Assembly: GCF_001625015.1 (NCBI RefSeq)
Contig: NZ_LVWJ02000014.1
Location: forward strand, 4,030,001 to 4,094,000
Direction: 5' to 3'
DNA length: 64,000 nt
From: Lewinella sp. 4G2
Lineage (GTDB): Bacteria; Bacteroidota; Bacteroidia; Chitinophagales; Saprospiraceae
Part shown: positions 1 to 64,000 of the stretch, piece by piece
Layout of the letters: each line of letters opens with the position of its first letter
How positions within the stretch are numbered: position 1 is the first letter of the stretch
The notes under the pieces: model-generated
Database searches by the model: none
The model's input: only the letters and a program-made list of their open reading frames with translations
What the model was told of the DNA's origin: nothing
Translations under genes and position numbers: made by a program

Positions 1-3000
1 TTATTTCCGGAAGTAGCCCAGGCAACCCGGTAGACATTATCGTCGGGGTTGCCATCATCGATGACGGTGCCGCCGTCAAAATCGAGGGTAATATCATCGT
101 TAGCTACCAGGTTGGTGGAACCAACGGTGATGGTGACTTCCCCGTTAACGCAGACTTCATCAGCGCCAATGATGAACACGGAAGGCCGTTCGTAGACAAT
201 GATGTCGAAAGTGGTGCTGTAAGGGCAGGGACCTTCTTCGACGTAGTCCAAAGTGATCGTATGCGTTGTTCCTGCTTCGCTACCACCGGCGGCAGCAGCA
301 TCGAAAGTAGTACCCATCACGCCGGGGCCGGAGAAAGAAAGCGTGGACATAATCCCGCTTCCACCTTCGACGGTGATGCCGGAAAGGTCAATCGTTTCGT
401 CGCCGTTAAGGAGACAGATGTTGTCAACCAGCCCGTTGTAGTTCGCAACTAGATTGGGGCAGAGCGCCGCAAAACAAGACTGTGTGCTGGCTTCTCCATC
501 ACCGCAGATACCAGTGCCCAGGGCACGGATGGTAATGACGACTTCCTGGTTTTCCGTAAGGCCGGAGAGGCCATAATTCGTGTCCGTGATGGTAAACGGA
601 GCGCCGCCGTCGATCGTCACTTCGTAGCCGGAAGCTCCGGCCTGAGCGTCCCATTCAAAATTGACGCTGAGCACGCCAGCCGGGCCACAGGTGATGACCG
701 GTGGAGTAAGGGGTGCAATGACTTCAATTCCACCCGCCGCATCTACGTTGCCACAGACGGGATCTACCAGCACCAGGTTTACATCCTGGAACCCTGCATC
801 CGTATCGAACTGAGCGGTGATGGGGCCGGCAGTGGTAATATCTCCGCTAATGACGGTAACCCCGGCGGGGAACTGCCACTCAAACGTAAGGCCCGTCGCA
901 TCGGCCACGTACTCAAACGATGCCTCACCGCCCTGACAAACCTGGGGAGCGCTGACCACGAAATCTCTTTCGGGCGGCGCAACCACGTCCAGTACGACCG
1001 TACGGTCAAACGTACACACACCCGCGAAAGAGACGTGATTAGCTACAATGGTATAGGTACCCGTGCGGACGCCAGCGGCCAATGGGGGCAGGCTGATGGT
1101 CGTTGTACCGGAAGGATCGGCGGGGAGGCTATCCAGGCCAAGTTCCGGGCTGGTGAGGAAAATGTCCCCATCCTCCATTGCGGTGATGGTGAAGTCATAC
1201 TCCTGCGGGTCATCCAACAAACAGATCGGCGCGGGCTGGGTGAACTGCCAGCCGGGGCTGAAACAGTTCAGCACCTCACAGGTCTGACTATTCTCCGGGC
1301 CAAAACAGGTTTCCGCACCGGCAATGATCTTCGGAATTACCCGCATAGTCACAATTTGCCCGGGTGTAGTCGGCGCGACGGTGTAGCTCGTAGCCATGTA
1401 GTCGAGATCAACCAAGACCTCGGGATCGGTTCCAATAGTGTAGTAGACCTCGAATTGGGTTTGGCCCACGTCACTCCAGGTGAAGGTGATGCTGGACACG
1501 TCGGAATCATCACAATCACCAAAAACCACCGGTGGAAGGTCGGAGACGACATTCACGTCGACGGCGTTGGTCACGGTGGTACAGCCGTTGGCATCGGTGA
1601 CAGTCACTTGGATACCGGAAGTAACCGGGGAGGAACCATCAAACGTCTGGCGGTCGGCGGTAACGGAAGCGTCGTTGCTCCACTGGTAGGTAAAGGGCGC
1701 CATCCCTGCCGATTCGTTAACGACGAGTTCGACGGAACCCGTGTTACAGATGGTGGGGTTGGGGGGGGTGATCATCGCCACCGGATCTTCGCCAATGGTA
1801 TACGTGACGATGGTCGTGCTCTGGCAACCCTGGGGAGAGCGGATAAAGAGCTCTACATCGATGTTGCCAGGCGTCATATTCTGAGCGCCGGGGATGGAAT
1901 AGGTAGCCGTGTTATTCGCGACGCTACCGGCCCAACGGAATTGGGTGCCGATGGGGAAAGCGCTTCCGTCCTGCATAGTCGCACTGAGGGTAATATCGTC
2001 ACCGGTACAAATAACACTATCCGCGGTGTAGGCGATAAGTGGATCCGGAAGTTGGAAGACGGAGATATCAATATCAACTGGTCCCGGGCAGGTAGCTCCG
2101 AGGGATTCGAAGGAGATGGTGGTGATGGGGCTCGCCCAGTCTGCACCAACTTCAATATTCAGGTTAGCGCCATTTTCGCCGGGGATAGGTACGCCATCGC
2201 GGTACCAAACAGAGGGGCCTGCGCCACCACTGCTGAGGATGAACAGGTCGTCGCCTACACACAGCGTTGGGTCAATTACGTTCAATGTTGGTTCGGGGGA
2301 GTATTCAACGTCGATGGTCGCGGAATTGTCCGTAGGGCAACCATCCACGGTAGCCGTGACAATGTAGGTGCCTTCGTCTGCGGGGTCATTCGTTTGTACG
2401 GTAGCATCGTTACTGACCAGCATGAAGCCATTCGGCCCGGTCCAGGTGTATTCGATAACGGAGGTACCGGGGATGGCGCTTCCGTCGCCGGCGAGTACTT
2501 CCGCAGTTAAGTTAATGGCGCCATCAGAGGGGCAGGTTTCTTCAAATTCAGCCGTGATCTCGGGGTATTCTCCGGGCTCGATGGTGAATTCTACGTTGAG
2601 AGGGCAGCCGGTGCCGAGATTAATGGTCTCCGCGATATAGCTGCCAGCGTCCAGGTCAGTGAAGGTTTGTGGACCAACGCAATCAACACAGCGGGTGACG
2701 AGGTCGCCGCCGGCCGTACGGATGGTAACGTTGTAGGCTTGAGTGCCGCCGTTACCACCGTCGGGGCTAATGATTACGGAGCCGTCGGCAAAGTCGGGGC
2801 AGGTTTGGGGGGTGGGATCAGCCAGCGGATCGTCATCGTCACAGATGACAACTTCGCCGATACTACAGTATTCAAATTCTTCGGCGCAAACTCGGTTCCG
2901 CCAAGATCCGCTGGCTCCGTCTGAGAATACTTTTACACAAATACCCAAGTCCTCTCCAGCGAAGGTGTCATCGCAGTCTTTAACGGTAATGTTCCAGCAG

Positions 3001-3962
3001 AAGGTAGTAGAACCTGGTCTGGTGGTACAACCAGGGCCTCCGTCACCGTAGTTATCACCGGGGTCGTTGCTGTTATTAGTGTTACAACCTCCACCACCGT
3101 TCGTGCCGGCTCCTGACTCATAGGCGAAGCCGCGTTCAAAAAACTCCCCGGTAAAACATCCGGTCCAACCATCAGGGTACCAGCCCCAGGAACCGTTGCC
3201 ATTGCACGAGCCTGGAATTACGGTTGGAACGATAGAACTGACGTCCCATCCAGGTCCGAAATCCATCGTAATGGAGTGCAGCCATTCAACACTACCACCC
3301 TGGTTACCAACGTAGCGATCGAGCGTGAAACAAGCATTGACGGTGGCTCCACATGCGTAAGTAGATGCCTCATTTCTAGGATTGAGAGCAACATCACCAT
3401 CATCCTGACGGAGGCACAAGCCACACCGAGCTTCGGAGGTGACTCGAATATCGAAATCACTTTCAGCGGGCACACGGTTATTGGCTGGCCCGGTGTATCC
3501 TGCAACTAGTACATAAACGGTTTGCCCAATGTCAGCGAAAGCAAGAAAAGAGCCTTGCCCAGCATCAAAAATTGTACAACCACGGAGCTGCAAATCACAC
3601 TCCGTACCGGTGTAATAATTAACCAGTAGTTGATCAAAGTCGGTGTTTGAAATTTGAACAGTATTAGTGTTACCGGCTGAGATAAAACTAAACCAAGTGT
3701 CCGCGGAGTTAGGCAGATCAGGTTCGTCCTCCCCACATCTTGGGAATAGCGCGGTTGGCGTTCCACCAATAGTTGTGCTGGACCCAGTTACTATTTGTTC
3801 ACCCTGTGCGGAAGGGCTGCCACCAATACAGGTAATGTTAGTGATGGCAAACGGATCCAACTCTAGAGAGCCGTCACACTCGTCCACGGCAGGCTGTGCA
3901 AAGACCGTGGTGGGGGCGAGAATGTATATGGACAAAAGCGCTACGAAGTAAAATAGCTTCAT
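1..3962 (-). CDS. giant secreted multi-domain repeat protein (adhesin-like), 3' end outside window
   Basis: An uninterrupted minus-strand frame runs from an ATG at 3962 to the left edge (1320 codons, no stop), so the C-terminus is missing. Residues 1-22 (MKLFYFVALLSIYILAPTTV...) form a signal peptide ending FA|Q. The next part, to about residue 180, resembles a pre-peptidase/CUB-like domain, followed by Cys-, Gly- and Asn-rich segments. From about residue 390 onward there are repeated beta-sandwich modules of PKD/Ig-like/SprB-like character (for example CPSDGAINLTAEV, VTDANGCTTVT) and fibronectin-III-like segments (FEWDAQAGASGYEVTI). Such proteins in Bacteroidota are usually exported by the type IX system and serve in adhesion or gliding. 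The sorting domain would lie beyond the window, so the route is inferred. Paired cysteines suggest disulfides outside the cell. It diverges from the CPBP protease gene. Confidence 0.85.
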   Translation of the reverse strand, partial: MKLFYFVALLSIYILAPTTVFAQPAVDECDGSLELDPFAITNITCIGGSPSAQGEQIVTGSSTTIGGTPTALFPRCGEDEPDLPNSADTWFSFISAGNTNTVQISNTDFDQLLVNYYTGTECDLQLRGCTIFDAGQGSFLAFADIGQTVYVLVAGYTGPANNRVPAESDFDIRVTSEARCGLCLRQDDGDVALNPRNEASTYACGATVNACFTLDRYVGNQGGSVEWLHSITMDFGPGWDVSSIVPTVIPGSCNGNGSWGWYPDGWTGCFTGEFFERGFAYESGAGTNGGGGCNTNNSNDPGDNYGDGGPGCTTRPGSTTFCWNITVKDCDDTFAGEDLGICVKVFSDGASGSWRNRVCAEEFEYCSIGEVVICDDDDPLADPTPQTCPDFADGSVIISPDGGNGGTQAYNVTIRTAGGDLVTRCVDCVGPQTFTDLDAGSYIAETINLGTGCPLNVEFTIEPGEYPEITAEFEETCPSDGAINLTAEVLAGDGSAIPGTSVIEYTWTGPNGFMLVSNDATVQTNDPADEGTYIVTATVDGCPTDNSATIDVEYSPEPTLNVIDPTLCVGDDLFILSSGGAGPSVWYRDGVPIPGENGANLNIEVGADWASPITTISFESLGATCPGPVDIDISVFQLPDPLIAYTADSVICTGDDITLSATMQDGSAFPIGTQFRWAGSVANNTATYSIPGAQNMTPGNIDVELFIRSPQGCQSTTIVTYTIGEDPVAMITPPNPTICNTGSVELVVNESAGMAPFTYQWSNDASVTADRQTFDGSSPVTSGIQVTVTDANGCTTVTNAVDVNVVSDLPPVVFGDCDDSDVSSITFTWSDVGQTQFEVYYTIGTDPEVLVDLDYMATSYTVAPTTPGQIVTMRVIPKIIAGAETCFGPENSQTCEVLNCFSPGWQFTQPAPICLLDDPQEYDFTITAMEDGDIFLTSPELGLDSLPADPSGTTTISLPPLAAGVRTGTYTIVANHVSFAGVCTFDRTVVLDVVAPPERDFVVSAPQVCQGGEASFEYVADATGLTFEWQFPAGVTVISGDITTAGPITAQFDTDAGFQDVNLVLVDPVCGNVDAAGGIEVIAPLTPPVITCGPAGVLSVNFEWDAQAGASGYEVTIDGGAPFTITDTNYGLSGLTENQEVVITIRALGTGICGDGEASTQSCFAALCPNLVANYNGLVDNICLLNGDETIDLSGITVEGGSGIMSTLSFSGPGVMGTTFDAAAAGGSEAGTTHTITLDYVEEGPCPYSTTFDIIVYERPSVFIIGADEVCVNGEVTITVGSTNLVANDDITLDFDGGTVIDDGNPDDNVYRVAWATSGN

Positions 3963-4240
3963 TCAGTGAGCGGATGGCAAGCAAGGCGAACGAGATTTCA
4001 AAAGTCAATTAGTGATAGGCGTCCCGTGGTGGTGAAGGACAAATTGAGCGACACACTTTTTCCGGCGGCAAATTGTTAGAAATCAGATTGAATTTGCGAA
4101 AGCGAAAAACCGAAGAAGAGTGAGACAGTTCTGAACGTAACGATGCTTGAAGTTAAAGATTTGGCCGAAGTGTACACCAACGGCCATTATTAGGCCGCAA
4201 AATAAGCGTTTACTTTGCATTTATCCTTACAAACCCCCTT

Positions 4241-5173
4241 ATGACGAATGTTAAGCCCCGTAGTAAGACAGCTACACGACTCTTAGTAGCCACGTTGATC
4301 AGCCTGGTAATTCTATTCATCGCCGGCCAGGTGATTTTCACCGGGATCCTGCTGGCCAGCGGATTTGAAATCCAATCGTTGCTCACGGGTGAGTTTGACC
4401 TGGACGCCGGGCAACGACAGGCACTACGCCTCGGGCTCTTCCTGAATAATCTACTCTTGTTTGCCGGGGCCGCCATTGCGGGGCTTTGGTACGTGTACCG
4501 GCAAAATTGGCAGCGGTCCGTTTATCTAGACCGTGGACCGGTGAAGGGCAGTCTGGGACCAGCAATTCTCCTCTTCGTGGTGAGCCTTCCCGTCGTTGCC
4601 TACTCTGCCTACGTCAATCTACAGGTCCCCCTTCCCGAATGGGCGAGCCAGAGTGAAGCTGCTACCGACCAGTTGTTGGTCCAGATGCTTACAATGGAAT
4701 CGATCCCAGAACTGCTGCTGGCCGTTCTGACCATTGGAGTGGTGGCCGGACTGGGGGAAGAACTGTTGCTGCGGGGAACCTTCCAGAAGCGCATTCTTGG
4801 TGGCTACCTCCGCAGTCATCACGCGACGATCTGGCTGGCGGCGGCGATCTTCAGTGCCATGCACATCGAGTTTGCCGGCTTTCTGCCCCGGATGATCCTT
4901 GGCGCCAGTCTCGGTTACGCCTACCACTGGACGCGCTCCCTTTGGGTGCCCATCATTCTGCACACGGTATTCAACGGCATCCAGGTGATTGTTGCCTACG
5001 TTACCGGTGAGTTTGATCCGAATGCCATCACCGAAGACGTGCCCGAATGGTGGATGGGGCTCATCGGTTTAGTCCTGAGCATCTACGTTGCCTACCGGGC
5101 GGAACAACGATTTGGGGAGGAATACGACGTGGAGGAAGTGGCCGCGACCGATAGACCAGAACCGCTAGAATAA
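4241..5173 (+). CDS. CPBP family intramembrane metalloprotease
   Basis: A 310-residue polytopic membrane protein. The CPBP (Abi/CAAX protease-like) signature is visible: E173-E174 in GLGEELLLRG, then a histidine in the next helix (FSAMHIEFAG), then HTVFNG in the last conserved helix. Together these supply the glutamate and histidine metal ligands of the family. Helices are predicted at about 17-40, 70-90, 105-125 and in the catalytic block 155-280. The tail is acidic and cytosolic. Family members cleave prenylated or other membrane peptides, or act in bacteriocin immunity; the substrate here is unknown. It stands alone, divergent from the giant secreted protein and convergent with the GlmU-like gene. 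The ATG at 4241 directly precedes a basic N-terminus and the first helix. Confidence 0.85.
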   Translation: MTNVKPRSKTATRLLVATLISLVILFIAGQVIFTGILLASGFEIQSLLTGEFDLDAGQRQALRLGLFLNNLLLFAGAAIAGLWYVYRQNWQRSVYLDRGPVKGSLGPAILLFVVSLPVVAYSAYVNLQVPLPEWASQSEAATDQLLVQMLTMESIPELLLAVLTIGVVAGLGEELLLRGTFQKRILGGYLRSHHATIWLAAAIFSAMHIEFAGFLPRMILGASLGYAYHWTRSLWVPIILHTVFNGIQVIVAYVTGEFDPNAITEDVPEWWMGLIGLVLSIYVAYRAEQRFGEEYDVEEVAATDRPEPLE

Positions 5174-5274
5174 GAATACGTATCCGAAGCTGGTTGAGTA
5201 GCTAGGCTGAGTAGGCGCGATTTCAAAAAGTGATTCTTCATCCGTCGGCCGCAGTTACAAAACGGCGATTCTCA

Positions 5275-6474
5275 CTACTCCGGCCGGTATTTTTCACTCG
5301 CATCGAAGACACGCGCGAATAGATCGCGGTCTTCATCGCTTAGTTGACGTTCGCGGCGGGCCATTACCCGTTCAGCGGTAGCCAGGGCTTTGTCGAGTCG
5401 GTACGTCCGGAAGCCGCCGGCACCGCCCCAGGAAAAGCTGGGAATGAAGGTCCGTGGGAAGCCCTCCCCGAACACATTGGCCGAGAAACCGACAACAGTA
5501 CCAGTATTCATCATGCAATTGATGGCTAACTTGGAGTGGTCGCCCATCACCAATCCGTGAAACTGGAGGCCCGTTTTAGCAAAGCGCTCCGAGACGTAAT
5601 CCCAAACCCGCACTTCGCCGTAATCATTCTTCAAGTTACTGGCGTTGGTGTCCGCTCCGATGTTACACCACTGGCCGATTACGGCATTCCCAAGGAAGCC
5701 GTCGTGGCCCTTATTACTGTTGCTGTGGAAGACAACGTTATTGACTTCCCCGCCAACCTTGCACTTCGGCCCAATGGTGGTATTGGAATACACTTTGGCT
5801 CCCATTTTGAGGGCGGCCCCCTCCCCTACTGAGATTGGCCCACGGAGTAGGCACCCTTCCAGGACAACGGCATCGTGACCAATGTAAACAGGGCCAGTGG
5901 TCAGGTTGAGGGTGCAGGCTTCCATGGTTACCCCTTCTTCCAGAAAGAGGTTGGATTGATCACCAATAAAGGTATTGGAGGTGGAGGGTGTAGCGGACGT
6001 TCTCCCCTCAATGAGTAAGGCAAAATCTCTACGTATCTCCTCACCATTAAAGGTAAAGATATCGGCGGGCCGGGTGAGGTGGCGGACGGGTTCGCCCTCC
6101 AGCTCAAAGGCTTCGATATTGTCAAATTCGTCACCTTCGATAAGGGCTTCTAGAGCATCACCGTTCAAACAGGTAGCAACGAGCAGGCCATTCTGTTGAA
6201 AGGCTTCCCCCGGTACTAACTGTCGCACCTGTTCGGCGAGGGCAGGTGTTGGTAGGACGGCCCCGTTGATTAACAGGTTGTGTTCGCCTTGCTCTACCGG
6301 ATAGAGCTCCCGGAGGCTATCGTCGGTGAGAAAACTGCCGCTTACGCCTAGATGGTGTTCCCACTTTTCCCGAATGGTCAGGATGCCGCAGCGCAGGTCA
6401 CCCACCGGGCGAGAATACGTGAGCGGGAGTAGGTGTGGGCGGACGTCAGAGTCGAAGAAGACCAGGTTTAACAT
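5275..6474 (-). CDS. GlmU-family sugar-1-phosphate nucleotidyltransferase/acyltransferase-like protein
   Basis: 399 residues. The N-terminus (MLNLVFFDSDVRPHLLPLTY) and the following SRPVGDLRCGI match the Bacteroidota variety of GlmU-like proteins, where a degenerate nucleotidyltransferase domain precedes a left-handed beta-helix. The helix part (about 165-350) shows the hexapeptide pattern: VYIGHDAVVLEGCLLRG, ISVGEGAALKMGAKVY, TTIGPKCKVGG. By family this suggests a role in UDP-N-acetylglucosamine or another nucleotide-sugar supply for the envelope. The classical GxGTRM loop is not seen, so the uridylyltransferase activity is uncertain. A TACGTTTG promoter-like element lies at 6529-6536, about 55 bases upstream of the ATG. 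Confidence 0.78.
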   Translation of the reverse strand: MLNLVFFDSDVRPHLLPLTYSRPVGDLRCGILTIREKWEHHLGVSGSFLTDDSLRELYPVEQGEHNLLINGAVLPTPALAEQVRQLVPGEAFQQNGLLVATCLNGDALEALIEGDEFDNIEAFELEGEPVRHLTRPADIFTFNGEEIRRDFALLIEGRTSATPSTSNTFIGDQSNLFLEEGVTMEACTLNLTTGPVYIGHDAVVLEGCLLRGPISVGEGAALKMGAKVYSNTTIGPKCKVGGEVNNVVFHSNSNKGHDGFLGNAVIGQWCNIGADTNASNLKNDYGEVRVWDYVSERFAKTGLQFHGLVMGDHSKLAINCMMNTGTVVGFSANVFGEGFPRTFIPSFSWGGAGGFRTYRLDKALATAERVMARRERQLSDEDRDLFARVFDASEKYRPE

Positions 6475-6634
6475 ACGTGTTCAAGTACTGTGAGAGACGG
6501 TAAGAAATAAATAGGAAGAATGCGGAAGCAAACGTAGCACGGTGCCCGATAGTATGGGGCTCAAGCCGAGTGTCGAGCTGATTTACGAAGCGTACCTTGA
6601 AAATCTGTCGTTCGGCTCACCCATAACATCGAAA

Positions 6635-6664
6635 GCCCGAAGCGAACCAATGTTCACTTCGGGC
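6635..6664 (-). terminator. hairpin terminator behind rpmE2
   Basis: A 13-bp inverted repeat (one mismatch) with a CAAT loop, GCCCGAAGCGAAC against GTTCACTTCGGGC. It lies 28 bases beyond the L31 stop codon, between it and the GlmU-like gene start. On the minus strand it is followed only by a short TTT, so it is a moderate-strength call. Confidence 0.6.
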
Positions 6665-6691
6665 CTCCGGAAAGGAATAGAAGCAGGGGGC

Positions 6692-7000
6692 TTACGCCTC
6701 CTCCGTGGCGGGTGCTTCTTCCGTAGCAGCCTCTTCGCCCAATTTCTTGGCGAAGCGCGACTTACCAAATTTCTTGTTGAACTTGTCGATACGACCAGCG
6801 GTATCCACAAACTGCATCTTACCCGTAAAGAAGGGGTGAGAAGCGCTGGAGATCTCCAACTTGATGAGGGGGTACTCTTCACCTTCGAAGGTATCCGTAT
6901 CACGCGTGTTGGCAGCGCTGCGGCCGAGCCAGCTTTCGTTCGCGTTGATGTCGCGGAAGATCACCGTACGGTAATTCTTGGGGTGCAGATCCTTTTTCAT
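6692..7000 (-). CDS. rpmE2: 50S ribosomal protein L31, type B
   Basis: 102 residues starting [17 protein letters not shown], the hallmark of type B L31 (bL31B). The conserved core [25 protein letters not shown] is complete (residues about 53-77, here given with its ends). No CxxC zinc motif is present, so this is the zinc-independent form. The C-terminus is extended by an acidic, Ala/Glu-rich tail ([14 protein letters not shown]). It is a component of the large subunit near the central protuberance. It is monocistronic, with its own promoter (7021-7051) and a hairpin after it. Confidence 0.95.
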
Positions 7001-7020
7001 AGCTTTTTATTTTCGGAGCG

Positions 7021-7051
7021 CAAAGGTACGTACTGTTTTAGAATTAAACAA
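7021..7051 (-). promoter_or_regulatory. promoter of rpmE2
   Basis: Read on the minus strand, TTG (7049-7051) is followed by 20 bases and then TACCTTTG (7021-7028), matching the Bacteroidota housekeeping consensus TTTG/TAnnTTTG. The element lies 20 bases before the ATG. Confidence 0.75.
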
Positions 7052-7199
7052 CGCTTTGTGGGAAAGGTAAATCGCAAAAATCCCGCAATCATTAGCCGAT
7101 TGGTCTGTCTCATGGTTTACGCTATCCCAGGCCGACAAGCGCTACTCACAACTTTACCATCTGCCACCTAGTTCTTTGGCTGAAACATTCTGCTCCTCC

Positions 7200-8192
7200 A
7201 TGCGCCATTACCTTTCGTTGCTTTTCGCCCTCCTGTTTATTTATGGCTGCTCCCCCAAATTTACGGAGCAGACGGGATCCGCCACTGAATCACCCAAACC
7301 TGGGTCTGCATCCATCGCGCAGGTCGCTCCAAGCTTAACGGATACTACCCTACTCTGGAAGATCACCACCCCGGGGGCTGCGGCCCCCAGCTACCTCTTC
7401 GGCACCATCCACATCATTCCTGAGGCGGATTACTTCATGCCCAGTAAAGTAGTTCGAGCGCTGAACGCTACCGAAGAGGTGGTTTTCGAAATCGACCCAC
7501 GGGATATGCAGGACATGTCCAAAATGTTGGGGCTAATGATGAAACTCAACATGAAGAACGGGACGAAGATCTCCGACCTCCTGAGCGACGAGGAGTACGC
7601 AACCGTGAAGTCCTACTTCCAGGAGATGGGTATCCCATTTGGCATGATGAGCCGGATGAAACCGCTTTTCCTCAGCGCAATGGTTGGCCAGGGCGGTGAA
7701 GGTGGCGGCATGCCCGGTATCGGCGGCCTCGGTGGCGGACCCTCCGGCATGAAGAGCTACGAAATGGAGTTAACGGAAATTGCCAAAGCAGCCGGCAAGG
7801 AGATCGGTGGCCTAGAAACCATGGATTTTCAAATGAGCCTCTTCGATTCCATCGCCTACGAAGACCAGGCCAGAATGCTCTACGAAGCCGTCGTTGCCGA
7901 CCAAGCCTCAACTGAAACCGGTGGTGAAAACCAAATGGACCAAATGGTTGCCATGTACCGCCGCCAGGCCGTTGCTGAAATGGCCAGCATGATGAGTGAA
8001 GAAACCGCGGAAGTAAATCGCTTCGAAGAGTTGCTCCTTACGCGGCGCAACGAAAATTGGGCCCCCATCATCAAGACGGCCGCCGCGAGTGGCCCCGTAT
8101 TTTACGCAGTCGGCGCCGGTCATTTAGGTGGGACCAACGGCGTCATCGCTTTGCTCAGAGGAATGGGCGTAAGTGTGGAACCCGTATTCTAA
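7200..8192 (+). CDS. TraB/GumN family lipoprotein
   Basis: 330 residues from the ATG at 7200. An upstream in-frame TTG at 7176 would only add eight residues before an otherwise good lipoprotein signal (MRHYLSLLFALLFIYGC, lipobox IYGC). The mature protein has the TraB/GumN core: LLWKITTP, SYLFGTIHI, VVFEIDPRD in the first half, and a conserved end (FYAVGAGHLGGTNGVIALLRGMG). A Gly/Met-rich insert (GGEGGGMPGIGGLGGGPSG) sits near residue 165. TraB/GumN proteins are thought to be metalloproteases (Tiki-like fold) with GxxH and GAGH motifs, and both GTIH and GAGH are present. The substrate is unknown. It ends nine bases from the convergent copper ATPase. Confidence 0.85.
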   Translation: MRHYLSLLFALLFIYGCSPKFTEQTGSATESPKPGSASIAQVAPSLTDTTLLWKITTPGAAAPSYLFGTIHIIPEADYFMPSKVVRALNATEEVVFEIDPRDMQDMSKMLGLMMKLNMKNGTKISDLLSDEEYATVKSYFQEMGIPFGMMSRMKPLFLSAMVGQGGEGGGMPGIGGLGGGPSGMKSYEMELTEIAKAAGKEIGGLETMDFQMSLFDSIAYEDQARMLYEAVVADQASTETGGENQMDQMVAMYRRQAVAEMASMMSEETAEVNRFEELLLTRRNENWAPIIKTAAASGPVFYAVGAGHLGGTNGVIALLRGMGVSVEPVF

Positions 8193-8200
8193 AAGTCCAA

Positions 8201-10363
8201 CTATTTAGCTTTCCTGGATTTCAGGCGAATCGCGTTTCCAATTACGACGACGTCCGAAAAGGCCATGAAGAGAGCTGCCCACATGGGGTTCAGGAAGCCA
8301 AGTGCGGCAATTGGGATGGCCACCACATTGTAGCTGAAGGCCCAGAATAGGCTTTCCTTGATCGTTCGTAACGTCAGAGCGGAAACCTTTAATCCTTCCG
8401 TTAACAGGCTCAGGTCATCCCGTAATAACACCACCTGTGCGGCATCGAGGGCGGCGGCGGAGGCACCACCGAGAGAGATGCCAACATCTGCCCGGGCGAG
8501 GGCAGCGGCGTCGTTAATACCGTCTCCGACCATTGCGGTGGGTTGCCGTTGGCTCAGCGAAGTGACCAATTGTAATTTCTCGGCCGGCAGTTTTTCCGCT
8601 TCTACTTTCGTAATGCCGATGGCTTGCGCAACCTGATTTGCCTTGGTTTGATTATCCCCAGTGAGCAAGACGGGATCAATACCCTTTTGCTTTAACTCTC
8701 GGACCATCGCCGCGGCGCCCGGCCGGATCTCATCGCCGAGTTTTATCCCCGCCACAAACCGACCGCCGCGGGTGAAGACAATGTCCGGATCTCCAGAAAC
8801 AGTCAACCCTTGACGGTGCGCCGCACCGAGGAATAGTTTTTCGCCGGAGTTCGTACGCGCCGTCAGGCCAACGCCAGGGGTTTCTTGCACATACTTTACC
8901 TGATCAGTCATCTCCGCAGCTCCCGACCTCTCTAGCTCCTCCTGCGCGTAAGATCGAATACCCACCGCGATGGGATGGCTACTCCCCTCTTCCATCGCGG
9001 CAATTTCCCGCAGAGCTTGAGCCCGGTCCTGTGCCGGAGCCACGGTGAAGTCGGTTACGGTCAATTCGCCCGTCGTAAGCGTTCCAGTTTTGTCGAAGAC
9101 CATTTGTTGGACGCCGGCCAGTCGCTCAACAGTGCTTCCGCCTCGGATCAGAATACCCATACGGGCTAAACGCCCTACTCCAACCATTACGGCGGTCGGG
9201 GTAGCCAATCCCATTGCGCAGGGGCAGGAAATCAATAGGACTGCGATGGCATTCATCACCGCCTGGGTGAAGGTGGCGTAGCCCGTCAACCACCCCACGA
9301 GCCACGTCAGCAGGGCAATCGCGATGACGACGGGTACAAAAATGGCACTGATCTTATCCGCCAGTCGCTGCAGGTCAGGTTTGTCCGCTTGGGCGGTTTT
9401 GACCAGATCGATTATCCGCGATAGGGTTCCGTCCCGGTAGCCAGCGGTTACTTCGTAAGTGCCCTGGCCCGACGTAACGAGGGAACCACCGAGAAGGCGC
9501 TCCCCTACCCCTTTTTCTACGGGGAGACTCTCGCCGGTGAGCATCGCTTCGTTTGTGGAAAGGTGGCCCGTTAGGAGATGGCCATCCAGGGGAATGCGGT
9601 CACCCGTATTGATGCGGAGCCGGTTGCCCACTTTCACTTCTTCGATGGGTAGCCTGACCGTGGTGCCACTTGGCATAATCAGGCTGGCGGATTCTTCCTG
9701 AAGGTCAGTCAGGGCGGCGATCGAGGTGGTCGTCTTTTCGACGGCGCGCGCTTCCAACCAATTACCTACCAATACTAAAGTGATAATTGTGGCCGCCGTT
9801 TCGAAGAAGTAGTATTGAGGGTCATCCCAGATAAAACCTACCATCGAATAGATGAATGCCGCCGTTGATCCGAGGAAGATCAGTACGTCCATGTTGAGCA
9901 TCCGCTCCCGTAGTCCAGCCAGGGCGCTGCGGCCAAAGTGCAGTCCACCGATTGCGTAGACGGGTCCGGCCAAGGCTAGCTGTAGCCACTTGTTGTGCAT
10001 CAGCCCTACCTCCACGCCGAAGGTCATCAGTAAATGAGCGATCAGTAGCGGTGCGGTGAGTACCGCGCAAAATAGCAGACGACGGCGGGCCACGGCGGAG
10101 TGGTCGTGCGCGTCGCCGTGGTCGAAAGAACTACCGGATTCAGGTTCGTCCACCACCGTGAAGCCCAGTCTTTTGATACCGGCGCGCACGCCTTCCGGGT
10201 CCAAGGTCTCGTCATCCCTACGGAAGCGGACTTCGCGGGTTTGAAAGTTGACGAAGACGTCCTCCAAGCCCTTTCGCTCGAGGAAACGGGTGATGGATTG
10301 GGCGCAGTTGTTGCAGTCCATTCCCTCTACCCGAAGCGTCGTGATGCCTTTAGAATCCACCAT
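8201..10363 (-). CDS. copA: copper-translocating P-type ATPase
   Basis: 720 residues, normal size for a P1B-type ATPase. An N-terminal heavy-metal domain carries GMDCNNC (C17, C20). Then come eight membrane segments with the transport motif CPC (C380-P-C382), the actuator TGES, the phosphorylation site DKTGT (D424), the HP motif in SSHPIA and the hinge GDGINDAAAL. The CPC motif plus one HMA domain points to Cu(I) export from the cytosol. A histidine-containing linker (DHGDAHDHS) follows the HMA domain and may add metal binding. It diverges from a lipoprotein gene at 10533. No CopZ or CueR-type gene is beside it. Confidence 0.93.
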   Translation of the reverse strand: MVDSKGITTLRVEGMDCNNCAQSITRFLERKGLEDVFVNFQTREVRFRRDDETLDPEGVRAGIKRLGFTVVDEPESGSSFDHGDAHDHSAVARRRLLFCAVLTAPLLIAHLLMTFGVEVGLMHNKWLQLALAGPVYAIGGLHFGRSALAGLRERMLNMDVLIFLGSTAAFIYSMVGFIWDDPQYYFFETAATIITLVLVGNWLEARAVEKTTTSIAALTDLQEESASLIMPSGTTVRLPIEEVKVGNRLRINTGDRIPLDGHLLTGHLSTNEAMLTGESLPVEKGVGERLLGGSLVTSGQGTYEVTAGYRDGTLSRIIDLVKTAQADKPDLQRLADKISAIFVPVVIAIALLTWLVGWLTGYATFTQAVMNAIAVLLISCPCAMGLATPTAVMVGVGRLARMGILIRGGSTVERLAGVQQMVFDKTGTLTTGELTVTDFTVAPAQDRAQALREIAAMEEGSSHPIAVGIRSYAQEELERSGAAEMTDQVKYVQETPGVGLTARTNSGEKLFLGAAHRQGLTVSGDPDIVFTRGGRFVAGIKLGDEIRPGAAAMVRELKQKGIDPVLLTGDNQTKANQVAQAIGITKVEAEKLPAEKLQLVTSLSQRQPTAMVGDGINDAAALARADVGISLGGASAAALDAAQVVLLRDDLSLLTEGLKVSALTLRTIKESLFWAFSYNVVAIPIAALGFLNPMWAALFMAFSDVVVIGNAIRLKSRKAK

Positions 10364-10487
10364 AGTTAGCTTACTTCGGTAATCTTTCGGTTCAATTCGT
10401 CAACACCAACGGCGCAATATTAGTTAAGGTGCTGTATTTAATTTGGGCGAGTCTTTCTGTTTCTGGGGAGGCCGATCCAATATCCTT

Positions 10488-10505
10488 GCACCCGCGGCAG
10501 CGCCC
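10488..10505 (+). repeat. dispersed 18-bp word, copy 1 (intergenic)
   Basis: GCACCCGCGGCAGCGCCC, exact match to GCACCYGCGGCAGCGCCC. It overlaps the end of a promoter-like TATCCTTG just upstream of the lipoprotein gene at 10533. Confidence 0.85.
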
Positions 10506-10532
10506 GCAAATTAATCAGCAAAACTACCCACT

Positions 10533-11363
10533 ATGAAAGTTAGTCACCTACTCTTACTCGCCGGCCTTTCCGCCGCTACCCTAGCCTGTGGCAACCGGAA
10601 CGACGCCATGGACAACGTCACCGAAAACGCCAACAAACTGGACCCCAGTGAAGCAATGGCCAACATGGAGCCTCAGACAAGCGGCGATATTACCCTCACC
10701 CCAATGCCAGCTACCAAAGATTTTCCGGATGCGGCCATCACCGACTGGACGTACAGTGGCGGCAAGTTCAACTACGCCGCTACCGGCTACGAATTTGGTG
10801 TGCAGACGGACGACGCCGGGCAGATCATGTGCGCCAACTCCGTGAAGGGGCAGCACGCTCACCTGATCATCGACAACGAACCCTACATCGCCAAATACAC
10901 GCCGGAGTTTGAGCAGGAGGTTGCCGATGGCAACCATTACATCCTCTCCTTCCTCAGCCGTTCCTACCACGAATCGATCAAGACCGAGGCCGCCCACCGC
11001 GCGGTGCGTACGGACGTTAAGAATGGTGCTTTCGTAAACCCAACGGACATTACCGAGCCCATGCTTTTCTACAGCCGGCCCAAGGGTAAGTACGTGGGTG
11101 AGAACGATACGAAGAACATCATGCTGGATTTCTACCCCCTCAACGTTGAGCTGAGTGAAGGCGGCTACCACGTGAAGGCGACCGTAAATGGTAAGGCTGA
11201 ATTTGACATCACCAGCTGGCAACCCTACTTCCTGTCGGGCCTGCCGATGGGCGAGAATACCGTGGAGTTGACCCTGATGAAAGGAAGCGAAATGGTGAAA
11301 GCACCGCTTAACCCGGTTACCCGCACTTTCACGCTGGAGGCGCTTCCGACGGAGAGCAAGTAA
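10533..11363 (+). CDS. lipoprotein of unknown function
   Basis: 276 residues with a lipoprotein signal (MKVSHLLLLAGLSAATLAC). I do not recognise a named family with confidence. The mature protein contains two stretches that look like beta-sandwich halves: GQHAHLIIDNEPYIAKYTPEF with HYILSFLSRSYHES, and MLDFYPLNVELSEGGYHVKA. The His-rich, aromatic-rich character and the GQHAHLIID motif could reflect metal or small-ligand binding, but that is inference. It is divergent from copA with 169 bases between them, so shared copper control is possible but not shown. It is followed by a strong bidirectional terminator. Confidence 0.75.
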   Translation: MKVSHLLLLAGLSAATLACGNRNDAMDNVTENANKLDPSEAMANMEPQTSGDITLTPMPATKDFPDAAITDWTYSGGKFNYAATGYEFGVQTDDAGQIMCANSVKGQHAHLIIDNEPYIAKYTPEFEQEVADGNHYILSFLSRSYHESIKTEAAHRAVRTDVKNGAFVNPTDITEPMLFYSRPKGKYVGENDTKNIMLDFYPLNVELSEGGYHVKATVNGKAEFDITSWQPYFLSGLPMGENTVELTLMKGSEMVKAPLNPVTRTFTLEALPTESK

Positions 11364-11382
11364 GCTTATTTGACCACGACTG

Positions 11383-11418
11383 AAAAAGCCGCAAGCGAAC
11401 GATCGCTTGCGGCTTTTT
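11383..11418. terminator. bidirectional intrinsic terminator
   Basis: A perfect 11-bp stem GCCGCAAGCGA/TCGCTTGCGGC (11388-11398, 11403-11413) with a 4-base loop. It is flanked by A5 on the left and T5 on the right, so it serves both the plus-strand lipoprotein gene and the convergent RDD gene that ends at 11421. Confidence 0.92.
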
Positions 11419-11420
11419 CT

Positions 11421-11966
11421 TTATCCCTGCACTGGGGTACGTTGAATGACGATCGTTTTCGCCAGCTTATCGTGCAGCGCCTGCCGCCAGGGGTCGGCGA
11501 TGAGCCAGGCGGCAGAGAAGATGGGGATGTTACTGATCACCTGAATCACCCAACTATCGCTAAGGGGGCTATTCTGCGCCAGGTCCAGGTAACCGTAAAT
11601 GTCGGATACCTCCGCAAAATCTGCGCTTTGGTACTGCCGGGTGATCACGAAGATGGCTGCGAACATACCCAGGGCCCAGGGCAGATAGCGCATGAGGCTC
11701 TGGTTGAGATCCATTCGTTGGCCGGTGACGCTATCCACGACGACCAGTTTTTGGGCCATCTTTCCCAACGTTGCGCCGTAGCGCCATTCCATGATGGGTT
11801 TGTAGGCGCCTTCCAGCACGGTGACGGCCAGGCAGGCGTAGAGGCTCCGCGCGTAGATTAGCAGGTACAGCGCCAGGGCAGTAAATAGCCCGAGCACGAG
11901 CGCATCAATGATATAGGCCAGCCAGCGTTGCAGGTAGGATGCCGGAGTGACGTTCGATAATTCCAC
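11421..11966 (-). CDS. RDD family membrane protein (second of a pair)
   Basis: 181 residues with RDD-domain features: the Arg/Asp-containing first helix (YLQRWLAYIIDALVLGLFTAL), a conserved ATLGKMAQKLVVVDS motif and TM helices at about 15-37, 40-60, 90-110 and 135-155. The function of RDD proteins is mostly unknown; some act as Na+/H+ exchangers. It is a tandem paralogue of the upstream gene (11983-12579), with a 16-base gap, so the two are probably co-transcribed and may form a heteromer. Confidence 0.85.
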   Translation of the reverse strand: MELSNVTPASYLQRWLAYIIDALVLGLFTALALYLLIYARSLYACLAVTVLEGAYKPIMEWRYGATLGKMAQKLVVVDSVTGQRMDLNQSLMRYLPWALGMFAAIFVITRQYQSADFAEVSDIYGYLDLAQNSPLSDSWVIQVISNIPIFSAAWLIADPWRQALHDKLAKTIVIQRTPVQG

Positions 11967-11982
11967 GCCACGAAGATACCGC

Positions 11983-12579
11983 TTACAGCGGCTTTACTTC
12001 GGGGTTTTTGTAGACTACGTAAGTCTCCGCGAGGAGGTCGTGCGCGGACTGCTTCTGCTTATTTCCGAGCATAACTAGGGCAGAAATCAGGGGCAACCAA
12101 CCGGCCACCTGCTGAATGATCTGACTCAATGTACTACCGTTCTCGGCCTGGTATTCCGCGACGATCAATCCGAACTCCGTAAAACCGTCCGCATCCTCGA
12201 GCCCGGGGATCTGGAATACTTGATAAGTGAAGTAGATATTGAGTAGGCTACCCAAGATCCAGGGCGCGGCGCGGGTCACGGCTTGCACCATGGTAATGGG
12301 TTCGTTCTCTTTCGCCACCACTTTGATCTTGGTGGCCATCTTACCTACCGTAGCGCCGAAGTAGCCCTCCATTAAAGGCTTGTACAGCATGGACAGCACG
12401 CTCACCGCGACGAACAGGTTGAAGTTCGGGGAGAATATCGTGAAGTAGGTAATGCCACCAACCAGCGGGAGCATGACGAGGAAATCGATGATCGCGGAGC
12501 CAAGGCGCACGCCAAAGCCGGCAAACCGAACGGGTGCCTCAATTCGGGTGGCACCAGCATCTAAAGTATCAACGGTCAT
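11983..12579 (-). CDS. RDD family membrane protein (first of a pair)
   Basis: 198 residues. RDD features are clear: GFGVRLGSAIIDFLVMLPL as the first helix with R and D, then GATVGKMATKIKVVAKENE, the region shared with its downstream paralogue. Membrane segments at about 25-45, 50-68, 100-122 and 155-180. It is the leading gene of a two-gene operon. A copy of the dispersed 18-bp word lies 54 bases upstream of its ATG, next to a promoter-like TTTG. Confidence 0.85.
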   Translation of the reverse strand: MTVDTLDAGATRIEAPVRFAGFGVRLGSAIIDFLVMLPLVGGITYFTIFSPNFNLFVAVSVLSMLYKPLMEGYFGATVGKMATKIKVVAKENEPITMVQAVTRAAPWILGSLLNIYFTYQVFQIPGLEDADGFTEFGLIVAEYQAENGSTLSQIIQQVAGWLPLISALVMLGNKQKQSAHDLLAETYVVYKNPEVKPL

Positions 12580-12632
12580 AGTTCGTGTTGTTTAGGGTGT
12601 ACGTTTAGTTGTTACTGCTCGCAATTTAACTC

Positions 12633-12650
12633 AGGCGCTGCCGCAGGTGC
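12633..12650 (-). repeat. dispersed 18-bp word, copy 2 (intergenic)
   Basis: Minus-strand GCACCTGCGGCAGCGCCT: 17 of 18 match, last base changed. It directly follows an ACTTTG on that strand upstream of the RDD operon, a position similar to copy 1 at a promoter-like element. Confidence 0.8.
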
Positions 12651-12694
12651 AAAGTTTAGGGACCGAAGGGGAATTTTCTTCGATGAATGTAAGA

Positions 12695-13621
12695 TTATTT
12701 AGGCGCAAGAAAGATCTCTGAGATCATACACCGGGCTGAACCACCGCCGTACTGCTCGATGGTAGGTAGTGGGACGTGCAGCAACGGGCTTCCCAATAAT
12801 TCCACCTGAGCGGGGTCTAAACTGTTGAAGGCAGCGCTGGACATCACCCACAGCGGACCAGCTTCGCGGCGTAGTTCCAGCATATTGCCTCCGAATTGGT
12901 CCATCTGGTCCTGGCTGATGCCCATCAGGCGCCGGCCACTGAGGGCAAGGCTTTCGGTGAGTTTCGATTTTTCCGCCGGGTCGGCGACGCTGTCAAAACA
13001 GGCTACGGCTACCTCAGTACCAATGGCCAGCATCACATTGGTGTGGTAAATGGGGGTACCGCGTTGGTCGACGGCGTGAAAGGTAATCGGGGCGTAATCC
13101 ATCGCCGCGCACCAATCCTGAATGGCCTGCTTGGTCGCCCGCTCGGAATAACAGCAGTAGGCGACCCGGTTCTTGCGGTCCAGGACGAGGCTACCCGTCC
13201 CCTCCAGGAAGCGGCCGGCACTTTCCCAGTGGGCTAAGTCCAACGTGCGGTTCACCCGGAATTTTTGATCGATCAGTTCAAAGATGGCCTCCCGACGCTC
13301 AATCCGCCGCTGGGGCCAGAACATGGGGTAGGTGACCAATAAGCCGTCGCCGTGGGTACTGAACCAGTTGTTCGGGAAGGCGGAGTCGGGAGTCACCACG
13401 CTTGGGTCATCCTCCACTACGGTCACGTTGATGCCGGCCTCACGAAGCAGGTGGACGTAATGGTCGAATTCTCCCTTCGCCTTTTCAGCGATCTCATACT
13501 GCAGTTCCGGTGGGGCGGCTTCCTGAAAGGCGTTATCGAAGTGTGTCGGGCTACCCATCGCGAAATGGTGGGGCCGGACCATCAAAACGTGGTTGGTCGT
13601 TTGGGCGTGATCGCTGTTCAT
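12695..13621 (-). CDS. ctlX: citrulline utilization hydrolase (CtlX type, arginine deiminase fold)
   Basis: 308 residues from ATG 13621. An in-frame ATG at 13681 would add 20 residues that do not look like the family, whose members start shortly before the VLMVRPHHFAMG segment seen here. Guanidino-group-modifying (pentein) features include NNWFSTHGDG, EGTGSLVLDR (candidate Glu/Asp), a His in YHTNVMLAIG and the C-terminal catalytic Cys region GGGSARCMISEIFL. CtlX-type enzymes hydrolyse citrulline to ornithine in Bacteroidota; family assignment is from motif recall. It stands as a single gene upstream of and divergent from ggt. Confidence 0.8.
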   Translation of the reverse strand: MNSDHAQTTNHVLMVRPHHFAMGSPTHFDNAFQEAAPPELQYEIAEKAKGEFDHYVHLLREAGINVTVVEDDPSVVTPDSAFPNNWFSTHGDGLLVTYPMFWPQRRIERREAIFELIDQKFRVNRTLDLAHWESAGRFLEGTGSLVLDRKNRVAYCCYSERATKQAIQDWCAAMDYAPITFHAVDQRGTPIYHTNVMLAIGTEVAVACFDSVADPAEKSKLTESLALSGRRLMGISQDQMDQFGGNMLELRREAGPLWVMSSAAFNSLDPAQVELLGSPLLHVPLPTIEQYGGGSARCMISEIFLAPK

Positions 13622-13749
13622 CGGTACAATTTGGTTCGGGCTGGTTAGGCCTACTTGGTGGTGGCGGGCAAGATAATCCAAGCGCTTTGAAAGCGTAGGA
13701 AATAATGTGGCTGAGGGGGGCTAAGAGCGCAAGGCTAAGCCCCAACAAT

Positions 13750-13757
13750 TATCTTTA
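13750..13757 (+). promoter_or_regulatory. -7 element abutting the ggt start codon
   Basis: TATCTTTA lies only four bases before the ggt ATG (13762). If used, transcription would start at or within the first codons, giving a leaderless mRNA. Confidence 0.5.
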
Positions 13758-13761
13758 GCCC

Positions 13762-15459
13762 ATGCACAAAACCCTACTCTTCCTTACCCTGAGCACGCTA
13801 TTCCTGGCCTGCCAACGGGAAGCCCCAACGCTGGATTACACCGCGGAGAAAACGGCGACCTACCCTACTGCTGGCATCGTTGGTCCCCACCCCCTGGCCA
13901 CCGAGGTTGGACTGGATGTACTAAAGGCCGGCGGTAATGCGACCGACGCCGCCGTCGCCATGCAATTCGCCATGGCCGTCGTATACCCCCGCGCCGGCAA
14001 CCTCGGCGGCGGAGGTTTTCTGGTGTACCGCAGCGCAAAGGGTGAGATCAAGTCCCTCGACTACCGGGAAAGAGCTCCCGCAGCCGCAGACCGTGATATG
14101 TACCTCGACGATGAAGGCAACGTCATTCCAGACCTTAGCACACGAGGCCACCGCGCCGTCGGCGTTCCGGGGACGGTCGCCGGCATCGCCACCATGCACG
14201 AAGAGCTGGGTTCCCTCCCCTGGAAAGAATTAGTCCAGCCCGCCATTGACCTTGCCGAAAATGGCTGCCGCCTCAGCGCCTCGGAGGTAGGTAGGCTGAA
14301 ACGCTACCACGCAGATTTCCTGGAGTTCAATGCATCTACCCCGTTCTCCGATTCTACCGTGGTGAAAGGACAGCTCGTCCAACAGCCGGACCTGGCCGCT
14401 ACGCTGCGTAGGATTCAACGCGACGGAAAGGAAGGGTTTTACGGCGGCCGCACCGCCGAGCTCATCGTGGCCGAGATGCAGTCCGGCAACGGAATCATTA
14501 CCGCCAAAGATCTTCAGGACTACGAAACGACCTGGCGGGAACCAATCACCAAGAAAATCGATAACTACCGCATCATCTCGATGCCTCCCAGTAGCAGCGG
14601 TGGCGTTGCCCTCGCCCAAATGGTGGAGATGCTGGAACCCTACGACCTGACGGAAATGGGCTACCACACCACCGAGTCCATCCACCTCACCGTCGAGGCC
14701 ATGCGCCGCGCCTACGCTGACCGCGCCGAGTATTTGGGAGATGCCGATTATTACCCTGTCCCAGTCGATAGCCTACTGAACGACACCTATCTGGCCGGGC
14801 GGATGACGGATTTCAACCCTGACTCAGCGAGCCGCAGTACCAACGTAGAACTAGGTCTTACCCTCCGGAAGGAAACCTTTGAGACCACCCACATTAGCAT
14901 CATCGATAGTCTCGGAAACGCTGTTTCCATCACCACAACGCTGAACGGCAATTTCGGCAGCAAGGTGATGGTGGATGGTGGTGGCTTCTTCCTTAACAAC
15001 GAAATGGACGACTTTTCCGCCAAACCCGGTGTACCCAATATGTTTGGCCTCGTGGGGAAGGAGGCGAATGCCATCCAACCCGGTAAACGGATGCTGTCCA
15101 GCATGACGCCCACCATCGTGGAAAAGGACGGTGAACTCTTCATGGTCCTCGGCGCTCCGGGAGGTTCCACGATCATCACTGCGGTGCTCCAAACCTTCCT
15201 GAACGTAACCGAATTCGGCATGCCACTCGCCGACGCCGTTGCCGCCCCCCGCTTCCACCATCAGTGGTTACCAGACGAGGTGCTCTATGAATCCGGGGCT
15301 CTATCTGAGCCCGTCCGCGAGGAGTTGGAGGCTAAGGGACACAAATTGCGGGAGGTATCCGCTATGGCCGTCATCAAAGCCTTACTGGTGGATGATCAGG
15401 GGCAAATCCAGGCGGCCGGCGACGCGCGTAACCCCGACGATGATGTGGCCGGTTACTAA
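13762..15459 (+). CDS. ggt: gamma-glutamyltransferase (glutathione hydrolase), lipoprotein form
   Basis: 565 residues, full length for the Ntn-hydrolase family. The signal MHKTLLFLTLSTLFLAC is a lipoprotein signal (LFLAC), so the enzyme is probably anchored in the envelope facing the periplasm. Family motifs: GGNATDAAVAMQFAMAVVYP, NLGGGGFLVYR, and the autoprocessing site TTHISIIDSLGNAVSITTTLN, in which T376 would become the N-terminal nucleophile of the small subunit. Later come GGGFFLNNEMDDF and RMLSSMTPTIV. It removes the gamma-glutamyl group from glutathione and related peptides. Its stop codon touches that of the convergent kinase gene. Confidence 0.94.
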   Translation: MHKTLLFLTLSTLFLACQREAPTLDYTAEKTATYPTAGIVGPHPLATEVGLDVLKAGGNATDAAVAMQFAMAVVYPRAGNLGGGGFLVYRSAKGEIKSLDYRERAPAAADRDMYLDDEGNVIPDLSTRGHRAVGVPGTVAGIATMHEELGSLPWKELVQPAIDLAENGCRLSASEVGRLKRYHADFLEFNASTPFSDSTVVKGQLVQQPDLAATLRRIQRDGKEGFYGGRTAELIVAEMQSGNGIITAKDLQDYETTWREPITKKIDNYRIISMPPSSSGGVALAQMVEMLEPYDLTEMGYHTTESIHLTVEAMRRAYADRAEYLGDADYYPVPVDSLLNDTYLAGRMTDFNPDSASRSTNVELGLTLRKETFETTHISIIDSLGNAVSITTTLNGNFGSKVMVDGGGFFLNNEMDDFSAKPGVPNMFGLVGKEANAIQPGKRMLSSMTPTIVEKDGELFMVLGAPGGSTIITAVLQTFLNVTEFGMPLADAVAAPRFHHQWLPDEVLYESGALSEPVREELEAKGHKLREVSAMAVIKALLVDDQGQIQAAGDARNPDDDVAGY

Positions 15460-16962
15460 TCATTCCGCCGTTTGTAGTAATCCATTCAGCGGTATGGGCA
15501 ACCAGTCCGGCCGGCTATTTAATTCATAGGCCACTTCGTAGACGGCTTTTTCGAGTACGAATAAGTCCAGCAGCAATTGCCGGTCATTTTCGTTGTCGGG
15601 CAGAAAGCTTGCGTTGCCGCTATTATCGAAATAGGCCTGTAGAAATGCTTTGGCCACCGCCTCGTACCAATCGTTCGCCCGGCTGCGCAGGCGGAAGCGG
15701 TCTTCCGCGCCGTAGCGATCGTTCAGCAGCAGTTGCCCGTGGGCGGCGTAGTGGAAGGAGCGGACCATACCGGCGACGTCCTTCAGCGCGGGCCGTTTGC
15801 GCCGGCGTTCGGGGATGGAAAGCAACGGCTCCCCTTCGAAGTCGATAATGTAGAAATCGTCTTCCGTCACCAGCACTTGCCCGAGGTGGTAATCACCGTG
15901 GAGGCGGATGAGGTTCAGATCCATCGGCTCGTTGGCGAGCGCCTCCAGTTTGTCGTTAAACGTATCCTTGAGAGCGAGTACGCGTTTGGCGAGGTCACCG
16001 GTTTCTCCGCCGAGTTCACCCGCCTTTCCGGCCAGTTCGGCCATTTGGCGGTTCAGTAGTTTCTGGGCGGCGGCGGTGATTTCGGCTCGGTACTCCGGCG
16101 TCATTAAGGTTGGCCGCAGCAGTTCGTTATCGGTGGCGTTTTTGGCGAGGGCACGGTGCATTTCAGCGGTTCGCCGGCCCAGCAGTTTGGCTCGGCCGAG
16201 CGTCTCCTGGTCTACCTCATCGTTGCTCGCGAAGTAGCGTTCGGTGAGTTCCTGGAAGTATTCCCAGGCATCTCCACGGTTGTCCACTTTACCGCTCATC
16301 ATCCCGAGGTTGAGGTAGCCATCGTCGTGCATCTCCCCTACCCCGATGCTGCCGGCGTAGGGTGGGCAGTGGGCAAATCCGGCGTGTTCGGAGAGATATC
16401 GAACCAGTTCCAGATCCGGGTTTAACCCCTCGTCCAGTTTACGAAAGAGCTTAAAAAAGTAGCTGTCAGCGTACACGATCGCCGTATTACTCGTATCGAT
16501 GGCGGGTACGACGCTGGGCGCTGCCGCGGGTGCGGTGCGGAGTAGTTTACCGGTATCACACTTTAAACCGTTGGATCCATCTTCCCCGTTACGAATCATT
16601 CGATAGAGTGCGGAACGGAATTGGGGAAGGGGTACGGCATCCACAATCAGCGGGCCACCGGGGACCTGAAAGACGGCCATACCCGAAAAGTCGCGCAAGT
16701 AATTAAGCTGTTCCGTTGGGCCGGCTAATTGGGCGAGGGGCATTTGGTAGCGTTCCGTCGCTCCGTCCGCGTAGGTATTCCGTATTACTACGATGGCTGC
16801 CTCCGCAACGGGAAGGACGTGGGTGACTTCAGTCCGCTCCAATTTTTTTCCCTTACTGGTGAACCAACGTCGAGCTGGCAGGTAGGTGGCCAGTTCGTGA
16901 GTAAAGGATGTCAGAAATTCGGGGTGAGCGAATCGTTCGGCGAGGGAGGAGGTCGAATCCAT
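15460..16962 (-). CDS. maltokinase-like phosphotransferase
   Basis: 500 residues with an aminoglycoside-phosphotransferase/maltokinase fold. The start has LPARRWFTSKGKKL, typical of the maltokinase N-terminal cap. The catalytic motif is RLHGDYHLGQVLVTEDDFYIID (about 355-376, given by its ends), followed by DFEGEPLLSIPERRRKRPALKD, which is diagnostic for Mak and for the Mak half of TreS-Mak fusions. Expected reaction: ATP + maltose to maltose-1-phosphate, feeding GlgE. No treS, glgE or glgB gene is in the window, so it stands alone here. An in-frame copy of the 18-bp word encodes APAAAP at about residues 144-149. The stop codon abuts that of ggt. Confidence 0.85.
   Translation of the reverse strand: MDSTSSLAERFAHPEFLTSFTHELATYLPARRWFTSKGKKLERTEVTHVLPVAEAAIVVIRNTYADGATERYQMPLAQLAGPTEQLNYLRDFSGMAVFQVPGGPLIVDAVPLPQFRSALYRMIRNGEDGSNGLKCDTGKLLRTAPAAAPSVVPAIDTSNTAIVYADSYFFKLFRKLDEGLNPDLELVRYLSEHAGFAHCPPYAGSIGVGEMHDDGYLNLGMMSGKVDNRGDAWEYFQELTERYFASNDEVDQETLGRAKLLGRRTAEMHRALAKNATDNELLRPTLMTPEYRAEITAAAQKLLNRQMAELAGKAGELGGETGDLAKRVLALKDTFNDKLEALANEPMDLNLIRLHGDYHLGQVLVTEDDFYIIDFEGEPLLSIPERRRKRPALKDVAGMVRSFHYAAHGQLLLNDRYGAEDRFRLRSRANDWYEAVAKAFLQAYFDNSGNASFLPDNENDRQLLLDLFVLEKAVYEVAYELNSRPDWLPIPLNGLLQTAE
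16516..16533 (-). repeat. dispersed 18-bp word, copy 3 (inside the maltokinase-like gene)
   Basis: Minus-strand GCACCCGCGGCAGCGCCC, exact. In the sense of the host gene it is read in frame as Ala-Pro-Ala-Ala-Ala-Pro. Confidence 0.85.
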
Positions 16963-17097
16963 ATAGTGTAGCTGGTGGCGTAGTAGTAATTATAAGAAGA
17001 ACGGTAAGATACCCCGCCGGAGAATTCCCCGCCGGCCGAAATCCTTTTCGTTTATCAGCGTATTCGGGTCATCTTTGTTTTCCTCAACCCCTTCAAA

Positions 17098-17976
17098 ATG
17101 AGAGTGACCGTATTTTCGCGGGGGCCCACCCTTTACAGTACCTCCCGCATCGTTGCCGCCGGAGAAGATCGTGGCCATACCGTCGAAGTCGTGGACCACG
17201 CCTACTGCAGCCCCGCTCTGGACGGTGACCACTTTCACCTACTGTACGACGGTAGGCCGATGAAGAGTCCCCAACTCGTCATCCCCCGCATCGGGGCGAA
17301 CATGACGGTAAGGGGGGCGGCTCTGCTGCGCCAGCTCGACGTAATGAACGTCCCTCACACCATGAACGCCAACGCACTGCAACTGGCCCGTGACAAGATG
17401 GGCAGCTTGCAAGTGCTGGCGGGCGCCGGCCTACCGATCCCCGCTACCGTACTCTGCTTCACGTTGCGGGAGGTCCGGCTCGCCGCCTTGACCTTGGGTG
17501 CTTACCCGGTAGTCGTGAAGATGTTGGAAAGCACCCACGGTGTCGGCGTGGCCCTGGCCCACAGTCTTTTCGAATTGGAGCGCATCGCGGAAGGATTCCT
17601 TCAACTTCAGCAGCGCGTGATCCTGCAGGAATTCATCGAAGAAAGTGAGGGAAAGGACGTCCGGTCTTTCGTAGTGGGAGACCAAATCGTGGCTACCATG
17701 GAACGGCGGGCCATCGAAGGAGAATTCCGGGCCAACATGCACCGGGGGGCAAGCGCCGTACCCATTGAGTTGTCGTCCGCCGACCAGGATCTGGTCCTGA
17801 AGGCAGCCAGCGTCCTGGGGGTAGAGATTGCCGGCGTGGACTTGATTCCCAGCCGCCACGGCTACCTGCTGATGGAAGTCAACGCCAGCCCCGGCCTGGA
17901 AGGCATCGAAACAACAACTGATGTGGACGTAGCCGGCGCCATCATCAATTACGCCACCGCTAAAGTGAAAAAATGA
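17098..17976 (+). CDS. rimK: RimK-type alpha-L-glutamate ligase (ATP-grasp)
   Basis: 292 residues, close to the usual RimK length (about 300). Motifs: VFSRGPTLYSTSRI at the start, PRIGANMTVRGAALLRQLD, then the ATP-grasp core with ARDKMGSLQVLAGAGLPIPAT, VVVKMLESTHGVGV, LQEFIEESEGKDVRSFVVGDQ and the metal-binding end LMEVNASPGLEGIE. RimK adds glutamate to the C-terminus of ribosomal protein S6, or makes poly-alpha-glutamate; other clade members use different amino acids. It overlaps the next gene by four bases (ATGA), so the two are translationally coupled. A CATCTTTG -7-like element lies about 20 bases upstream. Confidence 0.9.
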   Translation: MRVTVFSRGPTLYSTSRIVAAGEDRGHTVEVVDHAYCSPALDGDHFHLLYDGRPMKSPQLVIPRIGANMTVRGAALLRQLDVMNVPHTMNANALQLARDKMGSLQVLAGAGLPIPATVLCFTLREVRLAALTLGAYPVVVKMLESTHGVGVALAHSLFELERIAEGFLQLQQRVILQEFIEESEGKDVRSFVVGDQIVATMERRAIEGEFRANMHRGASAVPIELSSADQDLVLKAASVLGVEIAGVDLIPSRHGYLLMEVNASPGLEGIETTTDVDVAGAIINYATAKVKK

Positions 17977-18947
17977 GTGACATCCAACCCTTACTGATTG
18001 CGAACGGGGAGTTCTACCCCGGTCAGTCCGGCCCCGTCGAAGTGGTGGCCGGTCAGCTTCCCAGTGGTAACGAAGTTTCGATCGCCGCCCACGTCTTCCG
18101 GGCCTACAAACCCGGCCCGACCGTTTTGTTTTTAGCCGGGATCCACGGAGACGAGATCAACGGGGTGGAGATCGTGCGCCGGGCCCTGCGGGAAAAGATT
18201 TTCTCCAGCCTGGATACCGGAACGGTCATTGCCGTCCCCCTACTGAACGTATACGGATTCAACAATTTCAGCCGTGACGTACCGGACGGCAAGGACGTCA
18301 ACCGCAGTTTTCCCGGTTCGCTTAAAGGTTCCCTCGCCAGCCGCATCGCTTATGGTTTGAGTAAGAATATCCTACCGCACGTAGACTTGGCCGTTGACTT
18401 TCACACGGGCGGTCGGGGCACCTATAACTATCCCCAGATCCGGTACAATGCGGGTGAACAGACGGCCAAGCGGGCAGCGGAAGCCTTCTCCCCTCCCCTG
18501 ATCATCGCCAACCGAGCCCCGGCCAAATCCCTACGGCGAACAGCGGAGAAAAACCTTAGCCTTCCCGTGCTCACTTTTGAGGGTGGGGAAAATCTGCGCT
18601 ACGATGCGCTGAGTATTGACGTCGGATTAGCCGGCATCAAACGGCTGCTGCAACACCAGGGGATGCTCCCCGGAAAGGTAGTGACCGGTGATAAGCAACC
18701 CGTCCGCGTCCACAACAGCGTCTGGGTGCGGGCCGGGCGCGCGGGTCTCTTTCAGTGGACGAAACGTAGCGGTTTCCGCGTCCGCAAAGGTGAGCCAATT
18801 GGGGTGATCTCCGACCCGCAGGGTACCCGACCTAACAAACGGATTCTCTCCCCCCGAGACGGCTTTTTGATTGGCCACACCAATGCGGCCGTCGTTAGCC
18901 AGGGAGATGCACTCTTCCACATCGGGGAGATCGCTAGTAACCAGTAA
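17973..18947 (+). CDS. succinylglutamate desuccinylase/aspartoacylase family (M14-like) deacylase
   Basis: 324 residues. Zinc ligands: the first pair in LAGIHGDEINGVEIVRR (HxxE), then a histidine in LAVDFHTGG. The NRSFPG segment fits the AstE/AspA substrate pocket. The catalytic Glu is probably in LTFEGGE. The C-terminal domain (from about 225) has a lipoyl-like beta-barrel shape (VWVRAGRAGLFQWTKRSGFRVRKGEPIGVI), usual in this family. These enzymes cleave N-acyl amino acids. Start overlap with rimK suggests that the ligase and the deacylase work on linked substrates, for example making and removing an amide-linked glutamate, which is inference. Confidence 0.86.
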   Translation: MSDIQPLLIANGEFYPGQSGPVEVVAGQLPSGNEVSIAAHVFRAYKPGPTVLFLAGIHGDEINGVEIVRRALREKIFSSLDTGTVIAVPLLNVYGFNNFSRDVPDGKDVNRSFPGSLKGSLASRIAYGLSKNILPHVDLAVDFHTGGRGTYNYPQIRYNAGEQTAKRAAEAFSPPLIIANRAPAKSLRRTAEKNLSLPVLTFEGGENLRYDALSIDVGLAGIKRLLQHQGMLPGKVVTGDKQPVRVHNSVWVRAGRAGLFQWTKRSGFRVRKGEPIGVISDPQGTRPNKRILSPRDGFLIGHTNAAVVSQGDALFHIGEIASNQ

Positions 18948-19009
18948 TAGCCCCAAAATTTAGGACCGCAAAACATAACCGGGTGGTCTTGAACTGCCCC
19001 CGAAACCCC

Positions 19010-19017
19010 TACCTTCG
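19010..19017 (+). promoter_or_regulatory. -7 element abutting the HU/SPOR start codon
   Basis: TACCTTCG lies four bases before the ATG at 19022, the same spacing as at ggt and doxX; a leaderless transcript is possible. Confidence 0.45.
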
Positions 19018-19021
19018 CCGC

Positions 19022-20182
19022 ATGTCTGATCTGCTGCAAACAACGCTTCGTGAAGTCCTGGTGGACGAAGGCCGCGTGGCTTTACCGAGCCTCGGCACCT
19101 TTATTCGAGAGAACTACGCAGCCGTCCTGAGTGGAGCGGACCGGAAGATCCTCCCCCCCTCCGCGAGGGTGGTATTTAACGGCAATCTGATCGTAAACGA
19201 CGGTCGACTGCTGCGCGCGCTCGTGGAAAAAAAAGGGATGCTCCGTCCGCAGGCAGAAAGAGAGATGCAGGCCTTGATTGCCGACATCCGTAGCCGTTTG
19301 CAGACGGGGGAACACGTCAAACTGGATGGTATCGGGACGCTCTTTCAGCAATTCGACGACCAGATCGTATTCACTACCGTAGCCGAAGGGCTGTCGAAGA
19401 AAGCGTTTGGATTACCCGCGGTCGCATTCCAACCCATCAATCGGAGGGCGACGGCGGAGGTAGCAGGTGACCCATTGGCCGGCGCATCTCTTACTGGTAC
19501 TGGGGCAGCGGTTGGCGGGAGTGAGGCGGCAGCGACGGCTACCCTACCCCCACGGCGGGAAGCGAAAGTGTACCCACCCGCGCTCTGGTATACCCTTGGT
19601 ATCATTCTACTCCTAATTGCCCTGTGGGCGATTTACGGCCTTTTCCGTTCCGTAGCGGGCGCATCCACTGATGATCCGCGTTCCCCCGTCGTGCAACGGG
19701 AGCAACCGGTTACTGCGCCGCCCGTTCGGCAAAACACGGCACCTGCGCCAGCGCCCGTACCCGCAAATAGCATCCAACCAGACGAAGCACCCCGGTTGAC
19801 CAACGAACGTAATCGAGTTGACGATGAAGCCGCTAAAACTCGCCCCGTCCGGCAACCGGGCACAAGCGATGGGAGCGCCATTATTGCCCCCGCACCAACT
19901 ACGGTTGCCCCGCCAAGACCCGCAACGAATACTACCGGAACGAACGTTGCCCTGATCGCGACGGGCCTCTACGGCAACGCCGCCAACGTGCGCAAGAACG
20001 TCCTCAGGATTGAGCAGGCGGGGTTCGAGGCCTTCACCGAAAAGGCCGGCCGCTACACCCGCGTTGGCGTGAAGACGACCTATACGACGGCTGCAGAACG
20101 GGACCGCGCGCTCGCCAAAGTGAGAGCACGCTTCACGACTGATGCCTTCGTGATGCGCATCAATGGTAAAAAGGTGCGGTAG
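19022..20182 (+). CDS. HU-like (CCDC81-type) N-terminus, membrane anchor and SPOR domain protein
   Basis: 386 residues from the ATG at 19022; a GTG at 18983 is possible but less likely. Residues about 1-120 resemble the HU-CCDC81 bacterial domain pair (LREVLVDEGRVALPSLGTF, HVKLDGIGTLFQQ). One TM helix follows (ALWYTLGIILLLIALWAIYG), then a Pro/Ala/Thr-rich periplasmic linker and a C-terminal SPOR domain (VALIATGLYGNAANVRKNV to FVMRINGK). In Bacteroidota this architecture is thought to link a cytosolic DNA-like or filament-like interaction with peptidoglycan at the division site. It is separated from the deacylase gene by only 74 bases. A one-mismatch copy of the 18-bp word falls in the linker. 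Confidence 0.85.
   Translation: MSDLLQTTLREVLVDEGRVALPSLGTFIRENYAAVLSGADRKILPPSARVVFNGNLIVNDGRLLRALVEKKGMLRPQAEREMQALIADIRSRLQTGEHVKLDGIGTLFQQFDDQIVFTTVAEGLSKKAFGLPAVAFQPINRRATAEVAGDPLAGASLTGTGAAVGGSEAAATATLPPRREAKVYPPALWYTLGIILLLIALWAIYGLFRSVAGASTDDPRSPVVQREQPVTAPPVRQNTAPAPAPVPANSIQPDEAPRLTNERNRVDDEAAKTRPVRQPGTSDGSAIIAPAPTTVAPPRPATNTTGTNVALIATGLYGNAANVRKNVLRIEQAGFEAFTEKAGRYTRVGVKTTYTTAAERDRALAKVRARFTTDAFVMRINGKKVR
19739..19756 (+). repeat. dispersed 18-bp word, variant copy (C at position 10)
   Basis: GCACCTGCGCCAGCGCCC, one change from the consensus, in frame as APAPAP in the Pro/Ala linker of the HU/SPOR protein. Such a linker could produce it by chance. Confidence 0.45.
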
Positions 20183-20195
20183 CGATTTTCGCTAA

Positions 20196-21665
20196 TTATT
20201 TCACCTTATCCATCTGGATTGCCTCCGCTAATTGACTCACCTTTAGGTTTTTGGCTACAATCTTCCGATCAGCGTCGATGAGGTAGAGCTCGGGCGTATT
20301 GTCGACGTAGAAGGTCTTGAAGATCGAGCGGTTAGTCGGGTCGAACACGTTGGTGAAGGGCGTGAAGTTGTATGCTTTGACGAAGTTCTTCCACTTCTCG
20401 GGTTCGGTATCAAGGGCGATGGCGTAAATGTCTAACTCATTACGGAGGCTGGGGTAAAGTGCCGTGAGTTTGGGGGCCTGCTCGATACAGTGCTCGCACT
20501 CCGGGTTGAACATGAATACCGCGATGTAGGGTTTTTTCAGATCGTACAGTCGCTTGCCCTGACCATCCAATCCGGGGACGGTGATGTCCGGCGCTGGTAA
20601 GCCAATCAAACTCTGCGCCATCGTGCTGGCGCGCTGCTGCAAACCGTAGACGGTCATGCTGTCGGACCAGGTAGCCCGCTCTTTGGTGAAGTACTTCTGA
20701 ATCATATTGACGTGGATTGCTTCCGCGTCCATGACGGTCGATTTTCCGGGTTCGTACTGCAGGGTGATCCAGTTGGCAAAGAATTCGAAAAACTTACCCT
20801 GGTAACCGGTTTTGGCGAGCAGCCGGTCGGCCGCCACGATAATCGAATCGGCGTTTTGTGGCGTCAACTCTTTAATGTAGCGATTCAGCTTCGTTTTGAT
20901 GACCGGCGTGCGGAGTAGGCGGGCGTCGCTGAAGTCTACCCCATCCCAAAAATGGTAGCGAAAATCAGCGACCTGAGCGACCTCATCTGGATCGCCATTG
21001 GGAAGGCGGAGATCCTTCAGGTTGGGATTTTGGCCGGCGCGCTTGAAGGTCGTAAACAGCGAGTTGGGGGCTTTGGCAAAGATCTCTTCCAACTTCGCTT
21101 GTCGCTTGGCCACTAATGCTCGGCGATCCGCGGCTGCCGCATCGTACTCCGGGGTACCCGCACGTAATCCGGACCGGCGATTGCTCAATGCCTGGAATTC
21201 TGACTGGAGGGACTGCTCGTACGCCATGGCTTCGTACAACAGCTTGGTATCGTCCTGCCCTTCAATTTTAGCCGTTGCCGCCAGGTTACTCATATCCCCA
21301 CTCATGGTAAAAGTCTGATCGTCGGAGATCATGATCTGGATACCGTTACCGGTGGGCAAGTACACGAGGTAATGGCCGGGGTTGTAAGGATCATCGCGCT
21401 GGAAGACCATGGTGTTACCTTCGACACTTGCGCTGTCTACCCGGAATTGCTGGTCCATGAACTGCCCGACCAGTAGTGCCCCTTTGATGGGCGTATTCTC
21501 TAGTATGATCCGGATGTTTGGCGCTTCTGCGTTAGAAAGATCCACCTCTTGAGGAGCAGATTGCGCGGCGTTGCCGGAGGTTGCCGTAGAGTTAGAAGAA
21601 GCCACCGCCGCGTCGCCGCAGGATACCAGGACGCAAAGGGCAAAAAGAAGGGATAGTAAGCGCAT
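20196..21665 (-). CDS. TlpA-like thioredoxin-fold lipoprotein with N-terminal DUF4369-like and DUF5106-like regions
   Basis: 489 residues with a lipoprotein signal (MRLLSLLFALCVLVSCG). The first part (about 40-160) looks like the DUF4369 beta domain (IRIILENTPIKGALLVGQF). A helical region (about 165-345) resembles DUF5106 (TTFKRAGQNPNL, YLVHFW-like blocks). The C-terminal thioredoxin domain (from about 355) has APDITVPGLDG and the redox motif C390-E-H-C393. Proteins of this layout act as periplasmic or outer-membrane thiol-disulfide oxidoreductases in Bacteroidota. CEHC is an uncommon active-site dipeptide but occurs in TlpA relatives. It is a single gene, convergent with the HU/SPOR gene. 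Confidence 0.85.
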   Translation of the reverse strand: MRLLSLLFALCVLVSCGDAAVASSNSTATSGNAAQSAPQEVDLSNAEAPNIRIILENTPIKGALLVGQFMDQQFRVDSASVEGNTMVFQRDDPYNPGHYLVYLPTGNGIQIMISDDQTFTMSGDMSNLAATAKIEGQDDTKLLYEAMAYEQSLQSEFQALSNRRSGLRAGTPEYDAAAADRRALVAKRQAKLEEIFAKAPNSLFTTFKRAGQNPNLKDLRLPNGDPDEVAQVADFRYHFWDGVDFSDARLLRTPVIKTKLNRYIKELTPQNADSIIVAADRLLAKTGYQGKFFEFFANWITLQYEPGKSTVMDAEAIHVNMIQKYFTKERATWSDSMTVYGLQQRASTMAQSLIGLPAPDITVPGLDGQGKRLYDLKKPYIAVFMFNPECEHCIEQAPKLTALYPSLRNELDIYAIALDTEPEKWKNFVKAYNFTPFTNVFDPTNRSIFKTFYVDNTPELYLIDADRKIVAKNLKVSQLAEAIQMDKVK

Positions 21666-21801
21666 TCAGGAGATCATTCAGGGATGAAACATCGTCCGCC
21701 AACCCACTCGGAGATCGGGACAGGACTAACGGGGGCGCAAGTTACGGCGATGAGGCTACTGTGGGAAATGACGCAGGTTAATACAATGCCAATGGCATTC
21801 G

Positions 21802-21870
21802 CACCTCGAAGGGACACGCTAGTTGGCCTATGGTCACAATGGAGGTTGCTGGATGATCATGGGTTTTAGT
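21802..21870. repeat. REP-like structured element, copy 1 (degenerate)
   Basis: About 69 bp sharing the layout GAAGGG, then CACGCTAGTTGGCCTATGG, then an imperfect inverted partner (ATCATGGG) and a TTTTAGT end. It aligns with the two better copies downstream, but its stems are eroded. Confidence 0.5.
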
Positions 21871-21942
21871 AGTTCCTGGAGTTGCCTCCGGCGGTTGCGG
21901 GAGAATAAGCAGAGCATGTAGAGAAACCGAGGAAGTCTACGT

Positions 21943-22010
21943 TTAACCCCGGAGGGGTTCACCTATTAGCCCGGGGTTAACGGCGCAGCCGTCTCGCCCC
22001 GGCGCAAAAG
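21943..22010. repeat. REP-like structured element, copy 2
   Basis: First stem AACCCC-GGA-GGGGTT (21945-21959). Second stem CCGGGG (21971-21976) with CCCCGG (21997-22002), enclosing ACGGC-GCA-GCCGT (21980-21992). Stem bases differ from copy 3 in a pairing-preserving way. Confidence 0.75.
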
Positions 22011-22015
22011 CCAAA

Positions 22016-22085
22016 GTCTCCCGGAGGGAGACGCTAGTTAGCCTAGGGTCAAGACGGCGGTAGCCGGACGACCCTAGGTTTTCGT
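22016..22085. repeat. REP-like structured element, copy 3
   Basis: First stem GTCTCCC-GGA-GGGAGAC (22016-22032). Second stem CCTAGGGT (22042-22049) with ACCCTAGG (22071-22078), enclosing CGGC/GCCG. It has the same order and spacing as copy 2, with compensating base changes in the stems. Confidence 0.75.
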
Positions 22086-22093
22086 TATATACG

Positions 22094-22240
22094 GTCGTGA
22101 TCGCCAAAAGCTCTAAGTTCGAACGGCGCGACGGGGAGGGGCTTTCCCAAAAAGCAGAAGGGCCATCCCTCCGACCGCCGCCAGGCAGCAGCGAAGCTAA
22201 CAGAATGGCCCAATTATGCGAGTGGAGCGGATTACAAGAT
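22094..22240. repeat. tandem copy A of the tRNA-Gly 3' end plus terminator
   Basis: This segment repeats 22252-22374 almost base for base. It has a 28-bp extra stretch at about 22174-22202 and ends with the last 14 bases of tRNA-Gly (22227-22240). The terminator arms GGGCCAT/ATGGCCC are kept. Confidence 0.8.
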
Positions 22241-22251
22241 GACTCCTTTCA

Positions 22252-22374
22252 GTCGTGATCGCCAAAGGCTCCGAGTTCGAACGGCGCGACGGGGAGGGGC
22301 TTTCCCAAAAAGCAGAAGGGCCATCCCTCCGAAGAAGAATGGCCCAATTATGCGAGTGGAGCGGATTACAAGAT
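22252..22374. repeat. tandem copy B, attached to the intact tRNA-Gly
   Basis: Second copy of the unit at 22094-22240; it carries the functional terminator and continues into the complete tRNA-Gly gene. Confidence 0.8.
22318..22345 (-). terminator. terminator of tRNA-Gly
   Basis: On the minus strand GGGCCAT pairs with ATGGCCC around a 14-base loop. It is followed after a few bases by TTTTT (22307-22311), beginning 12 bases past the tRNA 3' end. Confidence 0.7.
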
Positions 22375-22432
22375 TCGAACCTGCGACCTCAACCTTGGCA
22401 AGGTTGCGCTCTACCAACTGAGCTAAATCCGC
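22357..22432 (-). tRNA. tRNA-Gly (GCC)
   Basis: A complete 76-base cloverleaf on the minus strand. Acceptor stem GCGGATT/AATCCGC, D-arm with AGCTCAGTTGGTAGAGC, anticodon arm CAACC-TTGCCAA-GGTTG with anticodon GCC, T-arm containing GGTTCGAATC. Discriminator T and the CCA end are encoded (22357-22360). It has a promoter upstream (22477-22508) and a terminator downstream. Confidence 0.96.
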
Positions 22433-22476
22433 GTCTGCTGGCTGCTCAGCCAAGTGCCCTATTTTGTAAGGCGCTG

Positions 22477-22508
22477 CAAATATACGTGCGCCCATTCCAC
22501 CCCTGCAA
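22477..22508 (-). promoter_or_regulatory. promoter of tRNA-Gly
   Basis: Minus-strand TTG (22506-22508), 21 bases, TATATTTG (22477-22484): a good match to the Bacteroidota consensus, 45 bases before the mature 5' end. Confidence 0.7.
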
Positions 22509-22605
22509 GGGTTTTTGGCAAATTATCCTCAATTTTTGGCGGCAACCAGTCCAAACTATTGATTGTCAACCAGATAAAATTGGCGGATTTTTCTTGAGCG
22601 CCTGG

Positions 22606-23541
22606 CTACAATTGTAATAGGTCTGCGACCTCCCTTTTCTCGCGCACCGGCCCGAGGCGGGAGAGCTTGAGAGTAGCCATCGCACGCCCGGCACGAGCGC
22701 ACTCATTTAGCGAGCGGTCTTCCGTATAGGCGGCGAGGAAGCCGGACCAGAAAGCATCGCCGGCGCCGGTGGTATCCACTACGTCCACGGGGTTGGCGGG
22801 TAGGTGGAAGCTTTCTTCGGCGGACTGTACGAAACACCCTTCTCCTCCTAAGGTCAGGCAGACGGCGTGGGCGCCCAAATCCAGCAGACCGGTGGCCGCG
22901 ACTTTCGGGTCGGTGATGGGCTCCCCGACCAGTCTTTCGTAATCAACGTCGCTCATTTTGATGAGGGCACCCGCGGCGGCTATTCGCCTCAGGGTGGCGA
23001 TGGCTTCCTCGCGCTTGCCCTCCCAGATCTTGGCGGCGTAATTAAAGTCCGTACTCAACCTGGCACCTGCGGCAGCGCCCTGATCCATTTGGTCGAGAAT
23101 AACGGACCGAGCGGGCTCGTGGCTCAGGGCGAAAGCAGTGGTGTGCATCACCTTAAGCTTATCGAGATCCAGGTAGGCGAACTGCTCGGCGCTCAGGTGG
23201 CGGTCGGCGCTGCGGTAGGCTTCGAACTGGCTGACCTCCTTGCTCTTGGTGACCAAGATCAAGGTCGTAGGTAGAGGCAACTGAGCGATGCCCATGGTTT
23301 CCACACCCGCTGCGGCCACCTCTTCGATGAGGAGCTGACCGGCAGCATCACGACCAACGGCAGCAATGAGGCCAACGGATTTCCCCAACCTCGCCAGGTT
23401 CATCGCCAGGTTGGCCGGGCTGCCCCCGGCGAGGCGTTCGTAGCTTCTGGCGGAGGCAAAATCGTCGGCGTAATCCGTGCTGATCATGTCGATGAGTAAT
23501 TCGCCGATGCAGGCAATCTCGGGGCTGGGGAGGGTAATCAT
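22606..23541 (-). CDS. PfkB-family carbohydrate kinase (fructokinase-like)
   Basis: 311 residues of the ribokinase/PfkB fold. The N-terminal signature GGSPANLAMNLARLGKSVGLIAAVGRDAAGQ and the C-terminal signature VDTTGAGDAFWSGFLAAY, with the catalytic Asp in GAGD, are intact. It should phosphorylate a sugar with ATP. Fructose is the best guess from similarity to bacterial fructokinases (ELLIDMI start), but ribose or another sugar is possible. No sugar transporter is adjacent. An in-frame 18-bp word encodes GAAAGA in a surface loop (QGAAAGARLS). Divergent from glpD. Confidence 0.85.
   Translation of the reverse strand: MITLPSPEIACIGELLIDMISTDYADDFASARSYERLAGGSPANLAMNLARLGKSVGLIAAVGRDAAGQLLIEEVAAAGVETMGIAQLPLPTTLILVTKSKEVSQFEAYRSADRHLSAEQFAYLDLDKLKVMHTTAFALSHEPARSVILDQMDQGAAAGARLSTDFNYAAKIWEGKREEAIATLRRIAAAGALIKMSDVDYERLVGEPITDPKVAATGLLDLGAHAVCLTLGGEGCFVQSAEESFHLPANPVDVVDTTGAGDAFWSGFLAAYTEDRSLNECARAGRAMATLKLSRLGPVREKREVADLLQL
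23063..23080 (+). repeat. dispersed 18-bp word, copy 4 (inside the PfkB gene)
   Basis: GCACCTGCGGCAGCGCCC, exact. The host gene is on the other strand and reads it as Gly-Ala-Ala-Ala-Gly-Ala. Confidence 0.85.
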
Positions 23542-23676
23542 GGGGTTAAATGTAGGATTTCAACGTGCATTCGCTAGGCGATAGTAAAACACTCAACAAA
23601 TATTTACCGGATAGTGCTGGCGGAATATCAACATTCAGGACCTATTTATATTTATACCTGAAATCCATCCCACTGC

Positions 23677-25338
23677 ATGAACGCTTCCCAACAACGCGCC
23701 TCCGACCTGAATAAAATTGCTTCCCACCGCTTTGACCTCGTCGTCATTGGTGGAGGCATTACCGGTGCTGGCGTGGCGCTCGATGCGGCCAGCCGGGGGT
23801 TAGACGTACTCGTCATCGAGCGCAACGATTTTGCTTCGGGCACGAGCTCTAAATCCACCAAGCTCATTCACGGTGGCCTGCGTTACCTCAAGAACCTGGA
23901 GATCGGCCTCGTACGAGAAGTCGGGCAGGAACGCGCCGTCGTCCACGAATTGGCGCCCCACCTCGTCCGTCCCGAAAAGATGTTGCTTCCTCTCGTTGAG
24001 GGTGGCTCTCTCGGCAAGCTATCCACCAGCATGGCACTGTGGGTATACGATTTCCTGGCGGACGTGGAAGGCGACGACAAGCGCGTCATGCTGAGCAAGG
24101 AAGAAACCGCGGATTACGAACCGCTCCTGCGCGACGACATCCTTAAAGGCGGAGGCTTCTACGCCGAGTACCGGACGGACGACGCCCGCCTCACCATCGA
24201 AAACATCAAGACGGCCGTAGCACACGGCGCTACCGCTCTGAACTACGTAGAGGCCGTCGACTTCACCTACGACGAAGCAGAAAAGATCAACGGCGTCGTC
24301 ATGCACGATCGCCACACGGATGCCCGCATCACCGTGAGCACTGAACACGTCATCAGCTGTACCGGACCGTGGGTGGACGACCTGCGTAAGGTAGATAAGA
24401 GCATGACCAACCGCGGGGTATTCCTCTCCAAAGGCGTTCACATCGTGGTGGCCCGCGAGCGCCTACCGTTGCAGCACGCCGTTTATTTCGACGTGTCGGA
24501 CGGCCGGATGCTTTTCGCTATCCCTCGTTTGCGCTGTACCTACATCGGTACTACGGATACGCCGTACAAAGGTGACCCTGACGCCATCCCCACCTACCTG
24601 GAGGACGTGCAGTACTTGCTGGACGGGACAAACGCCATTTTCCCCGACGTTAACCTCGTCGTGGAGGACGTAGAATCCAGCTGGGCCGGTGTCCGCCCCC
24701 TCATTTACGAGCAGGGGAAATCCGCCGGCGAAATGTCGCGCAAGGACGAGATCTTCGAGTCTAAGTCTGGCCTCCTCAGCATCGCGGGTGGCAAGCTCAC
24801 TGGTTACCGCAAAATGGCCGAACGCGTCGTGGACCGGGTCGGGAAACAAATGCGGGAGGACGGAGAAAAATTGAAAGACACCCATACCAAGGAGATCGAA
24901 CTGACCGGTGGCCCCTTCAAGGATTTCGAGGAGGTGCTGAACTACGAAAAAACCGTCGCTAACCACTTACTGGCCGCCAGCCTCGCGCCGGACCGCGCTG
25001 GTTACCTCGTCGCCAATTACGGGAAGCAAAGCCCGGAGATCATCGATGCTTCCGTGCTGCGCGCGGAGGGCACTGACGTGGCGCGTCTGGCTTGCGCCGA
25101 AGCTGCCTTTTGTATCGAAAAAGAGTTCGCCCTCTACCCCATCGACTGGGTGGAGCGTCGGTCTGGCCGCCTGTACTTCGACATGCCGTCCATCGAGCCG
25201 GTTTTGGAAGAAGTTGTTGCCGTGTTCGCCAGCGCTTACGATTACGACGAAGCTACCCGGATTGCTGAAATGGACAAGGTTCGCGCCGCGATCAGCTGGG
25301 TGAGTGAATTCCGCCCGGAGCCGGTCGCAGTGGCATAA
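23677..25338 (+). CDS. glpD: aerobic glycerol-3-phosphate dehydrogenase/oxidase
   Basis: 553 residues. The FAD-binding beta-alpha-beta motif DLVVIGGGITGAGVALDAASRGLDV begins near residue 17; family blocks SSKSTKLIHGGLRYL and YIGTTDTPYKGDP follow, and GLLSIAGGKLTGYRKMAE sits in the substrate/FAD region. The C-terminal domain (about 420 on) matches DAO_C (ARLACAEAAFCIEKEFALYPIDWVERRSGRLYF, given here in part). It oxidises sn-glycerol-3-phosphate to dihydroxyacetone phosphate at the membrane and passes electrons to quinone, linking lipid turnover and glycerol use to respiration. glpK and glpF are not adjacent. Confidence 0.93.
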   Translation: MNASQQRASDLNKIASHRFDLVVIGGGITGAGVALDAASRGLDVLVIERNDFASGTSSKSTKLIHGGLRYLKNLEIGLVREVGQERAVVHELAPHLVRPEKMLLPLVEGGSLGKLSTSMALWVYDFLADVEGDDKRVMLSKEETADYEPLLRDDILKGGGFYAEYRTDDARLTIENIKTAVAHGATALNYVEAVDFTYDEAEKINGVVMHDRHTDARITVSTEHVISCTGPWVDDLRKVDKSMTNRGVFLSKGVHIVVARERLPLQHAVYFDVSDGRMLFAIPRLRCTYIGTTDTPYKGDPDAIPTYLEDVQYLLDGTNAIFPDVNLVVEDVESSWAGVRPLIYEQGKSAGEMSRKDEIFESKSGLLSIAGGKLTGYRKMAERVVDRVGKQMREDGEKLKDTHTKEIELTGGPFKDFEEVLNYEKTVANHLLAASLAPDRAGYLVANYGKQSPEIIDASVLRAEGTDVARLACAEAAFCIEKEFALYPIDWVERRSGRLYFDMPSIEPVLEEVVAVFASAYDYDEATRIAEMDKVRAAISWVSEFRPEPVAVA

Positions 25339-25341
25339 AGA

Positions 25342-25827
25342 TCACTCGATCAATTGGCGTTCTTCGTTATAAAGCCCGGCCAATACTGAGTTGCCGTCAT
25401 CATCCACCCGCAGGCCGCCGTAGCGGGCTTCGGCGAAATCATCCTCCCGGCCTTCCTGGAAGAAGTAGGAGTTGGCACCGATATCGGTGTCCCATTCCGA
25501 GTTGCGGTAAGGGAGCAGGATCTCACCTGGCTCCAGGGGTAATTTATCTTGCTGGTAGCGCTGTGCCTCCCCTACCCCATCCTCATCGAGCCGGATCACG
25601 ACGTACCCTTGTTTGCCGTATACCTCGCCGTACTTCCGTTGCGCGATGGCGTATTCGAGGCGCATGTAGTCGCCCTGCATGAGTGAGCGCGGGTCGATGG
25701 GTACCAGTTCGAGGAGTACCAGTTGACCCTCCTTTAACAGAGTTTCTTTACTGCTGATACTCATGGCCAGAAAACCGAAAAGGATCAGCAAATTGATCAG
25801 GATCAGGTGCTTAGTGGAGAATTTCAT
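25342..25827 (-). CDS. GDYXXLXY-domain membrane-anchored protein
   Basis: 161 residues from the ATG at 25827, chosen because it begins MKFSTKHLILINLLILFGF, a clean basic-plus-hydrophobic anchor. An upstream in-frame start at 25863 would only add 12 residues inside the preceding gene. The naming motif GDYMRLEY is at about residues 51-58, after LLELVPIDPRSLMQ. The family occurs next to DUF2157/DUF4401 proteins, as here. The start lies 17 bases inside the end of the upstream DUF2157 gene, so the two are translationally coupled. Function unknown; a membrane complex with its neighbour is inferred. Confidence 0.88.
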   Translation of the reverse strand: MKFSTKHLILINLLILFGFLAMSISSKETLLKEGQLVLLELVPIDPRSLMQGDYMRLEYAIAQRKYGEVYGKQGYVVIRLDEDGVGEAQRYQQDKLPLEPGEILLPYRNSEWDTDIGANSYFFQEGREDDFAEARYGGLRVDDDGNSVLAGLYNEERQLIE

Positions 25828-27925
25828 CGGTCGCAAGTTTTTTACGCACCACGGCGTAGCCAATCAAATAGAACGCCCCGGCACCAATAAGCAGAAACGA
25901 TTTGTTCAACAAGGAGATGTTCAAGTCGTAGTAAAACTGTCCAATAAAGTAGAGGAAAGCAGCAATTCCGAGCATCAAACCCAAACGGTAGCCTTGTTTT
26001 ACGGAGAGCATAATCACCAGGATGGCGGGCGCTGCCGCAGGTGCAAAAGTGAAGGGCAAGAAGAGAAGACCTACGCCAAGCAGGTAGGGAATCCACTGGT
26101 TAGGGTCCGGCCAGTGACGCTTCAGGACGAGGTACGCGACGTACAGGGCCGGGAGTAATAGCCACTCCAGGGTAGGAAAACCGAAGGGATAATAAAACTG
26201 CTCGTAGCTACTGAATAGGCCAACCCAACGCACGAATATCGCCCCAGCGATTAGGGACACCATCGTACCGGTACGAATGGCCCCGTACCTGCGGGCCAGC
26301 CACGGAGACGCATTCACAATTCTGACCTCCAGCAACATCCAGGCGGCCAGGAACATTCCCATCCCCAGTACGTAGAGACGCGGCAGGTACTGTAGTGCTC
26401 CACCATCCGGATCGAAGGTACCGATGAGAAACCCCGCGTGCATACCCGTTACGAGGAGGACGCGAAGCACGCTACTCTTGGCAATACTTAGTAAGACCAG
26501 ACACATCACCGCGACGGACAGCATCACCGTGCGGAAGGAGGGTTCCGACCATTCCAGCCAGGCGGCGATGAAAAGGAGAATACCAGTCGTGACGCCGGAT
26601 ACGCTGAGGGCGCCCAGGAAGTCTCCCTGTTTGCCACGGTCCATGGCGATCCCGACACCAATGAAAAGTATTCCCAATGCCAACCTTCCCTCCGGTTCGT
26701 CGAGTAGGCCGGCGAGGGCCAGGAAAGCGATGATGGCTACCATAGCCAACAGGCCACCCGCCAGGCTGAGGAGTTGGAGACCGATGCTTGGTTTTTCCCG
26801 CTCCAGTTGGTGGTATTCCGTTTCCAATGCTGATGAGGGACTATCCTCCGGATTCAGGGGTAGGTTTGGTTCTTCATTTGGATCCAATATCACTACAGGC
26901 TCGTCCAGATTGCTTGCCTTTTGCTGAGCACCTGCGGCAGCGCCCACCTGATTGCTTAATTGCAACTCCGAATCTTCTTCGTCTCGCCAGTATTTCCGGA
27001 GGATATTCAGGGAGAGCACGGTCGCCGTAGTGGCACCAAGCGTCCAGAAGGATGCGATAAGAATTGCTTCCGTCGTTTCCGAGCCGCTGACGATCAATAC
27101 CGCAATAGATACGATCAGGGATAAGGCCATGCTGGCCATCAAGCCCAACCAGCGATACGCCTTACCGACGACGAGTGCTAAAACGATTACGATTAGAATG
27201 GCAAACCGAATGATTACGTAGCGGCCATTTTCGTCGTCGTGCCAGGTGCTGAACATGATGGCTACGCAGCCTAACGTAGCGACGGCCAGGGCAATCACGT
27301 TGAGGAACCACCTCGGATAGGGTTTTGAACGTTTTCTGGACCAGGTGGCCAGCCCGAGCAGAATCAGTGCAGACAAAACGAACTGAATACTGAGCATTTC
27401 GTAGGTACGCCAACCGTTCAGCATCTGCTCACCGTAGAAATAGAGCGTGAAGTTGAAGGCCGCCAACCAGATCAACCACAGTGCCGGAAAATCGACGACG
27501 ATGGCCCAGATGGTGATGAACCAAGTCCAGGCCAGGAAGTACTCGAAGGCATCCGCCCCGGTCTGGTAGATCTGCCCGTAAACCGCAAAAAGCCCCCCGA
27601 CCATGAAGGCCGCTACGGTCATCAAGATCTTTCGGTTTCCCGCCGAGAATAAGTTGGTGAGGGCCAGCAACGTTGGCGTAGCCACCCCCAGCGCAGCGAT
27701 GGTCAACTTCTGCCATTTGCTCAACGCGTCCCAGTTGAAGGCCAGGAGAAAGATGAGCCCGCAGGCGAGTAAACCCAGGCCAAAGGCGAGCAAACCGGTG
27801 GCGGTGAAGCGTTGCCAGGCCCGCGCGTTGGGTTCTACGTTTTCCTGTAGCCGTTGCGCGTAAGTAGGAGCGTCAATCTCTTTACGGGCCGCCAGAAATA
27901 GCAGGTACTTGTGGTAATTTCTCAT
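25811..27925 (-). CDS. DUF2157 + DUF4401 polytopic membrane protein
   Basis: 704 residues from the ATG at 27925. A TTG at 27958 could extend it by 11 residues. The soluble N-terminal start (MRNYHKYLLFLAARKEIDAPTYAQRLQ) and the first membrane block (GLLAFGLGLLACGLIFLLAFNWDALSKWQKL) are typical of DUF2157. An acidic Pro/Ser/Gln-rich cytosolic loop (about 325-375) separates it from a second, DUF4401-like block with many helices. About 18-20 helices in total. It holds two copies of the dispersed 18-bp word, one read as GAAAGA in the central loop and one as APAAAP between helices. First gene of a two-gene operon with the GDYXXLXY protein; function unknown. Confidence 0.87.
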   Translation of the reverse strand: MRNYHKYLLFLAARKEIDAPTYAQRLQENVEPNARAWQRFTATGLLAFGLGLLACGLIFLLAFNWDALSKWQKLTIAALGVATPTLLALTNLFSAGNRKILMTVAAFMVGGLFAVYGQIYQTGADAFEYFLAWTWFITIWAIVVDFPALWLIWLAAFNFTLYFYGEQMLNGWRTYEMLSIQFVLSALILLGLATWSRKRSKPYPRWFLNVIALAVATLGCVAIMFSTWHDDENGRYVIIRFAILIVIVLALVVGKAYRWLGLMASMALSLIVSIAVLIVSGSETTEAILIASFWTLGATTATVLSLNILRKYWRDEEDSELQLSNQVGAAAGAQQKASNLDEPVVILDPNEEPNLPLNPEDSPSSALETEYHQLEREKPSIGLQLLSLAGGLLAMVAIIAFLALAGLLDEPEGRLALGILFIGVGIAMDRGKQGDFLGALSVSGVTTGILLFIAAWLEWSEPSFRTVMLSVAVMCLVLLSIAKSSVLRVLLVTGMHAGFLIGTFDPDGGALQYLPRLYVLGMGMFLAAWMLLEVRIVNASPWLARRYGAIRTGTMVSLIAGAIFVRWVGLFSSYEQFYYPFGFPTLEWLLLPALYVAYLVLKRHWPDPNQWIPYLLGVGLLFLPFTFAPAAAPAILVIMLSVKQGYRLGLMLGIAAFLYFIGQFYYDLNISLLNKSFLLIGAGAFYLIGYAVVRKKLATDEILH
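26027..26044 (-). repeat. dispersed 18-bp word, copy 5 (inside the DUF2157 gene)
   Basis: Minus-strand GCACCTGCGGCAGCGCCC, exact; read as APAAAP between two C-terminal helices. Confidence 0.85.
26928..26945 (+). repeat. dispersed 18-bp word, copy 6 (inside the DUF2157 gene)
   Basis: Plus-strand GCACCTGCGGCAGCGCCC, exact; the minus-strand gene reads it as GAAAGA in the central cytosolic loop. It is opposite in orientation to copy 5 in the same gene. Confidence 0.85.
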
Positions 27926-28157
27926 AAGTGGACGCTTCGGTCGAAAGGCCAAACTCAAGTAGGGGCCAAGTTAGTGCCAGCCGGGGGCGGAACATCGACC
28001 AAAGAGCGCTGGCGGCCGATAAACGCCCAAGTTAGCAATCTACCAAACCATGCGGGGCATCATCGCGTTACGGTACGGAATTGACCTTACCCCGGGCGCA
28101 CGACAATTAACTCCGATGCCCGGCCACCCAAACTACCAGCTTACCTCACTCCCCGAT

Positions 28158-29207
28158 ATGCGATACGAAGTTAAAATTGGCCTGCTGGCCATTGTGGCCA
28201 TTGGCTTGGCCTTCTGGGGCTTTAAATACATTCAGGGGACGAACCTCTTTTCCAGCAGCAACGTGTACTACGTCAATTACGAGGACGTAGCCGGGCTTAC
28301 CGTGGGTACGCCCGTACAGATCAGCGGGGTAATTGTCGGTTCAGTGAGTAACATTCAACTCGACCAGCAGACCAGGATCGTACAGGTGGAACTCGACATT
28401 CGGGATGAAATCAACATTCCCAAGGGCACTAAGGCCTATATCATCAGCATCAGCCTGCTGGGGGAAAAAGCCATTGACCTCACCTACGCCCAACCCTGCT
28501 TCGGCGAGGGAGACTGTGCACCGGACGGGGCTACCCTGGAAGGTGCCACGCGGAGCATCTTGGCCGGCTTCCTTGGCACCGAAGACGGGGAAGACCCACT
28601 GGGCGACTTTAAAGGTCAACTGTCCCAAACCATTGATAGTCTGCAGTATACACTCTTCGACGAAGAAAGCGACAACCCCATCGCCCGGAGTACGAATGAC
28701 CTCGCCGTAGTGATGCAGAACCTGAAAGGCACCACCGCCCGCCTCGATCGCATCCTCAGCGCAAATGCCGGAGAGATCAATACGACGATGGATAACCTCG
28801 CCGAGATCAGCACTACCCTGGCTAACAAACAGGAAGCGCTCGCCGGCATCATCGACAACGCCAACGGCGTGAGCTCCAAGCTCAACCAACTTGAACTCGA
28901 GCAAACGATGACGGAGATCAACGGTGCCGTCACCGAGCTGCGGGGAACCCTCACGCGTGCTAACGGCGCCATCGAAGGCGTCGCCGACGTGATGGAAGAC
29001 GTGAAGAACGGCGAAGGCACCCTTGGCAAGCTGCTGACGGATGACGAGATCTACAACCGCCTAAATTCAGCTACGCTTGAGGCTGACACCCTCTTCAGCG
29101 ACCTGCAGGAACGCCCCTACCGCTACGTTCCTTTCAAGAGCCGCCGTAAGGTGCTGCGTCAGGACCGAAAAGACGCGGAGCTCGATACCGTGGGTCCAAA
29201 ACAGTAA
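28158..29207 (+). CDS. MlaD/MCE-domain protein
   Basis: 349 residues. Start set at ATG 28158 because MRYEVKIGLLAIVAIGLAFWGF is the usual MCE N-terminus (short basic stretch, then one TM anchor); the longer upstream frame has no family features. The MCE domain (about 35-120) shows YYVNYEDVAGLTVGTPVQISGVIVG and IPKGTKAYI. The remainder is helical/coiled (about 190-320), with GEGTLGKLLTDDEIYNRLN near the end, common in Bacteroidota MlaD-like proteins. MCE proteins form periplasmic hexameric rings or tunnels for lipid transport between membranes. The MlaE/MlaF partners are not in this window. Confidence 0.9.
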   Translation: MRYEVKIGLLAIVAIGLAFWGFKYIQGTNLFSSSNVYYVNYEDVAGLTVGTPVQISGVIVGSVSNIQLDQQTRIVQVELDIRDEINIPKGTKAYIISISLLGEKAIDLTYAQPCFGEGDCAPDGATLEGATRSILAGFLGTEDGEDPLGDFKGQLSQTIDSLQYTLFDEESDNPIARSTNDLAVVMQNLKGTTARLDRILSANAGEINTTMDNLAEISTTLANKQEALAGIIDNANGVSSKLNQLELEQTMTEINGAVTELRGTLTRANGAIEGVADVMEDVKNGEGTLGKLLTDDEIYNRLNSATLEADTLFSDLQERPYRYVPFKSRRKVLRQDRKDAELDTVGPKQ

Positions 29208-29260
29208 GCTCCTCCGGTTGGCCTAACCTATTCCTACCCCCTCCACCAAACGCCGAGCCC

Positions 29261-30784
29261 GTGCAAATTCTTTCTTCACCGGAGTTGCGCTCCCTCGACG
29301 AACTGACCGTCCATACGGAAGGAATCAGCAGCCTCGAGTTGATGGAACGGGCTTCTAAAGCCTTTACGAACGCATTCATCAAACTGTACCGGCCGAAGGA
29401 TGGCCCGGTGCTCATCCTTTGCGGCAACGGCAACAATGGCGGAGACGGTTTGGCGGTAGCGCGCATGCTGGCTGGACTCAATTTCAAAGTGCACGTCCTG
29501 GTATTAGGTGGGTCCCGTAGTCCGGATAACAACACCAATCTGACGCGGGCCCGGCAGCAGGGTTTCCCGATTAATTTGTTGGAGGAACACCACAAGCTGC
29601 CCACTCCCGCTCCCGGCGTGATCCTTATTGACGCGCTGCTGGGTACGGGCCTTTCCAGGCCGCTATCCGGCTTCCTGGAACAGGTCGTAAAGTTCTATAG
29701 TCAGGTAGAAGGCCTTACCCGCATTGCTTTAGACCTCCCCAGTGGAATGCTGGCGGACGAGCCTTCGACTGGTACCATCATGCAGGCGGACCGGACGCTA
29801 TCCCTCGGGTACCCGAAAGCAGCTTTGTTCGCACCGGAGAACGCCCCCTTCTTCGGTGAGGTGACGATCGTGCCCTTTGCGCTGCACGGGCCGGCGGCCG
29901 TCCGACACCTACGCCCGGAAGGATATTCCGCGCCGGATGTGTTGCTCGACGCGGCTACCGTCAGCAGGTTAATCAAGCCGCGCCGCGCCAATGACCATAA
30001 GGGCACCTTCGGGCACGCGCTGTTGGTAGCCGGATCCTTTGGCAAGATGGGCGCGGCGGTGCTGGCGGCCCGGGCTGTCCTCCGTTCCGGGGCGGGTTTG
30101 GTGACGGCGCACGTTCCCCGCAGTGGGTACGAGATCATGCAGATCGCTTTCCCCGAGGCCATGTGTACCGTTGATGCTCACCGTTACCACGCGACGGAGG
30201 TGGGCGACGTCAATCCATACGCCACCATTGGTATCGGCCCGGGCTTGGGCACCAAGAACCTCACGGTTAAACTCCTGAGCAATTTGCTGAAGCGGTACGA
30301 CCGTCCCATGGTGCTCGACGCAGATGCCCTTAATATTCTGGGGCAGCATCAGGAGTTATTCGATGAAGTCCCGAAGGGTTCCATCCTGACGCCCCACCCC
30401 AAAGAATTCCAACGCTTGTTTGGCGATACTACGGATAGTTTTGCCCGGTGGCAGGTGCAACGGGAGATGGCAGTGCACTGGGGAATCTACATCGTGCTCA
30501 AGACCGGCTACACCACCATCGCCACCCCGGAAGGAAAGATCTACGCCAACCCGACCGGTAACCCCGGCATGGGGACGGCCGGTACGGGAGACGTGCTGAC
30601 CGGATTGTTGACGGGTCTGCTGGCCCAGGGCTACGATTCGAAATCCGCCTGTCTGCTGGGTGTCTACCTTCACGGTCTGGCGGGTGATCTGGCGGCGGAG
30701 GATGGCACCCAGCAATTTCTGATTGCAGAAGATGTCATTAATAATCTCGGCGCCGCCTACCGGGAACTGCAGCGCCAGGTATGA
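29261..30784 (+). CDS. nnr: bifunctional NAD(P)H-hydrate epimerase/ADP-dependent dehydratase
   Basis: 507 residues from a GTG at 29261. The protein start (VQILSSPELRSLDELTV) matches the YjeF N-terminal epimerase domain; GNGNNGGDGLAVARML is its NAD-binding motif. From about residue 235 the ribokinase-like dehydratase domain follows (HKGTFGHALLVAGSFGKMGAAVLAARAVLRSGAGLVT, TPHPKEFQRLFG, GNPGMGTAGTGDVLTG with the catalytic Asp). It repairs damaged hydrated NAD(P)H. It lies 53 bases behind the MCE gene, so it may be co-transcribed. Confidence 0.93.
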   Translation: MQILSSPELRSLDELTVHTEGISSLELMERASKAFTNAFIKLYRPKDGPVLILCGNGNNGGDGLAVARMLAGLNFKVHVLVLGGSRSPDNNTNLTRARQQGFPINLLEEHHKLPTPAPGVILIDALLGTGLSRPLSGFLEQVVKFYSQVEGLTRIALDLPSGMLADEPSTGTIMQADRTLSLGYPKAALFAPENAPFFGEVTIVPFALHGPAAVRHLRPEGYSAPDVLLDAATVSRLIKPRRANDHKGTFGHALLVAGSFGKMGAAVLAARAVLRSGAGLVTAHVPRSGYEIMQIAFPEAMCTVDAHRYHATEVGDVNPYATIGIGPGLGTKNLTVKLLSNLLKRYDRPMVLDADALNILGQHQELFDEVPKGSILTPHPKEFQRLFGDTTDSFARWQVQREMAVHWGIYIVLKTGYTTIATPEGKIYANPTGNPGMGTAGTGDVLTGLLTGLLAQGYDSKSACLLGVYLHGLAGDLAAEDGTQQFLIAEDVINNLGAAYRELQRQV

Positions 30785-30873
30785 TCAATGCTTCGGCTTA
30801 ATTAAAGCCAAATTCCTGATGAACATTCTCAGCGGTTGGGCGGGCAAATAATATTTGATCATCCTACGAAGTG

Positions 30874-30907
30874 TTGGAGGTAGTTTCCAATTAAACACTT
30901 ATCTTTG
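30874..30907 (+). promoter_or_regulatory. promoter of the YceD-rpmF operon
   Basis: TTG at 30874-30876 and TATCTTTG at 30900-30907, spaced by 23 bases. It gives a leader of about 80 bases before the ATG at 30993, long enough for regulatory structure. Confidence 0.65.
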
Positions 30908-30992
30908 CGCCCACTTTGAAACACCCAGTGTACCAACGGGTACGCAGTTTGGGGATTAGACCTTTAATCAAGGCACAAGCAATCAGCTAGTT

Positions 30993-31547
30993 ATGTCCGC
31001 ACAAGCACCATTCATTTTTCCACTTCGGGGACTTGGCCAGGGCCTGTACACTTACGAGTTGGTGGCCGACGATGCCTTTTTCGCGTCGTTCAAGGATGCT
31101 CCTGTCACACGGGCCGACATTAAGTTGGAACTTACCGTTGACCGGAGGACCCGCGAAATGACGTTAACCTTCGATTTTGCCGGTACGATCGCAACCACTT
31201 GCGACCGTTGCATGGCAGATATTGATCTTCCGATCGCCGGAAAAGAATCGCTCATCGCGAAATTTACCTCCGGCGCCGACGAGATGGAGGATGAGGCTAA
31301 CCTCATATACCTTGATCCGGATACCAGTCTGTTCAATGCGGCACCCTACGCGTACGAATTGATCCTGCTGGCCATCCCTATGATCAGGACTTTTGACTGC
31401 CGTGAGGGTTCAGCTCCCTTCCCCTGCGATGAGGAAATGCTGGACCGGATCGACGACAGTATCGAATATGCTTCCGACGGTGACGTTAAGGAGGATGGCG
31501 ATACGGACAAACCCAGCCCCTGGGATGTACTCAAAGATTTAAGCTAA
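30993..31547 (+). CDS. DUF177/YceD family protein
   Basis: 184 residues. The CDRCMADIDLPI segment (about 70-81) is the conserved CxxC of DUF177; a second Cys pair follows (FDCREGSAPFPCDEE). The acidic end (DGDVKEDGDTDKPSPWDVLKDLS) contains the family's PxWxxLKxL motif. YceD/DUF177 proteins are nearly always encoded just upstream of rpmF, as here (34 bases), and are implicated in 23S rRNA maturation or large-subunit assembly. In many Bacteria plsX and fabH follow; in this window they do not. Confidence 0.9.
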   Translation: MSAQAPFIFPLRGLGQGLYTYELVADDAFFASFKDAPVTRADIKLELTVDRRTREMTLTFDFAGTIATTCDRCMADIDLPIAGKESLIAKFTSGADEMEDEANLIYLDPDTSLFNAAPYAYELILLAIPMIRTFDCREGSAPFPCDEEMLDRIDDSIEYASDGDVKEDGDTDKPSPWDVLKDLS

Positions 31548-31581
31548 CAAGAAACTACTTACTACATAAATACAATTCGCC

Positions 31582-31812
31582 ATGGCACATCCTAAGTCCC
31601 GGATCTCGAAGCAACGCAAGCGCAAGCGTCGTACTCACTACAAAGCTACCGAGCCTACCCTCACGGTTTGTAAGACAACCGGCGAAACGCACCAGCCTCA
31701 CCGCGCCTACACGGACGCAGAAGGAAATATGTTCTACAACGGTAACCTCCTCGTGAAGGCACCCGAAGTAGCCGTCGAACTCGACGAAGACAGCACCGAC
31801 GAGAACGAGTAA
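31582..31812 (+). CDS. rpmF: 50S ribosomal protein L32
   Basis: 76 residues beginning MAHPKSRISKQRKRKRRTHY. Of the four zinc cysteines of the C+ form, only C30 remains (TVCKTTGETHQPHRAYTDAE), so the ribbon is zinc-free, as in other Bacteroidota. The tail is acidic (ELDEDSTDENE). It is the second gene of an operon with YceD and is followed by a hairpin terminator. Confidence 0.95.
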   Translation: MAHPKSRISKQRKRKRRTHYKATEPTLTVCKTTGETHQPHRAYTDAEGNMFYNGNLLVKAPEVAVELDEDSTDENE

Positions 31813-31849
31813 GGACCACCCTACTTAGTAAGTCGTTACTGCATCAGTA

Positions 31850-31877
31850 GCCTGCCGAATAATTTCGGCGGGCTTTT
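31850..31877 (+). terminator. intrinsic terminator behind rpmF
   Basis: GCCTGCCGAA pairs with TTCGGCGGGC (one G-T pair) around a 4-base loop and is followed by TTTT. Confidence 0.8.
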
Positions 31878-32024
31878 GGTGTTTTAAGGCGGTTGGTTTG
31901 AGCCACAGATATCCGTATGCATGCGGCAAGCCCAGTCTGCTTTTAGGTTAACTAAGGTTTTCAGGTTATTGACTAAACGGGGAACTTCCTATCTTCCGCA
32001 GTAGAAACCTAAACCATTTTAACC

Positions 32025-34463
32025 ATGTACGGAAGATTCCTGTCTGCCCTTTTCTTGTTCCTATTTGTTTGCACCTGCGCCAGCGCCCAGGACGCGCTCG
32101 GCTACCAGAAGCCTCCGGATGATATTCTTAAGCTGGTGGACGTTCCCCTTGCCCCCGGCGTCCTGATGGATAAGAACAAGAAACGGATGGTCCTGCTTTA
32201 CCGGGATGCCTACAAATCCATTGCCGAACTCAGCCAGCAGGAAATGCGTCTGGGTGGGCTGCGGATTGACCCCAAGACCAATATTGGGAGCCGAACTACC
32301 TACTACACTAACGTCGCGGTGCGGGATGTAAAGGGAATGGGAGCTGCCATGGACGTGACCGGCCTACCGGCAACGCCCCGACTATCCAACTTCAGTTGGT
32401 CGCCCGATCATTCCCAGATTGCGATGACGCACACAACGGATGCAGGCGTAGAAATCTGGCTACTGGACGTGGCAAGTGGTCAGGCGCGGCAGCTTACCAA
32501 GGCTACTGAAGGAGCCGTGAATGCCAATATGCGGGACGTCATTAACTGGTTCAAGGACGGAAAGAGCATGCTCGTCAAGTTCCTTCCCCAAGATAGAAAG
32601 CCGCTGATCGACGGCGCAACCGCAGTACCCACCGGCCCTACCATTTCTACGGCGGACGGCAAGAAAGCTCAGAACCGTACCTACCAGGATCTCCTGAAAA
32701 ACCCGAACGACGAGCACAATTTCGAGCAACTCGCCCGGAGTGAAGTGCGCCAAGTTTTCACCGATGGCCGCCAGGAGAAGTGGCTGCCCACCGCGATGTA
32801 CGGCAGCATCAGCCACAGCCCGGATGGCCGGTACGTGATGGTCAACCGGATTGAGAAGCCCTTTTCCTACCTCGTCCCTTACTACCGTTTCCCGAGTGTT
32901 ACCTCCGTGTACGATGAGCAGGGTAAACTCGTCCAGATCGTAAATGAGGAGCCACTGGTGGAAGACCTCCCAAAAGGATTCATGGCGGTACAAAAAGGCC
33001 GCCGCTACGTAAGCTGGCGGGCGGATAAGGCGGCAGAGCTTATGTACGTAGAAGCGCTGGACGAAGGTGACCCCGCCAAAGAAGTGGAGTACCGAGACCA
33101 GGTGTTTACCCTCCCGGCTCCATTCAAGGGAGAAGGTCGCCCACTGGTAAAAACCATCGACCGCTTCGCCGGCATCGATTTTGCTACTGACGATCTCGCC
33201 TTCGCCTACGACCGGTGGTTCGACACGCGGAATACCCGCACTTACACCTTCAACCCGTCGGTGGGTGGAGAAGCAAAAGAAATCTCCAGCCGCAATTACC
33301 AGGATCGTTACAGCGACCCAGGTAGCTTCGTAGAGCACCGCAATGAGTATGGCCGCTACGTGGTGGCCGTCCACGATGGCAAGGCCAACCTTTTGGGTGC
33401 TGGATACACCAAGGAAGGCCAATTCCCATTCCTCGATGAAATGGACCTGGCGAGCGGCGAAACCAAGCGTTTGTACACATCCAAGCTTGACGGCAAGGTG
33501 GAAAATCTGCAAGACTACGACGCAGAAACCGGGCAGCTACAGGTACGGATCGAGGCACCGACGGACTACCCCAACTACTACTTCCGCAACGTGAAGACCA
33601 ACCAGCTGACCCAGATCACCAACTTCGAGAACCCATTCGAGGCTCTGGGCAAGGTGCACAAGGAAGTCATCACCTACAACCGGGAAGACGGGCTGGAGCT
33701 TTCGGGCACCCTGTATCTACCCGTCGGCTACGATAAGGATAAGAAGGAAAAGATGCCCATGATCCTCTGGGCTTACCCGCGGGAATACAAGGACAAGGCA
33801 AGTGCCTCCCAGACAACGGCCAACGCCAATAAATTCATCTACCCCTACTACGGCAGCCCCGTATACTGGGTGACGCGTGGGTACGTAGTCCTCGACGGCG
33901 CGGCCTTCCCCATCGTGGGTGAAGGGGACACGGAACCTAACGATTCCTTCCGCAAGCAGTTGGTGGATAACGCCAAAGCCGCCATTGATGCGGTGGACGA
34001 CCTGGGTTACATAGATCGCGAACGGGTGGCCGTGGGCGGTCATAGTTACGGTGCTTTCATGGTAGCGAACCTCCTCTCCCACTCCGACCTGTTCGCCGCC
34101 GGCATTGCCCGTTCGGGCGCCTACAACCGGACGCTGACGCCATTTGGTTTCCAATCTGAGCAACGCTCTTACTGGGATGCGCCGGAAGTGTACAACACCA
34201 TGTCCCCCTTCATGCACGCCGACAAAATGAAGACGCCGTTGCTGCTCGTCCACGGCGAGGCGGACAACAACTCAGGGACCTATCCACTGCAGTCGGAACG
34301 CTATTTCAATGCGTTGAAAGGGCTGGGCGCTACCGTTCGTTTGGTCATGCTACCGAAGGAAAGCCACGGATACCGGGCGAAGGAATCGATTTTGCACTTG
34401 TTGTGGGAACAAGACCAGTGGATGGAGAAATGGGTTAAGAATAAGGGAAGGGTGCGGCCGTAG
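32025..34463 (+). CDS. S9 family prolyl oligopeptidase-type peptidase
   Basis: 812 residues. The signal peptide (about 1-21) ends CASAQ. The middle part is a WD/beta-propeller-like region (LSNFSWSPDHSQIAMTHT, PDGRYVMVNRI). The C-terminal alpha/beta-hydrolase domain carries the triad S674 (GGHSYGAF), D747 (HGEADNNSG) and H781 (KESHGYRA). It should cleave short peptides, often after Pro, in the periplasm or outside. The length and the Gly-rich final motif fit the glutamyl/dipeptidyl-peptidase S9C-like group. Single gene; a low-complexity repeat tract lies behind it. A one-mismatch copy of the 18-bp word overlaps the signal-peptide cleavage codons. Confidence 0.92.
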   Translation: MYGRFLSALFLFLFVCTCASAQDALGYQKPPDDILKLVDVPLAPGVLMDKNKKRMVLLYRDAYKSIAELSQQEMRLGGLRIDPKTNIGSRTTYYTNVAVRDVKGMGAAMDVTGLPATPRLSNFSWSPDHSQIAMTHTTDAGVEIWLLDVASGQARQLTKATEGAVNANMRDVINWFKDGKSMLVKFLPQDRKPLIDGATAVPTGPTISTADGKKAQNRTYQDLLKNPNDEHNFEQLARSEVRQVFTDGRQEKWLPTAMYGSISHSPDGRYVMVNRIEKPFSYLVPYYRFPSVTSVYDEQGKLVQIVNEEPLVEDLPKGFMAVQKGRRYVSWRADKAAELMYVEALDEGDPAKEVEYRDQVFTLPAPFKGEGRPLVKTIDRFAGIDFATDDLAFAYDRWFDTRNTRTYTFNPSVGGEAKEISSRNYQDRYSDPGSFVEHRNEYGRYVVAVHDGKANLLGAGYTKEGQFPFLDEMDLASGETKRLYTSKLDGKVENLQDYDAETGQLQVRIEAPTDYPNYYFRNVKTNQLTQITNFENPFEALGKVHKEVITYNREDGLELSGTLYLPVGYDKDKKEKMPMILWAYPREYKDKASASQTTANANKFIYPYYGSPVYWVTRGYVVLDGAAFPIVGEGDTEPNDSFRKQLVDNAKAAIDAVDDLGYIDRERVAVGGHSYGAFMVANLLSHSDLFAAGIARSGAYNRTLTPFGFQSEQRSYWDAPEVYNTMSPFMHADKMKTPLLLVHGEADNNSGTYPLQSERYFNALKGLGATVRLVMLPKESHGYRAKESILHLLWEQDQWMEKWVKNKGRVRP
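32071..32088 (+). repeat. dispersed 18-bp word, variant copy (C at position 10)
   Basis: GCACCTGCGCCAGCGCCC, one change from the consensus. It is read in a third frame as part of CTCASAQ at a signal-peptide end, so it may be coincidence of codon use. Confidence 0.4.
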
Positions 34464-34507
34464 GCCGATTTGCGATATGCGATATGCGATTCTCGATTCT
34501 CGATTTG

Positions 34508-34722
34508 GCTGCCGCTGTTTCATAGCTACCGCTGTTTCATGGCTGCCGCTGTGGAAGATATGTGATATGCGATATTTGATAGGTGATATTTGATTTGGCT
34601 ACCGCTGTGAGAGATATGGGATATGGGATATTTGATAGGTGATTTTTGATTTGGCTACCGCTGTTTCATGGCTGCCGCCGTTACCTAGCTACCGCTATTT
34701 CATGGCTACCGCTGTTACGTTT
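34508..34722 (+). repeat. 17-bp tandem/dispersed repeat tract
   Basis: Eight copies of GCTRCCGCTGTTTCATG or its first 11 bases, at 34508, 34525, 34542, 34598, 34654, 34671, 34689 and 34706. Adjacent copies have a 17-base period. Between them are AT-rich stretches based on GATATGCGATAT and TTTGATAGGTGAT. The last copy forms one arm of the terminator hairpin at 34706-34740. No gene is supported in 34464-34786. Confidence 0.8.
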
Positions 34723-34745
34723 TCACCGTGACAGCGGTAGTTTAT
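34706..34745 (+). terminator. intrinsic terminator at the end of the repeat tract
   Basis: CTACCGCTGTTAC (34706-34718) pairs, with one mismatch, with GTGACAGCGGTAG (34728-34740) and is followed by TTTATTT. Confidence 0.75.
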
Positions 34746-34786
34746 TTCTATCATTGTGGTATTGCTAAACCAACCTTTGAGCTACT

Positions 34787-35170
34787 ATGAGAAAAGTGAT
34801 TAACACGCCCGACGCACCCGCGCCCGTTGGGGCTTACAACCAGGCGATTGCCCATAACGGGGTACTCTACTTGAGTGGCCAGATCGCCATTGACCCGGCT
34901 ACGAATGAATTACTGACGGATGACCTGGAGGTGGAGACCCGGCGTGTATTGGACAATATGGGGGCGGTGCTGAAAGCCGGGGGCGCCAGTTTCGCCAGCG
35001 TGATCAAGTGTAGCGTATTCGTGAGCGACATTGAGAATTTTGGTAGGATCAACGCCATTTACAGTGAGTACTTCGACGCGGAAGAAGCCCCGGCACGCGA
35101 ATTGGTGGAGGTCGCAAATTTGCCGAAATATGTGAACGTAGAGATCAGTTGTATTGCGGCGATTGAGTAA
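34787..35170 (+). CDS. ridA: RidA family enamine/imine deaminase
   Basis: 127 residues, the normal size. Motifs: INTPDAPAPVGAYNQAI at the start, LYLSGQIAIDP, and PARELVEVANLPKYVNVEISCIA at the end, containing the conserved Arg of RidA that binds the substrate carboxylate. It hydrolyses reactive 2-aminoacrylate and related enamines made by PLP enzymes. Single gene, with a TATCATTG-type element upstream. Confidence 0.94.
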   Translation: MRKVINTPDAPAPVGAYNQAIAHNGVLYLSGQIAIDPATNELLTDDLEVETRRVLDNMGAVLKAGGASFASVIKCSVFVSDIENFGRINAIYSEYFDAEEAPARELVEVANLPKYVNVEISCIAAIE

Positions 35171-35192
35171 TTACTTCTAAGGCAGGAAGGTG

Positions 35193-35606
35193 CTACTTTT
35201 TGGGGCGCCAGGTGGTGATCTCTAATTCGGCCCGGATGGTACCGGCCGCTAGGTCGCGTTCTACTTTCGTGACGGTACCCGTTGCGAAACCGACAGCTTG
35301 GTCTCCGGTAAATATACTATTGGGAAACATAGCAGAATAGGTGATACCAGAGCCATCTGCCAGTACTACGGGGCTCTTTTCCGTTGTGTGCGTTGCCACC
35401 TTACTTGTTGTCGGGGTCACTTCGAATTGCCAGTCCTTGAAGACGCTCCCTTCTTCCAGGACGGGTTCCATGCGGCCGTGTTCGCTCATGCGTTTAAAGG
35501 CCAATTTGGCCAGGCGCTGGTCTTCGGGGAAGGCAGCGTCATCGAACGGGGAACTGGTGCAGGCGAAGCTAAAGAGCAAAAGAGCGGAGAAGATAATTCT
35601 AAGCAT
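35193..35606 (-). CDS. small lipoprotein of unknown function
   Basis: 137 residues from ATG 35606. The longer frame upstream starts inside the preceding antiporter gene and lacks signal features. The N-terminus MLRIIFSALLLFSFAC is a lipoprotein signal. The mature part is a mixed beta protein (SVFKDWQFEVTPTTS, YSAMFPNSIFTGDQAVGFATG, TIRAELEITTWRPKK). I do not recognise a named family. It starts 32 bases behind the antiporter stop and may be its co-transcribed partner. Confidence 0.65.
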   Translation of the reverse strand: MLRIIFSALLLFSFACTSSPFDDAAFPEDQRLAKLAFKRMSEHGRMEPVLEEGSVFKDWQFEVTPTTSKVATHTTEKSPVVLADGSGITYSAMFPNSIFTGDQAVGFATGTVTKVERDLAAGTIRAELEITTWRPKK

Positions 35607-35638
35607 ATCGGAAAGGAAGTCGTATGGTCCAGGTAGGT

Positions 35639-36952
35639 TTAGGTTTCGCCTTCTGAGCGGTGGGTTTGCATCACGCGGTCGACCCAACCGAGGACAGGCT
35701 TTACGCTCAGCCCGTGCAGAAAGATGGAAACCAGCATGGTAAAGTTAACGATACTCCACACCTGATCAATTTCCGGAAAGGCTTCGGAGTTATGGGCGTA
35801 GGCCAAATAGTAAAGGGAACCTACCCCGCGAATCCCGAAGTAACTGATGGCCATCCTTTCCACGAAAGGCAACTTCGACGGTAGAAATGAGACTAAACCC
35901 GCCAGCGGTCGAATAACCAGGAGTAAGGCTAAGCCCAGTAAGGCTCCCGGCCACGTCAGGTCGGACAGTCCACCGGTGGCCGTGATCCCACCGAAGGCGA
36001 TGAGAAAGATGCCCAGTACTGCCTGCTCTACCTGGTCGATGGCCTCGTAGCTTTCTTGTTGAGCTTCCGTGTCCACGTCCCGATGGCGGGAAGCGACTAC
36101 GGCGGCCACGAAGACGGCCAGGAAGCCGTAGCCTTCGGCAATCTCCGTAATGGAGTACGTCAGCAGCGTTGCGGCCAGGATGAAGAAGCCTTCTTCAATT
36201 TCGGTATCCCGTTCCTTCTTCATCCGCTGCAAGAACTTGGCGAATAGCCACGCCAAGCCCAGCCCCAGCGCCCAGCCCATTAGTGTACCAACGGCAATGC
36301 GGTACCCAAAATCCCACCAGGCCCACGTCAGGACGGCATCACTTACGTTGGTAGCACCTACGAGCGCAATGGCCAAGTAGACGAACGGGAATGCCAACCC
36401 ATCATTCAGCCCCGCCTCCAATGTTAGACCAAACCGGACCTCATCCCCCGGGCTATCGTCCTCGGGCGGGCCCACCTGGACGTTGGCCGCCAGAACGGGG
36501 TCCGTCGGGGCCAGCACCGCTCCCAAAAGGATCGCGGAGGCCGGCGCCAGCCCAATCCACGCCCATCCCAAGATCGCGAGGGCAGCGATCGTCAGAGGCA
36601 TGGCGATGGCCAGGAGGTACCAGCCCGTCGCCCAATTCTTTAAACTGGGAGAGCGTGTAATCTTCAGGCCCGTCCCCGCCAACGAGATGATGACGATGAA
36701 CTCGGTGATGTATTCCATCAACTGCCGGTCCACCCGCTGGTCTTCCGGGTTCATAAGGGGCAACTCCAAAGGAAGGCTGAAAACGGCGAAGCCGAAGGCC
36801 ACGTAAATGATGGGCAGTGTCAGGATACGGTTCCGGAGCAGGCCCGGTAGCATGAACGTTCCCAGCAAGGCAATACCAGCAAGAAGCAGTAACAGGATGT
36901 GGGTCGTCAAGGCGGCGTAAGTTGTAACCGTCCTAACCGCAATCTTCGCCAC
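35639..36952 (-). CDS. cation:proton antiporter, CPA1/NhaP type
   Basis: 437 residues from a GTG at 36952; a TTG at 36910 (423 residues) is the alternative. A frame extending to 37156 runs through a hairpin and into the end of the symporter gene and is unlikely. About 12 helices. The CPA signature APTDPVLAANVQVG (about 150-163) and LTLEAGLNDGLAFPFVYL, which holds the ND ion-binding pair, are intact. It exchanges Na+ or K+ for protons. It lacks the C-terminal TrkA domains of the CPA2 group. Likely same transcript as the small lipoprotein gene. Confidence 0.88.
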   Translation of the reverse strand: MAKIAVRTVTTYAALTTHILLLLLAGIALLGTFMLPGLLRNRILTLPIIYVAFGFAVFSLPLELPLMNPEDQRVDRQLMEYITEFIVIISLAGTGLKITRSPSLKNWATGWYLLAIAMPLTIAALAILGWAWIGLAPASAILLGAVLAPTDPVLAANVQVGPPEDDSPGDEVRFGLTLEAGLNDGLAFPFVYLAIALVGATNVSDAVLTWAWWDFGYRIAVGTLMGWALGLGLAWLFAKFLQRMKKERDTEIEEGFFILAATLLTYSITEIAEGYGFLAVFVAAVVASRHRDVDTEAQQESYEAIDQVEQAVLGIFLIAFGGITATGGLSDLTWPGALLGLALLLVIRPLAGLVSFLPSKLPFVERMAISYFGIRGVGSLYYLAYAHNSEAFPEIDQVWSIVNFTMLVSIFLHGLSVKPVLGWVDRVMQTHRSEGET

Positions 36953-36967
36953 AGGTTTTCCCAACAC

Positions 36968-37007
36968 GCAAAAGGCCGGCACCCATTGCTGGATACCGGC
37001 CCTTTGC
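36968..37007 (-). terminator. hairpin between the AGCS symporter and antiporter genes
   Basis: GCAAAAGGCCGG pairs with CCGGCCCTTTGC (one mismatch) over a 16-base loop. The TTTT on the minus strand is within the stem, so it is a moderate call. It lies downstream of the symporter stop at 37077. Confidence 0.5.
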
Positions 37008-37027
37008 CGCTCTTCCGTCCTTACCTC

Positions 37028-37045
37028 GCACCCGCGGCAGCGCCC
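37028..37045 (+). repeat. dispersed 18-bp word, copy 7 (intergenic)
   Basis: GCACCCGCGGCAGCGCCC, exact, between the AGCS stop codon and the hairpin at 36968-37007. Confidence 0.85.
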
Positions 37046-37076
37046 CGCTGTGAATTGGTAGGCGAATAGCAGATGA

Positions 37077-38675
37077 TTAGTTGATGACGTTCCCCTGCTT
37101 ATCGTATTGCTTGATCTCACCCGATTTGATGCGGCGCATATAGTCCGACAACGCACGGCGGACGTTGGGCATCAGGATGTAAAGACCCAGCACGTTGGGG
37201 AAACACATGGCGAAGATCATGGCATCGCCAAAACCAAAGACCGCCCGCGCGCTAATCGCCGAACCGATGACGACGAAAAGGCAGAACAGCACCTTATAAA
37301 TAATTTCGTTGACGACGGACTCACCAAACAGGTAAGTCCAACACTTCATGCCGTAGTAGGACCAGCTGATCATGGTAGATAGCGCAAAGAGGATGACCGC
37401 AAACGCAAGCACGGTGGGGAACCAACTGATGACCGAACCGAAGGCCGCGGAAGTAACGCTGATGTCCGCAATCTCGCCGGAGTTGAGGCCATTCAGGGCC
37501 CACTCACCACCATTGCCACCGTAGTTCGTGATGATGATCACCAGGGCGGTGATGGTACAGATGACGACCGTATCAATGAAGGGCTCCAGCAAGGCAACGA
37601 CACCTTCGCTGATGGGCTCATCCGTTTTCGCCGCCGAGTGGGCGATAGAGGCGGAACCAACACCGGCCTCGTTAGAGAAAGCCGAGCGGCGGAAGCCCTG
37701 AATCAGTACACCAATGAAGCCACCGTACATAGCGTCCGAAGCAAACGCACCACTGAAGATGCTGCCGAAAGCGGCGGGGATATCGGTGAAGTGGTACCCC
37801 AGCACGATCAGCGCACCTACGAGGTAAATACCGACCATGAAGGGGACGATGCGCTCCGTCACCTTGGCAATACTCTTAATACCACCAATGATGATGAGGC
37901 CAACGACGACGGCGACGATGGCGCCGAAAATCCAGCCGTTGCCGTAGAAAAAGGATTCCGTTCCACCCGTCACCGCGATGAGTTGGCTGGTAGCCTGATT
38001 GATCTGAACCATGTTACCACCACCGAAACTACCGCCGATACAGAAGATGGCGAACAGCACGGCCAGCACCTTGCCGACCGTCGGCCAAATGCCGCCCTTT
38101 TCGGCCAGTCCTTTGTCGAGGTAGTACATCGGGCCACCGGAGACGGAGCCGTCGGCATTAACGTTACGGTACATGAGGCCGAGCGAAACTTCGGTGAATT
38201 TTGAGGTCATGCCCAGTAATCCGGCGAAAATCATCCAGAAAGTTGCGCCCGGGCCACCGATGCCGACGGCCGCGGCTACCCCGGCGATGTTACCAACACC
38301 AACGGTTCCGGAGAGTGCCGCGGTAAGGGCCTGGAAGTGAGACACCTCACCGGCATCGTTGGGGTTATCAAACTTTCCGCGGACGACGTCCAGGGCGTGC
38401 TTGAAGCCAGTAATGTTGATGAAACCCATGTAAATGGTGAAGACCACCGCGCCAACAATCAGCCAGGGTAAAACAAAGGGAATCCCCTCCGCGACCTGAA
38501 CAAAAACAACAGACTCAACCGCTGCGGTAATCGGCTCAAAAATGTTCTGCAACGTGGCATCGAACCCGGTGGGTTCATCCTGGGCCAGCAGAAAAAGAGG
38601 AGACAGTAGTGTGGCTAAGGAAAGAAAGTACTTCTTCAAGGCGTTGTTGCATGAATCGGGCCTGATTCCCCTCAT
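37077..38675 (-). CDS. AGCS-family sodium:alanine symporter, 5' end rebuilt by an IS element
   Basis: 532 residues as it now stands. AGCS features include ALSGTVGVGNIAGVAAAVGIGGPGATFWM (in two parts), GGPMYYLDKGL, FRRSAFSNEAGVGSASIAHSAAKT and about 10 helices. It imports Ala/Gly or similar with Na+. Without the IS the gene would begin at an ATG now at 39791-39789 and read MLKKYFLSLATLL, a signal-like start ending LLAQ. The IS sits after the first four codons and its 9-bp target duplication restores codons 2-4. The present frame opens in the IS end (ATG 38675, MRGIRPDSCNNALKKYF), adding about 12 residues. The native promoter (TACCTTCG, 39845-39852) is now cut off, so expression is doubtful. 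Confidence 0.88.
   Translation of the reverse strand: MRGIRPDSCNNALKKYFLSLATLLSPLFLLAQDEPTGFDATLQNIFEPITAAVESVVFVQVAEGIPFVLPWLIVGAVVFTIYMGFINITGFKHALDVVRGKFDNPNDAGEVSHFQALTAALSGTVGVGNIAGVAAAVGIGGPGATFWMIFAGLLGMTSKFTEVSLGLMYRNVNADGSVSGGPMYYLDKGLAEKGGIWPTVGKVLAVLFAIFCIGGSFGGGNMVQINQATSQLIAVTGGTESFFYGNGWIFGAIVAVVVGLIIIGGIKSIAKVTERIVPFMVGIYLVGALIVLGYHFTDIPAAFGSIFSGAFASDAMYGGFIGVLIQGFRRSAFSNEAGVGSASIAHSAAKTDEPISEGVVALLEPFIDTVVICTITALVIIITNYGGNGGEWALNGLNSGEIADISVTSAAFGSVISWFPTVLAFAVILFALSTMISWSYYGMKCWTYLFGESVVNEIIYKVLFCLFVVIGSAISARAVFGFGDAMIFAMCFPNVLGLYILMPNVRRALSDYMRRIKSGEIKQYDKQGNVIN
38631..38639. repeat. 9-bp target duplication, left copy
   Basis: CTTCTTCAA, identical to 39780-39788 on the other side of the element. 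Confidence 0.93.
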
Positions 38676-39779
38676 AAACGGCTAGTATAAATTTGGGCTG
38701 GAGCCCATATCTTTGGTTTACGACAACTAAATCAATAGATTTCCAGCCCATGTCAAAGATAAAGAAGGACGAGCGATTTGAAGTAAAAGATAAGCAGGAT
38801 TACCGGGTAGTCAACTGGGCGGAGTACAACAAAGCCCTGGAAAATCGTGGTAACATCACGTTTATTATTGACGAGTCGGTCACCCAAAATTGGTATAGTG
38901 ACTCGCCAGCCCAGAGAGGTGCTCAAGAAACTTATAGTGATACCTGTATCGAGGCCATTATGATGATCAAGACTATTTTTCGGTTACCCTATCGACAGTC
39001 TCGTGGTTTTACCGTGGGTCTGCTTCAACTCATGGACCTAGCGCACCTGAAAGTACCAAGTTTTACACAGGTTAACCGCCGTTTTCGCACTCTCAACATT
39101 AGTCCTTTTGCGATTCCAGCTAGCGGCCCGATCACGATTGCGATAGACTCGACGGGAGTCAAGGTTTACGGTGAAGGCGAGTGGAAATGCCGCAAGCACG
39201 GATGGAGCAAGCGTCGTACCTGGCGTAAACTTCATTTGGGTGTTGATCCTTGCACTGGCTTTATTCATTGCCATATCACGACGACTAACTCCGAGAGCGA
39301 TGAATCTCAGGTAAATGATCTTCTCGATCAGGTCGAAGCCGAAATCGATGAGGTCTACCTTGATGGTGCTTATGATGCACAGAGTTGCTACGATGGTTTA
39401 TTGGAGCGAGATATTTGGCCTGTCATTCCACCTCAGAGAGGCGCGGTGAAATGGTATTGGGAGGAACCGGGTGATGCCGATGACTATCCTCGCAATCAAT
39501 TTATTAAACGCATAGAAGAAGTCGGAAGGGCAGAATGGAAAAAAGAAGCCGATTACCACCAACGAAGTTTATCTGAGACGGCGATGTACCGTTATAAAAC
39601 CATCTTTGGTCCAACCCACTACTCTCGATCACTTGAAACTCAAACGCAGGAAAACAAAATTAAAATCAAAGCACTCAATCATATGACAGCCCATGGCATG
39701 CCGATTTCTCAACTAAAAAATGCTTAATTAAATATTTTATGAGCGCAAGCTTTGTCTTAAATCTTCATGCAACAACGCC
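38640..39779 (+). mobile_element. IS5-family (IS903-like) insertion sequence, complete
   Basis: 1140 bp with perfect 16-bp terminal inverted repeats (GGCGTTGTTGCATGAA at 38640-38655, its complement at 39764-39779) and a 9-bp direct target repeat, the duplication size typical of the IS903 group. One transposase gene. It has an own -7 element (TATCTTTG, 38708-38715). A GGGCTGG/CCAGCCC hairpin (38695-38701, 38743-38749) ends right before the transposase ATG and could block translation from outside transcripts. It is AT-richer than its surroundings. Intact ends and duplication suggest a recent insertion. Confidence 0.96.
38750..39727 (+). CDS. IS5-family transposase (IS903 group)
   Basis: 325 residues from ATG 38750; an upstream ATG at 38693 is less likely. 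It resembles IS903 transposase throughout: RVVNWAEYNKALENRGNITF near the start, ITIAIDSTGVKVYGEGEWKCRKHG (first catalytic Asp), EVYLDGAYDAQSCYDGL (second Asp), HQRSLSETAMYRYKTIFG (catalytic Glu in the Y-(2)-R-(3)-E-(6)-K layout) and MTAHGMP near the end. No frameshift or internal stop, so it is probably active. Confidence 0.94.
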   Translation: MSKIKKDERFEVKDKQDYRVVNWAEYNKALENRGNITFIIDESVTQNWYSDSPAQRGAQETYSDTCIEAIMMIKTIFRLPYRQSRGFTVGLLQLMDLAHLKVPSFTQVNRRFRTLNISPFAIPASGPITIAIDSTGVKVYGEGEWKCRKHGWSKRRTWRKLHLGVDPCTGFIHCHITTTNSESDESQVNDLLDQVEAEIDEVYLDGAYDAQSCYDGLLERDIWPVIPPQRGAVKWYWEEPGDADDYPRNQFIKRIEEVGRAEWKKEADYHQRSLSETAMYRYKTIFGPTHYSRSLETQTQENKIKIKALNHMTAHGMPISQLKNA

Positions 39780-39788
39780 CTTCTTCAA
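39780..39788. repeat. 9-bp target duplication, right copy
   Basis: CTTCTTCAA, pairs with 38631-38639. The symporter's former start codon (39789-39791, minus strand) follows directly. Confidence 0.93.
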
Positions 39789-39956
39789 CATAAATGGTGG
39801 GTGTAAGCGAGCGTAGTGTTACGCGCAGAGAAAGTTGGAAAGCCCGAAGGTAATAAACTTTGTTAGCTGCTTTGGCGCGTAACCGGCCGGCCGGTGCGGA
39901 TTACTTTCCGCCCCCTCCTTGTCACCGACATTTTCTTACCTTGGCTCGCAACGACC

Positions 39957-40526
39957 ATGAAGGCTACCCCCAAGGACCAGGACATACAGTTATTCCAACG
40001 CCTCGCGGCGGGGGAATCTCAGGCGCTGGACGCCCTGTTCCGGCAGTACTACGTGGAACTCTGTCAGGTGGCGAATCGCTTCGTTCAGCGGGAATCTACC
40101 GCTGAGGACATTGTCCAGGATTTCTTCGTTTCCCTCTGGGAAAAACGAGCTACCCTGAACGCACCGGACAACGTGGGCTCCTACCTCCGCCGCTCCATTC
40201 GCAACCGTAGCCTTAATTACCTCCGCGATCAAAAAAGGATTCCAGTGGACGACGGTGAGGTTCCCGAAACTATCGCCGCCCAGGCAATTGGCAACAAGGA
40301 GGAGGAAGGCATGGGTCTGAAAACACGAATCAATCAAGCCATCAACCAACTACCCGAACGGTGTCGGCTCGTTTTCACCATGAGTAAATTGGAAGAGATG
40401 AGCCACCGCGAGATTGCGCAACGGCTGGATATTTCTACCAAGACGGTTGAGAACCAAATGACCCGCGCTTACCGCTACCTCCGGCAATGGCTGGCCCTAC
40501 TTTGCGTGCTGAACGCCTTGATCTAA
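39957..40526 (+). CDS. ECF-type RNA polymerase sigma factor
   Basis: 189 residues from ATG 39957. Sigma-2: LFQRLAAGESQALDALFRQYY and STAEDIVQDFFVSLWEKR. Sigma-4 type 2: INQLPERCRLVFTMSKLEEMSHREIAQRLDISTKTVENQMTRAYRYLR (in parts), the helix-turn-helix that reads the -35 region. The last residues are hydrophobic. It is followed by FecR, TonB receptor and DUF4249 genes, so it most likely drives an outer-membrane uptake system controlled by that FecR. A TACCTTGG element (39937-39944) lies 12 bases upstream. Confidence 0.93.
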   Translation: MKATPKDQDIQLFQRLAAGESQALDALFRQYYVELCQVANRFVQRESTAEDIVQDFFVSLWEKRATLNAPDNVGSYLRRSIRNRSLNYLRDQKRIPVDDGEVPETIAAQAIGNKEEEGMGLKTRINQAINQLPERCRLVFTMSKLEEMSHREIAQRLDISTKTVENQMTRAYRYLRQWLALLCVLNALI

Positions 40527-40600
40527 GCGTAATGGCGCCCGGAAGTCAGCCCCCCGACTAATCAACCGGCTTTTTTATGGGTGCGCTTGGGGGTGCGCAT

Positions 40601-40608
40601 TAACTTTG
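40601..40608 (+). promoter_or_regulatory. -7-like element before fecR
   Basis: TAACTTTG, 42 bases before the FecR start codon. It suggests that fecR can be expressed apart from the sigma gene. Confidence 0.4.
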
Positions 40609-40650
40609 GTGTCCTGAAGGCAGCATTCGCCTTTTAAGTTTTTTCCCCGC

Positions 40651-41502
40651 ATGAGCTCACGTAGCCACGAAGACATTGATCAGCTAGCCGCCGCCTACGG
40701 GCGCGATTTTCAGCCCGACGTGGAGCAAGGTCTCCGCCGGCTCCACGCTACATTGAACCTTGACGCTGCTCCCAAAAGAAAACTACGCGTCGTCAGCCGC
40801 CGGTGGTTATCCATCGCGGCTACGTTCCTGCTGGTAGCTGCCGCTGGCCTTTACTTCTTGCTCGACCAACCTACCGTCTTCAGTAACTCTACTGCTGCTC
40901 CCCTCGCCTACAACTTGCCGGACGGGTCTTCCGTCGTGCTACAATCCGGAGCGGAGATATCATTTGATGATGAATTCGCCGAAACCGAGCGCCGGGTAGA
41001 TCTACGGGGGCAGGGTTACTTCGAAATTGAAAAGGACGCCACTAAGCCATTCCTCGTGAGTGCGGGTGGCACCACCCTGCGCGTTACCGGCACGGCCTTC
41101 AACCTCCGCGTCACCGATGGCGAAATGGAAGTCGAAGTCTCGGAAGGCTCCGTAGAGTTAACCGACGAGGAGGCGACCGTTAAGATCGCCGCCAAACAGT
41201 GTGGACTCGCCAAAGCCGGCGCTGGCCCCCAAATGATGCCGGCACCCAACCTCAACCGCCACGCCTGGCGCACGGGTAAGCTCACCTTTGAAGACGCCCC
41301 CCTCAACGTCGTGCTCGCTACGTTGAGCAACAACTGGGATCTCGACATCGAAGCGCCCGCCGCCTGCGACTACAACATCAGCGCCGATTACGCCGAAATT
41401 AACGTCAAGGATATCCTCGACGGCGTCGCCAAACTTGGTGGCCTAAAGTGCGAAGCGGACGGTGAAAAAGCCTTCCGCCTGACTGGCTCTTGTGGGCAAT
41501 AA
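40651..41502 (+). CDS. FecR family anti-sigma factor
   Basis: 283 residues. The short cytosolic N-terminal part (1-50) would bind the sigma factor; one TM helix (WLSIAATFLLVAAAGLYFLL) follows, then the periplasmic FecR domain (YNLPDGSSVVLQSGAEISFD, RGQGYFEIEKDATKPFLVSAG, TGTAFNLRVTDGEMEVEVSEGSVEL, each given separately) and a C-terminal STN-like DUF4974 domain (LTFEDAPLNVVLATLSNNWDLDIEAP). It receives a signal from the receptor and releases the sigma factor. A C-terminal Cys-containing stretch (LKCEADGEKAFRLTGSCG) is unusual. Confidence 0.93.
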   Translation: MSSRSHEDIDQLAAAYGRDFQPDVEQGLRRLHATLNLDAAPKRKLRVVSRRWLSIAATFLLVAAAGLYFLLDQPTVFSNSTAAPLAYNLPDGSSVVLQSGAEISFDDEFAETERRVDLRGQGYFEIEKDATKPFLVSAGGTTLRVTGTAFNLRVTDGEMEVEVSEGSVELTDEEATVKIAAKQCGLAKAGAGPQMMPAPNLNRHAWRTGKLTFEDAPLNVVLATLSNNWDLDIEAPAACDYNISADYAEINVKDILDGVAKLGGLKCEADGEKAFRLTGSCGQ

Positions 41503-41525
41503 CTCTTCGCCTATAGTCCGTCACC

Positions 41526-44234
41526 ATGCGCTTCCTGCTTCCATTGCTCCTGCTGCTATCCTGCTCCTTCTCGGGGGCGCTGGCGCAGGTGGATGCAAGG
41601 ACCGAGCAAAAGGACTTCCCCCTCCCCCGCCGGACGATGCCCATCGAAAAGGCCCTCATCAAACTAAGGGCCGGCGGAGCTAATTTGAGTTACCGGCCGG
41701 ACCAAATACCACAGTTAGCCATTCGGGTTCCCGGAGGCAAAAGAAGTTTGGGGGCCTGGCTCAGTTTTCTCCTGGCGGATACGGAACTGACCTACGAGCA
41801 AAACGCCGCTGGCTACCTCATCTACCCCGACCCCGATCTCCCCACCCGGATGATCAATCTCTACGGCGTGGTCACCGACGCCGAAACGGGCGAACGGCTG
41901 ATCGGTGCTTCCATTCAGCTACCGGATGAACTAAGGGGGACGGTTTCCAACGAATACGGATTCTACTCCCTCCCCACCAATGGTGGTCGCCGGACCTTCC
42001 GGGCCAGCTACCTTGGGTACGAAGCTCAACAAATGGAAGTCCTGCTCCGTACGGACTCCACCATCAACTTTTCCCTGAGGCCCGACCGGGATCTTCCCGC
42101 CGTCATCATCCGCGCCTCCAGCACGGAGACCGGCTCCGGACCGCTGACGGACACCCGTTCCAGCATCGGAGCCGAAGAAGTCGACCGCGTCGGTGGCCCC
42201 GGCGGAGAAACGGACCCCTTACGGATTGCCCGCCTACTCCCCGGGGTTGAATCCGGTGCCGACGGAGTTGGCGGCCTCTTCATCCGTGGCAGCGAAAGTG
42301 GCCACAACCTGGTCCTGCTCGATGGCGTGCCCCTCTACAACCTTAACCACGCCGCCGGACTTTTCAGCATCTTTTCGAACGAGGCCATCAAGCGAGTCGA
42401 TCTGTACCGCGACGGGATCCCGACACGCTTCGGTGGGCGGATCGGTGGGGTTCTGGACGTACACACCCGCGACGGCCACCTGTACGAAGCGCGGACCAGC
42501 ACGGGCACCAGTATGCTCGCCGCTCACCTGACGAGTGAAGGCCCGATCAGCACTGGCAGGAGTTCCTACCTTCTGACGGGCCGGTACTTCTGGACGGGGG
42601 AAGTCTTGCGCCAACTAAGTGAAACCTACAAGGAAGACCTTGGCCGGGACGGACGGATCAACTACCAGGTTTACGATTTCAACCTTAAGCTGAACCAGCA
42701 GATCGGAGAAAAGGGCCGCCTCTACATCAGTCTGTTCCGGGGAGTTGATGACTACGCTAATCAGGCTACCTCGACCGATACCGTGGAGGTCAGGAATCCG
42801 GCTGGTACTGAATTTCGCTACGCCGCGCCGCGCCGTCGGTACGAAGACGTTCGCTGGGCCAACTCCGTTGGGGCCGTCCGCTACAACTACGTGTTCAATC
42901 GTCAGTTCTTTGGCAACTTCCGCGCTCACGTATCCGACCTCACCGTGCGGGCGGCCTACGAGCGTTCGGACAGTCTGAACGAAGTAACGTCGGGCATCAA
43001 TTCGGGCGACATCTTTAGTGGGCGGTACGGTTCGGACATCACCCAGGTGGGTATCGCGTTTGATGGTCAGTACAATCGCTCCAATGGCGATGAACTTCGT
43101 TTCGGGGTGGAAGCGAACCGCCATTCCTTTACGCCTCAGCTGGCTTCCGGGCGGGTTCCACTTTCCTTTCATCCGCGCATTGCCTCGTTAGAGGAGTCGC
43201 AAACTATGACACCGATTGAGACCAGTGGGTACGTCAGTCTGACGGGCAAGGTGGCTGGTCTAAGTTACCGCGTAGGCTTGCGGGGGCAGCTTTGGCAGAA
43301 CATGACCAATTACTTCAACGTGAGCCCCCGTTTGCTCGTGGCCGGCCGGCTTGGGACTAGGTCCACGTGGCGGGCGGCTTACGACGAGACGGTGCAGTCC
43401 GTACATCTGGTGAGTAGCACCGTTATTGGATTGCCTACGGATATCTGGGTGCCGGCTACGGCTGGTTTGCGGCCTTCGCGCAGCCGGCAGGTCAGCTTCA
43501 ATTACCAGTATCAATTGAATAAGGCGTGGGATATTGAATCAGCGGTTTATTACCGTGACCTCAGTGATCTGGTTTTCTTTTCCGAAAGCAGCGGTGAATC
43601 AGGGTGGGCAAATGCGTTGAGCACGGGTAGTGGTTTTGCCCGCGGGGCGGAATTTACCCTCAGCCACTCCTCGCCGAAACTGCGCGGTTGGTTCAGTTAC
43701 GTACTCAGCCAGAGCCGTCGCCAGTTTGACGAGGAGGTGAACCTCGGACGGGCCTTCGATTTTCGCTACGGGCGGACGCACGCCGTCAAGTTTGTTGCGA
43801 TGTACAGCCCGAGCCCCAGAGTTTCACTGGCCGCTACCTGGCGGTTTGGTTCCGGCGCTAATTACAGTCTGAGTGAAGAATCCTTCCTACTCACCAATCC
43901 AGCCACGCTGACCACTGACGGGCAGGCGCAGACCATCGCCCTCATCAAAGACCTAAATGGCGTACGCCTCCCCGCCAACCACCGGCTAGATCTCAACGCG
44001 CGATTCACTTTGGGTGACCTGGACCGGAGCAGCAAAGCGGAGCATACGATCAGTCTAGGGGTCTATAATTTGTATAGCCGCCACAACCCGATCTACTACG
44101 ATATTCAGACCACGTACTCGTCCCGCGACGATCAGTTGATTGCCAATCGCGACTTCGTGCAAGTGTACCTGGCTCCGATAACGCCGACTTTCTCCTACCG
44201 CATTCGATTTGGGCACGCCGGAATTGCCCGTTAA
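41526..44234 (+). CDS. TonB-dependent receptor with STN and carboxypeptidase-like domains
   Basis: 902 residues. The signal peptide (MRFLLPLLLLLSCSFSGALA) is followed by an STN-type secretin/TonB short domain (about 35-105), a CarboxypepD_reg-like beta domain (LYGVVTDAETGERLIGASIQL, about 112-190), the plug (VGGLFIRGSESGHNLVLLDGVPLYNLNHAAGLFSIF, in parts) and a 22-stranded barrel up to the C-terminal aromatic-rich end. The STN domain lets the receptor signal to FecR. It lies 23 bases behind fecR and so belongs to the sigma operon. There is no SusD gene; instead a DUF4249 lipoprotein follows. Substrate unknown. Confidence 0.92.
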   Translation: MRFLLPLLLLLSCSFSGALAQVDARTEQKDFPLPRRTMPIEKALIKLRAGGANLSYRPDQIPQLAIRVPGGKRSLGAWLSFLLADTELTYEQNAAGYLIYPDPDLPTRMINLYGVVTDAETGERLIGASIQLPDELRGTVSNEYGFYSLPTNGGRRTFRASYLGYEAQQMEVLLRTDSTINFSLRPDRDLPAVIIRASSTETGSGPLTDTRSSIGAEEVDRVGGPGGETDPLRIARLLPGVESGADGVGGLFIRGSESGHNLVLLDGVPLYNLNHAAGLFSIFSNEAIKRVDLYRDGIPTRFGGRIGGVLDVHTRDGHLYEARTSTGTSMLAAHLTSEGPISTGRSSYLLTGRYFWTGEVLRQLSETYKEDLGRDGRINYQVYDFNLKLNQQIGEKGRLYISLFRGVDDYANQATSTDTVEVRNPAGTEFRYAAPRRRYEDVRWANSVGAVRYNYVFNRQFFGNFRAHVSDLTVRAAYERSDSLNEVTSGINSGDIFSGRYGSDITQVGIAFDGQYNRSNGDELRFGVEANRHSFTPQLASGRVPLSFHPRIASLEESQTMTPIETSGYVSLTGKVAGLSYRVGLRGQLWQNMTNYFNVSPRLLVAGRLGTRSTWRAAYDETVQSVHLVSSTVIGLPTDIWVPATAGLRPSRSRQVSFNYQYQLNKAWDIESAVYYRDLSDLVFFSESSGESGWANALSTGSGFARGAEFTLSHSSPKLRGWFSYVLSQSRRQFDEEVNLGRAFDFRYGRTHAVKFVAMYSPSPRVSLAATWRFGSGANYSLSEESFLLTNPATLTTDGQAQTIALIKDLNGVRLPANHRLDLNARFTLGDLDRSSKAEHTISLGVYNLYSRHNPIYYDIQTTYSSRDDQLIANRDFVQVYLAPITPTFSYRIRFGHAGIAR

Positions 44235-44350
44235 ATGTAGGCGGGCTTACGTTTCGGCAAGTAAGCTTTTTTCCCTAAATTGCAGGAAAGTTGCCCGGTA
44301 GAGAATTCAGTAGCAACTTATTACAACTCAACCGACTAGACCACTTCAAC

Positions 44351-45298
44351 ATGTCCGATCTTCTATTCGCACACCGGTTTGCGTTCCGCTTTTTAGCGGC
44401 GCTGGCGCTGGTGCCGTGGATGATGGGTTGCGAAGAGGTGATTGAAAGTCCGTTTGAGATCGTAGAAAGCAAGTTGGTGATCTCGGCAAAATTGGCTCCG
44501 AACCATCCGGTGACGGTCCAGCTCACCGCCACCCAACCCGTTACGGGTGAGATCAACCTTTCCGACGTAAAGGGCGCTCAGGTAGTCCTTTTCGAAGGAA
44601 CCGAAGTGATCGAAGAATTAGAATACGTAAAGAGTGGTGATGGTAAACCCGGCTTTTACCAAACGACGAACTTCCACCCCATTATCGGGCACGTTTATAC
44701 CATCCATGCTTCCGCCGACGGATTTACTCCCGTCTCCGCGGAAAGTAAGATTCCCACCAGCGTAGAGATCACCTCTATTTCCCTCGCTGACCTGAGCACG
44801 ATGGATATGCTGACCACACAAGTCTACGACTACGAGTTGGTAGTTGACTACGCTGACCCAGAGGACGCCACCAACTACTACGACTTGCGCATAAGCCAAG
44901 AGGTAATTCCCTACCGCGTCAGTACCGATGGTGATACAACCTTCTACCCAATGGTCCTGAAATCCGTGCAACCTCCCGGTATGTTTCTGGGTACGACGCC
45001 GCCCATTGGTGGCCAGGCAAGCGTCCTCATTCAGGATAAACCAATGGAAGATGGCGTGGCGATTCGCTTACAGAGTGTCATCGATCCTTCGAAGGAAATT
45101 TTGGGCAGCATTATTGCGGAACTTCGGACTGTCTCCGAGCCCTATTTCCTCTTTCAAAAGAACCTCCAGTCAGAAGGCCAGGTATTTACCGGCATCCTGG
45201 AACCGCGGGTCAACACCTACACGAACGTGACCTCCGGATACGGCGTCTTTGCTGGCTACAGTAGCTCCGTGCGTACTGTCAACGTGGGTAATAGATAG
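44351..45298 (+). CDS. DUF4249 family lipoprotein
   Basis: 315 residues from ATG 44351. The N-terminus (FLAALALVPWMMGC) is a lipoprotein signal. Family blocks are LVISAKLAPNHPVTVQLTATQPV (given in part), the Ig-like middle (VYTIHASADGFTPVSAESKIPT) and YYDLRI. DUF4249 proteins sit beside TonB receptors in Bacteroidota, where they probably work as surface lipoproteins that help bind the ligand, comparable to SusD in position but not in sequence. Same strand, 116 bases after the receptor gene. Confidence 0.9.
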   Translation: MSDLLFAHRFAFRFLAALALVPWMMGCEEVIESPFEIVESKLVISAKLAPNHPVTVQLTATQPVTGEINLSDVKGAQVVLFEGTEVIEELEYVKSGDGKPGFYQTTNFHPIIGHVYTIHASADGFTPVSAESKIPTSVEITSISLADLSTMDMLTTQVYDYELVVDYADPEDATNYYDLRISQEVIPYRVSTDGDTTFYPMVLKSVQPPGMFLGTTPPIGGQASVLIQDKPMEDGVAIRLQSVIDPSKEILGSIIAELRTVSEPYFLFQKNLQSEGQVFTGILEPRVNTYTNVTSGYGVFAGYSSSVRTVNVGNR

Positions 45299-45354
45299 AC
45301 CTTTCCAATTCTTAGCACTTTTAATTTTCGCGCCATTTTGTCAGACCGGCGCCG

Positions 45355-45362
45355 TATCTTTG
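45355..45362 (+). promoter_or_regulatory. -7 element of miaB
   Basis: TATCTTTG followed by CACC, a perfect match to the consensus, 31 bases before the ATG at 45394. No clear -33 element at 20-23 bases. Confidence 0.6.
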
Positions 45363-45393
45363 CACCCCTAATCGGCCCCCACGCCGCGTGCAT

Positions 45394-46851
45394 ATGTACA
45401 ATGACAACCCTACCATTAAGGACCTTCCGAAAGTAGTCGACGAAGCCAAGCAAGGTGAAGTTTTCGGAAGTGAATTCGCCCCCGTTCAGCCCGGTACCAA
45501 ACAGTTCTACATCGAGAGCTACGGTTGCCAAATGAACTTTAGCGATTCCGAGATCGTCGCCTCCATCCTCGGTGAAGCCGGCTACGGCCCGACGCGTGAT
45601 ATGGAAGCGGCTGACCTCATTCTGGTCAACACCTGCTCCATTCGCGAAAAGGCGGAGGAAACGGTACGCAAACGCCTGCGCGTATTTGACAAGGTTAAGC
45701 AACGCAAACCAGGCACCATGATCGGTGTCCTCGGTTGCATGGCGGAGCGCCTGAAATCGAAGTTCCTCGAGGAAGAGAAGTTGGTCGACATCGTCGTCGG
45801 TCCCGATGCTTACCGGGATCTTCCCAGCCTAGTAGCCGGCGCAGAGGAAGGTGAAAAGGGCGTGAATGTCTTCCTGAGCCGCGAAGAGACTTACGCCGAC
45901 ATTAGTCCGGTACGCTTACAGTCTAACGGTGTAACGGCTTTCATCTCCATCATGCGTGGTTGCGACAATATGTGCTCCTTCTGCGTTGTGCCCTTCACCC
46001 GGGGCCGGGAACGGAGCCGCTCCGCATTCAGCATCGTAGCCGAAGCGACCGATCTGTTTGATAAAGGATTCCGGGAAGTAACCCTCCTGGGCCAAAACGT
46101 AGACAGCTACAAGTGGGAAAATCCCGAAAGCGGTGAAGTCGTCAACTTCGCTCAGTTGCTCACCATGACGGCCGCCGTTGACCCTGATCTCCGCATCCGC
46201 TTCAGCACCAGCCACCCCAAGGACATCACGGACGACGTGCTCTACGCCATGCGCGATCACGAGAACGTCTGTAAGTACATCCACCTGCCGGTACAGTCCG
46301 GCAATACCCGCGTCCTTGAACTGATGAACCGCACCTACACGCGGGAGTGGTACATCGAAAAGGTCAACCGCATCTACGAGATCATGCCCGACTGCGCCAT
46401 TTCTTCAGACATCATCACCGGCTTCTGTACCGAGACCGAGGAGGAGCACCAGGAAACGCTCAGCATGGTGGAATTCGCCCGCTACAGTATGAGTTACATG
46501 TTCTTCTACAGCGAGCGCCCCGGTACTCCGGCCGCCCGTAAGTTTGAGGACGACATCCCGCTGGCCGTCAAGAAGCGTCGCCTCACGGAGGTGATTGAAC
46601 TACAAACTAACATCAGCCGGGAGCTGAACGCCGCGGAAGTAGGAAAAACCTTCCGGGTACTCATCGAAGGCGACTCTAAAAAGTCGGACCAGGACTGGAA
46701 AGGGCGGACCACTCAGAACCGGATGGTCATCTTCCCAAAGGTTGGCCAGCACCAGCCCGGCGACTACGCTTTGGTGACCATCACCGACAGCACCAGCGCC
46801 ACCCTATTTGGTTACGAAGTTCAACCCGGAAGCACGCGCACGAATGGCTAA
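45394..46851 (+). CDS. miaB: tRNA-2-methylthio-N6-dimethylallyladenosine synthase
   Basis: 485 residues from ATG 45394; a GTG at 45388 would add two. The UPF0004 domain has [29 protein letters not shown] and LGCMAERL (three Cys binding the auxiliary 4Fe-4S cluster). The radical SAM motif is C190-DNM-C194-SF-C197. The TRAM domain ends the protein (KTFRVLIEG to [13 protein letters not shown]). It adds the methylthio group to i6A37 in tRNAs reading UNN codons. Its stop overlaps the start of the AAA+ regulator by eight bases, so the two are coupled. Confidence 0.95.
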
Positions 46852-48211
46852 GATCGATACCGTTAAAAGAAGGTATGGCATCGTTGGGCGTTCTCCAGCG
46901 CTTGACAATGCCCTGCAAACCGCCCTGCGCGTAGCAAGCACGGACCTATCCGTACTCATCACGGGTGAGTCTGGTGTGGGCAAGGAAGTGATGTCGCGGA
47001 TCATCCACGACAATTCCCCCCGGAAGCACGCGGGTTTTATCGCCATAAACTGTGGAGCCCTACCTCCGGGCACCATCAACTCTGAATTATTCGGACACGA
47101 AAAGGGCGCCTACACTGACGCCCGCGCCGACCGTAAAGGATACTTCGAGACCCTAAATGGAGGCACCATCTTCCTCGACGAGATTGGGGAAATGCCACTG
47201 GAAACCCAAAGTTACCTGCTCCGCATCCTGGAGAACGGTGAGTTCATCCGCATGGGCTCCAGCACCGTCCTGAAGACGGACGTACGGGTGGTCGCCGCTA
47301 CCAACCGTAAATTGATGGAGCGCGTTCAGGCCGGAAAATTCCGGGAGGACCTGTACTACCGATTAGCGACAGTTCCCATTGATCTACCCTCTTTACGGGA
47401 ACGACCGGAAGACGTGTACCTACTCTTCCGCTACTTCGCCAACAACTTCGCGGAGAAGCAGAACATCGAGCCCATCCAGGTCGACGAAGAAGCGCGCTGG
47501 TTGCTGGAGAACTACACCTGGCCTGGTAACATCCGGGAATTGAAGAACAGCGCCGAGCGCATCAGTATCCTCTCCGAGAAAAGGGATCTCACTGCCGTCG
47601 ATTTGGCGGAGATGATGCCACAGCTGATGAAGCGTAACCTCCCCGCCCTCCAACGCGATGCGCCCGCCGATGGCCAGGCCAATCTGCAGGAACGGGAAAT
47701 TCTCTACAAGGTCCTCTTCGACATGAAAGAGGACATGAGCCAACTCAAGAGTCTCATCACTGAGCTGATCCGGACGAATGACCTACGCGTCCCCGATATG
47801 TCGCAGGTGCGTAGCTTGTCCCTTCCCGGCCAGTATCCCGCCGCCGCGGATGCCATCGACCGTTTCGCCGCCAATACCGAATCCGATCACGGTGGATACG
47901 GACTAAAGGACTTCACGAACGCTGCCCAACGCAGCCCGCGGGAACGGAACGTCCGTCACTCCCCTCCTCCCCCACCCCAAAACTTCAACCGCCCCAACGA
48001 TGATGACCCCATCATCCTGGATGCTGAAATGGAACGCGCCTACGCCCAAACGGAGATTGTGGAAGAAGATCTCAGCCTGGCCAACGCCGAGAAGGAACTC
48101 ATCAAGAAGGCCCTGAAAAAGCACAACAGCCGCCGCAAAGAAGCTGCCGCGGAGTTGGGGATCAGTGAGCGGACGCTGTATCGCAAGATTAAGGAGTATG
48201 AGGTGGATTGA
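46844..48211 (+). CDS. AAA+ sigma-54-type transcriptional activator with altered GAFTGA motif
   Basis: 455 residues from ATG 46844. No receiver domain: the AAA+ core starts near residue 20 ([19 protein letters not shown] Walker [25 protein letters not shown] Walker B, in parts; [17 protein letters not shown]). The sigma-54-contact loop, normally GAFTGA, reads GAYTDA at 88-93, a change that should weaken classic activation. A long Pro/Asn-rich linker (about 280-400) leads to a Fis-type helix-turn-helix ([32 protein letters not shown], in parts). It is coupled to miaB by an 8-base overlap. In Bacteroidota such regulators often sit by miaB. Confidence 0.88.
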
Positions 48212-48364
48212 CAGTTTTTAGTCTGTAGTCTATAGTCTGTAGTCCCCCGTTTTGAGGTTCTCCAGGCGGCCTGCCATCCGAGCGCAGCGACAATGGGAGG
48301 TTCCTGGAGCGGCCGGTTTTAGTAGTTTACCCGCCACCAAACCCTTCCGCCTCATCTTCTCCCC

Positions 48365-49519
48365 ATGAGATGTATTCCGTTCTTTTTAGGCACCACGGTA
48401 TTACTTGCCCTCTTCGCCTGCACCGGCGACAGCGCCCAGAACCGGGGACACGGGAAGGCGATCCTGCCGTGGGAAGAAAACGGGCAATACTGGGCTTGGG
48501 AGGGTAAGGAACCGGTGCTGCTGTTGGGTGCGGGGACGGATGATAACCTGTTTCAAAGCCCAACTTTTATAGAGGAATTGGGGGTACTGAAGGACGCTGG
48601 CGGGAACTACGTACGCTGCGCGTTGCATTCGCGGGGAAAGCGGGACCGGGCACCATTTGCCGTTGATTCGTTGGCGCGACGGTTCGTGTTTGATGAGCCG
48701 GATAGTATTTACTGGGCGCGATTGGCGGACCTACTGGAGGTGGCCGCCGGCTACAATCACGTCGTTCAGCTGGAAGGGTGGCGGGGGGAATTGTACCAGC
48801 GGGATAGTTTGGCGACCGATGGTTTTGCCCGGGCGTTTGCGGAACAGGTCGCAGCAATAGCCGCGGGATATAGCAATATTCTGTACGCTCCGCTGGATGA
48901 CATTAGCCCTGAGGACACGCTTTTTTCAAGTGAAGACTGGGCGGATAAGCGCGGACCTTTCTTCACCGATGACAGCCGGGACCAGTACGGGTTGGAGGGG
49001 CAAGCCCACTGGCGGTGGCTGTTGGAGCGTCATGGCCAAACCGACTATCCCCGCAACGCTGCGGCACTGACGGGACACGGCGCTAACCCGGCGGTGGTGG
49101 ACGGAACGGCGCAATTTAACCGAGCCCTCCTGGCTGGCCACGCCGCCGTGCGCCACGCCCGCGAACCCATTGGCAGCGGGCTAAGTGGCGTCGCCCTTTC
49201 CAGCATCCGGACGATCCGGTCGATTGAGCGGACTTTCAAATTATGGAACCTCACCCCAGCACCGGAAATCATCGTCGGGGAACCGGGGGTGGCCTACCCG
49301 GCAAAGGATAGCTTGAATAATTACCTGGTTTACCTCGCCGGCCCGGGCTCCGTTACGGTACAACTGGATACGGAAGACCAACGGCCCATCCGGGTTTCCG
49401 TCGTGGGTTACCTCGGGACGCGGCGGTCGGAATTGTTGACGCCGCCCTACGGGTCGACGTTCACGATCAGTACCGAGGACGATCGGGGAGCTTGGTTATT
49501 AATGAAGAAAGAGGACTAG
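48365..49519 (+). CDS. glycosidase-like (DUF4038/collagen-binding type) lipoprotein
   Basis: 384 residues with a lipoprotein signal (MRCIPFFLGTTVLLALFAC). The TIM-barrel-like part has LGVLKDAGGNYVRCALHSRG, YWARLADLLEVAAGYNHVVQL and an acidic site segment YSNILYAPLDDISPED, in the style of putative glycoside hydrolases (DUF4038, GH140-like). The C-terminal beta domain (about 305-384) resembles the PF12904 collagen-binding type (SVTVQLDTEDQRPIRVSV). I cannot name the substrate. The tail of the gene shares a CTAG with the convergent kinase gene, giving both stop codons. Confidence 0.75.
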   Translation: MRCIPFFLGTTVLLALFACTGDSAQNRGHGKAILPWEENGQYWAWEGKEPVLLLGAGTDDNLFQSPTFIEELGVLKDAGGNYVRCALHSRGKRDRAPFAVDSLARRFVFDEPDSIYWARLADLLEVAAGYNHVVQLEGWRGELYQRDSLATDGFARAFAEQVAAIAAGYSNILYAPLDDISPEDTLFSSEDWADKRGPFFTDDSRDQYGLEGQAHWRWLLERHGQTDYPRNAAALTGHGANPAVVDGTAQFNRALLAGHAAVRHAREPIGSGLSGVALSSIRTIRSIERTFKLWNLTPAPEIIVGEPGVAYPAKDSLNNYLVYLAGPGSVTVQLDTEDQRPIRVSVVGYLGTRRSELLTPPYGSTFTISTEDDRGAWLLMKKED

Positions 49520-50472
49520 GCCTCTCGCAATGCTGCAAGGTCAACGGCGACAACGCCACGTTTTGCAATGACTTGGGCCCCGGCCCGATTGGCGAGTTTA
49601 GCGATATCCGGCAAGGCCATCCCCGCGGCTAAACCACACGCGGCGATGCTGATGACGGTATCGCCGGCGCCGCTGACGTCAGCTACGTCGCGGGCATCCG
49701 TAGCGTGGAGGGAGCTTTTTTTGCCGTCATTGACGTAAATACCGTGCTCACTGAGGGTGATCATGACCGACTTACAGCTGAGCTTTTCGAAAATGATGTC
49801 CGCTACCAGATCGAGAGAATTAAGGGTAGGTTTGACTACCATTTCTACCTGCTGCTGGATTTCCCGCAGGTTGGGTTTGAACAGCGTGCATTGCTGGAAG
49901 CTCCAGAATCCCTTGTTCTTGGGGTCCACTACGGTTGGGATGTCCCGCTGGCGGCACAATTCCAGTAATCGCTGGGTGAATTCAGAGTACAGGACACCCT
50001 TGTTGTAATCTTGGAAGAGTACCAGGTCGACGTTACCGGCATCAATCGTCCGGTGGATTTTGGTAAGCAAGCCTTCTTGGGGGGCGCCGACCAGGTCGGT
50101 CGTTACCTCCCGATCCACGCGCATTAATTGCTGGCCGTTGGCGGTGAGGCGGGTCTTTACCGTGGTGGGCCGGGATGGGTCGGCCATGATGAGATCGGCA
50201 GACAGATCCGCGTCGCGCAGCAATTGGCGGAGAAGAGGTCCGTTGGGGTCTTCCCCCACAATGCCGGCCAGCAGTACCGTTGCGCCGAGCGCCTTCAGGT
50301 TGAGGGCAACGTTGGCGGCCCCGCCGAGGCGGTTATCTTCCTTCCCGAGGGCAAGCACGGGCACGGGTGCTTCCGGGCTAATGCGGTCCACCTTGCCGTC
50401 GAGGTAGCGGTCGATCATGACGTCTCCAATGACCATGATGGTCAGGTCAGCGAAGGAGGGGATGGAGCTCAA
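49516..50472 (-). CDS. rfaE1: D-glycero-beta-D-manno-heptose-7-phosphate kinase
   Basis: 318 residues, equal to the kinase half of HldE. PfkB family: VIGDVMIDRYLDGKVDRISPEAPVPVL is the diagnostic heptose-kinase start; GGAANVALNLKALGA and DVSGAGDTVISIAACGLA (with the catalytic Asp) follow. It phosphorylates heptose-7-phosphate at C1 for LPS/ADP-heptose synthesis. No adenylyltransferase half is fused, so that activity must lie elsewhere. It follows ndk on the same strand with a strong terminator between. Confidence 0.93.
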   Translation of the reverse strand: MSSIPSFADLTIMVIGDVMIDRYLDGKVDRISPEAPVPVLALGKEDNRLGGAANVALNLKALGATVLLAGIVGEDPNGPLLRQLLRDADLSADLIMADPSRPTTVKTRLTANGQQLMRVDREVTTDLVGAPQEGLLTKIHRTIDAGNVDLVLFQDYNKGVLYSEFTQRLLELCRQRDIPTVVDPKNKGFWSFQQCTLFKPNLREIQQQVEMVVKPTLNSLDLVADIIFEKLSCKSVMITLSEHGIYVNDGKKSSLHATDARDVADVSGAGDTVISIAACGLAAGMALPDIAKLANRAGAQVIAKRGVVAVDLAALREA

Positions 50473-50505
50473 GGGAAGCAGGCTTTAGGGGTGGCCAAAA
50501 ACGGC

Positions 50506-50551
50506 GAAGGCACAAAAGCGCTGCTTGCGCAGTTCGTGCTTTTGTGCCTTC
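50506..50551 (-). terminator. terminator of ndk
   Basis: A perfect 14-bp stem GAAGGCACAAAAGC (50506-50519) with GCTTTTGTGCCTTC (50538-50551). On the minus strand it is followed by TTTTT at 50497-50501. Confidence 0.85.
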
Positions 50552-50580
50552 GGACGCAGTAAAATTAATTGCCTTCGGGC

Positions 50581-51003
50581 CTAGCCGAAGATCTCCGTTC
50601 CGGCGAAGTGGAACTGGCTTTCGATGTCGGCGTTCTCGTCGCTATCGGAACCGTGCACGGCGTTCTCACCGATGCTGGTGGCAAATTGCTTGCGAATGGT
50701 GCCTTCGGCGGCTTCGGCGGGGTTGGTGGCTCCGATGAGGGTACGGAAGTCGGCCACGGCGTTGTCTTTTTCCAGGACGGCCGCTACGATGGGGCCGCTG
50801 CTCATGAACTCGACGAGTTCACCGTAGAAAGGGCGCTCGGCGTGGACGGCGTAAAATTCGCCAGCTTTTTCCGCGCTGAGTTTAGTGTACTTCATGGCGA
50901 CGATCTTGAAACCACCGGCGTTGATCTGCTGGAGGATAGCGCCGATGTGGCCGTTCTTGACGGCGTCGGGCTTGATCATGGTGAAGGTGCGGTTGGTAGC
51001 CAT
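50581..51003 (-). CDS. ndk: nucleoside diphosphate kinase
   Basis: 140 residues. [19 protein letters not shown] at the start and the active site [12 protein letters not shown] with H117 phosphorylated. It balances NTP and dNTP pools. It is divergent from a deoxynucleoside kinase, sharing an upstream region of 137 bases, so both nucleotide enzymes may be co-controlled. A TACCTTTG element (51038-51045) lies 34 bases upstream. Confidence 0.96.
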
Positions 51004-51037
51004 AACAATCAGATTTTTAGGTTATTTGGATGGGCCG

Positions 51038-51045
51038 CAAAGGTA
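51038..51045 (-). promoter_or_regulatory. -7 element of ndk
   Basis: Minus-strand TACCTTTG followed by CGGC, 34 bases before the ATG. Confidence 0.65.
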
Positions 51046-51103
51046 GTATTTATAGCCTTAGTATTCAGCCGTTCCGTAGCCACCAATCTTCGCCGCGAAA
51101 GAT

Positions 51104-51111
51104 TACCTTTG
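51104..51111 (+). promoter_or_regulatory. -7 element of the deoxynucleoside kinase gene
   Basis: TACCTTTG, 29 bases before the ATG at 51141. It faces away from the ndk element, 58 bases from it. Confidence 0.6.
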
Positions 51112-51140
51112 GCCGAATTCCCGACCAAGCCTCCGTTACC

Positions 51141-51770
51141 ATGATCGCACAAATGAAACACATCGCCATCGCCGGCAATATCGGCGCCGGAAAAACCACT
51201 TTGTGTACCAAGCTGGGGCAACATTTTGGCTGGGACGTCCACTACGAAAGCGCGGACGATAACCCCTACCTGGCGGACTTCTACGAAGACATGGAAAGGT
51301 GGAGTTTTAACCTCCAGGTCTATTTCCTGCACAATCGTTTTGCCCAGATCATGGAGATCCAACGGGGGGAACGGACGGTGATCCAAGACCGGACCATCTA
51401 CGAGGATGCCTTTATTTTCGCGCCCAACCTTCGCGATATGGGCATGCTTACCAAGCGGGATTTCGAGAATTACTCCTCGCTCTTCGAGACAATGAGCCAG
51501 AGCATTTCCCCGCCCGACCTACTGATTTACCTGCGCGCCGGAACGGGCACGCTCGTCTCCCATATCCAGAATCGGGGCCGTGAATACGAAGGGGCCATGA
51601 GCCTCAACTACCTCAAAAAGCTCAACCAGCGGTACGAGGATTGGATGAAGACCTACGATGCCGGCAAGAGCCTAATCATTGACGTCGATAACCTGGATTT
51701 CGCTAACAAGCCGGAGGATTTAGGTTACGTGGTCGAACGGGTACAGTCCAAACTTCACGGCTTGTTCTAG
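51141..51770 (+). CDS. deoxynucleoside (deoxyadenosine/deoxyguanosine-type) kinase
   Basis: 209 residues from ATG 51141; the longer upstream frame crosses the promoter. Walker A GNIGAGKTT (12-20), then YESADDNPYLADFYEDMERWSFNLQVYFLHNRF in parts, the DRTIYED loop with the base-recognition Asp/Arg, and the lid region NRGREYEGAMSLNYLKKLNQRYEDW. Salvages purine deoxynucleosides with ATP. Divergent from ndk, which can finish the path to the triphosphate. Confidence 0.92.
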   Translation: MIAQMKHIAIAGNIGAGKTTLCTKLGQHFGWDVHYESADDNPYLADFYEDMERWSFNLQVYFLHNRFAQIMEIQRGERTVIQDRTIYEDAFIFAPNLRDMGMLTKRDFENYSSLFETMSQSISPPDLLIYLRAGTGTLVSHIQNRGREYEGAMSLNYLKKLNQRYEDWMKTYDAGKSLIIDVDNLDFANKPEDLGYVVERVQSKLHGLF

Positions 51771-51788
51771 CGGGTAAATCAGCCTTTA

Positions 51789-52613
51789 CTACCCTTCTGT
51801 ATTTGCGTGATTTTCCGTTACGGTCACTTCATCGCCAACGGCCACCGACCCATCGCCACCTTCCCAGCAGGCGTTCATTCCGAACAGGATTTTGTTCCCC
51901 ACTTTGCGCATGTTGCTCAGGGTGCCAAGCACGCGTAGGTCGCGGCCGCGGGTGCCGGGCTCATGGGTGATCATGATGCACCGAGCGCAGGGTTTGGGCA
52001 AGCGAAACTGGTGGGTACCGATCTCAAGTCTGAACCAGGCATCCTCGGCAAAAGCGGTTGGAGAATCGACTACGATGTTCGGGCGGAACCTCCGGACGTC
52101 GAGGGAAGCCTCCCCCATTTCGTGGGCGAGGGCCCGGAGGCTGGCGGTATTGGTGATGAGGTAGGGGTAACCATCGGCGAAGGAGACGGTCTCCTCCCCC
52201 TTCGCGTAACGGGTGTCGACCGGTCGGATGTCGTCGTCCTGCATGTACATCAGTCGGGCGTCCGGGATCCCCAATTTTCTGGTGAGGGCGTACATCGCAT
52301 CGGAGTTGACTTCAGTAGCTTGGAAGGTATCGTCCCAAACGGTGACGGTGCTTTTGGTCCCCAACCTGGCACCTGCGACAGCGCCCACTACCTCATTGCT
52401 CGGTAGATGGCGGAACGTGAGTTCATCGCCAACCAGCTCTGCGGAGAATTCGGATAGCTGGACGTTGTTACGCTGGCTGATGAAGCGCCCGGATGCGTCG
52501 GCGAACATCCAGCGGCGGTCGTCAACGAAACCCCGTCCAAGCGGCTGCAGAGATTGGACGGACTGGCCACCCAGCGATTTGACCGGGTAGCGATATAGTT
52601 CAGTTACGTGCAT
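51789..52613 (-). CDS. MOSC-domain protein with N-terminal beta-barrel
   Basis: 274 residues: MOSC_N (MHVTELYRYPVKSLGGQSV at the start) and the MOSC domain (about 125-265) with the conserved Cys in LPKPCARCIMI. MOSC proteins handle the molybdenum cofactor sulfur or reduce N-hydroxylated compounds (mARC, YcbX). The single-domain layout, without ferredoxin, is like YcbX lacking its 2Fe-2S domain. Its ATG overlaps the lysA stop codon by one base. An 18-bp word (one change) encodes GAVAGA at about residues 77-82. Confidence 0.9.
   Translation of the reverse strand: MHVTELYRYPVKSLGGQSVQSLQPLGRGFVDDRRWMFADASGRFISQRNNVQLSEFSAELVGDELTFRHLPSNEVVGAVAGARLGTKSTVTVWDDTFQATEVNSDAMYALTRKLGIPDARLMYMQDDDIRPVDTRYAKGEETVSFADGYPYLITNTASLRALAHEMGEASLDVRRFRPNIVVDSPTAFAEDAWFRLEIGTHQFRLPKPCARCIMITHEPGTRGRDLRVLGTLSNMRKVGNKILFGMNACWEGGDGSVAVGDEVTVTENHANTEG
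52369..52386 (+). repeat. dispersed 18-bp word, copy 8 (inside the MOSC gene)
   Basis: GCACCTGCGACAGCGCCC, one change (A at position 10). The host gene reads it as GAVAGA; homologous to the GAAAGA copies. Confidence 0.75.
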
Positions 52614-53872
52614 CAGGCGGTGATCTCCTTACGCTCGAGGCTCGGGATGGCGACTTGCCCACGCAGCAGATCCTCCATCGTTTCGCGCTCACGAATGAGG
52701 TGGGCCTGGCCTTCGTAGACGAGTACCTCGGCGGGGCGATACCGACTGTTGTAGTTGCTGGCCATCATGAAGCTGTAGGCGCCGGCGTTGGCCATGGCGA
52801 GGATATCTCCCTCCCGCACCTCGGCGAGCTGGCGGTTGACGCCGAAGGTATCCGTCTCGCAGATGTACCCGACGATGCTGTAGATGCGGGGCTTACCGTC
52901 GGGATTGCTTACGTTGGTGATCTCGTGGTGGGCGTCGTAAAACATGGGCCGGATGAGGTGGTTGAGGCCGCTATCGACGCCGGCAAACACGGAAGCCGTG
53001 GTGGTCTTCACGACGTTGGTGCGAACCAAAAAATGACCGGATTCGCTAACGAGGAACTTGCCGGGCTCGAACATCAGTTCCAGCTCCCGGCCGTATTCGC
53101 CGCAGAACTCGTTGAAGCGCGCGCTGAGCTTTTCGCCAAGATCCTCAATGTCCGTAGCGATGCCGCCCGGCTTGTAGGGGACTTTAAAACCGGAACCGAA
53201 ATCGAGGTAGTCCAGGTCGGGGAAGTCACCGGCCGCATTGAGCAGGATCTCTACCGCCCGTAGGAAAACCTCCGCGTCGTAGATGTCAGAACCGGTGTGC
53301 ATGTGCAGTCCTTCGACGGTGATGCCGAGAGCTTTGACCACCTTCAGCACGTGGGGCACCTGGTGGATGCTGATGCCGAATTTGGAATCGATGTGGCCAA
53401 CGCTGATCTTGGAATTCCCCCCCGCCATGATGTGCGGGTTGATGCGAATGCAAACCGGCGTATCCGGATGCTTGGCCCCGAATTGCTCGAGGATCGAGAT
53501 ATTATCGATGTTGAGACGTACGCCCTTAGCGGCGGCTTCTTCCACCTCATCAAGGCTGACGCAGTTGGGCGTGAAGAGGATATCGTGGGGATCGAAACCC
53601 GCCATCAGACCGAGCTGCACCTCCTGGATGGAAACGGTATCGAGACCGCTCCCGAGCTCCCGAAAAATGCGGAGTACGTTGAGGTTGGTTAGGGCCTTAC
53701 AAGCGTAATTGATGCGGAGGCGTTTGACCTGCTTAAAGGCCTCGGCCATGCGTTTGTACTGACGTTTCATCGTCGCCGAATCGTAAACGTAGAGGGGTGC
53801 CTCGAACTGGTCTACAATGGAAAGGGCATCGACGCCGCCAATCTCGTAGCGGCCATTAGTCAGTGACATCAT
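52613..53872 (-). CDS. lysA: diaminopimelate decarboxylase
   Basis: 419 residues, fold type III PLP enzyme. The PLP lysine is K59 in YACKALTN; HMHTGSD and EPGKFLV follow; the C-terminal active-site block reads ICETDTFGVNRQL (usually CESxDxF, so Ser is Thr here). It makes L-lysine from meso-diaminopimelate, the last step of the pathway. Overlaps the MOSC gene; no other lysine gene is near. Confidence 0.93.
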   Translation of the reverse strand: MMSLTNGRYEIGGVDALSIVDQFEAPLYVYDSATMKRQYKRMAEAFKQVKRLRINYACKALTNLNVLRIFRELGSGLDTVSIQEVQLGLMAGFDPHDILFTPNCVSLDEVEEAAAKGVRLNIDNISILEQFGAKHPDTPVCIRINPHIMAGGNSKISVGHIDSKFGISIHQVPHVLKVVKALGITVEGLHMHTGSDIYDAEVFLRAVEILLNAAGDFPDLDYLDFGSGFKVPYKPGGIATDIEDLGEKLSARFNEFCGEYGRELELMFEPGKFLVSESGHFLVRTNVVKTTTASVFAGVDSGLNHLIRPMFYDAHHEITNVSNPDGKPRIYSIVGYICETDTFGVNRQLAEVREGDILAMANAGAYSFMMASNYNSRYRPAEVLVYEGQAHLIRERETMEDLLRGQVAIPSLERKEITA

Positions 53873-54070
53873 GGTTTGATGGGTTTAAATAAAGACAAAT
53901 ACGGAACGAGCCAACAAGTTTGGGTAGCGCTAAAGTTGTGCTGCGGGGCCCTTTCGGAATCTCCCCAATGAAATCGAAGCGTAGCCAAATAGTTGGCGAG
54001 CAAAGATAAGCCCCACCTAAATACGCGCATTGGCGGTCACACTTTATTACCTTACGCGCAAAGCTGATCC

Positions 54071-55738
54071 ATGTACGACAAAACTTGCCTGCAGGCCTTC
54101 TACGAAAAAGAGGCCGCCAACCCCAATAAGCCCTACCTCCACCAACCCTTCGGTGAAAATTGGGAAACGTACACCTGGGGGGAAGTGGGTTCGATGGCCA
54201 AAAAGATGGCCCACTATCTACAGTCGCTAAACCTGCGGGAGCAGGCCCACATTGGCCTCGTCTCCAAAAACTGCCGGGAATGGATCATCGCTGACCTCGC
54301 CATCATGATGGCGGGTTACGTATCGGTCCCCTTCTTCCCCACCCTGACCGCGGACCAAATCAACGAAGTACTGGACCTGGGCGACGTCGACGCGCTCTTC
54401 GTCGGTAAACTCGAAGTGTGGGACGAGATGAAGAGCGGCGTACCCGAGGACATGCCCGTCATCGCCTTCCCTAAGTACGACGGGAACGACGAAGTGAAAC
54501 GCGGTAAGAAATGGACGGACATCATCCATAACTCTCCAGAATTACAGACCAAGCCCATCAACAAACCGGATGATATTTGGACGATCATCTTCACCTCCGG
54601 CACCACGGGGACGCCGAAGGGCGTGATGCTAACGTACCAGATCCAGATCGCGCTGATGGATAATCTCTACGATGAAAACCCACTGGCAAACGATTACTCC
54701 GGCCAAAATCGCTACTTCAGCTTCCTGCCGATGAACCACGTGGCGGAGCGGGGCACCATCGAACTGATGTCCCTCACCCACGGCGGCGAGATCTTCTTTA
54801 CGGAAAGCATCGAACGCTTCGCCGCCAACCTGAAGGACGCGCGGCCTACCTTCTTCTTCGCCGTGCCCCGGATCTGGACCAAACTCCGCCAGGGTGTCCT
54901 GAAGAAAATGCCACAGGAGAAGTTGGACAAATTGCTGAAGATCCCCGTCCTTGGTTGGTACGTGAAGCGGAAGATCCGCACCGGATTGGGCCTCGATAAG
55001 AGCCGCCGCAACGTGTCCGGAGCCGCCTTCATCAGCCAGGAGATGAAGGATTGGTGGGGCCGCATTGGCATCCCCATCTCCGAAGCCTACGCGATGACCG
55101 AGAACGGCGCCGTCGGCCACATGCTCTACGCCGACCAAAACCGGCCGGGCAGCGTGGGCCAAACCCTTCCGGGAACGGAGTGTAAGATTGACCCGGAGAC
55201 GAATGAGGTACTTGTCCGCTCCGCCAACACTATGGTAGGCTACTACAAGGCACCCGAAAAGACGGCGGAAACCATCATCGACGGTTGGTTACACACGGGT
55301 GATCAGGGTCGGATCGATCAGGACGGCTTCCTCTATCTTACGGGCCGGGTGAAGGATACCTTTAAAACGGCGAAGGGCGAATACGTGATTCCCCAACCCA
55401 TTGAGGACCGCTTTGCCGGCATCAACGACATTGAGCAGGTTTGCCTGCTGGGGCTCGGCCAACCGCAGCCCATCCTCCTCGCTACCCTCAGCGAAATCGG
55501 GGCGGCAAAGGACAAGCAGGACGTTGACGCCCTAATCTCCCAGCGCCTCGACGCGGTCAACGCCGACCTCGCCGGCCACGAGCGTATCGCGGCCATCGTT
55601 GTTACCCCAGATGATTTTACGGTGGAGAATGGTTTGCTCACGCCCACGCTCAAAGTGAAGCGGACGAAAGTCCACGAAGCTTACCAGGACCGACTTCCCG
55701 AATGGAGCAGCCTGCGGGGTGAGGTGATCTGGGCCTAA
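54071..55738 (+). CDS. AMP-dependent long-chain acyl-CoA synthetase
   Basis: 555 residues of the ANL superfamily. Motifs: TIIFTSGTTGTPKGVML (P-loop), FLPMNHVAERGTIELMSL, AYAMTENGAVG, GWLHTGDQGRIDQDGFLYLTGRVKDTFKTAKGEYVIPQPIED (in parts, with the hinge) and the late KVKRTKVHEAYQ Lys region. It activates a fatty acid with ATP and CoA. It belongs to the FadD15/ACSL-like branch, about 550-600 residues. Alone; a TACCTTAC element lies just upstream of the ATG. Confidence 0.9.
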   Translation: MYDKTCLQAFYEKEAANPNKPYLHQPFGENWETYTWGEVGSMAKKMAHYLQSLNLREQAHIGLVSKNCREWIIADLAIMMAGYVSVPFFPTLTADQINEVLDLGDVDALFVGKLEVWDEMKSGVPEDMPVIAFPKYDGNDEVKRGKKWTDIIHNSPELQTKPINKPDDIWTIIFTSGTTGTPKGVMLTYQIQIALMDNLYDENPLANDYSGQNRYFSFLPMNHVAERGTIELMSLTHGGEIFFTESIERFAANLKDARPTFFFAVPRIWTKLRQGVLKKMPQEKLDKLLKIPVLGWYVKRKIRTGLGLDKSRRNVSGAAFISQEMKDWWGRIGIPISEAYAMTENGAVGHMLYADQNRPGSVGQTLPGTECKIDPETNEVLVRSANTMVGYYKAPEKTAETIIDGWLHTGDQGRIDQDGFLYLTGRVKDTFKTAKGEYVIPQPIEDRFAGINDIEQVCLLGLGQPQPILLATLSEIGAAKDKQDVDALISQRLDAVNADLAGHERIAAIVVTPDDFTVENGLLTPTLKVKRTKVHEAYQDRLPEWSSLRGEVIWA

Positions 55739-55789
55739 AGGCTGCCCTCAGTCTATAAGGTTTTTATGCTCGTGAGATGACGTAGGTAC

Positions 55790-56206
55790 TTAAACTTTGG
55801 TCGTCGCGAAGATCCGCCGCAGCCGGTACTTGCCGGAAACGTGGGTGGCCGCAATCAGTAGTCCGCCAATGATGGCGATGTTCTTCATGAAGAGGATACT
55901 CTGGAGCCGGTAGTCGGCCGAGTCGGTAGGCAGGTCCCAAAAGTCGTGGACGATGAAGGTCAGGGGTACGAAGTAGATCAGCAGCAGTACCGCGCCGGTC
56001 CGCATCCGGTAGCCCAGCAACAGGGAGATGGCCCCAAGGATTAGAAAGAAGATTGTACCGTAGAGAAAGAAGTCCTGGTTCCACGTCAGGCCGTAAATGG
56101 TCATGGCTTCCTTGTTGAGTCGTTCGTACGCGACGTAGTCGTAAGCTTCAAAAAAGAAGAGGAAGCTCAACAGGATGCGGCCGACCAGATCAAAGATGTC
56201 CTTCAT
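55790..56206 (-). CDS. DoxX family membrane protein
   Basis: 138 residues with four helices (about 5-25, 50-70, 73-95, 105-125). The start (IFDLVGRILLSFLFFFEAYDYV) and the RTGAVLLLIYFVPLTFIVHDFW part fit DoxX/DoxD-like proteins, which bind quinone or oxidise thiosulfate in some members; its role here is unknown. A -7 element lies four bases before the ATG. Confidence 0.82.
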   Translation of the reverse strand: MKDIFDLVGRILLSFLFFFEAYDYVAYERLNKEAMTIYGLTWNQDFFLYGTIFFLILGAISLLLGYRMRTGAVLLLIYFVPLTFIVHDFWDLPTDSADYRLQSILFMKNIAIIGGLLIAATHVSGKYRLRRIFATTKV

Positions 56207-56210
56207 TCCG

Positions 56211-56218
56211 CAAAGGTA
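56211..56218 (-). promoter_or_regulatory. -7 element abutting the doxX start codon
   Basis: Minus-strand TACCTTTG, four bases before the ATG at 56206; as at ggt and the HU/SPOR gene, this predicts a leaderless transcript. Confidence 0.55.
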
Positions 56219-56263
56219 CTCCGGGTGAGTTTAGCCCGGTAGCGTGCCCTGACAATTGGTTTC

Positions 56264-57718
56264 TTACTTCTTCGGCCGTGGCCCCCACTCCGCGCGGCGG
56301 GCTTCGTTGAAGTCCGGGTTGGGCACGGGTACCGGGGCGTTCGTTTCGGCCAGCCAGTTTTCCAGTTCGATGAGCATGCTTTCGCCTACCGCCGGTTCTT
56401 CTTGGTAGAGGTTGGTCGTTTCCCCGAGGTCATCCGCCAGTTGGTACAGTTCCGGCCCGGCCCGGTCGAAGTACTTGATGAGTTTATAATTCCCCCTACG
56501 AATCGCCGCGGCCGGGCGACCGTGGTGGTAGTGTGGGTAGTGGAAGAATACGGTGCGGTCGGCCAGTCCGTGGTCCTCGTTCAACCAGAGGGGTTGCAGG
56601 CTTTCACCGTCGAGGGAGTCGATGGCTGGCGCCTGGGCAACATCCAGAAAAGTTGGGTACAGGTCGAGGCCGGTGGTGGGCACGTGGCTAACCGTTCCCT
56701 CCGCGATGGTCCCCGGCTGGCTAAGGATGAAGGGTACGCGGATGCCGCCTTCGTAGATGCTACCCTTCTCGTCGCGGAGCGGGGCGTTATCCGTGGCCAG
56801 TACGTCGTTGCTCTTGTTGAAGATCTGCCGGAGGCCGCCGTTGTCGCTGCCAAAGACAAACAAGGTCTTTTCGGTCAGGCCGAGACTGTCCAGGTGGTCC
56901 ATGATGCGGCCCACGCCTTCGTCCACCTTTTGCACCATGGCCACGTAGGTGGGGTTGTAGATCCGGTCCTCGGGTTGGGCGCGTTTACCGGCGGCGTCCA
57001 CCAGTTCATCGGGGGCGGCCAGGGGTACGTGGACGGCGAAATGGCTGCAAACGACGGCAAATTTGTCGTCCTGGTTGTCAGTGATGAAGTTGACCGTCAT
57101 GTCCGTCAGCAGGTCCGTCAGGTAATCGCCTTCTTCCTGTTCCGGGTAGGTGGGCCCGAAGTGAATCGGCGGCACGAAGTGTCCCCATCCCTTCTGTACG
57201 TGGAAGGTGTCAAAGCCCTGGTTGCCCGGGTAAGTTTCCCCACCCCAACCGAGGTGCCACTTCCCGAAATAGGCCGTCTCGTAGCCGGCGTCCTGCAGGC
57301 TTTCCGCGTAGGTCGTGTACTCAGGTGGCAGGTACTGGGTGCGGTTCGTCGGCACCGTCAGTTCCTCGTAGGGCCGCCAGTGGCCGGGGATGAAGTCGGT
57401 AATTCCGGTCCGGGCACCACTGATTCCACTCATCATGGCCGCGCGGCTGGGGCTGCAAACCGGGCTGGCGGCGTAGGCATCAGTGAAGCGCAAACCACGC
57501 GCGGCAAGGCGGTCGATGTTTGGCGTCGGGTACCACTCATTTCCCTGCACGCCAAGGTCCATCCATCCAAGATCATCCACCAAAACGAACACAATATTAC
57601 TCGGGCCATCATGACCGGGCGCTGCCGCGGGTGCGGTGGAGGTGGGTCCATCCCCACCACATGTCAATAGGCAACAGGTGAGGGTAAATAGTGAACCTAA
57701 TAATTGGAGAGTACGCAT
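56264..57718 (-). CDS. type I sulfatase, lipoprotein
   Basis: 484 residues from ATG 57718 (MRTLQLLGSLFTLTCCLLTC is a lipoprotein signal). The sulfatase signature is C88-S-P-S-R in SPVCSPSRAAMMSGISG, where Cys must be turned into formylglycine, so a maturase is needed elsewhere. Metal residues: NIVFVLVDDLGW (two Asp) and FGSDNGG. It probably hydrolyses sulfate esters from algal or host polysaccharides, consistent with a marine Bacteroidota. After the lipid Cys the linker includes an 18-bp word read as APAAAP. The next plus-strand gene is a secreted beta-helix protein, possibly a polysaccharide lyase. Confidence 0.92.
   Translation of the reverse strand: MRTLQLLGSLFTLTCCLLTCGGDGPTSTAPAAAPGHDGPSNIVFVLVDDLGWMDLGVQGNEWYPTPNIDRLAARGLRFTDAYAASPVCSPSRAAMMSGISGARTGITDFIPGHWRPYEELTVPTNRTQYLPPEYTTYAESLQDAGYETAYFGKWHLGWGGETYPGNQGFDTFHVQKGWGHFVPPIHFGPTYPEQEEGDYLTDLLTDMTVNFITDNQDDKFAVVCSHFAVHVPLAAPDELVDAAGKRAQPEDRIYNPTYVAMVQKVDEGVGRIMDHLDSLGLTEKTLFVFGSDNGGLRQIFNKSNDVLATDNAPLRDEKGSIYEGGIRVPFILSQPGTIAEGTVSHVPTTGLDLYPTFLDVAQAPAIDSLDGESLQPLWLNEDHGLADRTVFFHYPHYHHGRPAAAIRRGNYKLIKYFDRAGPELYQLADDLGETTNLYQEEPAVGESMLIELENWLAETNAPVPVPNPDFNEARRAEWGPRPKK
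57617..57634 (-). repeat. dispersed 18-bp word, copy 9 (in the sulfatase linker)
   Basis: Minus-strand GCACCCGCGGCAGCGCCC, exact; in frame as APAAAP 10 residues after the lipid-anchor Cys. Confidence 0.85.
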
Positions 57719-58096
57719 CAAGGAGTAGAAATGGGTGATACTCGAAAGGTACCACGTTCGTGGCTCGTACCTCACCCAAACTGTCCGGACGAACCTCCTT
57801 ACTCCCTGGATGGGCTCACCCTACCGAGCTCAATTGGAGGATGCGCTTTTAATTACACTTAAGTACATATTCTGGCAGGCAGGAACAGCGTGGGCGAGGT
57901 AAAACCACCGAATAAATTGCAATCGGTTGAATGTAAGCAGAACCTAGTCAAACGGTATAATATGCTCATTTCAGCAGTACCTACACGTGTATATTTCGTC
58001 CGGAGAGTGGAATAAAATATAATCTGGTTTTACTTTAGTCATACTGGAATACTTACACGGACTTTTTCTTTCACGCTTTACTTAAGAATACTGATC
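57719..58096. other. gene-free stretch upstream of the beta-helix cargo gene
   Basis: 378 bases, clearly AT-richer than average toward 58000 (AATAAAATATAATC). I see no good TAnnTTTG element, repeat or small gene. The length suggests regulatory DNA for the divergent sulfatase and cargo genes. Confidence 0.4.
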
Positions 58097-60295
58097 ATGC
58101 GATTTTTTACCCGCTTCAGCACCCTGGTGCTGGCTACCCTTTTCATGGGTTCACTGTCCGCAACGACGGACCTTCCCGTGCTTCCCGCCGGGTTCACCTT
58201 CACCGAAGACTGCTCCGAAGCTTCCGCCGTAGCGGGGACGACCTACTACGTCAGAACGGACGGCAACGACAACAATAATGGCCTTTCCGATTCACCTGGG
58301 GGCGCCGTCAGGACCATCCAAAAGGGTGTCGACAAAATGAGTGGTGGAGACATCCTCATTGTCGGCAATGGCACCTACAACGTCAGTAGCCAGGTCTACA
58401 TTGATCAGAAGAACGGCACGTCGAGCCGGCGGACGGTCATTAAATCCAAGAACCGCTGGGGCGCCAAGGTCCGCTCCTCCTCGCAGTACGGCGTCTTCGA
58501 GATCCGGAACAGCGATTACATCACCGTGGACGGCTTTGACCTGGGGATGCAAAACCCCAACGCCAGTAATAATCAGGGGACGGGCCTCCAGGCCTGGACT
58601 TCCGACCACGTCGTCTTCCAGAATAACTACGTACACGACTGTGGTTGCGGCGGTATCAGTTTCCGGGAAGGTGACTACGTAACGATCCAAACTAACGTGG
58701 CGCGGGACAACGCCAAGAAGAGCCGCTTCAACTGTTCCGGCATCAGTATTTACCAGCCGAATCAGAAGAACAACAATGCTGGTTTCCACCTCATCATCCG
58801 CCGCAACGTGGCCTTTGAGAATGAGTGTGATCTTCCCTTTGACGTAGGAGCGGGCACCTTCTCCAAGCCGACCGACGGGAACGGTATCATCCTGGATGAT
58901 TTCAACAATACCCAGAGCAGCCCCTACCCTCCCTACAAAGCGGAGACCCTGATTGAGAACAACCTGGTCTTCAACAATGGTGGCGCGGGCATCAAGGTCT
59001 ACGAAGTGGACAATGCCACCATCCGCCACAACACGGCTTGGCACAATAACCGCATTCTGAAAAACTACTCTGGCACGCCGGGGGATATTGCCGTGACTTA
59101 CAGCCCCGGCATCTTCAAGGTATTCAACAACGTTTCCGTTTCGTTGAACGATAATGCTTGTTCCGCGCTGGAGTACATCAATACGCCCGGCTTTGGCTAC
59201 ATGAATCGCCAGCATAACCTGCTGGTGGGCAATATTCGGATGCCTTCTAACAACAGCCGTTGGGGAGAAGGCGGCGACAAAAAGGCCGGCCGCGGTAGCC
59301 AGGATTACGCGCGGTTTGCTAACGCCACAACCAGCATCGGTAGCTTCAGCAGCGTCAATAACTTCGACCAGTACTTCCGCCTCAAAAGCGACAGCCCGGG
59401 CAATAACGCCGGCAAGAATGACCTCAAGTCCAGCCGCGACCTCGAAAACGTGAGTCGCCCACAGAATGGCACCGTTGAGATGGGTTGCTACGAAGGCACC
59501 ACGGGGACCGGTGGCGGCGGCGGTGGTGGCGGCACCACGACTTCCAACAACTGGGTCTACCGCGATGGCTTCACCAGCGGCTGGAACAACTGGAGCTACG
59601 GAGGCACCGTCACGCTGAAGGATGCCGGCATTAAAAAGAATGGCCAGTATGCCTGCAAATTCCAATCCAGCAAAAGCTGGGGTGCACTTTCCTTCCGCCA
59701 CAACTCGGGCAAGACGGGGAACAACCTCAATAGCATCAAATTCTGGGCCCGCAAGTGGACGGACAACCCCAACTACACCGCCAAGTTCCGGGTAAGAACC
59801 ACCGACAGCGCCGCGAAGGGATGGAGAAACTTTACGCCGACCAACTCCTTCAAGCAGTTCAGTTTCACCAAGGCGCAGCTGGGGAACCCCGGAACCGTCA
59901 AGCGGATGGACTGGAACGTACCTAACAACCGTACCCTGTGGGTGGATGACGTTCGCCTCGTCTACGTCACCAACAACCAGGGAACCGTTGAACTTGAATT
60001 GAACGACGGCGCTACGGGAGAATTGGGAGAAACTCAACTCAGCGTATTCCCCAACCCGAACAACGGCAACTTCACCGTAGAACTCAACCTCCCCACGGCT
60101 CAGGACCGGGTGGTAATGACCGTATCGGACATGACCGGGCGGATCGTCGACAACACCTTCCTACCCATGTACGCCGGCCTGAACCGGATGCACGTGGACC
60201 TCGCCGGCACCACCCTGACGCCGGGCGTCTACCTCGTCCGCTTCCAAACGGCAGACGGGCAGCTTAACCTCACGGAGCGGGTGGTCATCAAGTAG
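58097..60295 (+). CDS. type IX-secreted right-handed beta-helix protein (polysaccharide lyase-like)
   Basis: 732 residues. Signal peptide about 1-21. The start of the mature part, [31 protein letters not shown] with [12 protein letters not shown] (given in parts), is the usual entry of PL9/PL6-like beta-helices; helix coils with N-rich turns run to about 450 ([24 protein letters not shown]). A Gly8 linker (about 475) leads to a beta-sandwich (about 485-640), then the type IX sorting domain ([19 protein letters not shown] to [14 protein letters not shown] and ERVVIK). Likely extracellular, perhaps a pectate- or chondroitin-type lyase; catalytic residues are not certain. Confidence 0.87.
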
Positions 60296-60324
60296 TATTT
60301 AATATTCAACACGCTTATACAACG

Positions 60325-60357
60325 GAGCCGATCAGCAATGCTGGTCGGCTCTTTTTC
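60325..60357 (+). terminator. intrinsic terminator of the beta-helix gene
   Basis: GAGCCGATCAGC pairs with GCTGGTCGGCTC (one mismatch) around a short loop and is followed by TTTTT. Confidence 0.8.
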
Positions 60358-60447
60358 TGTGTCCGGTTCCACGATTTATAAGTCGGTCCCGACGGCTAAA
60401 TGGCGTCCGGTAGTTGGCGACCAAGCACGGGTATGGCTGCGGAGCGC

Positions 60448-61689
60448 TTAGCTCCCTACGGGTTCAAAGTAACCGATGGCCCCGCCCACCCAGGTCTTAT
60501 CCGCATTGTAACGAACGCCAATCATTTCTCCTTTGCTCAGGCGGACCAGGTTATTCAAAAGAATGGGTTCATTACTATCCTCGGGCCAAACGAACATCAT
60601 ACGCATCTCCACACGGGCGGGCCCGTCCGGTGTTTTGATCAGGTCCGCGTATTTCACTTTTTTCTGGAGGATCCAGTGGGCGGGATTATCCACTGCAGCA
60701 ATTTTCTCCGCGGTGGGGTGAAGATCGACGCCAGCGCCGGCAAAACTGTAGAGGGGTTTGAGGACGTAAGCCTCTAAGTCAGTTGGCAGCTTACCCAGGT
60801 CGCTGACGAAGCGGGTATCCGGAACATACTTGCTCTTGAAAAACGGCAGGGAGTGTTTACTGAGCAGGAAGAACCAGTTGGGGTGGCCGGCCCACTCGAC
60901 GTCGGCTTGTTCGACCATGTTGAAGGTGCGTTTCAGGTCGTCGCGCTGCTTCAGTTCATCAAAGATGACGCGGTTGTAAATGCGGTGGATGCGCGTCCGC
61001 TTACCTTCCTTTTGGTAGTAGAGCTCCTCCCCTTCCAGGGTGACGTCGCTGATACAGACTTCCTCGATGCCCAGTTCCGCACAGCAGACGGCGAAGTCGA
61101 TTCGCGTCTTCTGGTGCTTGGGGTCGATCTCCAGCAGGATGACATTTTCCGGCTGGTGCTTACCGAGGATACACTGCTTGAGAATGTCGAGGTATTCGCT
61201 CTCGCTCCTCCCGCCGAAGCGGCAGGTGAAGTTTTCTGGGATGGGGAAAAAGCGACGGTAGCACTTGTCGAGCAAGTACTGGAAGAAATAGAGAGAGGGA
61301 AAGCCCTGCCCCTCGATCAATTGTGGGGTAACCGATCCATCTTCTGCTTCACAAAGGCCGAAATCGAATTGCATGAACAAGGGGTGCTTATCCTGCCCCG
61401 GGACGAATTCTCCTTCTGGAATCGCAGCTTTCGCCTTTTCCGCAAAGTCCTCCCGAGTGACGGTCGCCAGTAGATCATTGCAAGCTTCCAGTAGCCGGTC
61501 CCGCAAGTAGGCGGGTACGAAGATGGGCGTTTCGGCTACGTGAAACTCCGGGCGTTCTCCGTACTGCCCGCCCATCCAGTCGAGCATGGCCCGGTAGGCT
61601 TCGTTTGTAAAAGAATCATTGTACTGGCGGCGGAGGTCCTGGATCATACGGGCGTCGATATTGCTTCGGTGGTGGTCAATTGTCTGCAA
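60448..61689 (-). CDS. ATP-grasp-like protein of unknown function
   Basis: 413 residues, soluble, no signal. Its features point to a circularly permuted ATP-grasp or glutathionylspermidine-synthase-like fold: MQFDFGLCEAEDGSVTPQLIEGQGFPSLYF, YVLKPLYSFAGAGVDLHPTAEKI (Lys and Gly-rich loop), ILQKKVKYADLIKTPDGPARVEMRMMFVW and LLNNLVRLSKGEMIGVRYNADKTWVGG, where Glu/Asn metal ligands are likely (each stretch quoted in part). It would join a carboxylate to an amine with ATP. It is the next gene after GH3 on the same strand, with the repeat array between. GH3 enzymes also join carboxylates to amino acids, so a joint pathway is a fair guess. Confidence 0.7.
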   Translation of the reverse strand: MQTIDHHRSNIDARMIQDLRRQYNDSFTNEAYRAMLDWMGGQYGERPEFHVAETPIFVPAYLRDRLLEACNDLLATVTREDFAEKAKAAIPEGEFVPGQDKHPLFMQFDFGLCEAEDGSVTPQLIEGQGFPSLYFFQYLLDKCYRRFFPIPENFTCRFGGRSESEYLDILKQCILGKHQPENVILLEIDPKHQKTRIDFAVCCAELGIEEVCISDVTLEGEELYYQKEGKRTRIHRIYNRVIFDELKQRDDLKRTFNMVEQADVEWAGHPNWFFLLSKHSLPFFKSKYVPDTRFVSDLGKLPTDLEAYVLKPLYSFAGAGVDLHPTAEKIAAVDNPAHWILQKKVKYADLIKTPDGPARVEMRMMFVWPEDSNEPILLNNLVRLSKGEMIGVRYNADKTWVGGAIGYFEPVGS

Positions 61690-61763
61690 GCTAATTGTTG
61701 CGGCTCATCTGCGGAACGTAAGGGGTGGATTTTTGTGTGGTGGTGGCTGAAGTTTATGTTCAC

Positions 61764-63079
61764 CCGGACGCTCGCAGGACCTCCTCCGTCGGACGCTACG
61801 AGGACCTGGAGAAGTTGGTAGTTGATGAATATTTAATTTCCACTAAGGACCTCGTAGCGTGGTCAAAACGCGCGCAGCAAGGTTTGAGCTCCTGCGAGCG
61901 TCCGGTAAATCGCCGAGTATATCCGGTTCAGCCGGACGCTCGCAGGACCTCCTACGTCGGACGCTACGAGGACCTGGAGAAGTTAGTAGTTGATGAATAT
62001 TCTACTTCCACTAAGGACCTCGTAGCGTGGTCAAAACGCGCGCAGCAAGCGTTGAGCTCCTGCGAGCGTCCGGCAAAACGTGGTGTTTACGGTTCAGCCG
62101 GACGCTCGCAGGACCTCCTCCGTCGGACGCTACGAGGACCTGGAGAAGTTGGTAGTTGATGAATATTTTACCTCCACTAAGAATCTCGTAGTGTGGTCAA
62201 CGGGCGCGCAGCAAGCGTTGAGCTCCTGCGAGCGTCCGGCCAAACGTGGAGTTTACGGTTCAGCCGGACGCTCGCAGGACCTCCTCCGTCGGACGATACG
62301 AGGCCCTGGAGAATTTGGTAGTTGATGAATATTTAATTTCCACTAAGGACCTCGTAGCGTGGTCAAAACGCGCGCAGCAAGGTTTGAGCTCCTGCGAGCG
62401 TCCGGTAAATCGCCGAGTATATCCGGTTCAGCCGGACGCTCGCAGGACCTCCTCCGTCGGACGCTACGAGGACCTGGAGAAGTTGGTAGTTGATGAATAT
62501 TCTACTTCCACTAAGGACCTCGTAGCGTGGTCAAAACGCGCGCAGCAAGGTTTGAGCTCCTGCGAACGTCCGGTAAATCGCCGAGTATATCCGGTTCAGC
62601 CGGACGCTCGCAGGACCTCCTCCGTCGGACGCTACGAGGACCTAGAGAAGTTGGTAGTTGATGAATATTTAATTTCCACTAAGGACCTCGTAGCGTGGTC
62701 AAAACGCGCGCAGCAAGGTTTGAGCTCCTGCGAGCGTCCGGTAAATCGCCGAGTTTATCCGGTTCAGCCGGACGCTCGCAGGACCTCCTTCGTCGGACGC
62801 TACGAGGACCTGGAGAAGTTAGTAGTTGATGAATATTCTACTTCCACCAAGGACCTCGTAGCGTAGTCAACGCGCGCAGCAAGCGTTGAGCTCCTGCGAG
62901 CGTCCGGCCAAACGTGGAGTTTACGGTTCAGCCGGACGCTCGCAGGACCTCCTCCGTCGGACGCTACGAGGACCTGGAGAAGTTGGTAGTTGTCTGATCT
63001 CCCCCCGTCTCCCATAGCTCCCCGTAGCGTCGATGCTATTGTAGCGCAGCGGAAATAGGATCGTCCTGCGAGCGTGCGG
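61764..63079. repeat. array of about 167-bp units with nested inverted repeats
   Basis: Seven full units start at 61764, 61932, 62098, 62264, 62432, 62600 and 62768 (lengths 168, 166, 166, 168, 168, 168, 164); a degenerate eighth starts at 62932 and keeps only its first 60 bases and the last arm (63064-63079). Each unit has an outer dyad GGACGCTCGCAGGA/TCCTGCGAGCGTCC, an inner dyad CGGACGCTACGAGGACC/GGACCTCGTAGCGT, an AT-rich loop (GAATATTTAATTTCCAC) and one of two linker types (GGTAAATCGCCGAG or CAAAACGTGGTG-like). The inner and outer 5' arms resemble each other. Reading frames through it break at the 166-bp units, so I call it non-coding. Confidence 0.92.
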
Positions 63080-63112
63080 TCAACCACACACCCAGGCGCC
63101 CTCAGTCGCCAC

Positions 63113-64000
63113 TCACCCCCCCAACTCACCAAGCATACTTTCCAAATAACGCCGGTGGTTCGCCAACCTAGGCACCTTGTGCTGCCCACCCTGTTTTCCG
63201 CGGTTCTTCAGCCAGGTGCGGAAGAAGCCTTTGGGCACCACCGTTAGCTCTTGCCGGTGGATGGCGAAGTCGTTGCTCCGTTTTGCTTTGTAGTTGTAAT
63301 TGGCCTCCTGCAGCGCGAGGTCCAACGACTCCGCGAAGGACGATAGCGATGCCGGTAATTCCTCGAATTCGACGAGCCAGTGGTGACTACCGCTCTTCCC
63401 CAGTTCGATGTAGACCGGGGCAACGTGGAAGTCGGCGATGCTACAATCGTGGCGGGTGCAGGCGTCCAAGATCGCGCCTTCCGCTTCAGAGCGCAACAGG
63501 TCCTCCCCGAAGGCATTGACGAATTCCTGCGTGCGGCCAATGATCTTGATGCGGTAAGGATCCACCTCAGTGAATTGGAGGAGATCACCCATCGGGTAGC
63601 GGTAGAGACCGGCTTCGGTGGTGATGATCATCACGTAAGTGACGTCCAGCTTTACGCCGGAGAGAGGAACGCTGGTCAGGTCATCCAGCTTGTAGGCATC
63701 CCACGGGATAAACTCGTAGTAGGCGCCCGTATTCAGCAGGAGGAGCATACTGCGCAGCTCATCTTTATCCTGGACGCCGAAGAATCCTTCCGTCGCGTTG
63801 TAAATCTCCTGGAAAATGAAATCCTCTCGGGGGAAGAGTGCCTCAAACTGGGCGCGGTAGGGTTCAAAGTTCACGCCGCCATGTTTGAAGACGCGGGCTT
63901 CGGGCCAGACGTCGACCATGGAATCTCCACCTGCCAGGTCTAGGATCTTCCGGTATAGGGGAAGGTTCCAGGTGGGTACGCCACCCAGGACGGTGATCCC
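63113..64000 (-). CDS. GH3 family acyl-adenylate-forming protein, 5' end outside window
   Basis: The frame is open to the right edge: 295 residues of the C-terminal half are visible and the N-terminus is missing (an internal ATG at 63919 is not the start). GH3 features: LGGVPTWNLPLYRKIL, ARVFKHGGVNFEPY, EIYNATEGFFGVQD, TTEAGLYRYPMGDLLQF, KIIGRTQEFVNAFGEDLL and a C-terminal domain up to the basic end KNRGKQGGQHKVPRL. Plant GH3 enzymes conjugate auxin or jasmonate to amino acids; bacterial ones have unknown substrates. It lies upstream of the ATP-grasp-like gene on the same strand. Confidence 0.9.
   Translation of the reverse strand, partial: GITVLGGVPTWNLPLYRKILDLAGGDSMVDVWPEARVFKHGGVNFEPYRAQFEALFPREDFIFQEIYNATEGFFGVQDKDELRSMLLLLNTGAYYEFIPWDAYKLDDLTSVPLSGVKLDVTYVMIITTEAGLYRYPMGDLLQFTEVDPYRIKIIGRTQEFVNAFGEDLLRSEAEGAILDACTRHDCSIADFHVAPVYIELGKSGSHHWLVEFEELPASLSSFAESLDLALQEANYNYKAKRSNDFAIHRQELTVVPKGFFRTWLKNRGKQGGQHKVPRLANHRRYLESMLGELGG

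Follow-up and report, generated by a model that had tools for sequence, protein, structure and literature searches.

A tandem array in Lewinella sp. 4G2 is probably a cluster of gene-less mobile palindromic repeats related to RAYT elements of congeners

The window analysed here is a 64,000-nucleotide stretch of the Lewinella sp. 4G2 genome, and close to its end a tandem array of hairpin-forming units lies between two genes. On one side is a GH3 gene (63113-64000, cut by the window end), an assignment of the initial annotation that Pfam supports; its NCBIfam match is to the lyso-ornithine lipid synthetase OlsH (238 bits, cut-off 620). The neighbour on the other side, previously called an ATP-grasp gene, is a 413-aa ORF without a Pfam or NCBIfam match at E ≤ 0.001. 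The array itself spans 61758-62992, with a period of 168 and 7.4 copies according to TRF. A separate cluster of short tandem repeats, with periods of 14, 17, 34 and 56 (TRF), is found at 34508-34718. The features of the array, identified by comparison of repeats and units unless another basis is given, are as follows.

61764-61905, + strand: unit 1, type A (left half 61764-61807, AT-rich loop, right half 61846-61905)
61872-61878, + strand: GCGCAGC tip of the right-half hairpin of unit 1, a C(GCA)G triloop motif (from the sequence)
61906-61931, + strand: linker 1 of seven (24 or 26 bp, two kinds; from linker comparison)
61932-62073, + strand: unit 2, type A
62098-62239, + strand: unit 3, type A
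62264-62405, + strand: unit 4, type A
62432-62573, + strand: unit 5, type A
62600-62741, + strand: unit 6, type A
62768-62907, + strand: unit 7, type A, 140 bp, with a shortened small-hairpin stem
62932-63079, + strand: unit 8, type-A left half with an intact type-B right half (from units with the same right end elsewhere, and from the fold)

Each unit is composed of a left half of 44 bp, a loop of about 38 bp and a right half of about 60 bp, followed by the linker. The halves are imperfect inverted copies of each other that flank the loop, which was rightly described as AT-rich (32% G+C). They can pair with each other in an outer dyad of 16 pairs (in unit 1, 20-nt arms are 95% complementary) and an inner dyad of 11 pairs plus 3 more; the two-level design proposed earlier therefore stands, with amended lengths in place of 14 bp for the outer and 13-17 bp for the inner dyad. 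The right half contains a third element, a small hairpin with the tip GCGCAGC. The seven units of 164-168 bp first reported are recovered by TRF and by a repeat search, which places successive units at spacings of 168, 166, 166, 168, 168, 168 and 164. The eighth, taken for a degraded copy, is instead a complete unit with the second subtype of right end, type B, which recurs in 20 other units extracted from the same genome (21 in total). Linkers do come in two kinds but do not alternate: in order, they measure 26, 24, 24, 26, 26, 26 and 24 bp and follow the series T, C, C, T, T, T, C. The outer arms are, as had been noted, the best conserved part of the array's seven type-A units (98-100% mean pairwise identity), against 93-96% for the inner arms, 91% for the loop, 90% for the small hairpin and 82% for the linker. 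With non-identical units on a contig of 4.17 Mb, the array is no simple assembly artefact, its unit count being that of the assembly. Nor is it a coding repeat: open frames cross parts of it, but the spacings of 166, 166 and 164 among those of 168 break the multiple of three, and periods of 137-190 in the tandem arrays at other loci of this genome exclude it as well.

Two units, 1 and 8, were folded and compared with dinucleotide shuffles. Both are strongly structured on either strand with RNA or DNA parameters, at z-scores of -5.3 to -7.3 (unit 1, -6.3 RNA and -7.0 DNA; unit 8, -5.3 to -7.3), and fold quality is about equal on the two strands. Folded alone, the right half reaches a z of about -2 and the left half does no better than shuffles (+1.4 RNA, +1.6 and +1.1 DNA), a result that counts against a RAYT/REPIN reading of the array; the left half of one relative (locus L068) folds alone at -2.7 to -2.8. 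Selection on the fold, or repeated gene conversion, had been suggested from the start; covariation of the arms is seen in type-A units but not in type B. Across 40 type-A units of the genome 95.3% of cells are paired, 60 cells carry two-sided changes against 18.4 in shuffles, a count inflated by relatedness among the units, and the covariation score is 0.150, compared with 0.075 for shuffled and at most 0.088 for slid alignments. In type-B units the signal is absent (0.066 against 0.062, with 80 of 500 shuffles equally high).

Pairing inside each half is equally compatible with the covariation. Where the two pairings compete in type-A units, the within-half structure has a score of 0.259 and the between-half structure one of 0.233, both including the common small hairpin. 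Inside the left half, columns 13 and 35 form AU in 21 units and GC in 19, with zero exceptions, and columns 10 and 38 form CG in 33 and UA in 7; under between-half pairing, column 13 would form G.U in 18 units and column 35 would lack a partner in 17. The arms might instead have been matched by template switching and gene conversion of inverted copies, with no selection on the fold, in an inert repeat of unknown origin. Known mutational processes include quasi-palindrome correction, and some of the covariation counts could result from template switching of inverted copies; the missing signal in type B and the greater likeness of units within a locus than between loci would agree with such a history. 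Correction would, however, remove both the mismatch that leaves one left-half stem position unpaired in 36 of the 40 type-A units and the U.G found at this position in 31 of the 40 right halves. The triloop tips, moreover, keep their G and A and a fixed strand polarity while the middle base varies, and we regard an origin by correction as highly improbable.

The family extends well beyond the window. With one unit as BLAST query, 71 matches are obtained in the same genome, and 32 clusters were counted over 28 regions, mostly short tandem arrays between genes. In this count the L009 array, split by an IS3 element, contributes two clusters and the L018 region four; at least two further places with model matches, C14:2553513 and C14:1083576-1084027 among them, lie outside it. 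None of the 32 clusters lies inside a gene, and three overlap a predicted gene end by 2-36 bases, where gene ends come from a simple ORF caller (coding fraction of the window, 0.894). Within a cluster nearly all units share one direction, with the left half before the right; some cluster ends carry stray left halves, and at L026 a right half is followed by a left half. The IS3-like element (HTH_Tnp_1 orfA, rve orfB), at about 2292-3757 of L009, sits in a linker of that array with a 3-bp CTA duplication and is thus a passenger, which disposes of an IS3-derived repeat.

A covariance model built from the 40 type-A units matches 12 of 21 genomes of the genus, the 4G2 genome included (E ≤ 0.01, both strands). 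Together with the BLAST matches, this removes the possibility, raised at the outset as a refutation, that the units occur only here with no conservation of their arms elsewhere. Tandem arrays are also found beyond the 4G2 genome: congener G001 carries one of ten units with a period of 133 (G001:C36:630497-631809). The position of the array is not conserved: none of 20 congener GH3 orthologues has a model match in its flanks (up to about 1.5 kb per side), as judged by a model that can miss diverged units and with some of the flanks ending at contig ends, and the neighbouring 413-aa ORF is absent at these loci. An exact-pattern scan of named genomes, from which near relatives may be missing, gave 11 stretches with one match each in groups unrelated by title, read as chance. 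Among viral contigs one contains a 17-base pattern, but its 13-kb stretch has no model match at E ≤ 0.01.

The initial annotation had offered three roles: a structured RNA, a protein-binding array and a non-autonomous mobile repeat. A fold kept for the host as a structured RNA, or as a cis-regulatory or terminator element, would account for the strong folding, the compensatory changes and the placement of clusters close between gene ends. Cluster neighbours are co-directional in 20 cases, convergent in 7 and divergent in 5, compared with 11, 2 and 9 among the 22 window gaps of at least 100 bp, a small baseline. Yet five of the 32 clusters do lie between divergent genes, and between co-directional genes the element follows the gene strand in 8 cases and opposes it in 12, so that element strand is unrelated to gene strand. 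The near equality of the fold on both strands and the 20 congener GH3 loci without a unit by this model also argue against the RNA, as does Rfam, in which the array has no credible match (one hit, E 0.65); no match at gathering score was found in loci of three relatives. Similar placement is, besides, reported for REPs generally (PMC3733652), and a structured RNA or host regulatory element is distinctly improbable. The array may have a protein-binding role. It is the mobile repeat that the remaining evidence favours: the units are dispersed, their position is not conserved, and in two congeners halves flank RAYT genes, one of these congeners also having a form with target duplications, as described below.

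Units of relatives elaborate the same plan. Among 20 folded with RNA parameters, many form a four-way junction in which small hairpins flank the inner stem on both sides, and their GNA-type triloops stand on opposite strands; with DNA parameters several lose the small hairpins in the minimum-energy fold, which counts against the RAYT reading. Tip motifs were counted in 30 cluster representatives, all from relatives and found with the type-A model of 4G2, against 2000 single-base shuffles. C(GNA)G tips the right side in 19 (1.2 in shuffles), a count that leans to the motif because the search model contains the GCGCAGC tip. The complement C(TNC)G occurs on the left side in 13 (0.8 in shuffles), a count free of this bias because the left halves of 4G2 lack a small hairpin; roughly half of the left segments do not have the length for such a hairpin. 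The shuffle maxima are 6 and 6, and the opposite polarity is seen 2 and 1 times. In the 4G2 genome the right-hand motif is present in 39 of 40 type-A and 18 of 21 type-B units. GNA loops form extraordinarily stable DNA minihairpins (PMC6479982); such hairpins in general are treated in PMC10527192.

Y1_Tnp genes are found in 20 of the 21 genus genomes, with 70 matches in total, and none of these loci, searched with the model in sets of 34 and 36, reaches E ≤ 0.01. A reading of the family as not linked to RAYT (Y1, HUH) transposases was overturned once weak model matches around Y1 loci were read; as these proved informative, the cut at E ≤ 0.01 was too strict. At L252 in G015 (model E 0.016, unit 19.6 bits) a full unit at 1286-1392 is followed by a left half (1437-1481), a Y1 gene (ATG at 1516, to 2112), a right half (2116-2191) that begins 3 bases past the stop codon, and another left half (2221-2272). 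The encoded protein scores 25.1 bits with Pfam Y1_Tnp (cut-off 23) and 51.8 bits with NCBIfam REP_Tyr_transpos, under the cut-off of 80. In BLAST, the unit at this locus hits one from G003 (E 2.5e-6). Within G015 it finds 23 matches at E ≤ 1, of which 19 reach E ≤ 0.001, including 4 at L252 itself.

The second case, L251 in G019, was missed by the covariance model and found through its protein, which is 44% identical to that of L252 and is the sole other tblastn match (E ≤ 1e-5) among the 70 loci. Here too a left half, a Y1 gene and a right half follow one another, and the right half overlaps the stop codon. Compared with an ordinary G019 unit, neither the left nor the right half is equalled in 1000 shuffles, and the same holds for the halves against the 4G2 left half at L021; against unit 1 of the window the similarity is weaker (54 and 15 of 1000 shuffles as good). 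In all, halves of the family flank 2 of 27 RAYT loci tested. Of the remaining 25, which have other repeats or none, 24 belong to further genera of the taxonomic family and one to G017 within the genus; two had flanks too short to score. Two weak candidates were rejected: L111 in G008 (E 0.013), which has an outer stem and small hairpins near a Y1 gene, and L242 (E 0.066), both with arms unlike the family and no BLAST match.

In the 4G2 genome none of seven Y1-type genes (six by PF01797, L266 by protein similarity) is flanked by this family, and several bear other repeats. At L266 (G000 C14:2050984-2054610) a different Y1-like transposase gene stands amid repeated long hairpins (GTCGTCGGACGAT...), which reach 19.1 bits with the model over the outer stem only (E 0.0012, filters off, 6.9 kb searched). 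By reading, these hairpins are a different REP-like family, though their score is near the 19.6 bits of the G015 unit; the latter is placed in the present family because of its whole layout and its BLAST match to the G003 unit.

The array is thus probably a cluster of tandem BIME/REPIN-type repeats, palindromic, mobile and without a gene of their own, which are tied to congeners' RAYT elements. What is observed directly is the family with its dispersal, the covariation of the type-A arms, and the order of left half, transposase and right half in two congeners. Because the Y1 gene of G015 and G019 occupies the place of the loop between the halves, ordinary units are best read as the gene-less form of the element. 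The tie between the array in the window and RAYT elements would follow from its homology with these congeners. A transposase would recognise the folded single strand and copy units around the genome, and the array may then have grown by unequal recombination or slippage between units. As no such transposase gene was found in the 4G2 genome, its copies are either orphans or were served by a gene that has since been lost or that acts from another place. Besides the points on folding already given, this reading is weakened by the seven Y1-type genes of the 4G2 genome without these halves, by the 70 Y1 loci negative at E ≤ 0.01, by the small share of RAYT loci with the halves (2 of 27), by the missing GTAG at the hairpin foot, by the absent covariation of type B and by the 9-bp duplications of G019.

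The layout is a familiar one, and the first impression that no named family shares it holds only in part; the literature that was searched yielded no description of this particular family; the main text of the RepRanger paper contains neither 'Lewinella' nor 'Saprospir' (PMC12306157). In a BIME a linker lies between a REP and an inverted REP, and copies often follow one another in tandem (PMC8266576). The units here likewise have two inverse palindromic halves with a linker that make a larger hairpin, occur between genes in high copy number as singles, pairs and tandem copies, and have a related transposase, here in congeners. They also keep a stem mismatch, as do E. coli REPs, in which repair of the conserved mismatch eliminated or severely affected activity, although selection experiments enriched it only moderately (PMC8266576). 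They differ from BIMEs and REPINs in their longer halves (about 44-75 nt versus 20-40), in the extra small hairpins and in GTAG not standing directly at the hairpin foot. Within the loop, 25 of 40 type-A units have a GT[AG]G where shuffling predicts 7.5, and 14 of 21 type-B units where it predicts 1.5; the motif is mostly 28-29 nt ahead of the right half, and the units counted are interrelated. A RAYT gene flanked by the same repeats is present in G015 and G019 but not in the 4G2 genome.

Three further groups of repeats invite comparison. TIRtrons and TIRYTs are Y1 transposase genes between terminal inverted repeats, some of them 'double palindromic'; in both these and the present family a gene is bracketed by long, partly self-complementary inverted repeats that elsewhere form dimers or clusters (PMC3733652). 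A Y1 gene between genome-recurring inverted repeats is found at L252 and, by the similarity of its halves, at L251, but not in the window's genome, and the gene-less tandem arrays are larger here, in a comparison of descriptions. TnpA_REP subclass 2.6, mostly from Bacteroidetes, has 'atypical secondary structures' (PMC6006769) and shares with the family such structures without a GT[AG]G foot and further copies around the genome; in print its structures are termed weaker, whereas the present ones are strong. Among CGTC-tagged REPs dimers predominate, clusters are rare and stems measure 8-9 bp, and in the survey they are at the flanks of no transposase gene (PMC3733652); a CGTC is present in the left half here. 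The array is best placed as a variant within a known class, that of REPIN-like units without a gene, here amplified in tandem.

In two congeners the core is enclosed in a different kind of element. All 27 copies of a 142-bp core examined in G019 lie within a pair of inverted-repeat outer arms, 20 and 22 bp long, and they are flanked by 9-bp target duplications with 95.1% identity at length 9 (19 of the 27 perfect), compared with 28-34% at lengths 7, 8, 10, 11 and 12 and 33.1% for shuffled flank pairing. A pattern search for the outer repeat gives 62 hits in G019 but 0 in the 4G2 genome, where a reversed control pattern has 3, and a variant of it is absent from the 20 genus genomes other than G019. 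G003 cores sit in two other outer repeats, one of which has weaker duplications of 7-9 bp (0.82 at length 7 and 0.71 at length 9, from 7 of 9 copies scored, 2 being dropped, as the best of 16 length and offset combinations). Duplications of 9 bp are not expected of a Y1 enzyme and indicate a different chemistry. At the ends of two G019 contigs a similar terminal repeat is found, with an ATG after it; this is likely an autonomous copy lost in assembly. The search for a DDE partner in G019 gave these contig ends only, and a plasmid search two short uninformative matches.

The units could accordingly be MITEs of a cut-and-paste (DDE-type) IS, with the core as the inside of long terminal inverted repeats and the RAYT link incidental. 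The inverted arms, duplications and contig ends of G019, with the outer repeats of G003, are what such an origin predicts. Against it, five cores without these arms exist in G019 itself, outer repeats vary by species while the core stays recognisable, and the left half / RAYT / right half order at two loci is left unexplained. Terminal inverted repeats with a 9-bp duplication belong to the G019 form only, the core is not tied to one outer repeat, and the array in the window has linkers and no such arms. A MITE origin for the family as a whole is therefore unlikely, and the RAYT-related repeat of BIME/REPIN type is retained, with the core in G019 having also spread inside a terminal-inverted-repeat element that makes the target duplications.

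A more specific version of this BIME/REPIN reading, which we put forward tentatively, is a modular REPIN whose halves each present an extra-stable GNA minihairpin, one per strand. Such halves would have served two unrelated chemistries, as the ends of RAYT (HUH) elements and as cargo in several cut-and-paste MITEs, and would then have formed arrays. The strand-fixed GNA tips and the kept mismatch would in that case be strand marks for a transposase acting on single strands. REP families without an attached transposase, such as the CGTC repeats, are an open puzzle. With a gene-bearing form, gene-less tandem arrays and a target-duplicating form in one genus, the steps from active element to orphan become directly comparable, and the question of whether hairpins with GNA tips are read by a REP transposase becomes open to simple biochemistry.

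Two minor observations concern the surroundings of family members. At L200:1972-4997 (G019) a 97-bp unit lies between two co-directional ORFs that by eye resemble a helicase and a GIY-YIG-type nuclease. Two other short repeats, AGTCTATAGTCTGTAGTC-like and GTCTAAAATCTAAAATC-like, recur beside arrays, in the flanks at L019, L020 and L027 and in linkers or flanks at L009, L016, L019, L024, L028 and L030.
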